Assembly: GCF_013358405.1 (NCBI RefSeq)
Contig: NZ_CP054836.1
Coordinates: forward strand, 2,108,001-2,172,000
Length of the DNA stretch: 64,000 nt
Origin: Oricola thermophila
GTDB lineage: Bacteria; Pseudomonadota; Alphaproteobacteria; Rhizobiales; Rhizobiaceae
Direction of reading: 5' to 3'
The notes under the pieces were generated by a model. The model had not been told where the DNA came from, made no database searches, and saw nothing but the letters and a program-made list of their open reading frames with translations. Positions 1 to 64,000 of this stretch are shown one piece after another (the first letter of the stretch is position 1; every line of letters begins with the position of its first letter). Made by a program: the position numbers and the translations under genes.

Positions 1-1
1 G

Positions 2-385
2 GATTTCATCACGCACCAGGTCGTCAACTGGTCGTTCTCCGACAACTTCATCCGTCTCGACGTGGATTTCGGCGTCTCCTACGACAGCGATCCGCACGAG
101 GTGGCGCGGATCGCCATCGAGGCGGCGCAGGGAGTGGACCGCGTGGTGGAGCTCAGGAAACCGGTCTGCTGGATGACCGCGTTCGGCGCGTCCTCGCTCG
201 ACTTCAGGCTGCGGTTCTGGATCGCCGATCCGCAGAACGGGCTGACCAACATTCGCGGCCAGGTGCTGCTGGCATTGTGGGACGCCTTCAAGGCGGCCGG
301 CATCGCCATCCCCTTCCCTCACCGGGAGATCATCATGCGCTCGCCGGTTGAGGTGGTGCAGAAGAAGGACGGGCCGACGGACTGA
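2..385 (+). CDS. MscS-family mechanosensitive channel, C-terminal part (5' end outside window)
   Basis: The window opens inside this gene; the frame is open from base 2 to a TGA at 383-385, giving the last 127 residues. They resemble the cytoplasmic end of small-conductance mechanosensitive channels: NWSFSDNFIRLDV, then GVSYDSDP, then FWIADPQNG near the end. These inner-membrane channels open on membrane tension and release solutes during osmotic downshock. The transmembrane helices lie upstream of the window, so the subfamily cannot be told. The stop codon directly abuts the stop of the convergent DUF2937 gene, with no room for a separate terminator. Confidence 0.85.
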   Translation, partial: DFITHQVVNWSFSDNFIRLDVDFGVSYDSDPHEVARIAIEAAQGVDRVVELRKPVCWMTAFGASSLDFRLRFWIADPQNGLTNIRGQVLLALWDAFKAAGIAIPFPHREIIMRSPVEVVQKKDGPTD

Positions 386-1012
386 TCAGTGCCTGACGTG
401 GCGGCCATCGTCGACCACCGGGCCGTCGGGATCGGGCACGACCTCGGGCGCGCTTCCCGACGCGACGGCAGCATGGGCGGCAATGCCCTGGCGGGTGGCC
501 GGGACGCCGCGACGGCGGGCCGGACCGGCAATGCCCCTGCCCGCCGCGCCCGCGCCGCGGGCAAGCAGCAGGCCGAGCAGGAACCCGACCGCCGCCCAGA
601 TCGCGCCGGACACTGTCACGGGAACGCCGGGGCGGAAATCGCGCCACGTGCCGCGGACAAGATCGGCATCGACCTCCCCGGCCAGGATCGCCGGACGAAG
701 CGCCTCGGGCCAGGTCTCGAAACGCGCCGCCTGGAGCCGCAGGCTGTCATAGCGGGCGATCGTCCGGGCGATGGAAACGCCGCGATCGCGCAGGAAATCG
801 TCGGCAGAGGCGCGATAGGCTGCCAGCGCCTCGGCCCGCCCCAGGCCGCTGCGCGACGCATCGGCGTCGAACGCCTCGACGACCACGCGCAGTTCCTGCA
901 GGGCGCCGCCCAGGCGCTGCCGGTATTGCTGGGCGAATTCCGGCGCCTGCGACGTCACAACGCCGCCGGCAATGCCGGTCGCCAGTACGAGCGTGCGCGC
1001 GATCCAGGCCAA
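386..1012 (-). CDS. DUF2937 family membrane protein
   Basis: The protein has an N-terminal membrane segment (WIARTLVLATGIAGG), the family-typical stretch TSQAPEFAQQYRQRLGGA, a central helical region and a second membrane segment near the C-terminus (GAIWAAVGFLLGLLLARG). The function of DUF2937 proteins is unknown. I chose a TTG start at 1012 because a strong AGGGGAGG ribosome site lies 5 nt upstream; the ATG at 1045 would put that site inside the coding region. The tail after the second membrane segment is Gly/Ala/Arg-rich and longer than I expect for the family, so a late frameshift is possible. Confidence 0.7.
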   Translation of the reverse strand: MAWIARTLVLATGIAGGVVTSQAPEFAQQYRQRLGGALQELRVVVEAFDADASRSGLGRAEALAAYRASADDFLRDRGVSIARTIARYDSLRLQAARFETWPEALRPAILAGEVDADLVRGTWRDFRPGVPVTVSGAIWAAVGFLLGLLLARGAGAAGRGIAGPARRRGVPATRQGIAAHAAVASGSAPEVVPDPDGPVVDDGRHVRH

Positions 1013-1094
1013 TTGCACCTCCCCTTGCCAATCCGATCCTATCATAACACCGCAGGGGCGATGCGCGGAACGGTTGCATGTGGACGCCGCGACA

Positions 1095-1757
1095 CTAGAG
1101 CGGCGGGAGTTCCGCCGCCTGCCGGCCCTTCGGGCTGAGCCGGTAGATGCCGCGCTCGACACGCTCGAACCAGCCATAGTGATCGTCGGCCATGATGGCG
1201 CGGGCGCGCTCCACGCCGGTCGCCTTCGCCACCTCGGCGGCCTTTGCGGGGCCGTTCTGCGCAAGCCACGAAGCGACGCGCATGGCATCCTGCCGGTAGG
1301 CCGTGACTATGGTGGTGCGGTTGGTTCCGCCCTGGTTGGGATCGCCGACGCGACGGGCGAACTCGCGCAGCAAACGCGTTGTTTTCACCTTGCTTTTTCG
1401 CGGCGAGAAGGGGCCGGGATCGAGGTGGACCTCGCAGAAGCCATCATCCATCCGGACGGTGATCAGGCCGAGGCCGAGACGGCGGCAGAGCTTCATGTTG
1501 GCGCGCAGCGACGACAGGAACGCCCTGCCCCTGCCGCGCGGCACGGCGACATAGACGGAGTCGGTGATCGCGAGCCGGTCGACGGCCTGGTGGAACAGCG
1601 ACAGGGTGAAGCCGGTCTTCAGCTCGACGATGACGGGCGGCTCGTCGCCGCGCACGGCAAAGACATCGGCCGGGCCGACCTCGGACTTCACCTCGTAGCC
1701 CTGGCCCTCGAGCAGCTTCTTGACCGGGGGATAGAGGTCGGTTTCCTTCGGCTTCAT
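1095..1757 (-). CDS. DUF2161 family protein, PD-(D/E)XK nuclease-like fold
   Basis: A 220-residue cytoplasmic protein. The N-terminal half contains VGPADVFAVRG followed by VIVELKTGF; the spaced D and E-x-K fit the active-site pattern of PD-(D/E)XK phosphodiesterases, and DUF2161 is grouped with that superfamily. The C-terminal part (WLAQNGPAKAAEVAKATGV, then YGWFERVERGIYRLSPKG) looks like a winged-helix DNA-binding domain. A nucleic-acid role is therefore likely, but no substrate can be named. It lies 12 bp downstream of the zinc metallopeptidase gene on the same strand and is probably co-transcribed with it. Confidence 0.75.
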   Translation of the reverse strand: MKPKETDLYPPVKKLLEGQGYEVKSEVGPADVFAVRGDEPPVIVELKTGFTLSLFHQAVDRLAITDSVYVAVPRGRGRAFLSSLRANMKLCRRLGLGLITVRMDDGFCEVHLDPGPFSPRKSKVKTTRLLREFARRVGDPNQGGTNRTTIVTAYRQDAMRVASWLAQNGPAKAAEVAKATGVERARAIMADDHYGWFERVERGIYRLSPKGRQAAELPPL

Positions 1758-1769
1758 CGCGCTCCGGCG

Positions 1770-2699
1770 TCAAACCGGGTTGTTGAAGGTGTCGCAATCA
1801 TCCAGCCTGCCGGACTCGAAGCCGCGGGAGAACCATTCGCGGCGCTGGGCGGAGGTGCCGTGGTTGAAGGAGTCGGGCACGACATAGCCCTGTGTCCGCT
1901 TCTGGATCGCGTCGTCGCCGATCTGCGTCGCCGCGTTGAGCGCCTCCTCGAGGTCGCCGGCCTCCAGCAGCCCCCTCTGCGCCGTGTAGTGGCCCCATAT
2001 GCCGGCGAAACAGTCGGCCTGAAGCTCCACGCGCACGGACAGTGCATTGGCTTCCGCCTGGCTCATGCCACGGCGCATGCGGTTGAACTGCGGCAAGACA
2101 CCGACGACGTTCTGGACGTGGTGGCCGACCTCGTGGGCGAGCACATAGGCCTGGGCGAAATCGCCGGACGCGCCGAAACGGCGGGCCAGCTCGTCGTAGA
2201 AGGACAGGTCGATATAGACCTTCGAATCGCCGGGGCAGTAGAACGGGCCGGATGCCGCGCTGGCGAAACCGCAGGCGGAGGATACCTGGCCCTCGAACAG
2301 CACCAGGGTCGGCTCGGGATAATCGCGGCCATTGGCCTCGAATATGCCGCCCCAGACATCCTCGGTCTCGGCGAGAATGGTGGTGACGAAGCGGGTGGTC
2401 TCGTCGTCGCGCACCGGGCCGGAGGGGGCGCGGGTTGTCTGCGTCTGCGGGATGGATGGGCCGAGAGAACCGCCGCTGCCGGCAAGGATCGCCAGCGGGT
2501 CGATGCCGCAGGAGCGCAGCACGAAAAACAGGATCACCAGCATGACGATGCCGCCGATACCGCCTCCCCCGGTGCGCACGGTGCGCCCGGAGGACGGAAT
2601 GCGCACGCGCGTCCGGGGCCGGTAGCCCGCGGTTCTCCCTGTGCGCTGGCCGCGCCGGTCCTCGACATTCGAACTCTGGCGGCGGCCTTCCCAGCGCAT
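1770..2699 (-). CDS. Neutral zinc metallopeptidase, YpfJ family
   Basis: About 309 residues. The start was placed at the ATG giving MRWEGRRQSSNVEDRRG, the characteristic opening of this family; an ATG nine codons upstream is less likely. A single membrane segment (IGGIVMLVILFFVLRSCG) anchors the protein near its N-terminus. The catalytic zinc motif HEVGHHVQ sits in the second half, followed by the family block LQADCFAGIWGHY, whose acidic residue may be the third zinc ligand. Cys pairs in the catalytic domain suggest disulfides and an extracytoplasmic location. Family members are putative periplasmic or membrane-bound peptidases without a well-defined substrate. Confidence 0.88.
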   Translation of the reverse strand: MRWEGRRQSSNVEDRRGQRTGRTAGYRPRTRVRIPSSGRTVRTGGGGIGGIVMLVILFFVLRSCGIDPLAILAGSGGSLGPSIPQTQTTRAPSGPVRDDETTRFVTTILAETEDVWGGIFEANGRDYPEPTLVLFEGQVSSACGFASAASGPFYCPGDSKVYIDLSFYDELARRFGASGDFAQAYVLAHEVGHHVQNVVGVLPQFNRMRRGMSQAEANALSVRVELQADCFAGIWGHYTAQRGLLEAGDLEEALNAATQIGDDAIQKRTQGYVVPDSFNHGTSAQRREWFSRGFESGRLDDCDTFNNPV

Positions 2700-2957
2700 G
2701 ACGATTCTCCTCGTGTTGCATGGCAATCAATGCAGCATGGCACCGGAAGCCGCAAGGCGCGATGCGCTTCGCGCTCCCGGCACCACGCGGCGGCGACGCG
2801 GGGAAACGCGAGAATTTTCACCGAAATCCGCCCGCGGGGGGTTACATGGCGAGCCGCGATACCCTATAGGCCCCGTCTAGCCTGAAACATGAGACTTCCT
2901 CCACCGGATGAGCGGCACGACGCGCATCCGGTCGCTTTGCACAGCCGGAAACAATCC

Positions 2958-6461
<3,504 letters not shown>

Positions 6462-6557
6462 CCAGTGCCCGTTGGCGCCGGTCAAAACGGCGCGACACTG
6501 TTTCCCTTGCGGCAGCAGTCCTCTATTCTCTCCTCCGGGGACGAGAGGAGGCCGGCC

Positions 6558-7769
6558 ATGCCGAAGAACATCGTCATCCTGTGCGACGGCACGTCGAACC
6601 AGATCGAGGAGCAGCGTACCAACATCCTGCGCCTCTATGGCTGCCTGAGAAAGAACGACGGGCAGATCGTCTTCTACGATCCGGGCGTCGGGACTTTCGG
6701 CGGCGAGAACGACTGGTGGCGCTATTCCCGCAAGGCCAAGGAAATCTGGGGGCTGGCGACCGGCTGGGGCCTCGACCAGAACGTCAAGCAGGCCTACCGC
6801 TTCCTGGTTGAGCATTTCGACCCCGGCCAGAAGAAGACGACGAAGCGACCGGAGATCCCGCAGGACGACATCTACATCCTCGGCTTCTCGCGCGGCGCCT
6901 ATACCGCGCGCGTGCTGGCGGGCTTCATCCACGCCTTCGGGATCATGGACAGGACGCAGCTCAACCTGCTCGACTATGCCTACCGAACCTACAAGGGAAT
7001 CAGCGATTTCGACGGACCCGACGGCGGCGATCCGAACGCCGCCTTCCGGGCATTGCGCCTGTATGAGAGGGCGCTGACGCCACACCGGCCGGACATCAAG
7101 GCGCTCGGCCTTTTCGACACGGTCGGTTCCGTCATCGAACAGGGCAAGGTGTTTCCGCAACTGCGGACCCATCCCTTCACCAGGTCGAATCCGAGCGTCG
7201 CCCATGTGCGCCACGCCGTCGCCATCGACGAGCGGCGCACCATGTTCAACCCGATCCTCTGGCCGGCCGGCGGCAATTTCACCGGACCGCCCTTCAAGAG
7301 GCGCGACCCCGTTCCGCAGGACGTCAAGGAGGTCTGGTTTTCCGGCGTGCATGGCGATGTCGGCGGCGGCTACGGAGAGGCGGAGAGCGCGCAGGCCAAG
7401 ATCCCCCTCGCCTGGATGATCCGCGAGATGGAGGAAATCGGCCTGAAGTTCTTCCAGCCGACGGTCAGGAAGATCGTGCTGGGCGAGGACCCGGACCATC
7501 CGCAATACGTGAAGCCGGGCGTCGGGCAGGAACTCCATGATTCGATGACCGCGGCCTGGTCGGCAGTGGAATTCCTGCCGCGCCGCATCCCCCCGACCTC
7601 GTTTCGCGAAAGGGGCCGCAAGGGCTGCTACTTCCCGCTCTTCGACCGCCGGCTGATCCCGCCGGGCGCGACAATCCACGAGTCGGTGCGCGAGCGCATG
7701 GAAAGGGACAGCAACTACAGGCCGGAAAACCTGCCGGTCGGAACTGCAGGAAAAACTTCCGCAAGCTGA
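6558..7769 (+). CDS. DUF2235 family alpha/beta hydrolase-like protein
   Basis: 403 residues, beginning [15 protein letters not shown], the standard opening of DUF2235. The nucleophile elbow is [10 protein letters not shown] (G-x-S-x-G), followed by [11 protein letters not shown] and the late block [13 protein letters not shown] with the likely catalytic Asp and His. DUF2235 proteins are predicted hydrolases, and some relatives are type VI secretion phospholipase effectors; nothing here (no VgrG, Hcp or immunity gene) supports such a role for this copy. The start is backed by an exceptionally strong GAGAGGAGG ribosome site 6 nt upstream. Confidence 0.85.
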
Positions 7770-7817
7770 GGCTTTTCAAGGCACGCACGCCGCGAAAAGC
7801 AACCTATTCTCACCCCA

Positions 7818-7845
7818 TTGCAATAGAATTGAATCGCACTATAGT
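7818..7845 (+). promoter_or_regulatory. Candidate housekeeping promoter of greA
   Basis: TTGCAA (7818-7823) and TATAGT (7840-7845) are separated by 16 nt, close to the sigma-70 consensus. It lies about 110 nt before the greA start, so the transcript would have a long leader that contains the terminator-like hairpin at 7865-7902. Confidence 0.55.
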
Positions 7846-7864
7846 CATTGCCGAACTCATTCGG

Positions 7865-7902
7865 CGGTTCCTGAGCGTGCGCTCCGGGAGCCGTTTTCTT
7901 TT
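7865..7902 (+). terminator. Terminator-like hairpin in the greA leader
   Basis: CGGTTCC (7865-7871) pairs with GGGAGCCG (7886-7893), allowing one G-T pair, and an inner GAGC/GCTC stem closes a 4-nt loop. The stem is followed at once by TTTTCTTTT (7894-7902). This is an intrinsic terminator placed between the greA promoter and its start codon at 7958, so it would act as an attenuator or produce a short leader RNA. Confidence 0.6.
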
Positions 7903-7957
7903 ATGCCGCTCAACACCGGCAAACGGAAATCGGGTAACGGAAAAGGGGATAGGCCAA

Positions 7958-8431
7958 ATGGAAAAAGTGCCTATGACTGCAACAGGCTTCGCGCAGCTGA
8001 AGGAAGAACTGCGCTGGCGCCAGCAGGAAGAACGCCCGCGCATCATCGAGGCGATTTCCGAGGCACGCGCCCATGGCGACCTTTCAGAAAACGCGGAATA
8101 CCACGCCGCCAAGGAAGCGCAGTCGCACAATGAAGGCCGTATCGGCGAGCTGGAAGACCTGATCAGCCGTGCCGAGGTCATCGACATTTCCAAGCTTTCC
8201 GGCAGCACCGTGAAATTCGGTGCGACCGTGACGCTGGCGGACGAGGACACCGACGAGGAGAAGGTCTACCAGATCGTCGGCGACCAGGAAGCCGACGTGA
8301 AGGCCGGCAAGATCTCGATCTCCTCCCCGATCGCGCGCGCGCTGATCGGCAAGGAGGAAGGCGATTCCATCGAGGTGCAGGCACCGGGCGGATCGCACGG
8401 CTACGAGATCGTCAGCGTCAAGTATATCTGA
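7958..8431 (+). CDS. greA: Transcription elongation factor GreA
   Basis: 157 residues, the normal GreA length. The N-terminal coiled-coil hairpin (GFAQLKEEL, then [14 protein letters not shown]) enters the RNA polymerase secondary channel and stimulates cleavage of backtracked RNA; the acidic tip residues are present. The C-terminal FKBP-like domain ends [11 protein letters not shown]. The start is the ATG giving [10 protein letters not shown], preceded by a purine-rich AAAAGGGGATAGG stretch. In Sinorhizobium greA precedes the LPS core genes, as it does here. Confidence 0.97.
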
Positions 8432-8456
8432 CGCCCATCGGAGGGGCGCCCCGACC

Positions 8457-9554
8457 ATGGCGCAAGGCGCAAGTGGACAAACGGCCCCCTCCGGCATCCC
8501 CGACATCATCGCTCCGAATTTCAAGCGGCGGCTTTCCGGCGTCACCTCGACCATCGTGCAGCTTATCCCGGCGCAACGCGCGGCGGGGCTGGATATCGCC
8601 GCCCTCGGACCGGGGCTGCCGGACGGCGTTGCGAAAATGCCCTGTGCCGGGCTGGCCGGACTGTGGACACGTCCCGCCGGAAGGACGGCTCGTGTCTGGC
8701 ACGCGCGGCGCAATACCGAGATGGTTGCCGGGCTGATCCTGCGCGACATGCTGCGCATGCCGGTGAAGCTCGTGTTCACCTCCGCCTCGCAACGCCACCA
8801 CAAGCCGTTCACGAAATGGCTGATCGGACGCATGGATGCCGTCATCTCCACCTCGCAAAAGACGGCGGGCTACCTGGAACGGCCGTCGACGGTGATCCTG
8901 CACGGGATCGACCTTGAAAGGTTCCACCCGGCCGGGGACCGCGCCGGGGCCAAGCGCGCCGTCGGCCTGCCCGCCGACCGGAAGATCGTCGGCTGCTTCG
9001 GCCGCATCCGCCGCCAGAAGGGAACGGACCTGTTCGCGGAGGCGCTGTTCGCTCCGCTGAAGGCAATGCCCGAATGGATCGCGATCATCGCCGGGCGGAC
9101 AACGGCCGAGCACAAGGGCTTCGAGGCGGAACTGCGGGCGCGGATCGCTTCGGAGGGCCTGGAAGACCGCATCCTGTTCGTCGGCGAGCATACCGACATC
9201 GAGCGCTGGTACCAGGCGCTCGACCTGTTCATCGCGCCGCAGCGCTGGGAAGGGTTCGGACTGACCCCGCTGGAGGCCATGGCATGCGCCGTGCCGGTGA
9301 TCGCGACCGATGTGGGCGCATTTTCGGAATTGATCGTCGAGGGCGAGACGGGCCATATACTGCCCGACCTCAAGGCAGAGACCATGCAGATTGCCGCCGA
9401 AAGACTGATGGCCGACGACGCCTTGCGCGAGACGATGGGACGGAAGGCGCGCCGCCATGTCGAGGCGCATTTCTCGCTGGAACGGGAAGTCCGGCAACTG
9501 GCCCGGGTCTATGACAGCGTCGCCCCCAGAACCGGCACGGCCGCCCCGCGATGA
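8457..9554 (+). CDS. lpsB: LPS core glycosyltransferase, LpsB/LpcC-like (GT4 fold)
   Basis: 365 residues of GT-B fold. The C-terminal Glycos_transf_1 domain shows VGCFGRIRRQKGTDLFAEAL, the binding motif RWEGFGLTPLEAMACAVPVIA and GETGHILPD. It lacks a signal peptide and is cytoplasmic. The position immediately after greA matches lpsB of Sinorhizobium (lpcC in Rhizobium), a mannosyltransferase that adds an early core sugar to lipid A-Kdo. A GGAGGGG ribosome site precedes the ATG at 8457. The next gene overlaps by 4 bp (ATGA), so translation is probably coupled. The donor sugar is inferred from context, not read from the sequence. Confidence 0.78.
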   Translation: MAQGASGQTAPSGIPDIIAPNFKRRLSGVTSTIVQLIPAQRAAGLDIAALGPGLPDGVAKMPCAGLAGLWTRPAGRTARVWHARRNTEMVAGLILRDMLRMPVKLVFTSASQRHHKPFTKWLIGRMDAVISTSQKTAGYLERPSTVILHGIDLERFHPAGDRAGAKRAVGLPADRKIVGCFGRIRRQKGTDLFAEALFAPLKAMPEWIAIIAGRTTAEHKGFEAELRARIASEGLEDRILFVGEHTDIERWYQALDLFIAPQRWEGFGLTPLEAMACAVPVIATDVGAFSELIVEGETGHILPDLKAETMQIAAERLMADDALRETMGRKARRHVEAHFSLEREVRQLARVYDSVAPRTGTAAPR

Positions 9555-10708
9555 CCATGCGTTTCGCCGCAATCCCCACCGGCAACACGCGCCCGCTCAT
9601 CGACGCGCTCGGCCCGGCCTGCGACGCCGTGGAGGCGGCTTCCGGCAGCATGTCCGGCGACATTGCGCCGGACCTTGCCGCCCGACTGGATGCCATTGCC
9701 GAACGCAACGTGACGAGGCGGCGCATCCGCTTTCCGCGGCTGTTCGCCAACCCGCTGGTCGCAGGCGCCTACCGCGCCATCTATCGCAGGCGCGCGCGGC
9801 GCATCTACGGCGCGTTCCACCGGGCGCTGGCCGCCGACACGTCGCGCACCGTGCTCGTGTTCAACGGATATCTCGCGCCGAACGCGCTCCTGGCGCTGGC
9901 CGCCGAGCAACTCTCGATGAAACGGCTGTTCCTCGAGAACGGATTCTATCCCGGGACGATGCAGGCCGACCCGGAGGGCATCAATGCCCTGTCCACCCTG
10001 CCCCGCGCAGCAGCCTTCTATGACGGGCTTCCCGAAGACGTGCCCGGCGACGGGTGGCCGGAGGATTTCGAGGTCCGCAAGTCGAAGCTGAAGGACGGCA
10101 CCGCGGCGGCGGACGAACTGCCGAACAACTATGTCTTCGTGCCCTTCCAGGTGCCGAGCGACATGCAGATCCTGGCCCTGTCGCCCTGGATCGACTCCAT
10201 GGTGAAACTGCACGGGGAAATCGCGGCGCTGGCCGACGCCTTTCCCGAACGCAGGTTCGTCATCAAGGAACATCCGAGCTTTCCTCTTAGCATTCAACAG
10301 GTTGTGCCGCGACATTCACGCATCATGTTCGCCAATGGCGGCAATACCCGCAGGCTGATCGAAGGGGCGGAGGCGGTCATCACCGTGAACTCCACCGTCG
10401 GGCTGGAAGCGCTGACGCTGGGCCGGAAGGTGATCACGCTCGGCGAGGCGCACTACAATATCGACGGTCTCGTGCTGCATGCGGGCAGCCGCGCGGAGCT
10501 GCACGAGGCCTTCGCGCGGCTCGACGCATGGCAGCCGGACGAGGATCGGCGCCGACGCTTCATCCGTTTCGTCTTCAACCGGTTCCTGCTGCCCTTCGGA
10601 CGAACCGCGCCCGGAGACAAGGCGCTCGCGATCCTGACCGAGCGAGCGACCGGCCGCGATGCCTATTCGCGGGCGCTGGCCGAATTCACCGGCACGGCGG
10701 ACGCATGA
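9551..10708 (+). CDS. Capsule_synth family (KpsS/KpsC-like) polysaccharide transferase
   Basis: 385 residues. Typical Capsule_synth segments are KRLFLENGFYPGTMQADPEG, then VPFQVPSDMQI, the HPS of VIKEHPSFPL and the late block VNSTVGLEALTLGRKVITLG. Characterised members KpsC and KpsS are CMP-Kdo-dependent transferases that build the linker of group 2 capsules; relatives occur in LPS clusters. It probably adds Kdo or another sugar to the core or to a surface polysaccharide in the cytoplasm. It overlaps lpsB by ATGA and the following GT25 gene by ATGA, giving a tightly coupled three-gene unit. The exact product is not determinable. Confidence 0.75.
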   Translation: MTMRFAAIPTGNTRPLIDALGPACDAVEAASGSMSGDIAPDLAARLDAIAERNVTRRRIRFPRLFANPLVAGAYRAIYRRRARRIYGAFHRALAADTSRTVLVFNGYLAPNALLALAAEQLSMKRLFLENGFYPGTMQADPEGINALSTLPRAAAFYDGLPEDVPGDGWPEDFEVRKSKLKDGTAAADELPNNYVFVPFQVPSDMQILALSPWIDSMVKLHGEIAALADAFPERRFVIKEHPSFPLSIQQVVPRHSRIMFANGGNTRRLIEGAEAVITVNSTVGLEALTLGRKVITLGEAHYNIDGLVLHAGSRAELHEAFARLDAWQPDEDRRRRFIRFVFNRFLLPFGRTAPGDKALAILTERATGRDAYSRALAEFTGTADA

Positions 10709-11502
10709 AGGCCTATTTCATCAACCTGGACCGGTCGCCGGAACGACTGGCATACATGTCCCGGACGCTGAACGCGCTCGGCATCGACCACGAGCGGGTC
10801 GCGGCAGTCGACGGGAACACCCTGTCGGACGAAGAGATCGGACGAAACTACACCCACCGCGCGGGAACGCAGCTTCTGGACGCAGGCTCCATCGCCTGCT
10901 TCATGAGTCACAGGAGGGCCTGGCAGCGGATCGCGGAAGGCGAGGACGACCATGCGCTGGTGCTCGAGGACGACATCGTGTTCGGCCGCGATGCGGGGGC
11001 GCTGCTGCGCGACATGTCATGGATACCCGATGGCGCACCGCTGGTGCGGCTGGAGACCTTCCGGCGGCACACGGTCTGGGATGCGGAGCCCCTCGCCCGC
11101 GCCGGGGACCGCGAGATCGTTCGCCTGCGCCATGTCCAGCTCGGCGCCGGCGCATACGTGATCTCGCGACGCGCGGCCGGCCTGCTGACGGAACGCACCC
11201 CGCCCTTTCGCCATGCCGTCGACTTCGTGCTGTTCGATCCGCGTTGCCCCGACTTCTGCGGTTTCGAGATCATGCAGATGATCCCGGCGCCGTGCATCCA
11301 GAGCGACCGTGCGCCCGCCGACACGCGGCCTGTCGACCTGCCTTCGATACTCCAGCAGACGCGAAGAAAAGTGCTGGCGCGCGGCTTCCGCCGGCTTTTG
11401 GCAAAGACGGAACGCGAACTGTCCAAACAGCGGCTGAAATGGAGCGGTCTCATATTCGACAGATTCCGCGGCACAAAAACAGGCAGGATACCGTTTCGCT
11501 AG
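10705..11502 (+). CDS. Glycosyltransferase family 25 (LPS biosynthesis)
   Basis: 265 residues. It opens with MKAYFINLDRSPERL, the classic GT25 start, followed by RVAAVDG, IACFMSHRRAWQRIAEG and the acidic motif ALVLEDDIVF (ED/ExD, metal-nucleotide binding). Family members transfer galactose or glucose to lipooligosaccharide. The C-terminus is basic and may contact the membrane. It starts within the stop of the preceding gene (ATGA). The acceptor here is unknown. Confidence 0.88.
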   Translation: MKAYFINLDRSPERLAYMSRTLNALGIDHERVAAVDGNTLSDEEIGRNYTHRAGTQLLDAGSIACFMSHRRAWQRIAEGEDDHALVLEDDIVFGRDAGALLRDMSWIPDGAPLVRLETFRRHTVWDAEPLARAGDREIVRLRHVQLGAGAYVISRRAAGLLTERTPPFRHAVDFVLFDPRCPDFCGFEIMQMIPAPCIQSDRAPADTRPVDLPSILQQTRRKVLARGFRRLLAKTERELSKQRLKWSGLIFDRFRGTKTGRIPFR

Positions 11503-11608
11503 GAGTGGTCGCGCGTTGCCGATTCCGCGGCTATGGACTAGAGCTTCAAATGCACCCGCCCGACGGACGGCGGGAAGATTGGCCGCGCTGCGAAAGGGAA
11601 TTGCCATC

Positions 11609-12214
11609 ATGGGTCTGATCCGAACGATCAAGCGCGTGTTCCTCGGCTTCGACGACGGCGTACGCAAGCGTGTCATCGACGAGCGCAACGACCTAGACGC
11701 CGACTACTACCAGGGCCTGCACGAGAAGAACGCCGCCTACCAGACCAACAACTGGCTGGTAGACCAGGAGCGGCTGGCGACACTGATCGCCGGAAAGACC
11801 GTGATGGAGCTGGGATGCGGCAACGGACGCTTCACGGCCAAGGCGGCAAAGACAGCAGCGCATGTGCATGGCGTCGACTGGGCGAGAAGCCCGCAATTCG
11901 ACGACAGCCCGGACAATGTCACATTCGTGCAGGCCGACGCGCTGAAGGCCGAGTTGCCGAAAGCGGACGTGGCGTGCTCCGGGGACGTGCTGGAACATTT
12001 CCGCCCCGAGGACATTCCGGCCCTGGTCAGGAAGCTGCACGCCAGCGCACCGGTGAACTATCACGTCATCGCCTGCTACGACGACAAGCACAGTCACCTG
12101 ACCGTAAAGCCGAAGGAATGGTGGCTCGAACAGTTCGCGGTTCACGACCCGAACTACCGACTACTCAATGACGGAACGGAAAAGAGAGAGGTCGCGATCG
12201 TCTCCAACGCCTGA
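11609..12214 (+). CDS. Class I SAM-dependent methyltransferase
   Basis: 201 residues. The SAM-binding motif is VMELGCGNGRFTAKAA (motif I), followed by VHGVDWA (motif II region) and CSGDVLEHFRPEDIP (post-II). The second motif acidic residue is present (GVDW). Its place inside the glycosyltransferase cluster suggests that it methylates a sugar or a lipid-linked glycan, but the substrate is not evident. The start at 11609 is chosen because a GAAAGGGA ribosome site lies close upstream; a longer reading would have no support. Confidence 0.8.
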   Translation: MGLIRTIKRVFLGFDDGVRKRVIDERNDLDADYYQGLHEKNAAYQTNNWLVDQERLATLIAGKTVMELGCGNGRFTAKAAKTAAHVHGVDWARSPQFDDSPDNVTFVQADALKAELPKADVACSGDVLEHFRPEDIPALVRKLHASAPVNYHVIACYDDKHSHLTVKPKEWWLEQFAVHDPNYRLLNDGTEKREVAIVSNA

Positions 12215-12241
12215 AATCGCGACGCACCCGCTACGACGTCC

Positions 12242-13057
12242 ATGTTCATTCGAACCAAGAAGAAGAAGGCCTGTTTCCTGCCGAAGATTTTCGAGCCGCG
12301 CGGCGTAAACGACCTCATTCGCCTGGGCAGCGACCATGACGGCGGATACGTGGTCTCGGCGGATGCGGTGGCATCCACGCGTCACATGCTGTCGCTCGGG
12401 CTCGGCTACAATTGCGACTTCCCCTACGATCTTGCAGCCATGGGCCGGCTGGACAGCCTGACCTGCTACGACGCGTCGATCGACCCGGATGCGTTGCGCA
12501 GGCGCTTCCTAAAGGCGCGGCTTCTATCCGTGGTACAGCCGGACAGGCACAGGCGGTTTCTCGAATACTACAAGCAGTACAAGTCCCTGTTCGACTCGGG
12601 ACGACCGGGCTTCGCACATCTGCGCGAGGATGCCGGCATGGCCGAGGGAATGGTATCACCCGCGGAAACCATCGGGCGCATAGATCCCGGCACGGGCCGG
12701 CTTTTCCTGAAGGTCGATGTCGGAGGCCGGGAATACGACTTCCTCGACCAGATCATAGAGGCCAACGAAACCCTGTCCGGCCTCGTCATCGTCTTCCATT
12801 CCGCGGTAGAACACATGCGCGAGATCGAGGTTTTCGTGAGCGCCATGCGCGAATTCATGACCATCGACAACACGGCGGCCGACAACACGGCCGGCCTGAC
12901 AGGTATCGGCTCTCCGAACCGGATAGAGATGAGCTTCTCGGCAAAATTCGCAAGCGAGCCGCACATCCCGATCGCGGGAGCATCGACCCGCTACAAGGTG
13001 CTGACAGCGCCCAACGACCCCAACCTGACAGAGTACGAGATATTCTATGTGGAATGA
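12242..13057 (+). CDS. FkbM-like methyltransferase-fold protein of the polysaccharide cluster
   Basis: 271 residues. Early segments LIRLGSDHDGGYVV and LSLGLGYNCDFPYDLAAMG, then RLFLKVDVGGREYDFLDQII and LVIVFHSAVEHM, follow the pattern of FkbM-like sugar methyltransferases. The usual FkbM block reads K-[IV]-D-[IV]-E-G; here the Glu is replaced by Gly (KVDVGG), and the first glycine motif is loose, so activity is uncertain. Downstream spacing is minimal: the stop at 13055-13057 is followed 27 bp later by the fucosyltransferase start. A role in decorating the surface glycan is inferred from location only. Confidence 0.6.
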   Translation: MFIRTKKKKACFLPKIFEPRGVNDLIRLGSDHDGGYVVSADAVASTRHMLSLGLGYNCDFPYDLAAMGRLDSLTCYDASIDPDALRRRFLKARLLSVVQPDRHRRFLEYYKQYKSLFDSGRPGFAHLREDAGMAEGMVSPAETIGRIDPGTGRLFLKVDVGGREYDFLDQIIEANETLSGLVIVFHSAVEHMREIEVFVSAMREFMTIDNTAADNTAGLTGIGSPNRIEMSFSAKFASEPHIPIAGASTRYKVLTAPNDPNLTEYEIFYVE

Positions 13058-13084
13058 TTGCGGCGACGCGTGCCCGAGGCCGGC

Positions 13085-14242
13085 ATGACGCAAAGCACCG
13101 ACACGCGGCCGATCCGCGCCCATGTCTTCACCGACGCCGATCCGCGCATGTTCCTGAAACAGGCGCCAGGCATGTCCGACACGGTCGATGGCGTGACCTT
13201 CAGTTTCGGCATCGACGTGGCAGAGGATGCCGACGTGCTGATCCTCCACACGCGCGCATCCTTTTCGGTGCCGACGCGCCTGCCGCGCGAACGCACCGCC
13301 TTCATCGCCGGCGAGCCCGACCACATCCACCGCTACAATCCGGCCTATCTCAACCAGTTCGGACTCGTGCTGACGACAAGCAGCGAACCGATCGATACCG
13401 AGGTCCTGCGGGAAAACTTCTGCCTGAAGTGGTACGCGGGCATCAACTACGACGAGGAGCCGGAGTTTCCCGGCCTCCTCGGACACGACTACTTCTCGTC
13501 GCTCCGGCCGCCGGCAAAGACCGGAGAGCGGATATCCATCGTCACGAGCAGGAAGGCGCATACGCCTTTTCACAAGAAGCGGCTGCAATTCATCGAGTTC
13601 CTGAAGGAACGCATCCCCGACCGCATCGATCTGTTCGGCGAGGGACACCGCTATGTCGGCGACAAGCGCGAGGCGCTGGAGCCGTACAAGTATCACCTGG
13701 CGCTCGAGAACTCCGATGACGACTTCGGATGGACCGAGAAGCTGTCCGACCCGCTCCTGTGCTGGGCGTTCCCCTTCTACTCGGGATGCGGCAACGTGGC
13801 CGCGGAGTTGCCCGCCGGTTGCCATATGCCGCTCGACCTTGACGATTTCGACGCCGCGCTGGCGCGCATGGTCTACGCGATGGAAAGCGATCACTACGCG
13901 AGAGCGCAGGAGGACATCGCCGAGGCAAGACGGCGCATTCTCGGCCACTACAACGCAATGAGCATGCTGGCGCGGGTGTCACGACGCGCCTACGAGGCGG
14001 CGCCCGACGCACGACCGGCCTCGCGCGAGCGGCTGATCTACGCCGAACGCGCCTTTCCCCCGGGTGACGGCCACCGGGGCAGCCGCGGTCAGGCGATGGC
14101 AAGACGGGCGATCCTAGCGGTCTATCCCCGCTTCGACCTGCTGCTCGCCCGCCAGAAGAAGGCGCGCGACGTCAGGCATCAGCGCAGGAACCGGCTCCGG
14201 CACGCGAAAACAGCCGGCAAACCCGCGCCGAAGCAGGCATAG
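13085..14242 (+). CDS. Glycosyltransferase family 10 (fucosyltransferase-like)
   Basis: 385 residues. The diagnostic GT10 block is YKYHLALENSDDDFGWTEKL followed by SDPLLCWAFPFYSG, matching the alpha-1,3-fucosyltransferase motif in which E-N-S and T-E-K-x bind GDP-fucose. The Arg/Lys-rich C-terminus (from about residue 355) resembles the basic membrane-binding tails of bacterial GT10 enzymes. The adjacent gmd and fcl genes would supply GDP-L-fucose. The ATG at 13085 has a GAGG site 5 nt upstream; a TTG at 13058, right after the previous stop, is an alternative start. Confidence 0.8.
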   Translation: MTQSTDTRPIRAHVFTDADPRMFLKQAPGMSDTVDGVTFSFGIDVAEDADVLILHTRASFSVPTRLPRERTAFIAGEPDHIHRYNPAYLNQFGLVLTTSSEPIDTEVLRENFCLKWYAGINYDEEPEFPGLLGHDYFSSLRPPAKTGERISIVTSRKAHTPFHKKRLQFIEFLKERIPDRIDLFGEGHRYVGDKREALEPYKYHLALENSDDDFGWTEKLSDPLLCWAFPFYSGCGNVAAELPAGCHMPLDLDDFDAALARMVYAMESDHYARAQEDIAEARRRILGHYNAMSMLARVSRRAYEAAPDARPASRERLIYAERAFPPGDGHRGSRGQAMARRAILAVYPRFDLLLARQKKARDVRHQRRNRLRHAKTAGKPAPKQA

Positions 14243-14367
14243 GCCGACTGCCCCCTGCTTCGCCGCCCCTTTTGCCGGTGCGACACGAACTGAGGCTTTG
14301 ACGCCACCATTCATGCTGATCTATTCCGGTCACATTCACCGAGCCCCGGACAAGAGAGGATCTGGCC

Positions 14368-15213
14368 CTGTCTTCACGCACCGTCTTCATCGGCCTGACC
14401 CGCGATTGCGCCCATTCCCTGCCGCGCATCCTGCAATCGATCAGCGAATTCGGGCGCAGCCTCGACGACTGGGGCTACGTGTTCCTCGAAAACGGCTCGG
14501 AAGACGAAACGGTGGCGATCCTGGACGAGTTCCACCGCCTCCACGACAAGGGAATTGTCGAAACGCTTCCGGATCTCGACAGCCGGATTCCCGTACGCAC
14601 GGAACGGCTTGCCCACCTGCGCAACCGCGCGCTCGAACATGTCCGGGCCGACGAGCGACTGGCGGACTTCGACTACGCGATCATCATGGACATGGACGGC
14701 GTCAATTCCCTGTTCCCGGCCGATCGACTGCGCGCCCACATGTCCGACTGGCCGGAGGATCGGGCGGCGGTCTTCGCCAACCAAACCGAGAGCTACTACG
14801 ATGTCTGGGCATACCGGCACCCGACGCATTCGCCCGACGACTGCTGGGAACGGGTGGAGAAACGCCCGGCCGGCATGTCCAAGGCCCAAGCCTACGAGAC
14901 ATTCGTCGCGGCTCGCAAGAAACCCTGGCCGCGCGATGCCGGCATGGTCGAGGTCGAGAGCGCCTTCGGCGGGCTGGCGCTCTACCGCCTGCCGGCGCTC
15001 CGCGACTGCAGCTATCTCGGCCTCGACGAAGACGGCAACCCCCGCTGCGAGCACGTGGAGTTCCACCGCCAGATACGCAGCAAGGGCTACCGGCTGTTCA
15101 TCGATCCGGCAATGATCAACGGAACGGGCGCAGAGGAACACAAGGCGCCGAAGGGAATTCGTTACCTCAGGCGCCTGCTTCATCGCGTCGGGCGCCTCGC
15201 CGGCCGCCGGTAA
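14368..15213 (+). CDS. CAP59/GT69-like glycosyltransferase, probable CTG start
   Basis: 281 residues if it starts at CTG 14368. The order of motifs is VFIGLTRDCAHSLPRIL, FLENGSEDETVAILDEF, RLAHLRNRALEHV and the metal-binding YAIIMDMDGVN, as in CAP59-type transferases of capsule assembly. In this frame the first stop upstream is at 14317, and no ATG, GTG or TTG occurs before GTG 14479, which would delete the first beta strand and helix. AGAGAGGA (14353-14360) stands 7 nt before CTG 14368, so CTG is the best start. Donor and acceptor are unknown. Confidence 0.72.
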   Translation: MSSRTVFIGLTRDCAHSLPRILQSISEFGRSLDDWGYVFLENGSEDETVAILDEFHRLHDKGIVETLPDLDSRIPVRTERLAHLRNRALEHVRADERLADFDYAIIMDMDGVNSLFPADRLRAHMSDWPEDRAAVFANQTESYYDVWAYRHPTHSPDDCWERVEKRPAGMSKAQAYETFVAARKKPWPRDAGMVEVESAFGGLALYRLPALRDCSYLGLDEDGNPRCEHVEFHRQIRSKGYRLFIDPAMINGTGAEEHKAPKGIRYLRRLLHRVGRLAGRR

Positions 15214-15291
15214 GCGGAAACGCGGCGTTGCCTTGCCCCCGTGCATGGACTAAGGCGCACAAGCAAAGCGAACCAGAGACCGGAGAGGAAC

Positions 15292-16344
15292 TTGGCTTCC
15301 ACGGCAAAGAAGGCGCTGATCACGGGCGTCACCGGACAGGACGGGGCGTACCTGTCGGAGTTCCTGCTCGCAAAGGGTTACGAGGTGCACGGCATCAAGC
15401 GTCGCACGTCGCTGTTCAACACCGCGCGCATCGACCACCTGATGGAAGGCGAACCGGGCCGTTCCGGCCAATATGTCCTGCATCACGGCGACATGACGGA
15501 TTCATCCAGCCTGCTGCGCATCCTGCAGGACGTGCAACCTGACGAGATCTACAATCTCGCCGCGCAAAGCCACGTGGCGGTTTCCTTCGAGGAACCTGAA
15601 TACACGGCGAACTCGGACGCGCTCGGAGCGCTGCGGCTGCTGGAAGCGATCCGTATCCTGGGCCTGAAGGACAAGACGCGCTTCTACCAGGCCTCCACAT
15701 CCGAACTCTACGGCCTGGTTCAGGAAACGCCGCAGACCGAGACGACGCCCTTCCACCCGCGCAGCCCCTATGGCGTCGCCAAGCTCTATGCCTACTGGAT
15801 CACGGTGAACTACCGCGAGGCCTACGGGTTCCATGCCTGCAACGGCATCCTGTTCAACCACGAATCTCCGCTGCGCGGAGAAACCTTCGTCACCCGCAAG
15901 ATCACGCGCGGGCTGGCGCGCATCAAGGCGGGGCTGGAGGACTGCCTCCATCTCGGGAACCTGGACGCGCTGCGCGACTGGGGCCATGCGCGCGACTATG
16001 TCGAGATGATGTGGCTGATGCTGCAGCAGGACGAGCCGGAGGATTTCGTCATCGCCACCGGGCAGCAACATTCCGTGCGCGATTTCGTCAACGCCGCGGC
16101 GCGCGAGCTTGGCATGACGCTGACCTGGCAGGGCGAAGGCGTGGCGGAAAAGGCGGTCGACGAGAACGGCCGCACGGTGGTCGCTGTCAGCGAGCGCTAT
16201 TTCCGACCGGCGGAAGTCGAAACACTGTTGGGCGATGCGACAAAGGCGCGGGAAAAGCTGGGCTGGAAGCCGCGCGTCTCCTTCGAGGAACTGGTGCGCG
16301 AAATGGTCCAGGCGGACCTCGATGAGGCCATGCGCCATGGTTGA
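15292..16344 (+). CDS. gmd: GDP-mannose 4,6-dehydratase
   Basis: 350 residues, full length. Gmd converts GDP-D-mannose to GDP-4-keto-6-deoxymannose, the first step to GDP-L-fucose. Visible are the NADP-binding [34 protein letters not shown], the catalytic STSELYG and [11 protein letters not shown] (Y-x3-K), and the conserved [20 protein letters not shown]. The start is a TTG with GGAG 6 nt upstream; an upstream GTG at 15241 adds a non-conserved basic stretch. It overlaps fcl by 8 bp. It supplies the GT10 transferase encoded 1 kb upstream. Confidence 0.96.
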
Positions 16345-17287
16345 TCCCGTCTACCCGCTTTCCGGCAAGCGCATTTTCGTCGCCGGCCATCGCGGCATGG
16401 TCGGTTCGGCGATCATGCGCCGACTGGAAGGCGAGAGGTGCACCCTGCTCACGGCAAAACGGCAAGATCTCGACCTGACATCCCAGGCGGCGGTGGCCGA
16501 CTGGTTCGCGCGCGAGAAGCCCGACGCCGTGTTCCTGGCGGCAGCCAAGGTCGGCGGCATCCTCGCCAACCGCGACTACCCTGCGGACTTTCTCTACGAA
16601 AACCTGATGATCGAGGCGAATGTCATCCACGCGGCGCACGAGGCCGGCGTGGAAAAGCTGCTGTTTCTCGGCTCGTCCTGCATCTATCCGAAACTCGCCG
16701 AACAGCCGATCACCGAAGACGCCCTGCTCACCGGGCCGCTGGAACCGACCAACGAATGGTACGCGGTGGCCAAGATCGCCGGCATCAAGCTGTGCCAGGC
16801 GTACCGCAAGCAGCATGGCGACGATTTCATCTCGGCGATGCCGACCAATCTCTTCGGCCCCGGCGACAATTACGACCTGAAGACCAGCCACGTGCTGCCG
16901 GCACTGATCCGAAAGGCACACGAGGCAAAAATGACGGGAGCCCCGTTCATCGAGCTGTGGGGCACCGGCACGCCGTTGCGCGAATTCATGCACGTGGACG
17001 ATTGCGCCGATGCGCTCGTCTTCCTGATGCAGAACTACAGCGGCGAGCAACACGTCAATGTGGGAACCGGCAGCGATCTCTCCATACTCGATCTAGCGAG
17101 GCTGGTCTGCGCGGTGATCGGCTACGAGGGCGACATCCGGCTCGACCCGTCGAAGCCGGACGGCACGCCGCGCAAGCTCATGTCGAGCAAAAGGCTGCAA
17201 GATCTTGGATGGAAACCGAAAATCGGCCTGAAGGAAGGTATCGAACGAGTGTACCGGGATTTCCTCTCCGAGCACGCGGGCAAGTAG
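16337..17287 (+). CDS. fcl: GDP-L-fucose synthase
   Basis: 316 residues. Fcl epimerises and reduces the Gmd product to GDP-L-fucose with NADPH. Motifs: [16 protein letters not shown] (nucleotide binding), [27 protein letters not shown] and [19 protein letters not shown], which holds the catalytic Y-x3-K. The start ATG lies inside the end of gmd, so the two are translationally coupled. The gene is the last of the plus-strand polysaccharide operon; the next gene is convergent, 46 bp away. Confidence 0.96.
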
Positions 17288-17333
17288 CCGGCGCGGTCCC
17301 GACCTGGCAGGACGCGACGCAGCGAATGGCGCC

Positions 17334-18860
17334 TCACCGCCCGTCGAGCTGGTAGAAATCGATGCGCTCGACCGGCCTGCCGCCAGGGCCCGAACGAACC
17401 AGGCCCGACAGGTACCGCGCTGACCGTCCGAACAACTCGCGCGACGAAGGCGGCTCCGCATCGAGAGACGCCCTGACCGCCAGGAGCACCGGTCCCTCGA
17501 TGCTGTCCGGATCCGGCAGGTCCATGAATGTGAAGCGAAACAGCCCCGCCACCGGCAGGACCGCCAGATCGTGGCCCCCGAACCGGGCATAGGCCTGCAA
17601 CTGGCCGATAAGATCATAGCCGTCGGCGAATACCGTGGCGGTTCCGGCTTCCTCGGCGAGGGTTTCCATCCCGTCGGCAATCTCCTCCCACCCGGCCATG
17701 TCGTCGGTCGACAGCCCGGCCGGCACCGGGATCGGAGCCAGTGAAACCTGGATGAAGAGAACGCCGATCAGCAACAGTGACAGCGGCGCCTGCCAGCGGC
17801 GCAGCCACAACCAGAACGCCCGCATGCGGGCACCGGCCGGAAACCAGGTTACGGCAACCCAGGCGCCGATGAGCGAAAGCTGGCCATAGAGTGGAAGCGG
17901 CCAGTTGCCCTCCACGCGCTTGTTGAGCGCATGCCAGAAGAAGTAGAGCAATGCCGGCGCTGCGGTCAGTACCAGCAGGCCGAGGGCCGGGTTCGCCCGG
18001 TACTCCCGGCGACGCAGGAAAAGAACGATTCCGGCTACCACGAACACGAACAGGCCCGGCCACAAGAGTCCGGCCTGCGAAGCGAGAAACTCGGGGAAAT
18101 GCCGCATCGCCCGCGCGAAACTCATCGCCGCGTCCGGCGAGCGGCCGAACTGGAACCCCAGCGAGGCAAAATCGTGCTCGATATTCCACCCCATGACCGG
18201 CCAGAAAACGGCCAGCGCGAGGACGCCCCCCGCATAGAGCTGCCACGCGCGAAACCAGCGCCTCGCCTGCGGATAGACGAGCAGCCAGGCGACAATGCCC
18301 GCGCCGAGAAAGAAGACCGTGTATTTCGACTGGAGCCCGAGCCCGGCGAAAAGACCGAATGCGAGCCACCACCATGCGTTGCGGCTCGCGTGCAGCTCCG
18401 CCGCGGCCCAGATGGCGAGCGTCCAGAACATGAGGGACGGCGCGTCGGGCGTGATGATCAGCAGCCCGACCGCAACACCGAGCGAAAAGGAAAACCAGAG
18501 CGTGCCCAGGGCCGCGATCGTCCGGTCGGCGAAAAGCACCCAAGCCGTGCGCCAGACCGCGAGCGCGCAGATCACCGTGGCGAGAATCGCCGCAAGCCGC
18601 GACGCAAGAGGCGTCTCGCCCAGCAAAGCCTGCCCGGCACGGATGAACCAGACAACGCCCGGCGGATGATCGAAATAGCCGGCCTGGAGGGGATAGAGCG
18701 ACCAAAGCGTGTAATAGGCCTCGTCGCCGACAAGGCCGGTCGCCAAGGCGACCAGGAGCTTGGCCGCCAGCAATACGGCGATGACCAGCACCACGGCCCG
18801 GGACGACGCCCACGGGATATTCCGGCGGCGCACGCCGTCAATGTCCGCCTTGTCCATCAT
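17334..18860 (-). CDS. Glycosyltransferase family 39 membrane protein (ArnT/PMT-like)
   Basis: 508 residues with about a dozen hydrophobic segments. The first periplasmic loop carries DEAYYTLWS and FDHPPGVVWFIR, the acidic signature of GT39/ArnT-like enzymes that use polyprenyl-phosphate sugars. The C-terminal roughly 130 residues (after LLLIGVLFIQVSL) form a soluble periplasmic domain. It probably transfers a lipid-linked sugar to lipid A, core or another envelope acceptor. It lies on the opposite strand from the polysaccharide operon, 22 bp downstream of lrp, with which it may be co-transcribed. Confidence 0.82.
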   Translation of the reverse strand: MMDKADIDGVRRRNIPWASSRAVVLVIAVLLAAKLLVALATGLVGDEAYYTLWSLYPLQAGYFDHPPGVVWFIRAGQALLGETPLASRLAAILATVICALAVWRTAWVLFADRTIAALGTLWFSFSLGVAVGLLIITPDAPSLMFWTLAIWAAAELHASRNAWWWLAFGLFAGLGLQSKYTVFFLGAGIVAWLLVYPQARRWFRAWQLYAGGVLALAVFWPVMGWNIEHDFASLGFQFGRSPDAAMSFARAMRHFPEFLASQAGLLWPGLFVFVVAGIVLFLRRREYRANPALGLLVLTAAPALLYFFWHALNKRVEGNWPLPLYGQLSLIGAWVAVTWFPAGARMRAFWLWLRRWQAPLSLLLIGVLFIQVSLAPIPVPAGLSTDDMAGWEEIADGMETLAEEAGTATVFADGYDLIGQLQAYARFGGHDLAVLPVAGLFRFTFMDLPDPDSIEGPVLLAVRASLDAEPPSSRELFGRSARYLSGLVRSGPGGRPVERIDFYQLDGR

Positions 18861-18882
18861 CGCTTTCCCTGCCCGCCCGCGC

Positions 18883-19353
18883 CTAGAGCGCGACCAGTCC
18901 TTCGTCCTTCACCTTGCGGATGGTCAGCGCCGAGCGGACCGTGTCGACATTTTCCGTCGAGGTCAGCTCGTCAAGGACGAATGACTGGAATGTCCTGAAG
19001 TCGGGCGCAATGCAATGCAGGAGGAAATCGCTTTCACCCGAGACCATCCAGGCCTCGCGCACAAGTGGCCAGTCGGCCGTCAGCGTGGCGAATGCCTTCA
19101 GCTCGGCGTCGGACTGGTGATGCAGGCCGACGAGACAAAAGGCGACGATTTCCTGGCCGAGCTTGCCGGCATCGAGTATCGCGCGGTAACCGGCGATGAC
19201 CCCAGCCTCTTCTAGCCGGCGCACCCGGCGCAGGCAAGGCGGAGCGGAGATGCCGACGCGGCTGGCCAGTTCCACATTGGTCATGCGCCCGTCTTCCTGC
19301 AATTCGCGCAGGATGGCGAGATCAATGGAATCAAGATCAAATGCATCTGCCAT
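18883..19353 (-). CDS. lrp: Lrp/AsnC family transcriptional regulator
   Basis: 156 residues. An N-terminal winged helix (IDLAILRELQEDGRMTNVEL, recognition helix around ISAPPCLRRVRRLEEAG) is followed by the RAM ligand-binding domain (EAWMVSGESDFLLH). Lrp proteins sense amino acids and bind DNA as octamers. In Sinorhizobium an lrp gene stands between the LPS genes and trxB; the same order is seen here, although the LPS gene content differs. It is divergent from trxB with a 181-bp shared promoter region. Confidence 0.93.
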   Translation of the reverse strand: MADAFDLDSIDLAILRELQEDGRMTNVELASRVGISAPPCLRRVRRLEEAGVIAGYRAILDAGKLGQEIVAFCLVGLHHQSDAELKAFATLTADWPLVREAWMVSGESDFLLHCIAPDFRTFQSFVLDELTSTENVDTVRSALTIRKVKDEGLVAL

Positions 19354-19448
19354 GACGAAGGCTTATTGCCTGTCTCCGGCATCCGCAACAAAAATGGCGC
19401 ATCGTGCCGCGTTTGCCCCCATCCCCGGTGGGCATTGCCGGCGAGCCC

Positions 19449-19477
19449 TTGCACCAACGGTACCGCGCACCTTAGAT
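19449..19477 (+). promoter_or_regulatory. Candidate promoter of trxB
   Basis: TTGCAC (19449-19454) and TTAGAT (19472-19477) are spaced by exactly 17 nt, 58 bp before the trxB start. The region is shared with the divergent lrp gene. Confidence 0.5.
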
Positions 19478-19534
19478 AAGCCCCGAAAAATCCGGGCATG
19501 CAGCGCATCCCGAAGTTCCCCAGAGAGGTCCGAA

Positions 19535-20512
19535 ATGAGCGAGACGAAACACAGCCCGGTCCTGATCATCGGATCCGGTCCGGCCGGGTATACCGCGGCC
19601 ATCTACACGGCGCGCGCCATGCTGAAGCCGGTGCTCGTCGCCGGGATGGAACAGGGCGGCCAGCTGATGATCACGACCGAGGTCGAGAACTATCCCGGCT
19701 ATGCCGAGCCCGTGCAGGGGCCGTGGATGATGGAGCAGATGCTGGAACAGGCGAAGAATGTCGGCGCCGAAATCGTCAACGACATCATCACGGAAGTCGA
19801 CATGGACACGCGCCCGTTCAGGGCGGTCGGCGACAGCGGCACGGTCTACACCGCCGACGCGCTGATCATCGCCACGGGCGCCAAGGCCAAGTGGCTCGGC
19901 ATCGAGAGCGAGCAGAAGTACATGGGCTACGGCGTCTCCGCCTGCGCCACCTGCGACGGCTTCTTCTACCGCGACAAGGACGTGATCGTGGTCGGCGGCG
20001 GCAACTCGGCAGTCGAGGAGGCGCTGTATCTCTCGAACATCGCCAAGACCGTCACGCTGGTACACAGGCGCGACGAACTTCGCTCCGAAAAGATCCTGCA
20101 GCAGAGGCTGTTCGCGCGTGACAACGTGAAGTTCATGTGGGACACGGTGATCGACGAGATCATCGGCGCCAAGAACAATCCGGCCCTGCCCGCCTCGGTG
20201 ACCGCCGTCAGGTTGAAGAACGTCAAGACCGGCGAGACCACCGAAATGCCGATCGACGGCGTCTTCGTCGCCATCGGCCACGCTCCGGCGGTGTCGCTTT
20301 TCGAGGGCAAGCTGAAGCAGAAGCCGAACGGTTATCTGTGGACCGCGCCCGATTCGACGGCAACCGACGTGCCGGGCGTGTTCGCGGCCGGTGACGTGAC
20401 CGACGACACCTACCGCCAGGCCGTTACCGCGGCCGGCATGGGCTGCATGGCCGCGCTGGAAGCCGAGAAGTACATCGCCGCGCAGCAGGCGGAACTGCAG
20501 GCCGCCGAATAG
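19535..20512 (+). CDS. trxB: Thioredoxin-disulfide reductase
   Basis: 325 residues. TrxB passes electrons from NADPH through FAD to thioredoxin in the cytoplasm. Motifs: FAD-binding IIGSGPAGYTAAIYTARA, redox-active CATCDG (C-A-T-C), NADPH-binding VVGGGNSAVEEALYLS and C-terminal GVFAAGDVTDDTYRQAVTAAG. The start is the ATG giving MSETKHSP, with AGAGAGG upstream. A GC-rich hairpin and 56 bp separate it from lsrB, as in the Sinorhizobium order lrp-trxB-lsrB. Confidence 0.98.
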   Translation: MSETKHSPVLIIGSGPAGYTAAIYTARAMLKPVLVAGMEQGGQLMITTEVENYPGYAEPVQGPWMMEQMLEQAKNVGAEIVNDIITEVDMDTRPFRAVGDSGTVYTADALIIATGAKAKWLGIESEQKYMGYGVSACATCDGFFYRDKDVIVVGGGNSAVEEALYLSNIAKTVTLVHRRDELRSEKILQQRLFARDNVKFMWDTVIDEIIGAKNNPALPASVTAVRLKNVKTGETTEMPIDGVFVAIGHAPAVSLFEGKLKQKPNGYLWTAPDSTATDVPGVFAAGDVTDDTYRQAVTAAGMGCMAALEAEKYIAAQQAELQAAE

Positions 20513-20534
20513 GCGGCCAGACAAAGGGGTCAGG

Positions 20535-20552
20535 GGCCGCCGGAAGGCGGCC
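20535..20552 (+). other. GC hairpin between trxB and lsrB
   Basis: GGCCGCC (20535-20541) and GGCGGCC (20546-20552) form a perfect 7-bp stem closed by a GGAA loop. There is no U tract, so it is not a standard terminator; it ends just before the GGAGG ribosome site of lsrB and may stabilise the trxB message or affect lsrB translation. Confidence 0.45.
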
Positions 20553-20568
20553 AAAGGAGGGGAAGGCA

Positions 20569-21465
20569 ATGCCGCTCGACTGGGACAAATTGCGCGTATT
20601 CCACGCAGCGGCAGAAGCCGGCTCGTTCACCCACGCCGGCGAGACGCTGCACATGTCGCAATCGGCGGTCAGCCGACAGGTATCTGCGCTCGAGCACGAG
20701 GTCGGCGTTCCGCTGTTCAACCGGCACGCGCGCGGCCTGGTGCTGACCGAACAGGGCGAGTTGCTCTTCCGCACCGCCAACGAGGTGCTCGTGAAACTGG
20801 AGACGGTGCGCGCGCAGCTGTCCGAAACGACAGATAGGCCGTCCGGGCAACTGCGCGTGACCACCACGGTCGGTCTCGGCTCCGGCTGGCTGACCTACCG
20901 CGTGCAGGACTTCCTCGATCTCTATCCCGACGTGCGGCTGCACCTGATGCTGTCGAACGAGGAACTCGACCTCAACATGCGCCAGGCGGATTGCGCCATC
21001 CGGCTGCGTGCGCCGCAACAGCCCGACCTGATCCAGCGCAAGCTGTTCACGGTGCATTTCCACGTCTATGCCTCGCCAGCCTACCTGAACAAGCACGGCC
21101 GACCGGAAACTGTGGAAGAACTCGACAACCATCGGATCATCGGCTTCGGCGAACCGGCCCCCGCCTACCTGATGGAAATGCGCTCCTTCCTCACGCTCGG
21201 AAGGCCGGACGGCACGCCGCGCGATCCCGTGCTGGAGATCAATTCCATCATGTCGATCAAGCGCGCGGCACAGCGCGGAATCGGCATCGCCATGCTGCCG
21301 GACTACGCCGTGGAGCCGGATTCCGGGCTGGTGCAGCTGTTCGGCGACATCGACCTGCCCACCTTCGACACCTATTTCGTCTATCCCGAGGCCATGCGCA
21401 CCAGCGCGAAACTGCAGGCTTTCCGGGACTTCCTGATCTCCAAGTCCAGGAACTGGGCGTACTGA
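20569..21465 (+). CDS. lsrB: LysR family transcriptional regulator, LsrB ortholog
   Basis: 298 residues. The N-terminal winged helix (LRVFHAAAEAGSFTHAGETL, recognition region SQSAVSRQVSALEHEVG) is followed by a substrate-binding-type sensor domain. The position after lrp and trxB is that of lsrB in Sinorhizobium, a regulator tied to LPS genes, symbiosis and oxidative stress, whose activity was reported to depend on cysteines. This protein has a single cysteine (Cys142, in ADCAIRL), so an intramolecular disulfide switch is not possible. A GGAGGGGAAGG ribosome site precedes the ATG. The small-RNA array begins 44 bp after its stop. Confidence 0.82.
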   Translation: MPLDWDKLRVFHAAAEAGSFTHAGETLHMSQSAVSRQVSALEHEVGVPLFNRHARGLVLTEQGELLFRTANEVLVKLETVRAQLSETTDRPSGQLRVTTTVGLGSGWLTYRVQDFLDLYPDVRLHLMLSNEELDLNMRQADCAIRLRAPQQPDLIQRKLFTVHFHVYASPAYLNKHGRPETVEELDNHRIIGFGEPAPAYLMEMRSFLTLGRPDGTPRDPVLEINSIMSIKRAAQRGIGIAMLPDYAVEPDSGLVQLFGDIDLPTFDTYFVYPEAMRTSAKLQAFRDFLISKSRNWAY

Positions 21466-21535
21466 TCCCGACCCGGCACGACATTGTGCAGGCGAGCCAT
21501 GCGCCGCCTGCATATGTGCATTGCACAATGGTCAA

Positions 21536-21564
21536 TTGAATTTTTACCAGCGAGTCAGCATATT
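21536..21564 (+). promoter_or_regulatory. Promoter of sRNA copy 1 (RpoH-like)
   Basis: TTGAAT at 21536-21541 and CATATT at 21559-21564, spacing 17 nt. The TTGAA and CATAT elements resemble alphaproteobacterial heat-shock sigma (RpoH) promoters; a sigma-70 reading is also possible. Confidence 0.65.
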
Positions 21565-21570
21565 CGGGTG

Positions 21571-21698
21571 GTCAAGAACGAGCCGTATTCTCCTCCCACG
21601 GCAGTTCGAGATTTCGAATGTGAAGGCTATCCTCCTCCCAGCCTTCCCATGACAGAGACCGGGTCGCTATCCTCCTCCCAGCGCCCCGGTCTTTTTTT
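21571..21698 (+). ncRNA. CcsR/cuckoo-type small RNA, copy 1
   Basis: The predicted start is about 7 nt after the -10 element and the end is in the U tract, giving about 128 nt. Hairpin 1 (21576-21607) pairs GAAC and GCCGT with ACGGC and GTTC around TCTCCTCCC; this is the only one of the 12 loops in the array that departs from CCTCCTCCC. Hairpin 2 (21622-21646) pairs GAAGGCT with AGCCTTC. Hairpin 3 (21656-21692) is the terminator stem. Such loops, identical to the anti-Shine-Dalgarno core, define the CcsR/cuckoo RNAs of alphaproteobacteria, which pair with purine-rich ribosome sites. Boundaries are inferred. Confidence 0.82.
21656..21698 (+). terminator. Intrinsic terminator of sRNA copy 1
   Basis: AGACCGGG/CCCGGTCT with an inner CGCT/AGCG stem, loop containing CCTCCTCCC, followed by seven T. 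Confidence 0.88.
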
Positions 21699-21791
21699 GT
21701 GCGGATTCCTGGCCACTTCGATTCTTGCCCGGCGCAACAACATGCACACCGGCCATGCACTTTCTGCATATGTGCATTGCACAATAGCCAA

Positions 21792-21820
21792 TTGAACTTT
21801 TACCAGCGAGTCAGCATATT
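21792..21820 (+). promoter_or_regulatory. Promoter of sRNA copy 2 (RpoH-like)
   Basis: TTGAAC at 21792-21797 and CATATT at 21815-21820, spacing 17 nt, with the same spacer sequence as copy 1. Confidence 0.65.
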
Positions 21821-21826
21821 CGAGTG

Positions 21827-21954
21827 GTCAAGAACGAGCCGTATCCTCCTCCCACGGCAGTTCGAGATTTCGAATGTGAAGGCTATCCTCCTCCCAGCCT
21901 TCCCATGACAGAGACCGGGTCGCTATCCTCCTCCCAGCGCCCCGGTCTTTTTTT
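21827..21954 (+). ncRNA. CcsR/cuckoo-type small RNA, copy 2
   Basis: Same three-hairpin layout as copy 1, with all three loops reading CCTCCTCCC. It differs from copy 1 near the predicted 5' end (CGAGTGG against CGGGTGG) and in hairpin 1, where it has the consensus loop. About 128 nt, with its own promoter and terminator, so it should be transcribed independently. Confidence 0.82.
21912..21954 (+). terminator. Intrinsic terminator of sRNA copy 2
   Basis: Same stem as copy 1 (AGACCGGG/CCCGGTCT plus CGCT/AGCG), followed by seven T. Confidence 0.88.
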
Positions 21955-22047
21955 GTGCGGATTCCTGGCCACCTCGATTCTTGCCCGGCGCGACAACACG
22001 CACACCGGCCATGCACTTTCTGCATATGTGCATTGCACAATGGCCAA

Positions 22048-22076
22048 TTGAACTTTTGCCAGCGAGTCACCATATT
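22048..22076 (+). promoter_or_regulatory. Promoter of sRNA copy 3 (RpoH-like)
   Basis: TTGAAC at 22048-22053 and CATATT at 22071-22076, spacing 17 nt. The base before CATATT is C instead of G. Confidence 0.65.
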
Positions 22077-22082
22077 CGGGTG

Positions 22083-22210
22083 GTCAAGAACGAGCCGTAT
22101 CCTCCTCCCACGGCAGTTCGAGATTTCGAATGCGAAGGCTATCCTCCTCCCAGCCTTCCCATGACAGAGACCGGGCCGCTATCCTCCTCCCAGCGCGCCC
22201 GGTCTTTTTT
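22083..22210 (+). ncRNA. CcsR/cuckoo-type small RNA, copy 3
   Basis: Three CCTCCTCCC hairpins as in copy 2. In the terminator stem the unpaired T of the other copies (GGGTCGCT) is a C (GGGCCGCT), and a G is present on the 3' arm (AGCGCGCCC), so one further C-G pair can form. This paired change supports the drawn structure. The U tract is six instead of seven. The transcript would again be about 128 nt. Confidence 0.82.
22168..22210 (+). terminator. Intrinsic terminator of sRNA copy 3
   Basis: AGACCGGGC/GCCCGGTCT with inner CGCT/AGCG stem and six T. Confidence 0.88.
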
Positions 22211-22305
22211 GTGCGAATTCCTTACGCGCGCCAGTTTCTCATTTCCTGCGACAATTTGCACGGGAGCTATGCGTTTTTTGCATATGTGCATTGCACAATG
22301 GTCAA

Positions 22306-22334
22306 TTGAATTCCTGCCGACCAATCAGCATATT
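22306..22334 (+). promoter_or_regulatory. Promoter of sRNA copy 4 (RpoH-like)
   Basis: TTGAAT at 22306-22311 and CATATT at 22329-22334. The 17-nt spacer has changed sequence from copies 1-3 but kept its length. Confidence 0.65.
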
Positions 22335-22340
22335 CGGGTG

Positions 22341-22468
22341 GTCAAGAACGAGCCGTATCCTCCTCCCACGGCAGTTCGAGATTTCGAATGCGAAGGCTAT
22401 CCTCCTCCCAGCCTTCCCATGACAGAGACCGGGTCGCTATCCTCCTCCCAGCGCCCCGGTCTTTTTTT
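22341..22468 (+). ncRNA. CcsR/cuckoo-type small RNA, copy 4
   Basis: Three CCTCCTCCC hairpins identical in layout to the other copies. The DNA upstream (22211-22275) is unlike the other spacers, so this copy has been separate for longer, yet its RNA body is nearly unchanged. The last 32 nt are antisense to the end of the convergent GMC oxidoreductase gene, which stops at 22437 inside hairpin 3. Confidence 0.82.
22426..22468 (+). terminator. Intrinsic terminator of sRNA copy 4, shared with the GMC gene end
   Basis: AGACCGGG/CCCGGTCT stem with seven T on the plus strand. The minus-strand GMC reading frame stops within this hairpin. Confidence 0.85.
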
Positions 22469-24104
22469 GTGCGGATTCCCGGCTCTGCGACTCTTCCCGA
22501 ATCATGGCCGACGCCCTCTCGGCGATCATCACGGTCGGCGCGTTGGTATTGCCGCCGATCAGAGTCGGCATGATCGAAGCATCGACGACGCGCAGTCCCT
22601 CGACTCCGCGCACGCGCAATCGGGGATCGACGACCGCTCCGTCATCCGTTCCCATCCTGCATGTCCCGACGGGGTGGTAGATCGTGTCCGCGCGGTTGCG
22701 AATGTGCTCCATCAGCTCCACGTCATCGGCAACCCCCTCCAGATAGACCTCGCGCCTCCTGTACGAATCGAGCGCCGGGGCCTGCATGATGCGCCGGGCG
22801 AGCTTTGCACCCCCGAGCAACGCCTCGGCATCCCGATCGTCCGACAGGTAGCGCGGATCGATCAGCGGCGCGGCCAACGGGTCGGGGCCGGCAAGGCGCA
22901 CCGTGCCGCGCGAATGCGGCCTGAGCGCGCAGACATGGCAGGAATAGCCGTATCCCCAGTGCAGCTTGCGAGCGTGATCGTCGACCAGGGCGGGAACGAA
23001 ATGCAGTTGCAGGTCCGGCCGCTCCAACGAGGGATCCGACCTGACAAAGGCGCCCCCTTCCGCACCGGGCGTGGCCACAAGGCCGGTCCCGTTGCGCCAC
23101 CAACGCAACATCTCGCGCAGCAGCTTAACGGCGCCGACCGGGCCAAGGCCCAGACCGTCGGTGTCGCCGGTCTTCCATGACAGGATGAAATCGAGGTGAT
23201 CCTGAAGGTTGCCGCCGACACCCGGCAGATCGTGCAGGACCTCGACGCCCGCGCGCTTCAGTTCCTCCGCCGGGCCGATGCCGGAGAGTTGCAAGAGCTG
23301 GGGCGAACCGAAGGCGCCACCGCTGACGATCACCTCGCGGCGGGCCCGGACCGTGCGCCCGGTGCCGCCTTGCCTGTATTCAAGCCCCACGGCGCGCCGC
23401 CCCTCGAACAGTATGCGCGTGGCGAGCGCCCTCGTGACCACCTTCAGGTTTGGCCGCCCCATGACCGGGTGCAGATAGGCGGCCGCCACGGAACAGCGTT
23501 CGCCCGCGCGCGCACCATCACGGAACTGGGTGACCTGGTAGAGCCCGGCACCTTCCTGTTGAGGGCCGTTGAAATCGCCATTGACCGGGATCTGCGTCTG
23601 CGCGCAGGCCTCCACGAAGGCATGTGTGATCGGGCGCGGCGTGCGCTGTTCGGAGACTTGGAGCGGGCCGGCATCACCGTGCAGCGCGTCGGCACCGCGC
23701 TCGTTGTTCTCCGATCGGATGAACCAGGGCAGCACGTCGTCCCAGCCCCAGCCGGGGCAGCCCGCGGCCGCCCAGTCGTCATAATCGCGCGGGTGGCCGC
23801 GCACATAGAGCATGGCATTGATGGCGCTGGAACCGCCGAGCGCGCGGCCGCGCGGCTGGTATCCGCGCCTGCCATTGAGGCCCGGCTGAGGCACGGTCTC
23901 GAAAGCCCAGTTGTTGATGCGGCCAAGGCCCGGCAGCATGGCGATAATGCCCATCGGCGCACGGACCAATATGCCCCTGCCCTCCCCGCCGGCCTCGAGA
24001 AGGCAGACCGTGACCTTCGGATCCTCCGACAGCCGCGCGGCCAGCACGCATCCCGCGGAGCCTCCGCCGGCGATCACGTAATCGAACTCCTCCACTTCCG
24101 CCAT
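22437..24104 (-). CDS. GMC family oxidoreductase (choline dehydrogenase-like)
   Basis: 555 residues. The flavoprotein signature is near the N-terminus ([20 protein letters not shown]), followed by the GMC motifs [18 protein letters not shown] and [18 protein letters not shown]. The C-terminus has HPVGTCRMG and [15 protein letters not shown] with the catalytic His/Asn region. It oxidises an unidentified alcohol with FAD; choline is not established because no betB, betI or transport gene is nearby. The final 15 or so residues (after SAMIREE) extend beyond the usual family end and are encoded opposite the copy-4 sRNA terminator and the bases just past it, so part of the tail comes from repeat-array sequence. 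Confidence 0.88.
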
Positions 24105-24245
24105 CGCGTCCCTCCCCCACGTTTCGACGGGAAAGAGTAGCCGAGTTTACCATGCCGGCAAGCGGCAGGATCGCGGAATTCCGGGACAAGCCCCCATCGT
24201 GCTAGGCTTGAGACCGGCCGGGGGGCCGACCGAGGAGTCATACCG

Positions 24246-24647
24246 ATGCGCGCGCCATCTCCCGTCCTGGCCATTTCCATCCTTTTCGCTTGCCCCGCCG
24301 TCGCCGCCGACCTCTCCTGCAACGGCCTGCTACAGCCCGGCCAGAAGATGGTCTGTTCCGGCTTCGAACCCAACTGGGCGGTGGAGCTCTCCTGCAACGG
24401 GTCGATGACGTCGGCTTTCATCGACGCCTTTTCCGGCGCCGGCATCTAGACGACGCCGGGCAGCGTGACTTTCACTTCGGAAAATCCGTGACAGTTCACG
24501 ACCAGCCACCCGGTGACCGGAACGATCGCCTACACGCCCGGCGCCTGCCAGGACGAGAGCGACAGATTTTTCGATTTCACCTTCACGCCGACGGGCGCGC
24601 CGGGACTCGGCGCGCCGTTCTTCCCGTTCTGCTGCCGGGTGGAGTGA
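24246..24647 (+). pseudogene. Broken gene for a small secreted Cys-containing protein
   Basis: A signal peptide (ISILFACPAVAA) is followed by DLSCNGLLQPGQKMVCSGFEPNWAVEL. The frame is stopped by TAG at 24447, continues TTPGSVTFTSENP, is stopped again by TGA at 24489, and then runs QFTTSHPVTGTIAYTPGACQ to a final TGA at 24645. Protein-like sequence in one frame on both sides of both stops shows a former gene of about 133 codons. The second stop, probably also the first, stands where Trp would fit, so single G-to-A changes could explain them. The cysteines and signal peptide suggest a periplasmic product of unknown function. Confidence 0.75.
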
Positions 24648-24650
24648 ACG

Positions 24651-26300
<1,650 letters not shown>

Positions 26301-26396
26301 TTCGTGTTCCGGATCGGATTGTTGGGATGTCCGCGCGTGTGTAGGCCAAACGGCGCGCAGGAGCAATCCACCCGGCGGCCCTGCCTCGCGAAATGG

Positions 26397-28184
26397 CTAG
26401 CGAACGGCGTCCCCGGGAAGGGCGAATGCGCCGGGAACCGAGGCATCCAGCCGGTACAGCCGGAAACGCGACGAATTGCCGGGATCAATTTCGATGATAC
26501 CGGCAACGCGCCGGCCTTGCCGCAAAGCCTCGAAGAGTGGCGCGCCGGAAAGCTCCCCAGACGTTTCGCGCCGGCAAACGGCCACATAGGCAAAGGCTTC
26601 GAGCGCCTCGCGCCGCTCATCGAGACGGGCGGCGGTGAAGGCGACGAAGGAGCGGCGGATACCGGGGGCCGCCCGGTGGAAAGGCACGGCCGCGACCGTG
26701 TGGTCGCCACGCTCATTCGCGATCGGGATACCCAGCGCCAGAGGATTGAGGACACGGCCCGGCGCGACACGCCCCAGCACGGAGAAATCCTCACCGGCGC
26801 ATTCGTCGCCGATCATCAGGTCGACCGCGTCGACGCGGCCCGATGCCGGAAACAGCGGCGCGGCGAGAGCGGCAAGCAGGAGCGGGGAAAGCATGGCGGG
26901 CAACAGGCGCCGCCTGACCGTGGCGGCGGACGCATCGCGCAGGACCATCGGCAGCAACACAGAGACGAAAGCCGAAGGAAACGGAATGGCGCGAAGCATC
27001 AGGAATGCCTGCACGAGGGACACTGCGGCGACCGACCAGACCAGCATGGCGGCGGGCGCGCCGGTGCGGAACCGGCGCAACGCCGGCGGCAAGGCGAAAC
27101 CGAGCACGACAAGAAAGACGAGCAGCATGCCCAGAATGCCGATCGCACCGTTCTCAAACAGGACGGCGGCACCCGATTCCTGGTCGAGGCGATCAAGCCA
27201 CAGGCTGCGCGACACCGCATCGACCATGGCGTATGGCCCGTCAAGGCAGGCCGGGAAGGCGCATACAAGGACACCGGCGGCGAGCGCGCCGGCGATGGCG
27301 AGAGAGGCAAGGCGAGCGGCAGAGGAGGCAAGGACCGGCAAGCGCCACGACACCGGAACAATGGCGGCCACCGCGCCGCCAAGCAGGATCGCGGCCACCC
27401 AGAAACCCGACATGGCGTCGCAGGCAGCGGCCAACACGGCGGCCGGACCGGAGAAGGCAAGCGCAACCGGAACCGCCGACAGGGCAAAGGCGAGCCCGCA
27501 AGCGCGCAGCCGGAATACGGCCTCATTTCCGCGCATCGCGGCCAGAAGCGCCAGCGAGCCGAAGCCAACGGCGATATATGGCAGACATTCCAGACCGACC
27601 TCGATCGACAGCGTTGCGGCGATCCCCGCCACCGTGCCGCCGCGCCCAGGACGGAAATCGACAAGCCCGGCAAGCATAGCGAGCATCAAGACGAGCTGAA
27701 CATTGTGATGGTCGATGCGACCGGGCACGAAGTCCCACAACGCGAAAACCATCGGCAGCACGGCAATTGCCGCATGAAGCGCGCGCGGAGCGCCGCCCAC
27801 GATCGATCGCATCACCCGGACCGCCAGCACGGCAAACAGGATGAAAAGCAGAAGCGGCCAGATACCGACCGCCAGCGCCATAGCGGCATCGATGCCGCCA
27901 ATCGGTGAAAGCGCGCGGACGGCCAAGACGTAGGGAAGATCGACCAGCCGCGACCAAGGCGAGACATATGCCTCGGGCATGTCGATGAAGGGCAGCGTGC
28001 GGTCGAACCAGTCACCATCGGCAAGCAGGTCGTGGATCTGCAGCGCGCGCATGCGATCGTCGACATCGACCATGAATCGGCTGCCGTCGACGAGATCGAA
28101 CCCGATGACCGCCAGTCCCGCCGCCAGGAATGCCAGGAGCGGGCCGTGCCGGGTCCACGCCAGTGATCTCAACCCCATATCCAT
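26397..28184 (-). CDS. GT-C-like polytopic membrane protein of unknown function
   Basis: 595 residues with about 12 hydrophobic helices and a C-terminal soluble domain of about 150 residues (from DLMIGDECAGEDF). The first extracytoplasmic loop contains VDVDDRMRALQIHDLL and PWSRLVDLPYVL; a later loop has GRIDHHNVQLVL. Acidic D-x-D and D-H-H loop residues of this kind resemble GT-C glycosyltransferases and STT3-like oligosaccharyltransferases, but I do not recognise a characterised member. It lies 96 bp upstream of ettA on the same strand. The role is probably envelope glycan or lipid-linked sugar transfer; this is inference. Confidence 0.65.
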   Translation of the reverse strand: MDMGLRSLAWTRHGPLLAFLAAGLAVIGFDLVDGSRFMVDVDDRMRALQIHDLLADGDWFDRTLPFIDMPEAYVSPWSRLVDLPYVLAVRALSPIGGIDAAMALAVGIWPLLLFILFAVLAVRVMRSIVGGAPRALHAAIAVLPMVFALWDFVPGRIDHHNVQLVLMLAMLAGLVDFRPGRGGTVAGIAATLSIEVGLECLPYIAVGFGSLALLAAMRGNEAVFRLRACGLAFALSAVPVALAFSGPAAVLAAACDAMSGFWVAAILLGGAVAAIVPVSWRLPVLASSAARLASLAIAGALAAGVLVCAFPACLDGPYAMVDAVSRSLWLDRLDQESGAAVLFENGAIGILGMLLVFLVVLGFALPPALRRFRTGAPAAMLVWSVAAVSLVQAFLMLRAIPFPSAFVSVLLPMVLRDASAATVRRRLLPAMLSPLLLAALAAPLFPASGRVDAVDLMIGDECAGEDFSVLGRVAPGRVLNPLALGIPIANERGDHTVAAVPFHRAAPGIRRSFVAFTAARLDERREALEAFAYVAVCRRETSGELSGAPLFEALRQGRRVAGIIEIDPGNSSRFRLYRLDASVPGAFALPGDAVR

Positions 28185-28312
28185 GCCATCTTCAGGCTTG
28201 CCGATTTGCAGGGACTTGGCTGGCGAAGCATTGCAAAACCGTTAAGCGGCCATGCATCAGCTTGACAGGTTCCGGGGCATGCCAGCAATTCTGAGACAGG
28301 AAGGATCAAGGA

Positions 28313-29257
28313 ATGGAATTTTCGCAACGCCAGCTTCACGTTTCGGCGACGGGCGCCGAGCTTTGCCTGCGCCACGAACCGGCCGTCGGCGAAGCACGCG
28401 GCGCGGTCCACATCCTGCACGGACTTGCCGAACACGGTGAACGCTACGCCTCCTTCGCGCGGACGCTCTCCGAGGCCGGCTTCCATGTCTATGCACACGA
28501 TCACCGCGGCCACGGCTACACCGTGGCGCCCGGGGCGCCGGCGGGCGTGTTCGATACCGGAGGCCACGGCGTGGAAGTGGTGCTGAACGACGTCGCCTCG
28601 GTACAGGACAAGATCGCGGCGGAACACCCCGATCTGCCCCTTGTCCTGTTCGGCCATTCGATGGGCGGGATCATCGCCATGACCTATTGCCTGCGTTTTC
28701 CGGACAGGCTTTCGGCGGCAGCCATATGGAACGCGAACCTGACGACCGAACCGCTGTTCCACGCCGGCAAGCTCGTGATCGCATGGGAACGCTTCCGGCT
28801 CGGTTCCGACGTTCCGTCGGTGCTGATGCCGAAACTGACCTTCGGCGCCTGGGCGAAGGCGGTGAAGAACCGGCGCACCGAATTCGACTGGCTTTCCCGC
28901 GATCCGGCAATCGTCGATGCCTATATCGCCGATCCCCTGTGCGGCTGGCCGGCGAGCGTCGGCATGTGGGCCGACCTGTTCAGGCTCGTCTCGGCGGGAA
29001 CCGATGTCGCCTCTGCGTCCGACGCGGCAAGGAGGCTGCCCTACAATCTCGTCGGTGGCGGCGCCGATCCCTCTACGGCATTCGGCAAGAATGTGAAGGC
29101 ACAGGCGGAACGCATGCGCAAGGCGGGGTTCTCCGATGTCACGCTGGAAATCCATCCGGACTTCCGGCACGAGACGCTGAACGAGATGGGCCGGGAGGTG
29201 GCGGTGGAAGCCCTGCTCGGCTGGTTGCGTGCGAAACTGCCGGCAAGGGCCGCCTAG
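28313..29257 (+). CDS. Alpha/beta hydrolase, monoacylglycerol lipase-like
   Basis: 314 residues. Typical Hydrolase_4 features are HILHGLAEHGERYASFARTL (oxyanion-hole HG), AHDHRGHGYT and the nucleophile elbow LFGHSMGGIIA. The catalytic Asp/Glu and His are expected near GGGADPSTA and in the late HPDFRHETLNE. These enzymes cleave monoacylglycerols or lysophospholipids. No signal peptide is visible, so it is cytoplasmic or peripheral. An AGGAAGG site precedes the ATG. Its stop codon overlaps the stop of the convergent DUF808 gene in a CTAG tetranucleotide. Confidence 0.88.
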   Translation: MEFSQRQLHVSATGAELCLRHEPAVGEARGAVHILHGLAEHGERYASFARTLSEAGFHVYAHDHRGHGYTVAPGAPAGVFDTGGHGVEVVLNDVASVQDKIAAEHPDLPLVLFGHSMGGIIAMTYCLRFPDRLSAAAIWNANLTTEPLFHAGKLVIAWERFRLGSDVPSVLMPKLTFGAWAKAVKNRRTEFDWLSRDPAIVDAYIADPLCGWPASVGMWADLFRLVSAGTDVASASDAARRLPYNLVGGGADPSTAFGKNVKAQAERMRKAGFSDVTLEIHPDFRHETLNEMGREVAVEALLGWLRAKLPARAA

Positions 29258-30231
29258 TGCCCCCCGGACGACCGACCGCCCGTAACGGCTGCCCATATCG
29301 GCGCGAACACCGTACCGGCGACGGGAATCAGCAGCAAACCGAGCGCCAGCCCGAGCACGCCGTCCATCGTCGCCTTGGCCGCCCACTCCACCGCGCCCTC
29401 CACGGCGGGAACCGCATGCCCCGCCGCAGCGGCGAGGTCGTGAATCCAGTGAGCCAGCCATGCAAAGCCGAGCGATTCCAGGCCGTGCACGACGATTGAC
29501 CCGCCGACCCAAAGCATCGCGGCGGTGCCGATGGTCGTCAGCGCCTTAAGAAAGCCCGGCATGCCGCGGACGATCGCACGACCGACTGCGCGGGTGATGC
29601 CGAAACGGCCATTCTGAGCCATGTGAAGGCCGACATCGTCGGCTTTCACGATCAGTGCCACGCCGCCATAGACAATGACGGTGATACCCACGCCGGCAGC
29701 GGCAAGCGTAGACGCCTCCAGCCAGAAGTTGCTCTCCGGTATGGCGGCAAGGATGATGGTCATGATCTCTGCCGACAGGATGAAATCCGTCTTGATGGCG
29801 CCGGCCACCTTCTCTTTTTCGAGATGCAGGGGATCGTCGGAAACAGCCGTACCGGAACCTGTTTCCGGCCCGTGACCGGGATGGAGGACGTGAACGATCT
29901 TCTCGGCTCCCTCGAAACAGAGATAGGCTCCGCCGAGCATCAAAAGCGGCATTATCGCCCAGGGCGCGAAGGCGGAAAGGAGAAGCGCGACCGGCAACAG
30001 CACGAGGAGCTTGTTTCGCAGCGACCCCTTCGTGATCTGCCAGACGATCGGCAATTCGCGCGCCGGCTCGAAGCCGTGGATGAACTTCGGCGTCACCGCG
30101 GCATCGTCGATGACCGCCCCGGATGCCTTGGCTCCAGCCTTGACTGCCTGCCCCATCACGTCATCGATCGAGGACGCAGCTACCTTGGCAATCGTGGCGA
30201 CATCGTCGAGGAGCGCCAGAAGACCACTCAT
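29254..30231 (-). CDS. DUF808 family inner membrane protein (YedI-like)
   Basis: 325 residues. The N-terminal block MSGLLALLDDVATIAKVAAS and SIDDVMGQAVKAGAKASG are strongly conserved in DUF808/YedI. Several membrane helices follow (LLVLLPVALLLSAFAPWAIM; ALTTIGTAAMLWVGGSIVVH), with a loop EGAEKIVHVLHPGHG. The function is unknown; homologues are predicted inner-membrane proteins. The gene ends by sharing CTAG with the hydrolase gene. Confidence 0.9.
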   Translation of the reverse strand: MSGLLALLDDVATIAKVAASSIDDVMGQAVKAGAKASGAVIDDAAVTPKFIHGFEPARELPIVWQITKGSLRNKLLVLLPVALLLSAFAPWAIMPLLMLGGAYLCFEGAEKIVHVLHPGHGPETGSGTAVSDDPLHLEKEKVAGAIKTDFILSAEIMTIILAAIPESNFWLEASTLAAAGVGITVIVYGGVALIVKADDVGLHMAQNGRFGITRAVGRAIVRGMPGFLKALTTIGTAAMLWVGGSIVVHGLESLGFAWLAHWIHDLAAAAGHAVPAVEGAVEWAAKATMDGVLGLALGLLLIPVAGTVFAPIWAAVTGGRSSGGH

Positions 30232-30354
30232 TATCCTACCTCACAGCTCATGTGCCCGGAACGAGCCAGCAGATTACCGGTCGGGGCGGCGCAAAAAAGG
30301 CGAAGAAAACCGCCATTGCGCAAAGAGATACATTGCCTTGCCGAAGGCGCAAAG

Positions 30355-30381
30355 AAAAACCCCGCCGAACGGGCGGGGTTC
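30355..30381 (-). terminator. Intrinsic terminator after the cytochrome c gene
   Basis: On the minus strand ACCCCGCC pairs with GGCGGGGT around a 5-nt loop, followed by TTTTTC. It lies 34 bp past the cytochrome c stop and would end the hemA-cytochrome transcript. Confidence 0.85.
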
Positions 30382-30414
30382 CCCTGAATATCATCAGACC
30401 AAGCGGGATGCGGA

Positions 30415-30810
30415 CTATTCCACACCACTGATCTGCGCCAGGTAGGCGATGACGTTCTCTATGTCCTTTTCCTTGGTCAGCTTGAAGGTCATCTTCGATT
30501 TCTCGACCATGTCCTTGGGCGACGGCAGGTATTGGGCGAGCGTCTCGGCATTCCAGACGAGCCCTTCCTCCTTGAACTTCTTCAGCCCGACCGAGTACTT
30601 GTATTTGTCCACGGAACCGGCAACACGGCCATAGACGCCGTCGAGATGCGGACCGACCTTGTTCTTGCCGTCGATTGCGTGGCAGGCCCTGCATTTCTTG
30701 AAGACCTTCTCCCCGGCGGCGGGGTCACCAGTGATTTCCTGGGCGTATGCGCCCGAAGCGGCCAGCATGGCGACGCCGGCTATCAATGCGGTTGCGAATT
30801 TCACGATCAT
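30415..30810 (-). CDS. Class I c-type cytochrome (cytochrome c2-like)
   Basis: 131 residues. A signal peptide ending ASGAYAQ exports it to the periplasm. The haem-binding motif CRACH follows KVFKK, with the downstream KNKVGPHLDGVYGR; the sixth-ligand Met is probably in KSKMTFKL. It carries electrons between the bc1 complex and oxidases or reductases. The start is the ATG giving MIVKFATALIAG, with GGAGG 4 nt upstream. It lies 59 bp downstream of hemA on the same strand with no terminator between, so haem synthesis and this haem protein may be expressed together. Confidence 0.92.
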   Translation of the reverse strand: MIVKFATALIAGVAMLAASGAYAQEITGDPAAGEKVFKKCRACHAIDGKNKVGPHLDGVYGRVAGSVDKYKYSVGLKKFKEEGLVWNAETLAQYLPSPKDMVEKSKMTFKLTKEKDIENVIAYLAQISGVE

Positions 30811-30869
30811 CCTCCAATCCCATGTCAATTGGTTGCGAAACGCCCCTTCCCTCCAGGACGTCATGTAGT

Positions 30870-32087
30870 TCAGGCCACGGCCCTTGCCAGCGCGCATTGC
30901 GACCACAGGTCGCTGAGTGCGGAGGCAAGATGGTCGATGTCCGCCTCGGTGTGCAGCGGCGTCGGCGTGATGCGCAGCCGTTCCGTCTTTACCGGAACCG
31001 TCGGATAGTTGATCGGCTGCACGTAGATCCCGTACTGGTCCAGCAGGATGTCGGAGAGCCACTTGCACTTCTTCGCATCCCCCACCATCACCGGAACGAT
31101 GTGGCTCGGGTTCGGCATGTGCGGGATGCCCTGCCGGTCCAGCGCCGCGCGCACCCGCGCCACATTGGCCTGGTGCGCAGCCCGTTCCGCCGCGCTCTGC
31201 TTGAGATGCCGGATCGACGCCGTCGCGCCCGCAGCCAATGCCGGCGGCAGCGCCGTGGTGAAGATGAAGCCCGATGCGAAGGACCGCACGAAGTCGATCA
31301 GGTTGCGCGAGCCGGTGATGTAGCCACCCATCACCCCGAAGGCCTTGCCCAGCGTCCCCTCGATCACCGTGAGCCGGTCCATCAGGCCCTCGCGCTCCGC
31401 GACACCGCCGCCGCGCGGCCCGTACATGCCCACCGCGTGAACCTCGTCGAGATAGGTCATCGCGTTGTACTTGTCGGCGACGTCGCAGATCTCGGCGATC
31501 GGCGCGATGTCGCCATCCATCGAGTAGACGCTCTCGAAGGCCACCAGCTTCGGCGCCGCCGGGTCGTCGGCCGCCATCAGGCGGTCGAGATCGCGCCAGT
31601 CATTGTGCCTGAAGATCCGCTTCTCGCAGCGCGCATGGCGGATGCCCTCGATCATCGAGGCATGGTTGAGCGCGTCCGAATAGACGATCATGCCCGGAAC
31701 CTTCGAGGCCAGCGTGCCCAGCGCCGCCCAGTTGGAGACATAGCCCGACGTGAAGATCAGCGCCGCCTCCTTGCCGTGCAGGTCGGCAAGCTCGCGCTCC
31801 AGCTTCACGTGGTAGTGGTTGGTGCCGGAGATGTTGCGGGTGCCGCCCGCCCCCGTGCCGCACTTGTCGATCGCCTCGTGCATGGCCGCAACGACCTTGT
31901 CGTTCTGGCCCATGCCCAGATAGTCGTTCGAGCACCAAACCGTCACGTCCTGGGTCGACCCGTCCTCGCGGTAGCGCGTCGCCTTCGGAAATTCCCCCGC
32001 ATGGCGTTCAAGATCCGCAAAAACGCGGTAGTTGCCGTCCTCGCGCAAGCTGGAAAGACGGTCGGCGAAAAACTGTTCGTAATCCAA
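30870..32087 (-). CDS. hemA: 5-aminolevulinate synthase
   Basis: 405 residues from a TTG start. HemA condenses glycine and succinyl-CoA to 5-aminolevulinate with PLP, the alphaproteobacterial entry to tetrapyrroles. Motifs: [40 protein letters not shown] and the PLP-lysine block [15 protein letters not shown] chose the TTG giving (M)[10 protein letters not shown], the usual family start, because GGAGG stands 8 nt upstream; the ATG at 32144 adds 19 unsupported residues. A perfect FNR/FixK box lies about 130 bp upstream, so induction at low oxygen is likely. Confidence 0.96.
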
Positions 32088-32219
32088 GCCCCGGGCCTCC
32101 GTTGGACGGTGCAAGAAACCGCCACCCATGATTTTCGCGTTCATATAGCGGGCGCTCTCGCAATTTGGAATGCGTCAAAAGTGCGCTACTTCTCTACGTT
32201 CCCGAAGCGCGCTCACGCA

Positions 32220-32233
32220 TTGATTCCGATCAA
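32220..32233 (-). promoter_or_regulatory. FNR/FixK-type box upstream of hemA
   Basis: TTGATTCCGATCAA is an exact TTGAT-N4-ATCAA palindrome. Placed at -41.5 it would give a start near 32185, with TAGAGA as a weak -10. It lies between divergent hemA and cysG; hemA is the likelier target because FNR-type proteins are known to control ALAS genes in this class. Confidence 0.7.
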
Positions 32234-32356
32234 GTATCGTCAACTGCATGCGCCAATGAAACAGATTTCCCCTGATCGGGCCACATTTGGAATCGGCGCC
32301 CTCGTTGCATGACGGCATGCCGCATAACTTCCGGGCGAAGAAGAACGAGGCTCGAA

Positions 32357-33769
32357 ATGCGTCATTTTCCGATCTTTCTCGATCTATCCGGGCGGCATGT
32401 CATCGTCTCCGGAGCGGGAGATTGCGCCGTTTCGAAACTGCGTCTCCTGCTCAAGACCGAGGCGTCGATCACCGTTTTCGACTCCTCGCCGTCGCCGCAA
32501 GTCGAGAAGTGGGCTGCCGAAGGCCGCGTCACCCTTTCCAGGCATCCCATCCGGCACGGCGATGCCAACGGCGCGGCGCTGCTCTATGCTGCAAATGACG
32601 ATGCGGACGAGGATGCCCGCGCCGCCGAGATCGGCAGGCAGGCCGGAGTGCCGGTCAACATCGTCGACAATCTCGAGGATTCCGAATTCATCACGCCGGC
32701 GATCGTCGATCGCGATCCGGTCACGATTGCCATAGGTACGGAAGGTTCGGCGCCTGTGCTGGCGCGCAGGATCAAGGCCGAACTGGAAGAACGCCTGCCC
32801 GCCTCGCTGGGGATCCTCGCCAGGATCGGCAGGAGCTTCCGCGGCCGTGCCGAGCTTGTCCCGTCGGGCCGCAGGCGGCGCGACTTCTGGGCCCGCTACT
32901 ATTCCGGCGAGGGCGATGCCGCCCTCAAGTCCGGCGGCGAAGCCGGCGCGCGGGCAAAGCTGGAAGAGTTCCTGACCGATGCCATCGAGTCCCGGCCGAG
33001 GCAGGGCAACGTCGCGCTGATCGGGGCCGGCCCCGGCGATCCCGACCTGCTGACCATGAAGGCACGGCGCCTGATCGACCAGGCCGACGTGGTGCTGCAT
33101 GACCGCCTGGTGCCGCAGCCCATCCTGGAACTGGCGCGGCGGGAAGCCATCATCGTCGAAACGGGAAAGACCGGTTACGGCGCCTCCTGGCGGCAGGAGG
33201 ACATCAACGCGCTGATGATCGAGCACGCGCGGCGCGGTGCTCAGGTGGTCCGGCTGAAATCCGGCGATCCCGGCATATACGGGCGCCTCGACGAGGAAAT
33301 CGACGCGCTTGATGCTGCGGGTATCACTTTCGAGGTCGTACCCGGCATCACCGCGGCTGCGGCGGCCGCCGCCGTATCCGGAATTTCGATGACGCGGCGC
33401 GGACGCAATTCGTCGGTTCGTTTCCTGACCGGACGCGACATGGAGGGCTTTGCCGAACATGACTGGCGCGAGCTGGCGAAACCGGGCGCGACGGCCGCGA
33501 TCTACATGGGGGTGCGGGCCGCGGGCTTCCTTCGCGGCCGGCTGATGATGCATGGCGCGAAGGCGGATACGCCGGTCACGGTGGTCGAGAACGTTTCCCG
33601 TCCGGACCAGAAAACCGTCGTCACCACAATCCTGACCCTGCCGGAAGCGCTGGAGACCGCACGGATATCGGGACCTGCCGTCCTGCTCTACGGCTTGGCA
33701 CCCCGCCGGACCGCGAATCCGATTCAGGTCGCTGAAGTTCCGATTCACGAAAAGACCGGAGTCCTTTGA
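32357..33769 (+). CDS. cysG: Siroheme synthase (fused CysG)
   Basis: 470 residues. The N-terminal dehydrogenase/ferrochelatase part (HVIVSGAGDCAVSKLRLLL; FITPAIVDRDPVTIAIGTEG) precedes the uroporphyrinogen-III C-methyltransferase domain (NVALIGAGPGDPDLLTMKAR; VVRLKSGDPGIYGRLDEEI; EVVPGITAAAAAAAVSGI). It makes siroheme for the sulfite reductase encoded downstream. The NAD-binding glycine motif is looser than usual (GAGDCAVSK). The start MRHFPIFLDLSG is the conserved opening. First gene of the sulfur operon; the next start follows 1 bp after its stop. Confidence 0.95.
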   Translation: MRHFPIFLDLSGRHVIVSGAGDCAVSKLRLLLKTEASITVFDSSPSPQVEKWAAEGRVTLSRHPIRHGDANGAALLYAANDDADEDARAAEIGRQAGVPVNIVDNLEDSEFITPAIVDRDPVTIAIGTEGSAPVLARRIKAELEERLPASLGILARIGRSFRGRAELVPSGRRRRDFWARYYSGEGDAALKSGGEAGARAKLEEFLTDAIESRPRQGNVALIGAGPGDPDLLTMKARRLIDQADVVLHDRLVPQPILELARREAIIVETGKTGYGASWRQEDINALMIEHARRGAQVVRLKSGDPGIYGRLDEEIDALDAAGITFEVVPGITAAAAAAAVSGISMTRRGRNSSVRFLTGRDMEGFAEHDWRELAKPGATAAIYMGVRAAGFLRGRLMMHGAKADTPVTVVENVSRPDQKTVVTTILTLPEALETARISGPAVLLYGLAPRRTANPIQVAEVPIHEKTGVL

Positions 33770-33770
33770 A

Positions 33771-34073
33771 ATGGCTCGCGAATACAAGCCGCGTATCGTC
33801 ACCGCAAACGACCTGATCGAGGGCGATGTCGTCTATTTCACGGCCTCGCACAACTGGTCACGCGATATCGGCGAAGCGGTGGTCGCCTGGTCGCGGGAGG
33901 CTGCCGAACAGCTGCTGGCCGCCGCGCAGGCGCAGGAGAACCGCGTGGTCGGACCATATCTCGCGGAAACGGACATCGGCGAGGACAACCGCCCGCAACC
34001 GGTCCATTTCCGCGAGGTGTTCCGCACGCGCGGACCATCAAACTACTTTCACGGCAAGCAGGCAGAAACCTGA
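33771..34073 (+). CDS. DUF2849 family protein of the sulfite reduction operon
   Basis: 100 residues, cytoplasmic. It begins MAREYKPRIVTANDLIEGDVV and contains FTASHNWSRDIGEAVVAW, typical of DUF2849. The family is found almost always between cysG and cysI in Rhizobiales, as here (1 bp after cysG, 18 bp before cysI), so it is thought to assist sulfite/nitrite reductase, perhaps in electron supply or assembly. No catalytic motif is visible. Confidence 0.88.
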   Translation: MAREYKPRIVTANDLIEGDVVYFTASHNWSRDIGEAVVAWSREAAEQLLAAAQAQENRVVGPYLAETDIGEDNRPQPVHFREVFRTRGPSNYFHGKQAET

Positions 34074-34091
34074 TAACGGGATACGGGCTAC

Positions 34092-35765
34092 ATGTACCGC
34101 TACAACGATTTCGATGAAGCCTTCGTGCGCAACCGGGTCGCGGAATTCCGCGAGCAGGTCCGGCGCCGCATCGACGGATCGCTCACGGAAGACGAATTCA
34201 AGCCGTTGCGGCTGAAGAACGGACTCTACCTGCAACTGCATGCCTACATGCTTCGGGTTGCAATCCCCTATGGCACGCTCAATTCCCGGCAGATGCGTCA
34301 GCTGGCGCTGATCGCCGAGCGTTTCGACAAGGGCTACGGCCATTTCACCACGCGCCAGAACATCCAGTTCAACTGGCCGCGCCTGAAGGATGTGCCTGAT
34401 ATCCTCGAATTGCTGGCCGACGTGGAAATGCACTCGATCCAGACCTCCGGCAACTGCATCCGAAACGTGACCGCGGACCATTTCGCCGGAGCCGCCGCCG
34501 ACGAGATCGAGGATCCGCGACCGACGGCGGAACTGGTGCGCCAATGGTCGACCGACCACCCGGAATTCCAGTACCTGCCGCGCAAGTTCAAGATCGCCGT
34601 GTCGGGATCGCCCAACGACCGAGCGGTGACGAAGGCGAACGACATCGGCCTGCGCATGGTGCGCAACGAAGCCGGCGAACCCGGCTACGAGGTAATCGTG
34701 GGCGGCGGGCTTGGCCGGACTCCGATGATCGGCAAGACGGTGCGAGAATTCCTGCCAAAGGACGACCTGCTGCCCTACCTCGAGGCGATCCTGCAGGTCT
34801 ACAACCTGTCGGGACGACGCGACAACAAGTACAAGGCACGCATCAAGATACTGGTACACGAGACAGGCCTCGATGAGCTCAAGGCCCGGATCGAAGACGC
34901 CTTCGAACGCCAGAAACGGGCATTCCCGGGGGTTCCGGCGGACCTGATACGGCAGATCGAGGAAGCCTTTGCACCGCCGGAGTTCGAAAACACGCAGTCG
35001 CTCGCATATGAGCAGGCACAGGCAGATAATCCGGCCTTCCGCTCCTTTGTCGAGACCAACGTCGCGGAACACAGGAACCCCGCCTACGGCATCGTGACCG
35101 TGTCCCTGAAGCCCATCGGCGGCACGCCGGGCGACGCCACGGCGGAACAAATGCGCGTGCTCGCCGATCTTGCCGAGCGCTATGGCCATGACGAGTTGCG
35201 CGTCTCCCACGAGCAGAACATCATCCTGCCGCACGTGCGCAAGGCGGACGTTCCGACCGTCTACGCGGCGCTGGGCGAAGCCGGCCTGGCGACCGCAAAT
35301 ATCGGCCTCCTCTCCGACATCATCGCCTGCCCCGGCATGGACTACTGCTCGCTGGCGACTGCGCGCTCGATCCCGGTTGCCCAGGCAATTTCCAAGCGGT
35401 TCGACGAACTGAATCTGGAGCGCGAAATCGGCCCGCTCAAGATCAAGATCTCGGGCTGCATCAATGCTTGCGGCCACCACCATGTGGGGCACATAGGCAT
35501 TCTCGGGCTGGACAAGGCTGGGCGCGAGAACTACCAGATCACCCTGGGTGGCGACGGCACGGAATCAGCGACAATAGGCGAACGGACAGGGCCGGGATTC
35601 GACGCTGAAGACATTGTGCCGGCGATCGAGGCGATCATCGAGGCCTACCTGGCGCTACGCGAGGATGCGTCGGAAACCTTCCTTGAAGCCTACCGGCGCC
35701 TCGGCGCGGAGCCGTTCAAGCAGGCGATCTATGGCGAAAACGGAGACAAGGCCCGTGCCGCATGA
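34092..35765 (+). CDS. cysI: Nitrite/sulfite reductase hemoprotein (ferredoxin-type sulfite reductase)
   Basis: 557 residues. Two NIR_SIR ferredoxin-like and siroheme domains in tandem: GHFTTRQNIQFNWPRLKDV and SGNCIRNVTADHFAG in the first half; HEQNIILPHVRK, CPGMDYCSLATARS and GCINACGHHHVGHIGILG in the second. The last two supply the four cysteines (C-x5-C, C-x3-C) that bind the [4Fe-4S]-siroheme centre. It reduces sulfite to sulfide by six electrons; nitrite is possible but the cys gene context favours sulfite. The Fpr flavoprotein downstream may feed electrons through ferredoxin. It overlaps cysH by 11 bp. Confidence 0.93.
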   Translation: MYRYNDFDEAFVRNRVAEFREQVRRRIDGSLTEDEFKPLRLKNGLYLQLHAYMLRVAIPYGTLNSRQMRQLALIAERFDKGYGHFTTRQNIQFNWPRLKDVPDILELLADVEMHSIQTSGNCIRNVTADHFAGAAADEIEDPRPTAELVRQWSTDHPEFQYLPRKFKIAVSGSPNDRAVTKANDIGLRMVRNEAGEPGYEVIVGGGLGRTPMIGKTVREFLPKDDLLPYLEAILQVYNLSGRRDNKYKARIKILVHETGLDELKARIEDAFERQKRAFPGVPADLIRQIEEAFAPPEFENTQSLAYEQAQADNPAFRSFVETNVAEHRNPAYGIVTVSLKPIGGTPGDATAEQMRVLADLAERYGHDELRVSHEQNIILPHVRKADVPTVYAALGEAGLATANIGLLSDIIACPGMDYCSLATARSIPVAQAISKRFDELNLEREIGPLKIKISGCINACGHHHVGHIGILGLDKAGRENYQITLGGDGTESATIGERTGPGFDAEDIVPAIEAIIEAYLALREDASETFLEAYRRLGAEPFKQAIYGENGDKARAA

Positions 35766-36510
35766 CAGTATCAAGCTGAAGAATGCCGAGGCAACGCCAG
35801 CAAGCGGCCAGTCGTCCTTGGCGCATACACGCGCAGTGCTGCGTGAGGTGCTGGTGGACAAGAAGCACGGCGAGATCGCGGTCGTTTCCTCGTTCGGCGC
35901 GGAGTCCGCGGTGCTGCTGCATCTCATCGCCGAGGCCAATCCCGCGGCCCCGGTGATCTTCATCAACACGCGGATGCTGTTTGCCGAAACACTCGCATAC
36001 AAGGACGAGCTTGTGAGCCGCCTCGGCCTGACCGACGTACGCACCGTCGCACCGGACAGCAGAACCGTCCGCGAGATCGACCCCAATGGCCGCCTGCATC
36101 GAACCGATCCCGACGCCTGCTGCGACTTTCGCAAGACGCAGGTGCTGAGCAACGCACTCGAAGGCTTCGACGGCTGGATAACCGGGCGCAAGCGTTTCCA
36201 GGCGGTGACGCGCGAAAGCGTCGACATCTTCGAACGTTCGCGGGACGGCAAGCTGAAGGTGAACCCCCTCGCCTACTGGTCGAAGGAAGACGTCAAAGCA
36301 CATTTCGCGGCATTTGATCTGCCTCAACACCCGCTCGTCAGCCATGGTTATCTTTCGATCGGCTGTGCGGTCTGCACCAGTCCCGTCAAGAACGGCGAGG
36401 ATGAGCGGGCCGGACGCTGGCGTGGCCTGGACAAGACCGAGTGCGGCATACATTTCGAAAACGGAAAGCTGGTTCGCTCAGGCGACGCCGGCGCATGGAA
36501 ACAATCATGA
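35755..36510 (+). CDS. cysH: Phosphoadenylyl/adenylyl-sulfate reductase
   Basis: 251 residues from a GTG start inside the end of cysI, with GGAGA upstream. The PAPS-reductase domain has VVSSFGAESAVLLHL, DACCDFRK and YLSIGCAVCTSPV, and the catalytic C-terminal TECGIHFENGK. The CC and CxxC cysteines bind a [4Fe-4S] cluster, which marks the assimilatory enzymes that reduce adenylyl sulfate (APS) directly. It produces sulfite for cysI. Coupled by ATGA overlap to the DUF934 gene. Confidence 0.93.
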   Translation: MPHDSIKLKNAEATPASGQSSLAHTRAVLREVLVDKKHGEIAVVSSFGAESAVLLHLIAEANPAAPVIFINTRMLFAETLAYKDELVSRLGLTDVRTVAPDSRTVREIDPNGRLHRTDPDACCDFRKTQVLSNALEGFDGWITGRKRFQAVTRESVDIFERSRDGKLKVNPLAYWSKEDVKAHFAAFDLPQHPLVSHGYLSIGCAVCTSPVKNGEDERAGRWRGLDKTECGIHFENGKLVRSGDAGAWKQS

Positions 36511-36959
36511 GCATCATCGTCACCGACAACGGTTTTGCGGAAGACGAAGTCGCCAGCGGTGCATTCACCGTGATGTCTCTCGAACAGCTTCGCACGGCTG
36601 ACATATCGGGACTGCCGGGTGCCATCGCACTCTGCGTCGACAACGACACCGATCCGGACAGTATTCTTCCGTTGCCGGAGCAGGTGGCGCTTGTCTCCAT
36701 TGCCTTCCCGTCCTTCGCCGACGGGCGCGGCTTCTCACTGGCCAGACGGCTGCGGCAAGCGGGCTACACCGGCCGGCTGCGGGCGGAGGGTCATCTCATC
36801 GCCGACCAATATGGCCAAGCGCGCCGTGTCGGGTTCGACGAGGTGGCCATCTCCGACGAAATTGCAGCACGCCAGCCGGAGGAACAATGGCTCGCGCGAG
36901 CAGAATGGCAAAACCATTTCTACCAGATGCGATTGCAGACGAGCGCCCGAACGTTCTAA
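36507..36959 (+). CDS. DUF934 family protein of the sulfate assimilation operon
   Basis: 150 residues, cytoplasmic. The conserved end is VALVSIAFPSFADGRGFSLA and LRAEGHLIADQYGQARRVGF, typical of DUF934, a family encoded beside cysI/cysH in many proteobacteria. The function is unknown; it presumably assists sulfite reduction. The start at 36507 overlaps the cysH stop (ATGA); an ATG four codons upstream is equally possible. Confidence 0.88.
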   Translation: MSIIVTDNGFAEDEVASGAFTVMSLEQLRTADISGLPGAIALCVDNDTDPDSILPLPEQVALVSIAFPSFADGRGFSLARRLRQAGYTGRLRAEGHLIADQYGQARRVGFDEVAISDEIAARQPEEQWLARAEWQNHFYQMRLQTSARTF

Positions 36960-36974
36960 TAGGAAAATCCGCAT

Positions 36975-37814
36975 ATGAACGACCTGACCTCAATCAAAGA
37001 AACCGGGGCGCCCGTGAACGTCGCCACTCCGCTACCCGACGGCCAGACCGTGACCGAGGTCACGCACTGGACCGACAAGCTGTTTTCATTCCGGCTAACC
37101 AGGCCTCAAAGCCTGCGGTTCCGTTCGGGCGAGTTCGTCATGATCGGCCTGCCGGGAGACAACGGGCGGCCGATCCTGCGTGCCTATTCCATCGCCTCTC
37201 CCTCATGGGACGAAGAGCTCGAATTCTATTCCATCGCCGTCCCTGACGGGCCGCTGACCTCCAAGCTCGTGCATATCAAGCCGGGCGACCAGGTTATCCT
37301 GAAAACGAAGCCGACCGGCACGCTGGTCGTCGACGCGCTGCTTCCTGGCAAACGTCTCTACATGATCGCCACAGGAACCGGCATCGCGCCTTTCGCCTCG
37401 CTGATCCGCGATCCCGAAGTCTACGAAAAGTTCGAGCAGGTCATCCTCACACATACCTGTCGCGAGGTTGCCGAACTGGAGTATGGCCGCAAGCTGATCG
37501 AAAGCCTCATCGACGACCCACTGATCGGCGAGATGGTGGATGGCAAGCTCGTCTACTACCCGACGACGACGCGCGAGGATTCGCCGAAGATGGGGCGCAT
37601 CACCGACAAGATCCGCTCCGGCGAACTCTTTGCCGATATCGGTGCGCCGGCATGGACCCGGGATGACGACCGGGTGATGATCTGCGGCTCGATGGGCCTC
37701 AACCTGGAAATCAAGGAGCTGTGCGAGGCCGCCGGGATGGAGGAAGGCGCCAATTCCAAGCCAGGCCATTTCGTGCTGGAAAAGAGCTTCGTCGGCGAGA
37801 GCACAATTCTCTGA
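36975..37814 (+). CDS. fpr: Ferredoxin--NADP reductase
   Basis: 279 residues. FAD-binding domain with RAYSIASPSWDE (R-x-Y-S) and SKLVHIKPGDQVILK; NADP domain with IATGTGIAPFASLIRDP, VMICGSMGLNLEIKEL and a C-terminus ending LEKSFVGESTIL. It exchanges electrons between NADPH and ferredoxin or flavodoxin, and in this operon probably supplies the ferredoxin used by the sulfite reductase. Bacterial Fpr is also an oxidative-stress enzyme. A strong terminator follows 25 bp later, closing the operon. Confidence 0.94.
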   Translation: MNDLTSIKETGAPVNVATPLPDGQTVTEVTHWTDKLFSFRLTRPQSLRFRSGEFVMIGLPGDNGRPILRAYSIASPSWDEELEFYSIAVPDGPLTSKLVHIKPGDQVILKTKPTGTLVVDALLPGKRLYMIATGTGIAPFASLIRDPEVYEKFEQVILTHTCREVAELEYGRKLIESLIDDPLIGEMVDGKLVYYPTTTREDSPKMGRITDKIRSGELFADIGAPAWTRDDDRVMICGSMGLNLEIKELCEAAGMEEGANSKPGHFVLEKSFVGESTIL

Positions 37815-37839
37815 CCCCTGTTCCGGTCTCCCGGGAATC

Positions 37840-37871
37840 GAAAGCGCCCGCGTTTCCGACGGGCGCTTTCT
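37840..37871 (+). terminator. Terminator of the cysG-fpr operon
   Basis: GAAAGCGCCCG (37840-37850) and CGGGCGCTTTC (37860-37870) form a perfect 11-bp stem with a 9-nt loop. The A and T ends serve both strands, so it could also end the DUF1127 transcript from the other side. Confidence 0.85.
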
Positions 37872-37920
37872 CGGGAATCGGCGTCGGTGCGATCAACGCG
37901 CCTTGTGGAGAGAGGCAGGC

Positions 37921-38184
37921 CTAGCGCAACCCCTCCAGATTGGGATCGGGCTCAACTGCCGCCCTGCGACGACGTCCCGCTTCCGAGGGGCAAACGCCGA
38001 TATCCCGCAACTGCCTGTCGGTGAGCGCGGCAAGTTTCCGCCTGCGCATGATCATCCGCGGGAATTGAATGAACGCGCATGACATCCTGTCCAACCAGAC
38101 TATAACCCTGACAGCTGGTTTCGATTTTTCGGCAGCATTCGTCCGGCTTGTCGCCGGTCCCTGGAATTCCGAATAGGTGCTCAT
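37921..38184 (-). CDS. DUF1127 small protein
   Basis: 87 residues. The C-terminal part (MIMRRRKLAALTDRQLRDIG, then VCPSEAGR) is the DUF1127 domain, a short basic helical unit common in alphaproteobacteria. In Rhodobacter a DUF1127 protein (CcaF1) is encoded with the CcsR small RNAs and acts as an RNA-binding protein. Here the gene is about 15 kb from the small-RNA array, so a link is only a possibility. It starts within the stop of a 62-codon upstream frame. Confidence 0.82.
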   Translation of the reverse strand: MSTYSEFQGPATSRTNAAEKSKPAVRVIVWLDRMSCAFIQFPRMIMRRRKLAALTDRQLRDIGVCPSEAGRRRRAAVEPDPNLEGLR

Positions 38185-38369
38185 CTCGGTGACACTCCCC
38201 CGATCCGGGAATTGCGCGATGCCAGCCCGTCGCCTGCGCTGCGGAAAACGCGCAGGAGTCGGTCAACAACGCCCACCCGGACCACGTTCCAGAGCCATCG
38301 GTTCCGCGCCCTGCGCATGACCGAAACCCGGTCGATTGCTTCCAGACCGGCAAAGATTCCATTCCTCAT
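38181..38369 (-). CDS. Small basic ORF upstream of the DUF1127 gene
   Basis: 62 codons, beginning MRNGIFAGLEAIDRVSVMRR, rich in Arg and predicted helical. Its TGA overlaps the DUF1127 ATG (ATGA), the usual sign of a coupled gene, but no clear ribosome site precedes it and I recognise no family. It may be a leader peptide for the DUF1127 gene or non-coding. An AT-rich stretch that could hold promoters for both directions follows at 38385-38546. Confidence 0.35.
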   Translation of the reverse strand: MRNGIFAGLEAIDRVSVMRRARNRWLWNVVRVGVVDRLLRVFRSAGDGLASRNSRIGGVSPR

Positions 38370-38497
38370 GGTGAACCCGCCAATTTAGAGTAACAAAGGA
38401 TTGAACAGACTACCTCTAGATTGTTGTAGAAATATTTGCATTTCCACACACCTAGAGTATCTGAAAACATTTTTCGTCTTCACTGGATTTTTCTGCG

Positions 38498-38503
38498 TAT
38501 AAT
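38498..38503 (+). promoter_or_regulatory. Candidate -10 element of the winged-helix regulator gene
   Basis: A perfect TATAAT lies 43 bp before the start at 38547, in an AT-rich stretch (38385-38546) unlike the rest of the window. No good -35 is seen, so activation by a regulator is plausible. Confidence 0.4.
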
Positions 38504-38546
38504 TTGCTTGCGATCCACTCTCTAATCTGGCGCCAATGGTCAAAAT

Positions 38547-40247
38547 ATGCCTATTGCAACAAACATGAGGGGCACCATCGTATACGTCGACAAGGAGTTC
38601 GACCCGAACTTCCTTTATTGCATGGACAAGGAAGGCAATTCTGTCCGTTTCAGCCGGGCGGAACGGATATTGTTGAAGACGTTTTCGAAACATCCCGGCA
38701 TCGTTCTGTCGCGCGATACCTTGCTTGATGCCCTTGCCGGTCCCGGATCCGATGCCTCAGACCGCAATGTCGATTTCCTGATCAACAGACTGCGCCGGAA
38801 ACTCGGAGATTCCGCTCGCAACGCCAGGTTCATCGCGACCCAGTACGGAGAGGGCTACGTGTGGATAGCCGAGCGCGCCGCGCCTTCGCTAATGGCACAG
38901 CACGCGTTTCTCGTGGTCGGTCCGCTGCGGGGATTGCGCTTCATTGGGCCACATGCGGGACTGGCACGCACTTTCGCCCGAATACTGGCCACGCAGATCG
39001 GCGCCAAGCTGGCAAAGGAGCACGAGATAGTCGTAGACGAGAATTGCCCGGGCCCCGACCGGTTCCCCTCGGATCCGCCTCAGTTCGCGGTGGACCTGAA
39101 CTTCCTGCTCGTTGGCGACAGGCTCGACTGTGCATTGGTACTGAAGCGCTTCGCTACCGGCCAGATCATCCGGGCATCAAGGCACACGCTTGCCGAAGCA
39201 CTTTCGGCACAGGGCGAGAACCTTCCCGAAACCGTCGAGGCCATCGCGACCGACATCTGGTCCGCAGTCTGGAAGGCCCTGGCGCAGGAGGAGGCGCTGG
39301 CGCAGCCACCGCCCGACAAGCCGCTCGCCGTGCGCATGCACGACGCTGCCGCGATGCTGACGCAGAATCCGAGCTGGATGGAAGCCGAGGCCCGCCTTCG
39401 TTCCACGCTGGAAAGCAATCCGTCCAGCCATGACGCGGCCGTGATGCTCGCCACTTGCCTGCATTCGAAATACATCATGACCGGAACCGTGAAACCGCGA
39501 GGCACGGACCGGCGGCGGGAAGACGAGGACGAGATGGAACGGCTGCTTCTGACCAGCCTTCCTCACCTCAATGACAATCCCGTCCTGATGATGGCCGCGG
39601 GCAAGCTGCTCTATTTCCTCGACAGAGGACACCGTTCCCTGGGAGCGGAAATCATAGAAAACGCCTTTCACTCCAGTACGGCGTTTGCCACTGCCTTCAC
39701 CACATATGGCCAACTTCAGATGCTGCTGGGTGATATCGACGAGGCTCTGGCACTGTACGAGCGGGGTTTCGAAATCTGCGAGCCGGGGTCGGACTTCTAT
39801 TTCTACCTGTTTGTCCTGAAGTGCCAGGCTCTGATAGCAAAGGATGACCGCGAGCAGGTCGATATTCTCCTTAACGATCTCTTTGACAGGTTTCCGGCGG
39901 CCAGGGCCGGACTGTCCGTCATGTTCGCACCCGACACGAGCGTGGACCTTCATCCGGAAACACGAGCCCTTTTCGAGGCCATGAGCCTCGAGCGCGCACG
40001 GGACCTGCTGATTTGGATGAACTACGTATCCGCCCGACTATTCCGCTTCCAAGAACACGGTGCCAATATCCTCAAAGGCCCCACCTCGCATCTGTTGCTG
40101 CGGTTCGGGCGGGACGTCCTCGCCGATGAGATAGCACACTACTTCCCGGAAACCGGTGCGACGGTCCGGGCGAGCAGGACCGCCAGCCGGAGGCGGGCCC
40201 ATACCAGCAGACAGAAAACAAGAGACAGACGGAGTTCCGCCTCGTAG
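38547..40247 (+). CDS. Winged-helix (OmpR/HilA-type) regulator with TPR-like domain
   Basis: 566 residues. The N-terminal Trans_reg_C winged helix spans about residues 10-105 (FSRAERILLKTFSKHPGIVL; NVDFLINRLRRKLGD; FIATQYGEGYVW). Residues about 250-480 are helical with TPR-like repeats (LLGDIDEALALYERGFEICE). There is no receiver domain and no membrane helix, so it resembles HilA rather than CadC or OmpR. The C-terminus is very basic. The target is unknown. Low-G+C upstream DNA and a start without a clear ribosome site suggest tight control. Confidence 0.8.
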   Translation: MPIATNMRGTIVYVDKEFDPNFLYCMDKEGNSVRFSRAERILLKTFSKHPGIVLSRDTLLDALAGPGSDASDRNVDFLINRLRRKLGDSARNARFIATQYGEGYVWIAERAAPSLMAQHAFLVVGPLRGLRFIGPHAGLARTFARILATQIGAKLAKEHEIVVDENCPGPDRFPSDPPQFAVDLNFLLVGDRLDCALVLKRFATGQIIRASRHTLAEALSAQGENLPETVEAIATDIWSAVWKALAQEEALAQPPPDKPLAVRMHDAAAMLTQNPSWMEAEARLRSTLESNPSSHDAAVMLATCLHSKYIMTGTVKPRGTDRRREDEDEMERLLLTSLPHLNDNPVLMMAAGKLLYFLDRGHRSLGAEIIENAFHSSTAFATAFTTYGQLQMLLGDIDEALALYERGFEICEPGSDFYFYLFVLKCQALIAKDDREQVDILLNDLFDRFPAARAGLSVMFAPDTSVDLHPETRALFEAMSLERARDLLIWMNYVSARLFRFQEHGANILKGPTSHLLLRFGRDVLADEIAHYFPETGATVRASRTASRRRAHTSRQKTRDRRSSAS

Positions 40248-40353
40248 TCCCAGCCGAGCATTCTGACAAATTGCGATCGCAAACTGGCTCCGGTATTTGC
40301 TAATGAACGGAAGGCGAAACCGCTCCGCCACTTTCATTCATCCGGGGACTTGC

Positions 40354-41580
40354 ATGCCACACACGGTAATTATCGGGGGAAGCCACGCGGGCGTGGCCGC
40401 GGCAGCGGCGCTGCGCCAGCACAACGCGGAGATGGACATCACAATTGTCTGCGCGGAGAACGAACTGCCCTATCAGCGGCCACCGCTCTCGAAGGCCTAC
40501 ATGTCTGGCGAAATGAGCCTGGACAGGCTCCGGTTGCGTCCCGCCGAGTGGTACGACGAAAATCGGATCGCGCTCAGGCTTGGCGATTCAGCGACTTCCA
40601 TCGACCGGGGAACTCAGCACGTCCACCTGGCCTCGGGTGAAAGGCTGAACTATGACGCGCTCGTACTCGCGACTGGGGGGGACGCGCGGCGACTCGCGAC
40701 CGAAATGGGCGGAAATCTGGCAAATATTCGCGTCATGCGCACGCTTGCCGATGCCGACGGCCTCATGGAACTCATGAAGCCGGGCCGAAAGCTGGTCGTG
40801 ATCGGCGGCGGATATATCGGGCTCGAAGCGGCCGCTGAAGCGGCGAAAAAGGGACTCGACGTCACCGTCATCGAAGCCGCCGAGCGCATCCTCAACCGGG
40901 TCGCCTGCAAGGAAACGGCGGATGCCTTCCGCGCCCTCCACGCCGCACACGGCGTGACCATCCTCGAGAACACCCGAATAGAGCGGCTGATCGGATCCGG
41001 CGGCAATGCCACCGCCATCAGGCTGGCCGATGGCCAGGTACTGCCGCTCGATCTCGCAATCGTGGGAATCGGGATCACGCCGAATGTGGAGCTTGCCGAG
41101 GCGGCAGGGCTGGAAGTGGCCGCCGGCGTCGTGGTCGACGATCACGGGCGAACCTCCGATCCATCCATCTACGCGGCCGGCGACTGCACCGTCCTGCCGT
41201 TCGACAACATGCCGACCAGGCTGGAATCCGTGCAGAATGCGCATGACCAGGCTGCCGTCGTGGCGGCGAATATCTGCGGCATGGACAAGACCTATCGCCC
41301 CAATCCGTGGTTCTGGTCGGACCAGTACGACATGAAACTGCAGATCGCGGGACTGAACCGCGGCTACGATTCCGTCGTCGTCCGGCCGGGGAAGCGGGAC
41401 GGCTCGGTTTCGCATTTCTATTTCCGGCAGGGACGGTTCATCGCCGTCGACTGCCTGAACGACGCGGCGACCTACGCAATGTGCCGAAAGTTTCTCGATG
41501 CCGGCGCAGAGATCACGCCCTATCAAATCGCCGACCCGGAATTCGACCTCCGCGCCGCGATGAAGGCACTCCAGGGCTGA
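40354..41580 (+). CDS. FAD-dependent ferredoxin/rubredoxin reductase-like oxidoreductase
   Basis: 408 residues. FAD motif VIIGGSHAGVAAAAALRQHN, PYQRPPLSKAYMSG, NAD(P)H motif VVIGGGYIGLEAAAEAAKKG, SIYAAGDCTVLP and a C-terminal reductase domain (WFWSDQYDMKLQIAGL). This is the family of ferredoxin reductases that serve cytochrome P450s and Rieske oxygenases. No ferredoxin, P450 or oxygenase is adjacent, so the partner is unknown. The start is the ATG giving MPHTVIIGG. Its stop is immediately next to the stop of the convergent exporter operon. Confidence 0.88.
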   Translation: MPHTVIIGGSHAGVAAAAALRQHNAEMDITIVCAENELPYQRPPLSKAYMSGEMSLDRLRLRPAEWYDENRIALRLGDSATSIDRGTQHVHLASGERLNYDALVLATGGDARRLATEMGGNLANIRVMRTLADADGLMELMKPGRKLVVIGGGYIGLEAAAEAAKKGLDVTVIEAAERILNRVACKETADAFRALHAAHGVTILENTRIERLIGSGGNATAIRLADGQVLPLDLAIVGIGITPNVELAEAAGLEVAAGVVVDDHGRTSDPSIYAAGDCTVLPFDNMPTRLESVQNAHDQAAVVAANICGMDKTYRPNPWFWSDQYDMKLQIAGLNRGYDSVVVRPGKRDGSVSHFYFRQGRFIAVDCLNDAATYAMCRKFLDAGAEITPYQIADPEFDLRAAMKALQG

Positions 41581-42798
41581 CTAGAGCGTCGACCGGTCAA
41601 CGACATCAACGCCATCGGCCACCCGGTCGCTCGGATGGGTGATTACCATTGTGCCCTCCTCGACGCCGGACACGATTTCCGCCATCAGCCCGCTGCGGCG
41701 TCCGATCTCGACGGGGACCTGGCGGGCGACACCCTCGTCGTAGATGAAAAGTGCCCATTCCCCGTCCGCGCGGAACAGGGCCGAAACGGGCACCTGCAGG
41801 ACATCGCTGCCTTCCCAGACGATTATGCGCACGAAGACCGCATAGCCATTGCCGAGGCCCTTTCCCGCGATTTCCCCGTTCTCGAAATCGAGCGTCACAT
41901 CAACCCGCTGTTCCTCGATGCCGAGGGCCGAGACCTTGGTGCGGGCCGCCGGCTCGATTTCGCGGACCCTGGCATGCAGCGTCTCCTCGCCGCCCCATCG
42001 CTCGACAAGTGCCGGTGCCCCCTCCTCTATGCGCACGGCTTCCGACGAAAGAATGTCGGCAACGATTTCCAGGTTGTCGGGCTGGCCGATGGAGAGCAGT
42101 GGCGTACCGGCCTGAACGGGCCGTTCGCTGACATTGACGATATCGAGCACGACGCCGTCAGCCGGGGCCAGGATCGGCACGCAGCAATTCTCGTCGACCT
42201 CGCCATCCTGCATCAGCCCCGGCTCTATCAGCGCCGCCCTGGCGCGTTCGAGCGCGCTCTCGGACGCCGCGCGATTGGCCCTGGCCGCATCGAGCGCCGC
42301 CTCACGCAGCGCCTTGATCTGGGCCGCATCCTCAAGCTGGGTCAGGGAAGCGACACCGCGGTCCACCAGCGTCTGGATGCGGGAATATTGCGTGATGGCG
42401 TAATTCAGCTCTTCCTCGGCCTGGCGCACGGACGTATCCGCAGCCTGAAGGGCGGCTTCCGCCTCCCGGACCGCCGCCTCGGCCTGGACGCGGGTGCGCG
42501 CATCGAGAAAACCTATTTCCGCCGGCCGAACCACGGCAACAACCGTTTCGCCACCTACCACCCTTTCGCCAACCGCCACAGGCGAGCGCTGCGCGGTGCC
42601 CGCGATCGGGGCCGAAACCTCGTAAATATCCTTTATCCGGGTCTTGCCGTCGGCATCGACCGTCACGCGCATGACGTCTCGCTTCGCAGAGACAATATCC
42701 ACGGGAACGGGATCATCCCGGAACGTCACGTAGAGCAGACCGGTCAGAGCCGCGAGGCCCGCCAGAATTCCCACATTCGTGCGAAGATTGAACGGCAT
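41581..42798 (-). CDS. HlyD-family periplasmic adaptor of an ABC exporter
   Basis: 405 residues. One N-terminal membrane anchor (VGILAGLAALTGLLYVTF), a lipoyl/barrel-sandwich half (YEVSAPIAGTAQRSPVAVGE and later ILAPADGVVLDIVNVSERPV), and between them a coiled-coil hairpin (about residues 100-180). It links an inner-membrane ABC transporter to the outer membrane, as in the DevB/MacA adaptors. It is the last gene of the operon ATPase - FtsX permease - adaptor; an outer-membrane factor gene is not in the window. The substrate is unknown, glycolipid or peptide being typical. Confidence 0.85.
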   Translation of the reverse strand: MPFNLRTNVGILAGLAALTGLLYVTFRDDPVPVDIVSAKRDVMRVTVDADGKTRIKDIYEVSAPIAGTAQRSPVAVGERVVGGETVVAVVRPAEIGFLDARTRVQAEAAVREAEAALQAADTSVRQAEEELNYAITQYSRIQTLVDRGVASLTQLEDAAQIKALREAALDAARANRAASESALERARAALIEPGLMQDGEVDENCCVPILAPADGVVLDIVNVSERPVQAGTPLLSIGQPDNLEIVADILSSEAVRIEEGAPALVERWGGEETLHARVREIEPAARTKVSALGIEEQRVDVTLDFENGEIAGKGLGNGYAVFVRIIVWEGSDVLQVPVSALFRADGEWALFIYDEGVARQVPVEIGRRSGLMAEIVSGVEEGTMVITHPSDRVADGVDVVDRSTL

Positions 42799-42801
42799 TG
42801 A

Positions 42802-45165
42802 CTACTCCCGCGTTTTCATGACCGAGACAAGGTCGAGCGTATCAAGGCGACGACGCACCACCAGGACCGAACCGACAGCGGCGGCGATCGCGACGAAACT
42901 GGCAAACCCGTAGGTGTGGCTCTTGAGCACAACCGGGATGGTGTAGAGATCACTTGCAAAGGCGAAACTCATGCCCCAGGCGATCGTCGCACCCAGAACC
43001 CAGCCTATCGGCTGGGCGACGACGGCGAGAATCAGCGTCTCGCCCATCAGGATGTACGACACTTCGGCATTGGTGAAACCGAGGATGCGGAGGCTCGCCA
43101 GTTCGCGCGCGCGCTCCGAGAGCTGTATGCGCGCGCTGTTGTAGGTGACGCCGATGGTTATCATGGCAGCGATGGTGATATAGATCATCGACTGGATCAC
43201 CATGTTCTCCTTGATCGTGCTGCGGAATTTCTCGCGCGTATCGGTGAGCAAGATCAGGCCAGCGAGTTTCGGGATGTTCTTCAACTCGCGGTGCAGGTCG
43301 TCGATCCTGGCCTCGTCGATCAGGACATTCGCATGGGTAATGCGGGGCGACTGGCGGAACAGCCGCGCCAGATGCTCCGCGTTCATGTAGGCTCCGATTC
43401 CGAAATACTGCGTGACAACGCCGCTTACCGTCAGTCTGTGGCTCTCGCGACGCCCGCTCAGAAATTCGACATCGACCGGATCGCCCGGTGCGACCCCGAG
43501 CTGGCCGGCAAGCCGCCTGGTGAGCAGAATTCCCTCCTGCGGCGCCGTGATGACCTTGCCGTCCGGGTCGATGACACGGCTCAGGTCGGCTTGCGGCCAG
43601 CTGCCCTCGACGGTCACACGCTTCTCGAGATGGCCATTGGTCAGCCTGACCGGCAGGTTGAGCTGTCCCTCCGCCCGAAGGATGCCGGGCAGTCTCTCGA
43701 CCTCGGAAAGTATCGAAACGGGCTGCTCGGAGGTAAACAACAGCACGCCGTCCTGCAGGTTCGACTGGAAGAAGGCGACGTCGATGATCTCCTCCATGGA
43801 ATCCTCGAAAAAGCTGGAGGCAATAAGAACGGCAACGCCGAACGCCATGCCCAGCGAAGTCAAGGACGCGCGCAGGGGCCAACGCGTGATGCCACGCAGG
43901 ATCATCATGGTCGGCTGCTTCAGCCGCATCGCGGCCAGCAGCCTGTCGAACAGTCCCCGGCGGAAATTGGGCGGCGCGGGCGGCTGCATCGCAATGGCGG
44001 GATCCAGCCGCGCAGCCTTCAGCGCGTTGAACACCGCACCGAGCGCAGCGGCGAGGATGCCGAGCGCACCCGAAAGAACGTAGGTGAATTTCGACACGCT
44101 GAAGAGCAGGTAAGGAAAGGTGAAGAACTCGGCATAGATGAGAGCCATGCCGCGGGCGGCCCATGTGCCGAGCGCCCAGCCGATCAGCACGCCGAACACG
44201 GCGATCAACACCGCGAGCGCGATGTAGTGCATCGCCACCGCGAAATTGGTGTAGCCCAGCGCCTTCATCAGGCCGATCTGGCTGCGCTCCAGCGCAACGA
44301 TGCGGCCGATCACCATGTTGACCAGGAACGCGGCGATTCCGAAGAACACCGGCGGCAGGATGCGCGCCGTGGTCTCGAGCCCGAGCAACTCGGAGTCGAT
44401 GAAGGCATCGGACATCTGCTGGTCGCGTCCGTAGGCTCCGGTCCCGCCATAGGGTTCGAGGATATCGTCCAGCCGATCGATCACCTCCTCCGGATCGGCA
44501 TCGAGCGTCAGTTTCAAGCTGACGTCGTTGAACGCGCCGGACATGTCGAAGGCAGCCGATGCCGCATTTTCCGACATCCACAATATTCCGAAATTCTCGT
44601 TGTCGGGCATCAGAGCGCCGGGACCGATCGTGTAGACATATTCCGGAGAAAGGGCGGTACCGACGATGGTGAGCGGTCGCTTGCGTCCGTTGAGGTTGGC
44701 GTGAATCACGTCTCCAAGCCGGTAGCCGTTCGCCTGGGCGAAAGGCTCGTTGACCATGATTTCGTCGGAAGCCTCGGGATCCGGAAGCCGCCCCGACCTG
44801 ACGAGCGGCACGTTCAGCACGGCACCGTTGTCGGACGGCAGAGAGATAATTCTCCCGGTCGCGGTCTTCACGCGATCAGGCAGATCGAGCACCGCATCCT
44901 TGACGGTACGAAGTTCCACCGCCCAGACACCCTCGATACCGGAAATCTCGCTCTCAAGGCTGCGCGGAGCGCGGGTGGCCGAGGCGAATATGTCCGCGAA
45001 ACGGTTGCGCTCGTAGTAGGCCGCCCGGGTATTCTGCAACGCACCGTACATGCCGTATGAAATCAGCAACACGGCCACACCGCAGGCAAGAAGGAGCGCA
45101 ATCGACAGGCCCTGCGCCCACAGGCGGCGTAAATCACGGAGCAATTTCTTGTCGAGCGCCCTCAC
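42802..45165 (-). CDS. ABC exporter permease with two FtsX domains
   Basis: 787 residues from a GTG start 4 bp after the ATPase stop. One N-terminal helix (GLSIALLLACGVAVLLISYG) and two FtsX-type membrane blocks, each following a large MacB-like periplasmic domain: about residues 285-420 (ILPPVFFGIAAFLVNMVIGR) and 660-780 (IYITIAAMITIGVTYNSARI). The family has mechanotransmission-type transporters that move lipids or lipoproteins out of the inner membrane. The start chosen skips an upstream frame overlapping the ATPase gene. Confidence 0.88.
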   Translation of the reverse strand: MRALDKKLLRDLRRLWAQGLSIALLLACGVAVLLISYGMYGALQNTRAAYYERNRFADIFASATRAPRSLESEISGIEGVWAVELRTVKDAVLDLPDRVKTATGRIISLPSDNGAVLNVPLVRSGRLPDPEASDEIMVNEPFAQANGYRLGDVIHANLNGRKRPLTIVGTALSPEYVYTIGPGALMPDNENFGILWMSENAASAAFDMSGAFNDVSLKLTLDADPEEVIDRLDDILEPYGGTGAYGRDQQMSDAFIDSELLGLETTARILPPVFFGIAAFLVNMVIGRIVALERSQIGLMKALGYTNFAVAMHYIALAVLIAVFGVLIGWALGTWAARGMALIYAEFFTFPYLLFSVSKFTYVLSGALGILAAALGAVFNALKAARLDPAIAMQPPAPPNFRRGLFDRLLAAMRLKQPTMMILRGITRWPLRASLTSLGMAFGVAVLIASSFFEDSMEEIIDVAFFQSNLQDGVLLFTSEQPVSILSEVERLPGILRAEGQLNLPVRLTNGHLEKRVTVEGSWPQADLSRVIDPDGKVITAPQEGILLTRRLAGQLGVAPGDPVDVEFLSGRRESHRLTVSGVVTQYFGIGAYMNAEHLARLFRQSPRITHANVLIDEARIDDLHRELKNIPKLAGLILLTDTREKFRSTIKENMVIQSMIYITIAAMITIGVTYNSARIQLSERARELASLRILGFTNAEVSYILMGETLILAVVAQPIGWVLGATIAWGMSFAFASDLYTIPVVLKSHTYGFASFVAIAAAVGSVLVVRRRLDTLDLVSVMKTRE

Positions 45166-45169
45166 CGCA

Positions 45170-45892
45170 TCACCACTGGATCTCGTGCGGCATGATGCGC
45201 GACTCGTTGACTTCCACTTCCTTGATCTTCCCGTCAAGGAACCGGACGACCCGATGCGCCATCTTGCGGATCGCCGCATTGTGGGTGATCACAGCGGTCG
45301 TCGTGCCGAACTGCTCGTTGATCCGGTTCAACGCCTCCAGAACGGTTACCCCGGTCCTGATGTCGAGCGCCCCGGTCGGCTCGTCGCAAAGCAGGATTTC
45401 CGGCCGCTTGGCTATCGCGCGGGCGATTGCCACCCGCTGCTGTTCGCCCCCCGACATCTCCGCCGGGAAATGATCCATGCGATGCCCGAGACCGACCAGA
45501 TCAAGCGCCTCCTCCGCCGGCATCGGATCGCGTGCAATGTCGGTGACAAGCGCCACATTCTCCCGGGCCGAAAGGCTGGGGACCAGATTGTAGAACTGGA
45601 ACACGAAACCGACATGATCGCGCCGGAACCGCGTGAGTTCGCGGTCGTTCATCCCGGTCAGGCGACTTTCGCGAAACCAGACGTCACCGGTCGTAGGCCG
45701 GTCCAGGCCGCCGAGGATATTGAGCAGAGTTGACTTTCCGCTTCCGGAAGGACCAAGCAACACCGCCAACTCGCCGCTGTAGAGTTGAAGATCGACCCCG
45801 GCGAGCGCATAGACCTTCACCTCGCCCGTATCATAAACCTTGGTGATGTCTTCGGTGCGAAAAACAATCTCGTTTTCCGGACGTGCCTCCAT
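45170..45892 (-). CDS. ABC exporter ATP-binding protein (MacB/LolD type)
   Basis: 240 residues. Walker [14 protein letters not shown]-loop [17 protein letters not shown], signature [14 protein letters not shown], Walker [12 protein letters not shown] and H-loop TAVITHNAA. LolD/MacB-type ATPases drive FtsX-like permeases by mechanotransmission. First gene of the exporter operon; GAGGGGG stands 4 nt before the ATG. A longer frame upstream lacks support. Confidence 0.93.
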
Positions 45893-46311
45893 ATTGCCCC
45901 CTCTGGCACAAATTCCGTCCGCTTTGGGCACCAATCGTGCCACCCCAAAAAAACGGGTGCGTTGATCCTTCTCAAGCGTCGTTCGGGAAATTCACGCCTG
46001 CCACACGCTTTCCGATACACGAGCCACTCGCTCGCCTGAATGTACTCAACGGCCGCCGACAGTTTTCCTCCCGACAGATGCCCGCAAACGCGGCAGATTC
46101 CCAATCTACAACACCGGAAAACGAGAAAATCCCACCGCAGAAACTTTTCCATCCGACAAAGCAGAGGAATTTCTGCTTCATCATTTAACCCCCCGTTAAA
46201 CCGGAATTAGTAGTCGTTACTAAGGCAATGAAGCCAATTACAATCCGACATGAAGTCTGACACGACGTCAACGGTGCGGTGCCGCGCCGGACGTTTCCAA
46301 CGAGTCAGGAC
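45893..46311. other. Intergenic region between the ABC exporter and the chemoreceptor operon
   Basis: About 420 bp without a gene. It is less G+C-rich than its surroundings, especially at 46170-46260. It must hold the promoters of the divergent exporter and chemoreceptor operons. The one recognisable element is the CtrA-type box at 46185-46199. Short frames here lack ribosome sites and I do not count them. Confidence 0.7.
46185..46199 (+). promoter_or_regulatory. CtrA-type binding box
   Basis: TTAA-CCCCCCG-TTAA fits the full CtrA consensus TTAA-N7-TTAA. It lies about 110-125 bp before the chemoreceptor operon, so cell-cycle/motility control by CtrA is plausible. Confidence 0.6.
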
Positions 46312-46641
46312 ATGCCATCCAGCCCAAAATGCCAAATCCGGAAGCAACGCCTTATCCTGGCGGGAAATTTTCTCGCCGCTTTCGCGGTCATTGCGGCGAT
46401 GGCCGCGGTACCGACCGGTAACCGGGTCGTGGTTGTCGCGCCGCCGTGGAGTTCGCCCGATCGCGTCATCGCGATCATCGCTGATGCCGGAGGCACGCTG
46501 GTGGACGGGGGACGCGGCGACTGGCTCGCCGTTGCCGAAGGATCATCGCCGGACTTTGTCAATCGCCTGTTTGCTGCCGGCGCGTTGTTAACGCTTGATG
46601 GCCGGCTCGCCGCGACGTGTTTCAGAGGAGCCTCGACATGA
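46312..46641 (+). CDS. Small membrane-anchored protein encoded before a chemoreceptor
   Basis: 109 residues. One N-terminal hydrophobic segment ([20 protein letters not shown]) is followed by [39 protein letters not shown] and [17 protein letters not shown], an alpha/beta pattern. I do not recognise a named family. Its end overlaps the chemoreceptor start (ATGA), so the two are translated together and the small protein may work with the receptor or carry a periplasmic sensing domain. The start could be the ATG 11 codons further upstream. Confidence 0.65.
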
Positions 46642-48236
46642 ACGGACTATCGACCTTGCGCCAGAGGGCGTCCATTCTCGTCATATCAATGCTGTGGTTC
46701 AACGTTCTGTTGGTTGCGACGCGCGCCGTCTGGGGAACGGATGCAAACTGGTCCGTGATGGTCGGTGGTGCCGTACTTCTCGCAGCAGCGGCAACAGTTT
46801 CCTGGATGGCCGACCGGACCGGGCCGGCAACGAGAACGGCCACGGGAGCAGCGCAGGCAGGCCTGGTCGCCTTGCTGGTTTACGGCTTCATCGATTCACC
46901 GCTGCAGATCGACATGCACATGTATTTCTTCGCAGCGCTGGCAATTACCGCAGCCTGGATCGACTGGCGACCGATCGCTGCCTTCACGGCCGTGACCGCA
47001 CTGCACCACCTGGCGCTCTATGTCGTCCTTCCGGCCGCCGTCTTTCCGGGAGAAGCAACTCTCGCCCGCGTGGCATTGCACGCGATAATCCTGCTTGTCG
47101 AAGCCGGAATCCTGTTCAAGATGACACAGAGCATGGCAAACGCCTTCGCTGACGCGGAGCGGGCGCTCGCGGATTCGCAGGAATCGCGGGAGGCCGCGGA
47201 CCGCAGCAGCCGCGAGGCCGAAGCGGCCCGGATATCGGCCGAAGAAGAGCGCCTGGCGCGGGAGCGAGCCAAGGCGGAGGAAGCCCAGACCGTACGCACC
47301 GTTGTCGACACGCTCGCAGACCATTTGAAGACGATGGCCGAGGGAGACCTTACCGCACAAATCACTACGCCGTTCCCCGGCGAACTCGACCGGTTGCGCG
47401 TCGATTTCAACAAGTCGGTCGAAATACTGTCGGCCGCGCTTCACGAGGTGAACGGCAACGTGCGCACGATCCGTGCGTATGCCGGAGAAATCGACACCTC
47501 GGCCAACGATCTCTCGCGGCGCACCGAACAGCAGGCAGCGGCAGTGGAGGAAACATCCGCTTCTCTCGAACAGATGGCTTCGACCGTCTCGGAAACCTCC
47601 AAGAAGGCAAGCAGCGTGGCAGCCAAGGCCAACGAGGCACGCGAGACGACCGAAACCTCCGGTGTCGTTGTCCGCGACGCCGTCAACGCGATGGGCCGGA
47701 TCGAAGCCGTCTCGCACGAGATCGCCCAGATCATTTCCGTGATCGACGAGATCGCCTTCCAGACCAACCTGCTGGCACTCAATGCCGGCGTCGAGGCCGC
47801 GCGGGCCGGCGAAGCCGGTGCGGGGTTTGCCGTCGTCGCCCAGGAGGTGCGCGAACTGGCCCAGCGTTCCGCCGACGCGGCCAAGCAGATAACCGACCTT
47901 ATCAACAAGTCCACCGGGGAGATCTCGACGGGAGTCGATCTCGTGAAGGCAGCCGGCGAGGCGCTGGATTCGATTTCGGGATATGTCGGCGAGATCAACA
48001 CCGCGATCCAGGGTATCGCCACCGCATCGCAGCAGGAGGCGGCCGGCCTGCACCAGATCAGCAAGGCCGTGGCGCAAATGGACGAGGTCACGCAATACAA
48101 TGCAACGATGGCGGAAGAGACCAGCGCCGTCGTGCACAAACTGACCACGCAGGCCGGTGACCTGGCCGATCTCGTCGGCCGGTTCCGCCTATCAGGCGAG
48201 GCAGCCGAAACCGAACGGGCCACTGCGGCGGCATAG
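46638..48236 (+). CDS. Methyl-accepting chemotaxis protein with membrane-embedded sensor
   Basis: 532 residues. The N-terminal about 170 residues have six hydrophobic helices and no periplasmic domain; histidines occur in MHMYFFAAL and [11 protein letters not shown], which could bind a metal or haem. A charged coiled coil and HAMP-like segment ([17 protein letters not shown]) follow, then the MCP signalling hairpin with its tip [20 protein letters not shown]. Glu/Gln-rich methylation regions flank it. It signals to CheA/CheW; no che gene is in the window. A 15-bp-stem terminator follows. Confidence 0.9.
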
Positions 48237-48264
48237 ACGGGTCCACCCCGCCCTACAGGAAAAC

Positions 48265-48304
48265 AAGGGCCCTTCCGCGCAACATCGCGGAAGGGCCCTT
48301 CTGT
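48265..48304 (+). terminator. Strong terminator after the chemoreceptor gene
   Basis: A perfect 15-bp inverted repeat starting AAGGGCCCTT (48265-48279 with 48286-48300) and a 6-nt loop, followed by CTGTTTC. It lies between convergent genes and can serve both. Confidence 0.85.
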
Positions 48305-48366
48305 TTCTACATGTACCCTGATCCGGCGGCGGCGCTCGTCGCGCCGGCATCGCCGGCAGTCTCCTC

Positions 48367-50211
48367 CTAGCCGTACATCGGGAAACGGCGCTTGACGATT
48401 TCCTCGAGCGCGGAAATCCGCACCGGCTTGATCTCGCGCGGCTCTCCGGACGGCTTGTCGCTTCCGCCGTTCTGCAACATCGCGACGAACTCGTCAGCGG
48501 GAACCGGCTTGCCCCAGTAGTATCCCTGACCGGTGTCGAAGCCGAAATGCTGGATCATCATCGCGTCTTCGGCGGTTTCGACTCCCTCGGCAACAGTGGT
48601 CATGCCCAGATCGCGGGCAAGTTTCGGCATCATGCGCAAGATCGGCCAGTTCCCCTTCCCGCTGCCGACGTCACGCACGAAGGAGCGGTCGATCTTGATC
48701 GTGTCGATCGGGAAGCGCGTGAGGCTGTTCAGGGACGCGAAACCGGTACCGAAATCGTCGAGGGCGACACCGACGCCCTGCTCACGCACCTGAGTCAGGA
48801 TCTTGATGAAATCCTCGGAGGAGTCGATGATCGTATTTTCCGTCAGCTCCAGCTCGAGCAGGTGCGCACCGAGCCCGGCATTCGCCACTGCCTCACGGAC
48901 GTCATCGAAGAACCGGCGCGTCCTGACCTGCCAGGGAAAGAGGTTCACCGCAACGCGAACCGGACGATCAGCCTTGACTTGCCACGATGCGGCCTGCTGG
49001 CAGGCCTCGAACAGGGTCCAGCGGCCCACGTCGATGGACACCTCGTTGTTGGTCAAGACCTCGATGAACTGGCCGGGTTGCAACAGGCCCCGCACGGGAT
49101 GCCTCCAGCGCAACAGGGCCTCCGCGCCGGCAATCGCCCCGGAACCGATATCGACCTGGGGTTGGTAGTGCAGCTCGAACTGGCCCTCCTCGACGGCCGC
49201 GCGCAATTGCGACACGAGGGAAAAGCGGTCCTCGACCGCAGCGCGCAGATGCGGAGTGAACACGGAAGACGTGCCGCGGATGGACTTGGCCTCGTAGAGG
49301 GCGAGGTCGGCGTTGGAGACCAGATCCTGAGCCGTCTTGCCGTCGGTCGGCGCATGGACGATACCCGCGCTGCAGCCGATACCGATCCGATGCCCCTCGA
49401 TCATGAAGGGCCGGCGAATGAACCGGATGGCCGTGTTGACGAATTCCTGCGCCGTCACGTGATCGGGGCAATCGGGAAGAATCAGGGCGAATTCGTCTCC
49501 GCCTATGCGGTAAAGACGCATGTCCGGTCGCAGGATTTCGCCCAGCCGTTCACAGAATTCCATAAGCAGCCGATCGCCGCTGTGGTGGCCCAGCGAATCG
49601 TTGATATCCTTGAAATGATCGATATCGAAAATGGCGACCCCGGTGCCATTCGATTCCGGCGCCATGGTCTTGAGGATACGATCAAGGTCCTCGTTGAAGG
49701 CGCGACGGTTCCGAGTACCCGTCACCACGTCCAGATAGGATGCCTTACGGATTTCGTCGGACAGGCGGACATGATCGGAAATGTCGCGCACGAAACAGAC
49801 CATCGTTCCATCGGCGCCCATTGGCCTGAGCCACATGTCTACGGGGATCTCGTGCCCTTCCTTGTGGCGACCGAATATCTCCTGGACGCGCCCCATCGGC
49901 TTTTCATGGGGCCGGACCTGAAACCGCCGGCGAATCTTCTTGTGATTTCCGAACCGCTCCGGAACAAGCAGTTCGACGGCCTCGCCGATCAATTCGTCGT
50001 CCCGGTAGCCAAACAGGTTCCCGATGACCGAGTTGACCGCAACAATCCGGCCCTCCGCGTCCACGACAAGAACCCCGTCCGGGATTTCGTCGATCCCGAT
50101 CGTGCGCATCGTCCCGTCAATCAGGGCAAGCGGCAGGTCTTCGCGGGCACGGATGGCCGCGTCGTGCACTGCCTGCGATTGGCGTTCCTGCTTGACCTGA
50201 GGTCTCGACAT
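48367..50211 (-). CDS. PAS-GGDEF-EAL cyclic-di-GMP protein
   Basis: 614 residues from the ATG giving MSRPQVKQERQS. PAS domain about residues 35-145 (IPDGVLVVDAEGRIVAVN; GNLFGYRDDELIGEAVELL). GGDEF domain with intact RIGGDEFALILPD. EAL domain with AEALLRWRHPV, LTENTIID, DDFGTGFASL, KIDRSFV and AEGVETAEDA, all catalytic acidic residues present. It can therefore both make and degrade cyclic-di-GMP, as sensed by the PAS domain. No membrane helix. It is convergent with the chemoreceptor gene, and both may act on motility. Confidence 0.94.
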   Translation of the reverse strand: MSRPQVKQERQSQAVHDAAIRAREDLPLALIDGTMRTIGIDEIPDGVLVVDAEGRIVAVNSVIGNLFGYRDDELIGEAVELLVPERFGNHKKIRRRFQVRPHEKPMGRVQEIFGRHKEGHEIPVDMWLRPMGADGTMVCFVRDISDHVRLSDEIRKASYLDVVTGTRNRRAFNEDLDRILKTMAPESNGTGVAIFDIDHFKDINDSLGHHSGDRLLMEFCERLGEILRPDMRLYRIGGDEFALILPDCPDHVTAQEFVNTAIRFIRRPFMIEGHRIGIGCSAGIVHAPTDGKTAQDLVSNADLALYEAKSIRGTSSVFTPHLRAAVEDRFSLVSQLRAAVEEGQFELHYQPQVDIGSGAIAGAEALLRWRHPVRGLLQPGQFIEVLTNNEVSIDVGRWTLFEACQQAASWQVKADRPVRVAVNLFPWQVRTRRFFDDVREAVANAGLGAHLLELELTENTIIDSSEDFIKILTQVREQGVGVALDDFGTGFASLNSLTRFPIDTIKIDRSFVRDVGSGKGNWPILRMMPKLARDLGMTTVAEGVETAEDAMMIQHFGFDTGQGYYWGKPVPADEFVAMLQNGGSDKPSGEPREIKPVRISALEEIVKRRFPMYG

Positions 50212-50376
50212 ACGAAACTCGATCCACAAAACCCGGTGATAGCTTGCAGACAGGTATTGATGGTGCGTTAACTGCCCCTGACCGCGCCGGCCGGGTACGG
50301 AGTATTGCAAACTTATCGTAAGCAAATACTTTCCGAGATGACCGCAGATTTTAACAGGCTGCGTCGCGTTGTCGGT

Positions 50377-53300
50377 TCAGCCTTCGCCGCCACCATGCGC
50401 CCGACGGGGATGAAGCATTTCCTGAAGCTCGCGCAGGAGCCGCGCCTCGCCCTCGGCGCTGGGTTTCGAAAGGCGGGCGAGAAGCAGATAGGCAACCGGC
50501 GTCAGGAAGAGGGTCGCTAGCGTCGCAAGTCCCAGACCGCCGACGATCACCCAGCCCAATGCGGCGCGGGCCTCCGCGCCAGCGCCGAACGAGAAGATCA
50601 GCGGCACCGCTCCGAGAACCGTCGAGATCATGGTCATCATGACCGGCCGCAGCCGGATATTGGCCGCCTGCTCGATCGCCTCGCGGACTGTCCGGCCACG
50701 ATTGCGCAGCTGATTGGCGAATTCAACGATCAGGATGCCGTTCTTGGCCATCACCCCCACAAGCAGCACAAGTCCGATCTGGCTGTAGACATTGAGGCTG
50801 GTTCCGGTCATCGCCATCGCCAGGATGGCGCAGGCGAGGCCGAGCGGGACGGTGGCCATGATGATCAGCGCGGAGACGAAGCTCTCGAATTGCGCCGCAA
50901 GCACCAGCAGCACCACGACGACGGCGATGCCGAAGGTGAACTGCATGTCGCGCGAAGACTGGTCCAGCGTGGCCGCCTCGGCAAGCGGGATCACCCGCGC
51001 ACCCGGCGGCAGCAACGGCTCCGCCAGCCGCCGGACCTCCTGGTATGCCTCGCCAAGCGCAAATCCCTCCGCGAGATTCGTGCGCAGGGAAACGGAGCGC
51101 AATTGCTGCTCGCGACGCAGGCTCGGCGCGACAGCCTTTTCTTCCAGGTCCGCGATCACCGACATGGGCACAATGCGACCATCGCCGGTCTTCAGATAGA
51201 TCGCCTCGAGGTCGGTCGGGTCGTTGATCGGGGTGGTCGTCGATATCAGCTTGACCGGGTAGGACCGGTCGTGAATGAAGACCTGCGCCACCTCGCGGCC
51301 ATCGAGCAATGCCTGCATGGCATCGGCAAGGCCATCAATATCGATGCCGAGATCCGAGGCCCGCTCGCGATTGATGCGTACCGACAGTTGCGGCTGCGTG
51401 GTCTCGTAGGAAAGCCTCACCTGCTCGAAACGCGGATCGTTCTCGAGCAATTCCAGCATCTCTTGCGCCGCAGCGCCAAGTTCCTCGTAGGAATTGCCGA
51501 CGAAGGCGAATTGCAGCCCGTTACCGGCCCCGCGTATGCCCAGGCTGTTGGGCTGGATCGCAAAGGCGCGGACGCCCGGAACCCCGGAAACGAGGCTGTT
51601 GATCTCGGCAACGATCTCGGACTGGCTGCGGCTTCGTTCCTCCCACGGCGCGAGCGACAGGACCATGAAGCCGGAATTTGTCGATGACCCCTGACCAGCA
51701 ATGGCGAAGATCTCCCGGACTTCGCCGCTTTCGCGCATCGGCAGAACGAGACGCTCGATCTCGCGCATCTTCGATTGCGTATAGTCGAGGCTCACGCCCT
51801 GCGGCGCGGAAACGCGCATCAGGGCCACGGCGCGATCCTCCGGAGGGGTCAGTTCCTGCGGAAGCGTCCCGGCCATGAGAAAGGCGCTTCCCGACACCAT
51901 CGCGGCGATGACGATCACGACCAGCGGCGCGTCAAGCGCCCTGTGAAGTATTGCCCGGTAGGCATTCGTCATCAGTCCGCCGAAGCGCCGCATGGCATCA
52001 CCAGCCGGATTTCCGTGCCCATTCCTTGCACTGATCACGCGCGAGGCAAGCATCGGACTGAGCGTCAGCGCAACGACGCTGGACAGCATCACGGCAAAGG
52101 CCAGCACGAAGCCGAACTCGCGGAACAGGCCGCCGGCCTGGCCCGGCAGGAAGGAGATCGGAATGAACACGGCGGCCAGTGTCGCCGTGGTGGTGATGAC
52201 CGCGAAGAAGACCTCGCGCGTGCCAACCACGGCGGCGGCTCGCGGACCGAGGCCCTCATTGCGCTTGCGCACTATGTTCTCAAGCACCACGATCGCGTCG
52301 TCAACGACCATGCCGGTGGCCAGAACGAGGGCGAGCAGCGTCAGGATGTTGACGGAAAAGCCGGCAAGCCAGATGGCGGCGAAGGTGCCGACAAGCGCGA
52401 TCGGCAGGGTCACCGTGGGAATCAGCGTGGCACGCCAGTCGAGCAGGAAGAGGAAAATGATGGCCACGACAATGCCGACGGCAAGGATCAGCGTGCGGCG
52501 CACCTCGCTGATCGCCCCGCTGATAAAGGTCGCGTCATCCGAAGTAACGCGGATATCGACGCCCTCCGGCAGAATTTCGCGGATTTCCTCCACGGCAGCA
52601 TGAATGCCCTTGGAGATTTCCAGCGTGTTGGACTTTGCCTGACGCACGATGCCCAAGCCGATGCCGGTGGCGCCATTGGCGCGCAACGCGGACTCGCCCG
52701 GGTCGGCGCCAAGCGTCACCGTGGCCACATCCTTGAACTGGACGCGATCGTTTATGTAGAGATTCTCGAAGTCCTCGACAGTCTGCACGTCAGCGGTCGC
52801 GCGCACCACGATATCCTGGGTGTTCGCGGTGATCGAGCCCGCCGGCACGTCGTAGGCGACGCTGGCAAGCGCATTGCGCAGATTGGCGACCGTCAGGCCG
52901 AGCGCGGCCAGACGCGACTGGTCGACATCGATCCGGAAAACCTTGTCGCGGTCGCCATAGACGGAGACATCGGCCACGCCCGGCACGGCCGAAAGCCGGT
53001 CCACCACCTCGTCTTCCACGAGCACGGTCATGTCCTGCACGCTCAGCGTGGACGAGGTGACGGCGAGGCGCATGACTGCCTCGGCATCCGCATCGGCCTT
53101 GACGATACGCGGCTCATCCGCGCTGTCCGGCAACGAATTGGTGATGCGCCCCAGCGAATCGCGGATGTCCGCAGCGGCGGTCGAAAGATCGGTATCCTCC
53201 GAGAATTCGACGGTCACGCGACTGCGACCAAAGGACGACGAGGACGATATCTCGGATACGCCGGATACTCGGGCAACGGCACCCTCGACGAGGGCCGTCA

Positions 53301-53550
53301 GCTCGCGGTCGACGGTCTCCGGCGAGGCACCTGAAAAATTCGTGGTGATGGTGACGACGGGCCGGTCGACATTGGGCAGTTCGCGGACCTCCGCGCCGTA
53401 GATGCCCGCAAGACCGGCAACGATGATGAGCAGGTTTATGACCAGTGCCAGGACCGGACGGCGTACGAAAATCGCGGTGCCGCCAGCCGCCAGCACGTCG
53501 GGCGACGGCTCCTCGCTGTTGACGGCAGAGCCAAGGCGTTCGTCGGTCAT
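50377..53550 (-). CDS. RND-family efflux transporter permease (HAE1/MexF-like)
   Basis: 1057 residues with 12 membrane helices and two large periplasmic loops. First helix FVRRPVLALVINLLIIVAG; the TM4 proton-relay aspartates are in ATGMVVDDAIVVLEN, the TM10 lysine in VGVMAKNGILIVEF. It exports drugs or other amphiphiles with the adaptor encoded just upstream (overlap of 4 bp). No outer-membrane channel gene is adjacent. The C-terminus is followed by a 165-bp gap to the GGDEF/EAL gene. Confidence 0.95.
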   Translation of the reverse strand: MTDERLGSAVNSEEPSPDVLAAGGTAIFVRRPVLALVINLLIIVAGLAGIYGAEVRELPNVDRPVVTITTNFSGASPETVDRELTALVEGAVARVSGVSEISSSSSFGRSRVTVEFSEDTDLSTAAADIRDSLGRITNSLPDSADEPRIVKADADAEAVMRLAVTSSTLSVQDMTVLVEDEVVDRLSAVPGVADVSVYGDRDKVFRIDVDQSRLAALGLTVANLRNALASVAYDVPAGSITANTQDIVVRATADVQTVEDFENLYINDRVQFKDVATVTLGADPGESALRANGATGIGLGIVRQAKSNTLEISKGIHAAVEEIREILPEGVDIRVTSDDATFISGAISEVRRTLILAVGIVVAIIFLFLLDWRATLIPTVTLPIALVGTFAAIWLAGFSVNILTLLALVLATGMVVDDAIVVLENIVRKRNEGLGPRAAAVVGTREVFFAVITTTATLAAVFIPISFLPGQAGGLFREFGFVLAFAVMLSSVVALTLSPMLASRVISARNGHGNPAGDAMRRFGGLMTNAYRAILHRALDAPLVVIVIAAMVSGSAFLMAGTLPQELTPPEDRAVALMRVSAPQGVSLDYTQSKMREIERLVLPMRESGEVREIFAIAGQGSSTNSGFMVLSLAPWEERSRSQSEIVAEINSLVSGVPGVRAFAIQPNSLGIRGAGNGLQFAFVGNSYEELGAAAQEMLELLENDPRFEQVRLSYETTQPQLSVRINRERASDLGIDIDGLADAMQALLDGREVAQVFIHDRSYPVKLISTTTPINDPTDLEAIYLKTGDGRIVPMSVIADLEEKAVAPSLRREQQLRSVSLRTNLAEGFALGEAYQEVRRLAEPLLPPGARVIPLAEAATLDQSSRDMQFTFGIAVVVVLLVLAAQFESFVSALIIMATVPLGLACAILAMAMTGTSLNVYSQIGLVLLVGVMAKNGILIVEFANQLRNRGRTVREAIEQAANIRLRPVMMTMISTVLGAVPLIFSFGAGAEARAALGWVIVGGLGLATLATLFLTPVAYLLLARLSKPSAEGEARLLRELQEMLHPRRAHGGGEG

Positions 53551-54755
53551 GAGCCGGCTCCTCGCTGTGGCGCTCCTGCGGGACGCTTCTCGTCACCGCC
53601 CTCCCCGGGAGCGGAACCGACAATGCGCACCGTGCCGCCGGGCCGAACGCTCTGAACGCCTTCGGTCACGATGACATCGCCCTCCGCGAGGTCGGCCTTG
53701 ACGAGAACGCGATCCGCATTGCGCTGGATGATGGCGACATCGACCCGCTCGGCCTTGCCGCCCTGCCCGACGCGCCAGACATAGGACCCGGAGGAATCCC
53801 ACTGGATCGCCAGCGGGTCGACCGAGGGAAAGGTCTCGCCCTCGAAGCGCAACGTCACCTCGAAGGACATGCCGGCGCGCAGCAGGTCGTTCTCGTTGGG
53901 GATGCGCGCCTGCACCCGCAGGGTACGGCTCGCCTCGTCAACGCGATTGTCGACCGCGATCACCTCGCCTTCGAAGCGGTCGCCCGGCCGCGCAATCGCC
54001 GTGGCCACGACCTCCTTGCCGACCTGCATGCGGGCTGCAAATCTTTCCGGCACGTAGAAATCTACCAGTATCTGCGAGCGGTCATCGATGGTGGCGACAT
54101 CCGTCTGGGTGGTGACATAGTCGCCCACATTCACAGCCAGTATGCCGAGCGACCCGCCAATCGGCGCAGTGACAGTGCGACGTTCCAGCGCCAGTTCGGC
54201 GGAGCGCAACGCGACACGGGCCTCGCTCAACTCGCTGCGCGCCGTGTCGAGATCGACCGAACTGACGGCACGTTGGGCGAACAGACTTTCGAGCCGCGCG
54301 ACCTTGCGCTCGGCATCGTCGAGCGTCAGCCGCGCACGTTCGACATCGAGTTCCTGTTCCTTCGAGTCGAGGCGGAGGATGACGTCGCCCGCCTCCACAT
54401 GGGCGCCGGATGCAACGGGTATGTCGACGATCTGCCCGGCAACCAGCGGACGAATGGAGACTGTACGCACCGGCTGGCCGGTGCCGATGGCCGTCAGACG
54501 GTCGTTGACAACGCCGATTTCGGCCTTCTCCGTGACAACCAGCGCTCCCCCGAAGGAGCCGCGACGACCGGGCGCGCCGCCGGGGCGCTGTCCGGGCACG
54601 CCGGATTGCGATGCCGCATCAGTGGAAGCGGTGGAAAACCAGTCAATGCCGTGACGTGCCAGGACCGCATCGGCGCCCGGATAGAATTTCGCCCATCCGA
54701 CGAATGCAACGGCGACCAATCCGGCCGACACGAGCAACTGTTTCCATGCCTTCAT
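53547..54755 (-). CDS. RND efflux periplasmic adaptor (MFP)
   Basis: 402 residues from the ATG giving MKAWKQLLVSAGLV. One N-terminal membrane anchor, a Gly/Pro/Arg-rich linker (GVPGQRPGGAPGRRGSFGG), barrel-sandwich halves (IRPLVAGQIVDIPVASGAHV; VTAPIGGSLGILAVNVGDYV), a coiled-coil hairpin between them, then beta-barrel and membrane-proximal domains. It bridges the RND permease to the outer-membrane channel. First gene of the efflux operon. No regulator is adjacent. Confidence 0.92.
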   Translation of the reverse strand: MKAWKQLLVSAGLVAVAFVGWAKFYPGADAVLARHGIDWFSTASTDAASQSGVPGQRPGGAPGRRGSFGGALVVTEKAEIGVVNDRLTAIGTGQPVRTVSIRPLVAGQIVDIPVASGAHVEAGDVILRLDSKEQELDVERARLTLDDAERKVARLESLFAQRAVSSVDLDTARSELSEARVALRSAELALERRTVTAPIGGSLGILAVNVGDYVTTQTDVATIDDRSQILVDFYVPERFAARMQVGKEVVATAIARPGDRFEGEVIAVDNRVDEASRTLRVQARIPNENDLLRAGMSFEVTLRFEGETFPSVDPLAIQWDSSGSYVWRVGQGGKAERVDVAIIQRNADRVLVKADLAEGDVIVTEGVQSVRPGGTVRIVGSAPGEGGDEKRPAGAPQRGAGS

Positions 54756-54988
54756 TTCGCGCTTCCCCCGGCACGCACTCTCATTCCCGGCACGAATGCA
54801 TATCCCGAACCGGGCAGTCCGCGAAGGAATATAGCGGCACACCGCGAACTGGCACACGAAAAAGCGCAGGATTACAAAATTGTAATTTTGGACGGTGCAT
54901 CGTGCCCGGTGCAGCCACCCGGACGGGACGAGCAGCGGCCCACCCCGCTCACGGGCAACCCGTTCCCCAATGCCCGAACAGTGCCCGA

Positions 54989-56266
54989 CTAGCGGTAGAG
55001 ATAGACCGGCAGCCACATAGAGAGCGACGGCAGGAAGCTCAGCAGAAGCAGCACGGCAACGAGCGGCACGAGGAAGGGTGCCGTCGCCACCACGCACCGC
55101 TCGAATGGCACGACCGCCACCTTCGAGAGAACATAGAGCACCATCCCGACCGGCGGCGTCAGCAGGCCGATCATCAGGTTGAGGATCAGTATGATCCCGA
55201 AATGCACGGGATCGATGCCGATCGATACCGCCACCGGCAACAGCACCGGCGTCAATATCGTGATGGCGGCTATCGTCTCCATGAAACAGCCGACGACGAG
55301 CACGATCAGCATGATGATGAGCAGAATCGCGGTCGGATTTTCCGTGATGCCGAGCAGTTCACGAGCGAAAAGCTGTGCAACCTGGTTGGCCGTCAGTATC
55401 CAGGCGAAGATCGCAGACGCGGCAACGATAAGCATGATCGAGGCAGTGGTCTCGATCGTTTCCATCGAGACGCGAAGGATGCGGCGCATATCGAGCGTGC
55501 GGTAGACGAACATGCCCAGGAACAGGGAATAGACCACCGCCGCGATGGCGGCCTCGGTCGGGGTAAAGATGCCGGTCAGGATGCCGCCGACGATGATCAC
55601 CGGCGTAAACAGCGGCAGCAACGCGTCGGCGAAGGTCAACAGGAAAACGCGGAAGCTGAAGCGGTCGTCGCGCGGATAGTCGCGGAGGCGCGCATAGAAG
55701 GCGACCATGCCCATCAGGGCCAGCGCCATGATCACGCCGGGAATCAGCCCGGCCGCGAAGAGCTGGCCGATCGAGGTGTCAGCGATGACGCCGTACACCA
55801 CCAGCGGCAGCGAGGGCGGAATGATCGGCCCGATGGTCGAGGACGCGGCGGTTATGCCGACCGAGAAATCGGTGTCATAGCCCGCCTCGCGCATCGCCTT
55901 GATCTCTATGTTGCCGAGTCCGCCGGCATCGGCGACCGCGGCGCCGGACATGCCGGCGAAGATGACGCTGGCGCCCACGTTCACGTGGCCGAGACCGCCA
56001 TGCATCCAGCCCACGGTCGCGCGGGCGAAGGTGAATATCTTCGTCGTGATGCCGGCCGTGTTCATCAGGTGACCGGCCATGATGAAGAACGGCACCGCGA
56101 TCAGCGGAAAGGAATTGATGCCGTTGACCATGTTGTGGAGGACAACGAGGCTGGGCATTCCGGAAGTCGAGATGAAGAAGAGCGAGGACACGCCCAGCGC
56201 CACGGCGACCGGCGCGCCGGCGATCAGAAGCGCGAAGAGAATGACGAACATCAGGAACAGTTCCAC
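54989..56266 (-). CDS. TRAP transporter large permease (DctM family)
   Basis: 425 residues, about 12 helices, from a GTG start 12 bp after the small-permease stop. Typical segments: FVILFALLIAGAPVAVALGV, VHFGIILILNLMIGLLTPPV and GAAVADAGGLGNIEIKAM. It imports a small carboxylate using the sodium or proton gradient, together with the small permease and the periplasmic binding protein encoded upstream. Last gene of the operon. Confidence 0.94.
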   Translation of the reverse strand: MELFLMFVILFALLIAGAPVAVALGVSSLFFISTSGMPSLVVLHNMVNGINSFPLIAVPFFIMAGHLMNTAGITTKIFTFARATVGWMHGGLGHVNVGASVIFAGMSGAAVADAGGLGNIEIKAMREAGYDTDFSVGITAASSTIGPIIPPSLPLVVYGVIADTSIGQLFAAGLIPGVIMALALMGMVAFYARLRDYPRDDRFSFRVFLLTFADALLPLFTPVIIVGGILTGIFTPTEAAIAAVVYSLFLGMFVYRTLDMRRILRVSMETIETTASIMLIVAASAIFAWILTANQVAQLFARELLGITENPTAILLIIMLIVLVVGCFMETIAAITILTPVLLPVAVSIGIDPVHFGIILILNLMIGLLTPPVGMVLYVLSKVAVVPFERCVVATAPFLVPLVAVLLLLSFLPSLSMWLPVYLYR

Positions 56267-56278
56267 GGCCGGGCACCC

Positions 56279-56866
56279 CTAGTCGGAAATATCTGACAAA
56301 GCGTGCTCCTCGATGTCGTGGAGCACGGCCTGCGGGCTCTGGCGGATCTTCCGGACCAGCCAGAGAAACGAATAGACCGTCACGGCCGCAAGGCCTGCCG
56401 CGACGCCCCAGTAGAGAAGGCTTTTCGGAATCTCCGCCGAGGCCATCTTGGTCTTCGTTTGCAGCGCAAGAAGCACGGCGATCCAGGCCATGTAGCCAAA
56501 GAACAGGCAGGAAACGAGTTCCATCGCCACGGCAATCCACTTGCCAGCCAGCGGCGGCACATAGCGGTAGAAGAATTCGAGAAAGATATGCGCCCCCTTG
56601 CGGGTGACCGTCACGGCGCCGAGAAACGCGACAAGGACCAGCACGTAGCGCGCAATCTCCTCGGTCCATGCAAGACTGTCATTCAGTACATAGCGCGTGA
56701 AAAACTGCAGGAACACGATCACCGCCAGCGCCCAAAGCGCGACGAGACCCGGAATGTCGACCAGTTTCAGATCGACGGGACCGTGGTCCTCCATGGCAGC
56801 GAAATCGGAGCGCGCCGCGTCGGCGGCGCGCTCCTTGTCCTTCGTGTCGTCAGGCAAATTGCTCAT
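56279..56866 (-). CDS. TRAP transporter small permease (DctQ family)
   Basis: 195 residues with four membrane helices. Typical block LVALWALAVIVFLQFFTRYV followed by DSLAWTEEIARYVLVLVAFLG. The N-terminal 35 residues are charged and cytoplasmic. DctQ partners the large permease. The separate DctQ and DctM genes (not fused) and the P-Q-M order are those of C4-dicarboxylate-type systems. Confidence 0.92.
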   Translation of the reverse strand: MSNLPDDTKDKERAADAARSDFAAMEDHGPVDLKLVDIPGLVALWALAVIVFLQFFTRYVLNDSLAWTEEIARYVLVLVAFLGAVTVTRKGAHIFLEFFYRYVPPLAGKWIAVAMELVSCLFFGYMAWIAVLLALQTKTKMASAEIPKSLLYWGVAAGLAAVTVYSFLWLVRKIRQSPQAVLHDIEEHALSDISD

Positions 56867-56891
56867 GTGTGTTCGCCTGCTGTCCGGTATG

Positions 56892-57863
56892 TCAAAGTGC
56901 CTGGAGGCGGTCGAAATGCTCCTTGCTGTAGGGCACGTTATCCCAGTCGGTCAGCTTCGGCAGGACCGCGTCCTGGAACGGCTTGCGATCCACCTCGTTG
57001 ACCTGGACACCCTGCTCCCGGAACCACGAAATCAGGTCCGTCTCGGCCTGGAAAATGCTGTCGGACGCCTTTGCAGCGGCCTCCTGGAGCACCTCCCTGA
57101 CCGTGCCGGCGTCATCGCCCATCTTCGACATCGCGGTGTTCGACGAGATGATGAGCAGCGAGTTGAGCAGGTGTCCGGTCAGGTTGATGTTCGACTGAAC
57201 CTCGTAGAACTTCTTGAACTTGATGGTCGGCAGCGGATTCTCCTGCGCATCGACCACGCCCTGCTGCAAAGCCAGGTAGACCTCCGAAAAGGCCATGGGC
57301 GTCGGGTTCGCACCGACCGCGTTCGGGAACATCAGCATGACCGGCGAGTTCGGCACGCGGATCTTCAGGTCCTTCATGTCGTCGGGCTTGAGGATCGGGA
57401 AGTTGGACGTGACGTGGCGCTGGCCGTAATAGACCAGGCCCATGACGGTGTGACCCGTGGCATCCTTGTAGCCGGCGGAAAGATCCTTGAAGAGATCGCT
57501 GTCACGATAGGTCTTCCAATGGTCGAATCCGCGCATGATGAACGGATAGTCCGAGATCGCGATCGGGCCGTAGTAGCGCTCGACGAAACTCGGGCCGGTA
57601 TAGATGATGTCGACGGAGCCGATACCGAGCCCCTCGTTGATCTCGACCTCCTTGCCGAGTGAAGATGCAGGGAAAACCTTGATCTCTACGCGGCCGTCGG
57701 TGCGCTTGGCCACTTCCTCGGCCGCCCATTCGGCGACCTGGTGATAGTCCGAGCCGATCTCGTAGACATGGGCCCACTTCAGTTCGACCGCGGCCGCACC
57801 GGTGGCCATTGCCATCGCAACCGCCGCAGCGGCGCCCGCAAGCTTCATCAATCTGCCAATCAT
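56892..57863 (-). CDS. TRAP transporter substrate-binding protein (DctP family)
   Basis: 323 residues with a signal peptide ending near ATGAAAVE. The DctP signature includes KIRVPNSPVMLMFPNAVGAN, where the Arg clamps the substrate carboxylate, and LQQGVVDAQENPLPTI. It captures an organic acid in the periplasm. The ribosome site is GGGAGG 5 nt before the ATG. The leader also carries GGGAGGAGG 28 nt before the start. Divergent from a GntR regulator that probably controls it. Confidence 0.94.
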   Translation of the reverse strand: MIGRLMKLAGAAAAVAMAMATGAAAVELKWAHVYEIGSDYHQVAEWAAEEVAKRTDGRVEIKVFPASSLGKEVEINEGLGIGSVDIIYTGPSFVERYYGPIAISDYPFIMRGFDHWKTYRDSDLFKDLSAGYKDATGHTVMGLVYYGQRHVTSNFPILKPDDMKDLKIRVPNSPVMLMFPNAVGANPTPMAFSEVYLALQQGVVDAQENPLPTIKFKKFYEVQSNINLTGHLLNSLLIISSNTAMSKMGDDAGTVREVLQEAAAKASDSIFQAETDLISWFREQGVQVNEVDRKPFQDAVLPKLTDWDNVPYSKEHFDRLQAL

Positions 57864-57890
57864 TGCTTCCTCCCATGGTGACGGCGGGTT

Positions 57891-57899
57891 CCTCCTCCC
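57891..57899 (-). promoter_or_regulatory. GGGAGGAGG in the dctP leader, exact complement of the sRNA loop motif
   Basis: On the minus strand GGGAGGAGG precedes the dctP start by 27 nt, and the true ribosome site GGGAGG follows. It pairs over 9 nt with the CCTCCTCCC loops of the small RNAs at 21.5-22.5 kb. Repression through this site is inference. Confidence 0.4.
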
Positions 57900-57936
57900 G
57901 CCGCTGATCGCGCAATTGCGAATTTTCTGATATACA

Positions 57937-57946
57937 AGATATATCT
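57937..57946. promoter_or_regulatory. Palindromic operator candidate between TRAP and GntR genes
   Basis: AGATATATCT is a perfect palindrome inside the AT-rich TATACAAGATATATCTAATA stretch, the only such stretch in this GC-rich divergent promoter. Short AT-centred palindromes of this kind are usual for GntR/FadR regulators. Confidence 0.45.
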
Positions 57947-58069
57947 AATATACTACGTTGAGTCATGCTGCAAGTGGCATCGCCGCGGCCGATTGCATTT
58001 GCGGGTCCAAACAGGCAAGGAGCAGCAGGAGCGGCGGGCCGGGCGCCCGCCAGATGCGAACAGGACAGA

Positions 58070-58858
58070 ATGAACGACAGCAATCACACCGGATTCGGCG
58101 GGGCCACCGCCCGTTCCCGCAAGCCGCGCGCCCCGAACGCGCCGCCCGCGAGCCACACGACAATTGCCGGCACCAAGAATTCGGACATCGTCTACCGGGA
58201 CCTGCGCAGCGCCATCATCGCCATGGAGCTGACGCCGGGAACCGTCATCAACGAGAAGGAACTGACCCAGCGCTACGGCATAAGCCGGACACCGGTGCGC
58301 GAGGCATTGCTGCGGCTATCGGAGGACAGGCTGCTCGACGTGGTGCCCAAGTCCGGCACCTTCGTCGCGCGCATCCCCCTCTCGGCGGTGCGGGAGGCGC
58401 TGGTGGCACGCCGGGCGCTGGAGGCCGTCACCGTGCGCGAGGCCACGGCCAGGGCCAGCGAAAGCCAGTTCATTGAAATGCGCGCGATCATCCAGCGCCA
58501 GCGCGAAACCGCTGCGGCGGGCGACGAGGCCGCGTTCCACAACGCGGACGACGACTTTCACGCCGCGATCGCCGCGGCCGCGCGCCTGCCCGGAATATGG
58601 GACATGATCCAGCAGATCCGGGTACAGATCGAGCGCTATCGCCGCCTTACGCTGCCGCAACCCGGACGCATGGCAATGGTGGTCGGGGAACACGAGGCGG
58701 TTCTCGAGGCGATGACGCGGAACGACGCGGACACGGCCGTCGAGCGCATGGCCCACCATCTCAACAAGCTTCAGCTCGACATCGCCGTGTTCCGCGACAT
58801 GTGGCCGGACTATTTCGTCTTCGACCCGGCGGTCGACAGCGAACTGCTCGAGGAGTAG
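58070..58858 (+). CDS. GntR family regulator (FadR subfamily)
   Basis: 262 residues. After a basic disordered N-terminus of about 40 residues comes the winged helix (VYRDLRSAIIAMELTPGTVI; LTQRYGISRTPVREALLRL), then the helical FCD ligand domain (ADDDFHAAIAAAARL, EHEAVLEAMTRND, AVERMAHHLNKL) with Asp/His residues for a metal-bound organic acid. Divergent from the TRAP operon, which it probably represses until the substrate appears. The substrate is unknown because no catabolic gene is beside it. Confidence 0.9.
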   Translation: MNDSNHTGFGGATARSRKPRAPNAPPASHTTIAGTKNSDIVYRDLRSAIIAMELTPGTVINEKELTQRYGISRTPVREALLRLSEDRLLDVVPKSGTFVARIPLSAVREALVARRALEAVTVREATARASESQFIEMRAIIQRQRETAAAGDEAAFHNADDDFHAAIAAAARLPGIWDMIQQIRVQIERYRRLTLPQPGRMAMVVGEHEAVLEAMTRNDADTAVERMAHHLNKLQLDIAVFRDMWPDYFVFDPAVDSELLEE

Positions 58859-58867
58859 CGCCCCTAT

Positions 58868-59236
58868 TCAGCGCCGCAGGCGGAATGCCGCGCCTGCCAC
58901 CGCAAGCCAGCCGGCCATCATGGCGATGCCGCCGGTCGGCGCGGCCATCGCGAACAGCCGCCCCTGGCCGAATTCGCGCAGCGCCATGTCGGAGGCAAAC
59001 AACGCCGCACCGACGAAAAGCAGGACGGCCGCCAATCGCAGCAGGACCGCGCCGCGACCGAGGAGGCCGATCGCCAGCAGTGCCGGGGCATGGGTGAGAC
59101 AGACCAGCGCGGCGGCACTCATAAGCCGCGGATCGCTGCCCGCATGGGCACTCGCCGCCGCCGCGGCAACACCTGCGAAGCCGAGAACTCCCGCGCCGGC
59201 CAGCACCGCCGCGCCATTTCCGTCCTGCCTGTCCAT
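58868..59236 (-). CDS. DUF423 family membrane protein
   Basis: 122 residues with four hydrophobic helices. The typical DUF423 end is LFAMAAPTGGIAMMAGWLAV, and ASAHAGSDPRLM near the N-terminus matches the family's glycine/histidine loop. Function unknown; homologues (YgdD) are small inner-membrane proteins. It is convergent with the GntR gene, 9 bp apart. Confidence 0.82.
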   Translation of the reverse strand: MDRQDGNGAAVLAGAGVLGFAGVAAAAASAHAGSDPRLMSAAALVCLTHAPALLAIGLLGRGAVLLRLAAVLLFVGAALFASDMALREFGQGRLFAMAAPTGGIAMMAGWLAVAGAAFRLRR

Positions 59237-59402
59237 TGGCGTTCTCCGTCTCCGGAAACCGCACTAGCGCATCCCGCAGGCGTCGAAAACCGTGTTGTCC
59301 GCGACGAATTGCCCGTTCCCGGGCCACCGGGCGGCCGACTGTCATAGAGGGGTAACACTGCGTTCATAGGCATCCTGCGTCCAACACAAACGCACGGAGC
59401 CG

Positions 59403-60389
59403 ATGATGCACATTCTCAGGACCCTCCTGGCAGGCGCTGCCCTCGTCGCGGCCGCCTCGACCGCCATGGCCGCCGAAGGCACGCTCACCCTCTATACCAG
59501 CCAGCCGAACAACGACGCCCAGCAGACCGTCGATGCCTTCATGGCAAAACATCCCGACATCAAGGTGACATTCGTCCGCGACGGCACGACCAAGATCATG
59601 GCCCGGCTGCGCGCCGAGCTGGAAGCCGGCTCGACGCCCGCCGACGTGCTGCTGATCGCAGACAACGTGACCATGGAAGGCATGAGCCGCGACGGATACC
59701 TGATGGCATATCCGGAAGCCGACGTGTCGGCCTATGACGAAGGCATCCAGGATCCGGAACGGATGTGGTTCCCGACCAAGCTGATCACCACCGGCATCGT
59801 CTACAACACCGCCGCGCCAATGAAGCCCGCCTCCTGGAAGGACTTGCTGACCGACGAGACGAAAGGCCAGATCGCCATGCCTTCGCCGCTCACCTCGGGC
59901 GCGGCGTTGATCCACACCAAGACCATGGTCTCCAACATGGAAGAAGGCTGGGGCTACTACGAGACACTGGCCGCCAACGGCGCGCAGGCGTCCGGCGGCA
60001 ATGGCGGCGTGTTGAAGGCCGTGGCCGGCGGCGAGAAACTCTACGGCATGGTCGTCGAGTTCCTGCCGATCCGGGAAAAGGCCAAGGGCGCGCCGGTCGA
60101 CTTCGTCTTCCCCGAGGAAGGCGTCTCGGCGATATCGGAACCGGTCGCCATTCTTTCGAACACGAAAAATCCTGATGCTGCAAAGGCTTTCGTCGATTTC
60201 CTGATCTCGCGTGAAGGCCAGGAACTGGCCGCCTCGCAGGGCTACATGCCGGCACATCCGGAAGTATCCCCGCCGGAAGGGTTCCCCCCTCTTTCGGACA
60301 TAAGGGTGATGGCTTTCGATCCGGCCGCCGCGCTCGAATCCGCCGAGGCCGACAAGGACAGGTTCGCGACAATCTTCGGCCAGAACTGA
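59403..60389 (+). CDS. Periplasmic binding protein of an iron-type ABC transporter
   Basis: 328 residues with a signal peptide ending ASTAMA. The mature protein begins EGTLTLYTSQPNNDAQQTVD and continues KVTFVRDGTTKIMARLRAEL and PADVLLIADN, as in FbpA-type and phosphonate/thiamine-type binding proteins. Tyr residues suited to iron binding are present, but the ligand could equally be 2-aminoethylphosphonate. The permease gene follows 28 bp later. The ATPase that should complete the system is absent. Confidence 0.85.
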   Translation: MMHILRTLLAGAALVAAASTAMAAEGTLTLYTSQPNNDAQQTVDAFMAKHPDIKVTFVRDGTTKIMARLRAELEAGSTPADVLLIADNVTMEGMSRDGYLMAYPEADVSAYDEGIQDPERMWFPTKLITTGIVYNTAAPMKPASWKDLLTDETKGQIAMPSPLTSGAALIHTKTMVSNMEEGWGYYETLAANGAQASGGNGGVLKAVAGGEKLYGMVVEFLPIREKAKGAPVDFVFPEEGVSAISEPVAILSNTKNPDAAKAFVDFLISREGQELAASQGYMPAHPEVSPPEGFPPLSDIRVMAFDPAAALESAEADKDRFATIFGQN

Positions 60390-62335
60390 TCCGGGAAGAT
60401 TCGTTGGCATCGTCATCGTGAAGATTCTTCCACGCAAACGCGCCTCCCGCCTTCGCAGGCGGGGGGCGGACACGTTGTTCGAACGGGAAGGCGGCGGAAT
60501 CGCACTGATCGCGATCTCCGCTGTCTGCCTGTTCTGTCTCGCGCCGATGCTCCAGCTGGCGTTCGCCGCCGCGCGCGTGCTGCAATCCGGTGCCGCCGAC
60601 GCGTTCGCCCTGCTGACCGGCCCGACCATCATGCGCGCAATATTCAACACGCTCGCCATAGCAACGGGATCGACCGTACTGGCCGTCATTCTCGGCGGCA
60701 CCGTCGCCGTCGCGCTCGCCACCATGACGATGCAGACGAGACGCGCGCTCGCCTTCCTGTTCGTGCTTTCGCTGATGGTGGCGCCACAGGTCTCGGCGCT
60801 CGCATTCAAAACACTGGCCGGCCCTTCATCGCCGATCCTCAACACGCTCGGCATCGCGCCCCCGCCCGGCACGCCGAATCCGATGCTCGGCTACGGCGGC
60901 ATCATTCTCGTGATGGGGCTGCATCACGCTCCGCTCGTGGCCATAACCGTCGCGACGGGCCTGGTACGTATTCCGAGGTCGCTCGTGGAAGCGGCCAGGA
61001 TCGACGGCGCCCGACACTTCGCCATCGTAACCGGAATCATCATGCCGGTCATCCGGCTCAACATCCTCTCGGCCATCCTGCTCGCATTCGTTGCCGGGGT
61101 CGGCAATTTCGGCATTCCCGCACTGCTTGGCCTGCCGGTCGGCATCATCACCCTGCCGACCATGGTCTATCGCCAGCTAGCGAGCTTCGGGCGCGGCGCC
61201 ATCGACGACGCAGCGCTCGTCTCGCTGCTGATTGCGGCCATGGCGGGGATCGCGGTGATCGCCTCGTCATGGCTGATGGCCCGGCGCGACGTGCGTACGG
61301 AGACCGAACACGGGCTCGAGCCTTTCATTCACCGCCCTGCATTCGCGCGCAGCGTCGAAATCCTTCTCTGGGCATTTTTCGCGGCGACGATCCTGTTGCC
61401 GCTCGCCTCGCTTGTCGCAACATCGCTGGTACCGGCCTACGGCGTCACGCTCAGCCTCGAAAGCATCACCTTCGCGCAATATACCGGGACCATGTGGCAG
61501 CAGGCACTGATCCGCCGCGCCTTTGCCAACTCGCTGACCTTCGCCGGCGGAGCAGCCGCTGTCCTCGCAGTGCTCTCGCTGCTGATCGCCTACGCGCTGG
61601 ACCGGCGCCTGTCGCGGGCGCGCATGGTGATCCTTCCCGTGATCGAAATGCCCTACGCCCTGCCCGGCGTCGTCGTCGCCATTGCCTGCATCCTCCTGTT
61701 CGTGAAGCCGCTGCCCTTCGCGGGTGTGACGATCTACGGCACGGCGTGGATCATCGTCTTCGCCTATATGGCGTCGTTCCTCGCCGTCGCCGCCAAGCCC
61801 GTTGTCGCGGCCGTTGCATCGCTTGAGCGCGACGTCGAGGAAGCGGCGTTGCTGGACGGCGCGCGCGTGACTGCGCGGCTGACGCAGATCATCCTGCCAT
61901 TGGTGTTGCCGGCGATTGCCGCCGGAGGGGTGATGGCCTTCCTGCTGGCCTTCAACGAGCTTACCATATCGGCTCTCCTCTGGTCCGCCGGAACGGAAAC
62001 GCTGGGCGTCGCCCTGCTCAACCTGGAAGACGCGGGCCTCGCCACGGAAGCAGCGGCTCTCGCCGTGGTTGCCACCGGGGTTGTCGCCACGCTGATGGCA
62101 CTGCTGGAAGCGGCGAGCCGTCACCTGCCGGAAAACGCTCTGCCATGGCGACAACTATGTCCCGGCACCGGCGCAGGCACGAGGCAGGCCGCGCCGGTTT
62201 TGCCCGGTCGCCGCACCGCTATCCCCGTCCGATCGCCTGGCGGCGATTGCGCCGCGGGACGTGCCTGCCTATTGCTGGAGGCATCCGCCCGCGATTCCCT
62301 TCGCCACCGCGACCAAGCAAGGCAGCCGAACCGTC

Positions 62336-64000
<1,665 letters not shown>

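Follow-up and report, generated by a model that had tools for sequence, protein, structure and literature searches.

The ar14/NfeR1 RNAs (RF02344; SmelA075 family) are described as molecules of about 120 nt with three hairpins, each carrying CCUCCUCCC, and stems of variable sequence (PMC10746234, PMC7143759, PMC3927594), and S. meliloti is reported to possess six copies of NfeR1 (PMC7143759). In this organism, LsrB is described as indispensable for both NfeR1 and AbcR1, and the three anti-Shine-Dalgarno (aSD) motifs of NfeR1 are said to contribute redundantly to the inhibition of translation (PMC10746234, PMC8844928). AbcR1 and AbcR2 (ar15, RF02345), which were located in the SMc01226-lsrB interval of S. 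meliloti (PMC8844928, PMC3712013), bind Hfq, whereas NfeR1 is reported not to do so (PMC8844928). The consensus published for VtlR/LsrB is GCAT-N3-TG-N3-T (PMC7486931); the interval given for this box is -61 to -49 in the abcR1 promoter of S. meliloti (PMC8844928) and -72 to -57 in that of nfeR1 (PMC10746234). The pairing of lsrB with trxB is described as constant in Rhizobiales (PMC11975290). The CcsR RNAs of Rhodobacter are reportedly transcribed together with ccaF1 from a single RpoH promoter and released by RNase E, the arrangement in which a DUF1127 gene precedes the RNA being frequent for CcsR-like RNAs, as at the CIN1 locus (PMC10253847).

The window analyzed here is a stretch of 64,000 nucleotides from the genome of Oricola thermophila. 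It contains, directly behind an lsrB ortholog, a tandem array which probably consists of four independently transcribed aSD small RNAs of the ar14 type, occupying the LsrB-controlled slot of AbcR, replacing AbcR and silencing transporter mRNAs. The position behind lsrB, which had been proposed in the first-pass annotation, was confirmed by the Pfam domains of the regulator and by the trxB-lsrB order (Table 1). The window LsrB is 86-91% identical to that of four congeners and 62-75% identical to those of the other LsrB loci; of the 25 NCBIfam matches listed for it, none attained the cut-off of its model.

The array extends from 21508 to 22483 with a period of 256, 3.8 copies and a score of 1581 in Tandem Repeats Finder, the remaining five rows obtained in the 64-kb window scoring only 52-61. 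The four units start at 21508, 21764, 22020, and 22278 and are therefore spaced by 256, 256, and 258 bp, in agreement with the earlier description. Each unit consists, in this order, of the box GCATATGTGCATTGCACAA, a promoter-like stretch TTGAA(T/C)-N17-CATATT, a body of about 125-128 nt, and 6-7 T; from the sequence, the RNA would be 128 nt long. In an ungapped comparison, the RNA bodies were found to be 94-99% identical and the promoter parts 81-95% identical. The final 32 bases of unit 4 overlap the 3' end of a convergent ORF encoding a GMC oxidoreductase.

Table 1. Features of the trxB-lsrB region and of the small RNA array, in window coordinates.
Feature	Position	Strand	Remarks
trxB, thioredoxin reductase	19535..20512	+	TIGR01292, 398.9 bits vs cut-off 343.45 (span 19529-20509); PF07992; putative start codon
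lsrB/vtlR ortholog, LysR-type regulator	20569..21465	+	PF00126, PF03466; adjoins trxB
LsrB/VtlR-type box, unit 1	21510..21528	+	GCATATGTGCATTGCACAA; fits published GCAT-N3-TG-N3-T
-35/-10 of unit 1	21536..21564	+	TTGAAT-N17-CATATT; putative; position kept in the slot of relatives
sRNA unit 1	21571..21698	+	ar14 56.0 bits, CcsR1 35.4 bits; fold z -4.81; putative ends
LsrB/VtlR-type box, unit 2	21766..21784	+	pattern match
sRNA unit 2	21827..21954	+	ar14 58.1 bits; fold z -5.57; putative ends
LsrB/VtlR-type box, unit 3	22022..22040	+	pattern match
sRNA unit 3	22083..22210	+	ar14 53.5 bits; fold z -5.61; putative ends
LsrB/VtlR-type box, unit 4	22280..22298	+	pattern match
sRNA unit 4	22341..22468	+	ar14 57.5 bits; fold z -4.94; putative ends
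GMC oxidoreductase ORF	22437..24104	-	convergent to array

The + strand of the window has 16 occurrences of the motif CTCCTCCC, of which the array accounts for 12; the - strand has none. The motif counts agree with the twelve loops announced in the first-pass annotation: eleven read CCTCCTCCC and one, loop 1 of unit 1, reads TCTCCTCCC. The predicted folds likewise agree with the three motif-bearing hairpins that it gave to each body: every 129-nt unit is predicted to form three hairpins with the motif in their loops (z -4.8 to -5.6; none of 200 shuffles as stable as the unit, for each of the four), and the motif is predicted to be unpaired at 30 degrees in all twelve loops. When the slot RNAs of the relatives were included, the hairpin-by-hairpin prediction left the loops unpaired in 43 of the 45 cases, the first loop being partly exposed in two Ahrensia-type rows (0.82 and 0.86), and stems differing in sequence were found to retain their pairs. 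From the 15 slot RNAs aligned with MAFFT, RNAalifold predicted hairpins 2 and 3 and missed hairpin 1, in our opinion because MAFFT misaligned the groups. U-tracts of 6-7 follow hairpin 3; the terminator scan, which gave no terminators in the window, permits loops of at most 8 bases, and those of the array have 11.

The RNA itself is of a known kind. The Rfam scan gave no match in the window at the gathering thresholds. At a permissive threshold, all four units matched ar14 with 53.5-58.1 bits (E 1.4e-8 to 1.3e-9), falling 0.7-5.3 bits short of the gathering score of 58.8, and since this score was missed, we call them ar14-type RNAs rather than members of ar14. The outcome which the first-pass annotation had named as fatal to its claim, a model search scoring none of the units, did not occur. 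Orthologs in the same slot exceed the ar14 cut-off in Ahrensia kielensis (71.2 bits) and in a Roseitalea MAG (60.9 bits), and the three-hairpin plan of ar14 with CCUCCUCCC exposed is predicted for all twelve loops of the array, counting the TCTCCTCCC variant. Since ar14 RNAs have three such hairpins (PMC10746234, PMC7143759, PMC3927594), three loops per RNA are ordinary in this family as published, and the idea that they make the arrangement unusual or more elaborate was dropped. The array lies behind lsrB with an LsrB box in front, as expected in the slot of ar15/AbcR; ar15 gave no match up to E 10 at 21300-22700, and the AbcR core TTCCCCTCT is absent within 1.5 kb behind the window lsrB.

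The units had been assigned to the CcsR/cuckoo type. The part of this assignment concerning the CCUCCUCCC (aSD) kind holds; the closest curated family is ar14/NfeR1, however, and CcsR1 (RF02791) fits less well, its scores of 32.2-35.4 bits against a gathering score of 65.3 leading us to reject CcsR membership. The array might still be an ordinary stress-induced CcsR/cuckoo cluster, driven by RpoH and of the DUF1127 type, which lies behind lsrB incidentally. The loop motif is shared with this group, the -35 stretch TTGAA resembles the -35 element (CTTGAA) reported for S. meliloti RpoH1, and the same genome carries two DUF1127-ar14 loci similar to CIN1: these ar14 matches, located at C1:945893-946020 (83.6 bits) and 946364-946489 (64.9 bits) on the - strand, exceed the cut-off and each directly follow a 48-aa DUF1127 ORF (PF06568). 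Apart from its low CcsR1 scores, however, the array shows no DUF1127 (ccaF1) gene between lsrB and its first unit, ORFs shorter than 80 aa having been checked by eye, and the slot and the box are kept across Oricola and Roseitalea and, in an altered form, in Ahrensia, a pattern which is not expected of an incidental position. We regard an incidental CcsR/cuckoo cluster as quite improbable.

The GCAT-N3-TG-N3-T box is present in all four units, the whole window containing eight matches on the + strand and two on the - strand; its extended form occurs four times in the window, always in the array, and the four occurrences of TGCATNNGTGCATTGCA in the genome, with at most one mismatch, are also all in the array. 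With a putative transcription start at 21571, 7 bases past CATATT, the box would span -61 to -49. No promoters were found in the window by a scan based on the E. coli consensus, and the promoters therefore rest on the conservation of TTGAA-N17-CATAT in the relatives; the promoter for each copy that had been claimed is probable, in view of the promoter-like stretch in front of every unit and of its conserved position. LsrB is the likely activator of the array. A pattern search found no LsrB box upstream of trxB-lsrB in the window; autoregulation of lsrB is reported in A. tumefaciens. The box coincides with an NtrC-like site, TGC-N11-GCA, through which nfeR1 is reported to be repressed; as each strand of the window has 32 occurrences of this pattern, nothing can be deduced from it about NtrC.

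To compare the slot in the relatives, 110 lsrB loci were collected: 80 from named genomes (the best 80 of 572 with the window LsrB as the query) and 30 more (the best 30 of the 289 genomes with a match), some genomes being fetched twice and the doubles kept (e.g., L016 and L149). The AbcR core TTCCCCTCT was present within 1.5 kb behind lsrB in 87 loci, once in 39 and twice in 48. Three-loop RNAs were present in 15 loci, 14 with a single RNA and that of the window with four, and neither RNA was found in 8 loci; the window locus was the only one among the 110 with more than one three-loop RNA behind lsrB. The 15 loci belong to the Oricola, Roseitalea, and Ahrensia groups and have 12 distinct LsrB sequences; one of them, L017, is labelled Phyllobacteriaceae, and its LsrB is that of G235, of the Roseitalea-type genus g99. 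Four congeners (G058, G061, G062, and G063) have exactly one three-loop RNA in the slot, and a fifth, G064, whose lsrB was not among the loci seen, has a single ar14 match. In the Rfam scan of 11 loci, ar15 was detected behind lsrB in seven (two matches each in L036, L042, and L025, one each in L088, L021, L030, and L020) and ar14 in two (L092 and L018); L016 and L095 had no match above the cut-off and were found by motif to carry a three-loop RNA and an AbcR core, respectively. At L008/L011, ar14 scored 22.3 bits on a stretch which lacks CCTCCTCCC, and this match was taken to be due to chance. The comparison of the region downstream of lsrB, which the first-pass annotation had recommended, thus yields RNAs in the same slot in relatives; what it had overlooked is that this slot is that of AbcR and that every unit carries an LsrB/VtlR box.

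The maximum-likelihood tree of LsrB included 64 rows, 10 rows with an LsrB identical to that of another row being left out and every fourth locus being kept between L036 and L087. The 12 three-loop rows (the Oricola genus, the Roseitalea-type g99, and the Ahrensia-type g109) form one clade with a support of 100/97, and this branch was found in all of the 200 bootstrap trees. Because these rows share their ancestry, the mutual exclusion of AbcR and the three-loop RNA counts as one evolutionary event and not as many. The next row beside the clade is G091/L157 (support 95/75), the only genome of its genus, the placement of which is unsure because of a long branch. Its slot RNA reaches no Rfam cut-off and lacks the AbcR core; CCTCCTCCTCCC stands at the position of the first loop, CTCCCTCCC is a second such stretch, and the terminator does not contain the motif. 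This RNA may possibly be a form in between AbcR and the three-loop RNA.

Matches with ar15 above the cut-off were found in none of 13 genomes of the three-loop groups (11 in which the three-loop slot was seen, G064, and G091), as compared with all 15 comparison genomes, taken from the 18 behind L158-L177 without a three-loop slot (G227, G043, and G253 were left out). In 13 of these 15, a match lies at most 230 bp from lsrB; in the other two, it is 1.5 and 4.9 kb away. A Fisher test on this split, which took related genomes to be independent and omitted G091, was set aside. Five of the six congeneric genomes contain ar15 matches below the cut-off (E up to 1). The best of these, with 27.7 bits, is L142 in the genome of the window species, immediately downstream of an ORF for an ammonium transporter (PF00909). 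It contains a single TCCTCCC loop, remains below the Rfam cut-offs, and was not accepted as an AbcR. A strongly diverged AbcR could be missed by the ar15 model.

How the three-loop RNA came to fill this slot may be viewed in two ways. An independent ar14 gene with an LsrB-type promoter of its own may have moved behind lsrB, AbcR being lost separately and the two RNAs being functionally unlinked, which we hold to be a serious possibility falling short of probable. It fits the finding that nfeR1, an ar14 gene, is itself reported to be activated by LsrB in S. meliloti, that both DUF1127-ar14 loci also carry the GCAT-N3-TG-N3-T box along with a TGTGCAWTGCACA palindrome upstream, and that an ar15 core is not recognisable in hairpins 2 and 3. 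The box is located, however, at the abcR1 position (-61 to -49 from the putative start) and not at that of nfeR1 (-72 to -57), and there was one change in the LsrB tree, in one clade. A box is present 3' of lsrB in 12 of the 15 three-loop loci, 59 of the 87 AbcR loci, and 3 of the 8 others; the exact box is absent from three Ahrensia-type loci, which have GCATAGCAGCATTGC in its place. In each of the 12 three-loop loci that have a box, 78 or 80 nt separate it from the first aSD loop. The corresponding distance to CTCCTCCC is 77-79 nt in 13 and 85 nt in one of the 14 AbcR loci (out of 87) in which it is measurable by means of this motif. This agreement favours the inheritance from AbcR of the promoter, and perhaps of the first hairpin as well; the first loop of the measurable AbcR group is CTCCTCCCAT in the examples viewed. 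On the other view, which we put forward only tentatively, the LsrB promoter of AbcR would have stayed unbroken, and the one-loop, Hfq-binding RNA behind it would have been converted in place into a three-loop aSD RNA in the ancestor of the clade, G091/L157 on the neighbouring branch having a possible form in between. A fourfold amplification in the window species would then let one redox signal release twelve decoys of ribosome sites. If true, the regulon would have exchanged one sRNA family for another while keeping the regulator, the promoter, and the position of the gene.

The fourfold copy might also be a recent and neutral tandem duplication, or an assembly fault, devoid of functional meaning. 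The single copy in four congener genomes and the near identity of the bodies are in keeping with such an origin. The promoters and the spacers differ, however, and unit 3 has its own form of the terminator stem, which the alignment shows to be that of the congeners; because of these differences, the array does not represent a single unit repeated by the assembly, and the assembly fault was rejected, the genome also being a single contig of 3,998,539 bases. In addition, the bodies have been kept more alike than the promoters, and all four units retain the box, the -10 element, and all three loops. A duplication without functional meaning appears to be rather unlikely.

Tandem arrays of such RNAs occur elsewhere in the family. 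Three CTCCTCCC motifs at the spacing of the RNA were found in 325 of 394 family genomes, the reversed-pattern control being non-zero solely in G005 among the rows read, and 60 of the 61 family genomes searched with ar14 gave a match with an E of 1e-4 or lower. G027 carries four ar14 matches end to end and G180 seven three-loop units, and the idea that a tandem array of four is unprecedented was consequently abandoned.

The candidate targets were analyzed using GGGAGGA-N5-12-ATG, which occurs at 120 sites in the genome vs. 9 for the reversed pattern, and AAGGAGA as the control (112 sites vs. 11). Among the first 30 listed sites of each kind, 23 GGGAGGA sites mark the start of ORFs with 100 aa or more. 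According to Pfam, 12 of the 23 products are uptake components (four DctP, DctM, DctQ, two Peripla_BP_6, an ABC ATPase, BenE, and two Sulf_transp, leaving aside an outer-membrane efflux protein), as compared with none of the 13 ORFs of at least 100 aa begun by AAGGAGA sites, 2 of which have no Pfam match (one-sided Fisher p 0.001; some of the genes in these samples of 30 out of 120 and 30 out of 112 sites may share operons). This enrichment agrees with a transporter regulon, the regulation itself lying beyond the sample.

The model that we favour is the replacement of AbcR by ar14-type RNAs under the control of LsrB, in the slot which AbcR fills in most of the Hyphomicrobiales examined; we infer all that goes beyond the sequence. 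LsrB would bind each box and recruit RNA polymerase, and redox signals would thus switch on all four RNAs through LsrB. Any of the CCUCCUCCC loops might then pair with the GGGAGG-type ribosome sites of mRNAs, mainly those for solute uptake, the translation of which would be blocked. Both the activation of each copy by LsrB and the masking of ribosome sites by each loop are proposed by analogy with NfeR1 and AbcR1 of S. meliloti. A single ancestral three-loop RNA would have taken over the place and the work of AbcR in the ancestor of the clade, and the fourfold copy, present only in the window genome among the lsrB loci examined, would raise the dose.

AbcR and NfeR1 are well-studied sRNAs of nutrient uptake in rhizobia, both of which answer to LsrB, and their interchangeability becomes testable in a clade where one seems to have been replaced by the other behind the same regulator. 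The same holds for the replacement of an Hfq-binding regulator by one that reportedly does not bind Hfq, and for the effect of copy number on a regulator with redundant binding loops. There is also a risk for annotation, since AbcR searches of the Oricola, Roseitalea, and Ahrensia-type genomes tried were empty above the cut-off, and yet the slot is filled. The titles and abstract openings of the open-licence PMC literature searched report neither three-loop RNAs in the AbcR slot nor the absence of AbcR from Ahrensiaceae, and the search of open-licence PMC found no expression, LsrB-binding, or target data on Ahrensiaceae. As far as we could see, the location of the three-loop RNA in the AbcR slot and its apparent replacement of AbcR in one clade, that of Oricola, Roseitalea, and Ahrensia, are new, and so is the fourfold form with a box and a promoter-like stretch for each copy.

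Among the known systems, CcsR1-4 of Rhodobacter and the cuckoo RNAs (RF02791) resemble the array in their CCUCCUCCC loops and in forming a cluster of four homologous RNAs, whereas the array has no DUF1127 gene, has a promoter-like stretch for each copy, and has a low CcsR1 score. The G180 array of the same family likewise consists of tandem three-loop units, seven in number, but these are spaced by about 149 bp, which would leave about 30 bp between bodies of about 120 nt and scant room for a promoter and a box, and they are located far from lsrB, although on the same contig. With AbcR1 and AbcR2, the array shares the slot behind lsrB, the LsrB/VtlR box at -61 to -49, an aSD motif in hairpin 1, and the tandem copies which are common in this group (48 of 87 AbcR loci have two cores); it differs from them in lacking the TTCCCCTCT core and any ar15 match and in having three aSD loops. 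The closest likeness in the RNA itself is to ar14/NfeR1, with about 120 nt, three CCUCCUCCC hairpins, variable stems, several copies, and LsrB-type boxes where NfeR1 is activated by LsrB in S. meliloti. Unlike ar14/NfeR1, however, the array scores under the cut-off, lies in the AbcR slot behind lsrB with its box at the abcR1 position, and consists of four tandem copies, each with a promoter-like stretch of its own.

An LsrB-type box (GCAT-N3-TG-N3-T, the published LsrB/VtlR consensus) lies upstream in both of the loci in which a DUF1127 mini-gene is followed by an ar14 RNA elsewhere in the O. thermophila genome. A single LsrB regulon may include the six best ar14-type copies that this genome carries. 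Behind the ammonium-transporter ORF of the same genome, a sequence giving a weak ar15 (AbcR) match (27.7 bits) is a candidate 3'-UTR sRNA. The CCTCCTCCC stretch is flanked on one side by tRNA-His and on the other by a 166-aa ORF which, by eye, looks like a phasin.

Coordinates of the features in O. thermophila (window, G000) and its relatives (other G numbers; L, extracted loci)
Feature	Position	Strand	Details
Antisense overlap, 3' end of GMC oxidoreductase ORF with final 32 bases of unit 4	window 22437-22468	- (ORF)	PF00732/PF05199
Two DUF1127 mini-genes, ar14 RNA after each	G000:C1:945893-946489 (L009, 5894-6645)	-	ar14 above Rfam cut-off
TCCTCCC stretch and U-tract	L142:1501-1607 = G000:C1:3360119-3360225		behind ammonium-transporter ORF (PF00909)
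One CCTCCTCCC hairpin-like stretch and T-tract	L010:3684-3860; G000:C1:2652273-2652346	-	
Seven tandem three-loop anti-Shine-Dalgarno units	G180:C1:878340-879318		~149-bp spacing
Cobalamin riboswitch	L161:2490-2702 (G280)		directly 3' of lsrB; RF00174, 108.3 bits
Slot RNA of L157	G091:C176		behind lsrB

Among the relatives, the G180 array contains more units than that of the window. In G280, lsrB is immediately followed by the riboswitch; the ar15 match is 4.9 kb distant from this gene. The slot RNA of G091, the sole genome of its genus compared, gave nothing over any cut-off in the Rfam search; judging from its sequence, it looks like a form in between AbcR and the three-loop RNA.
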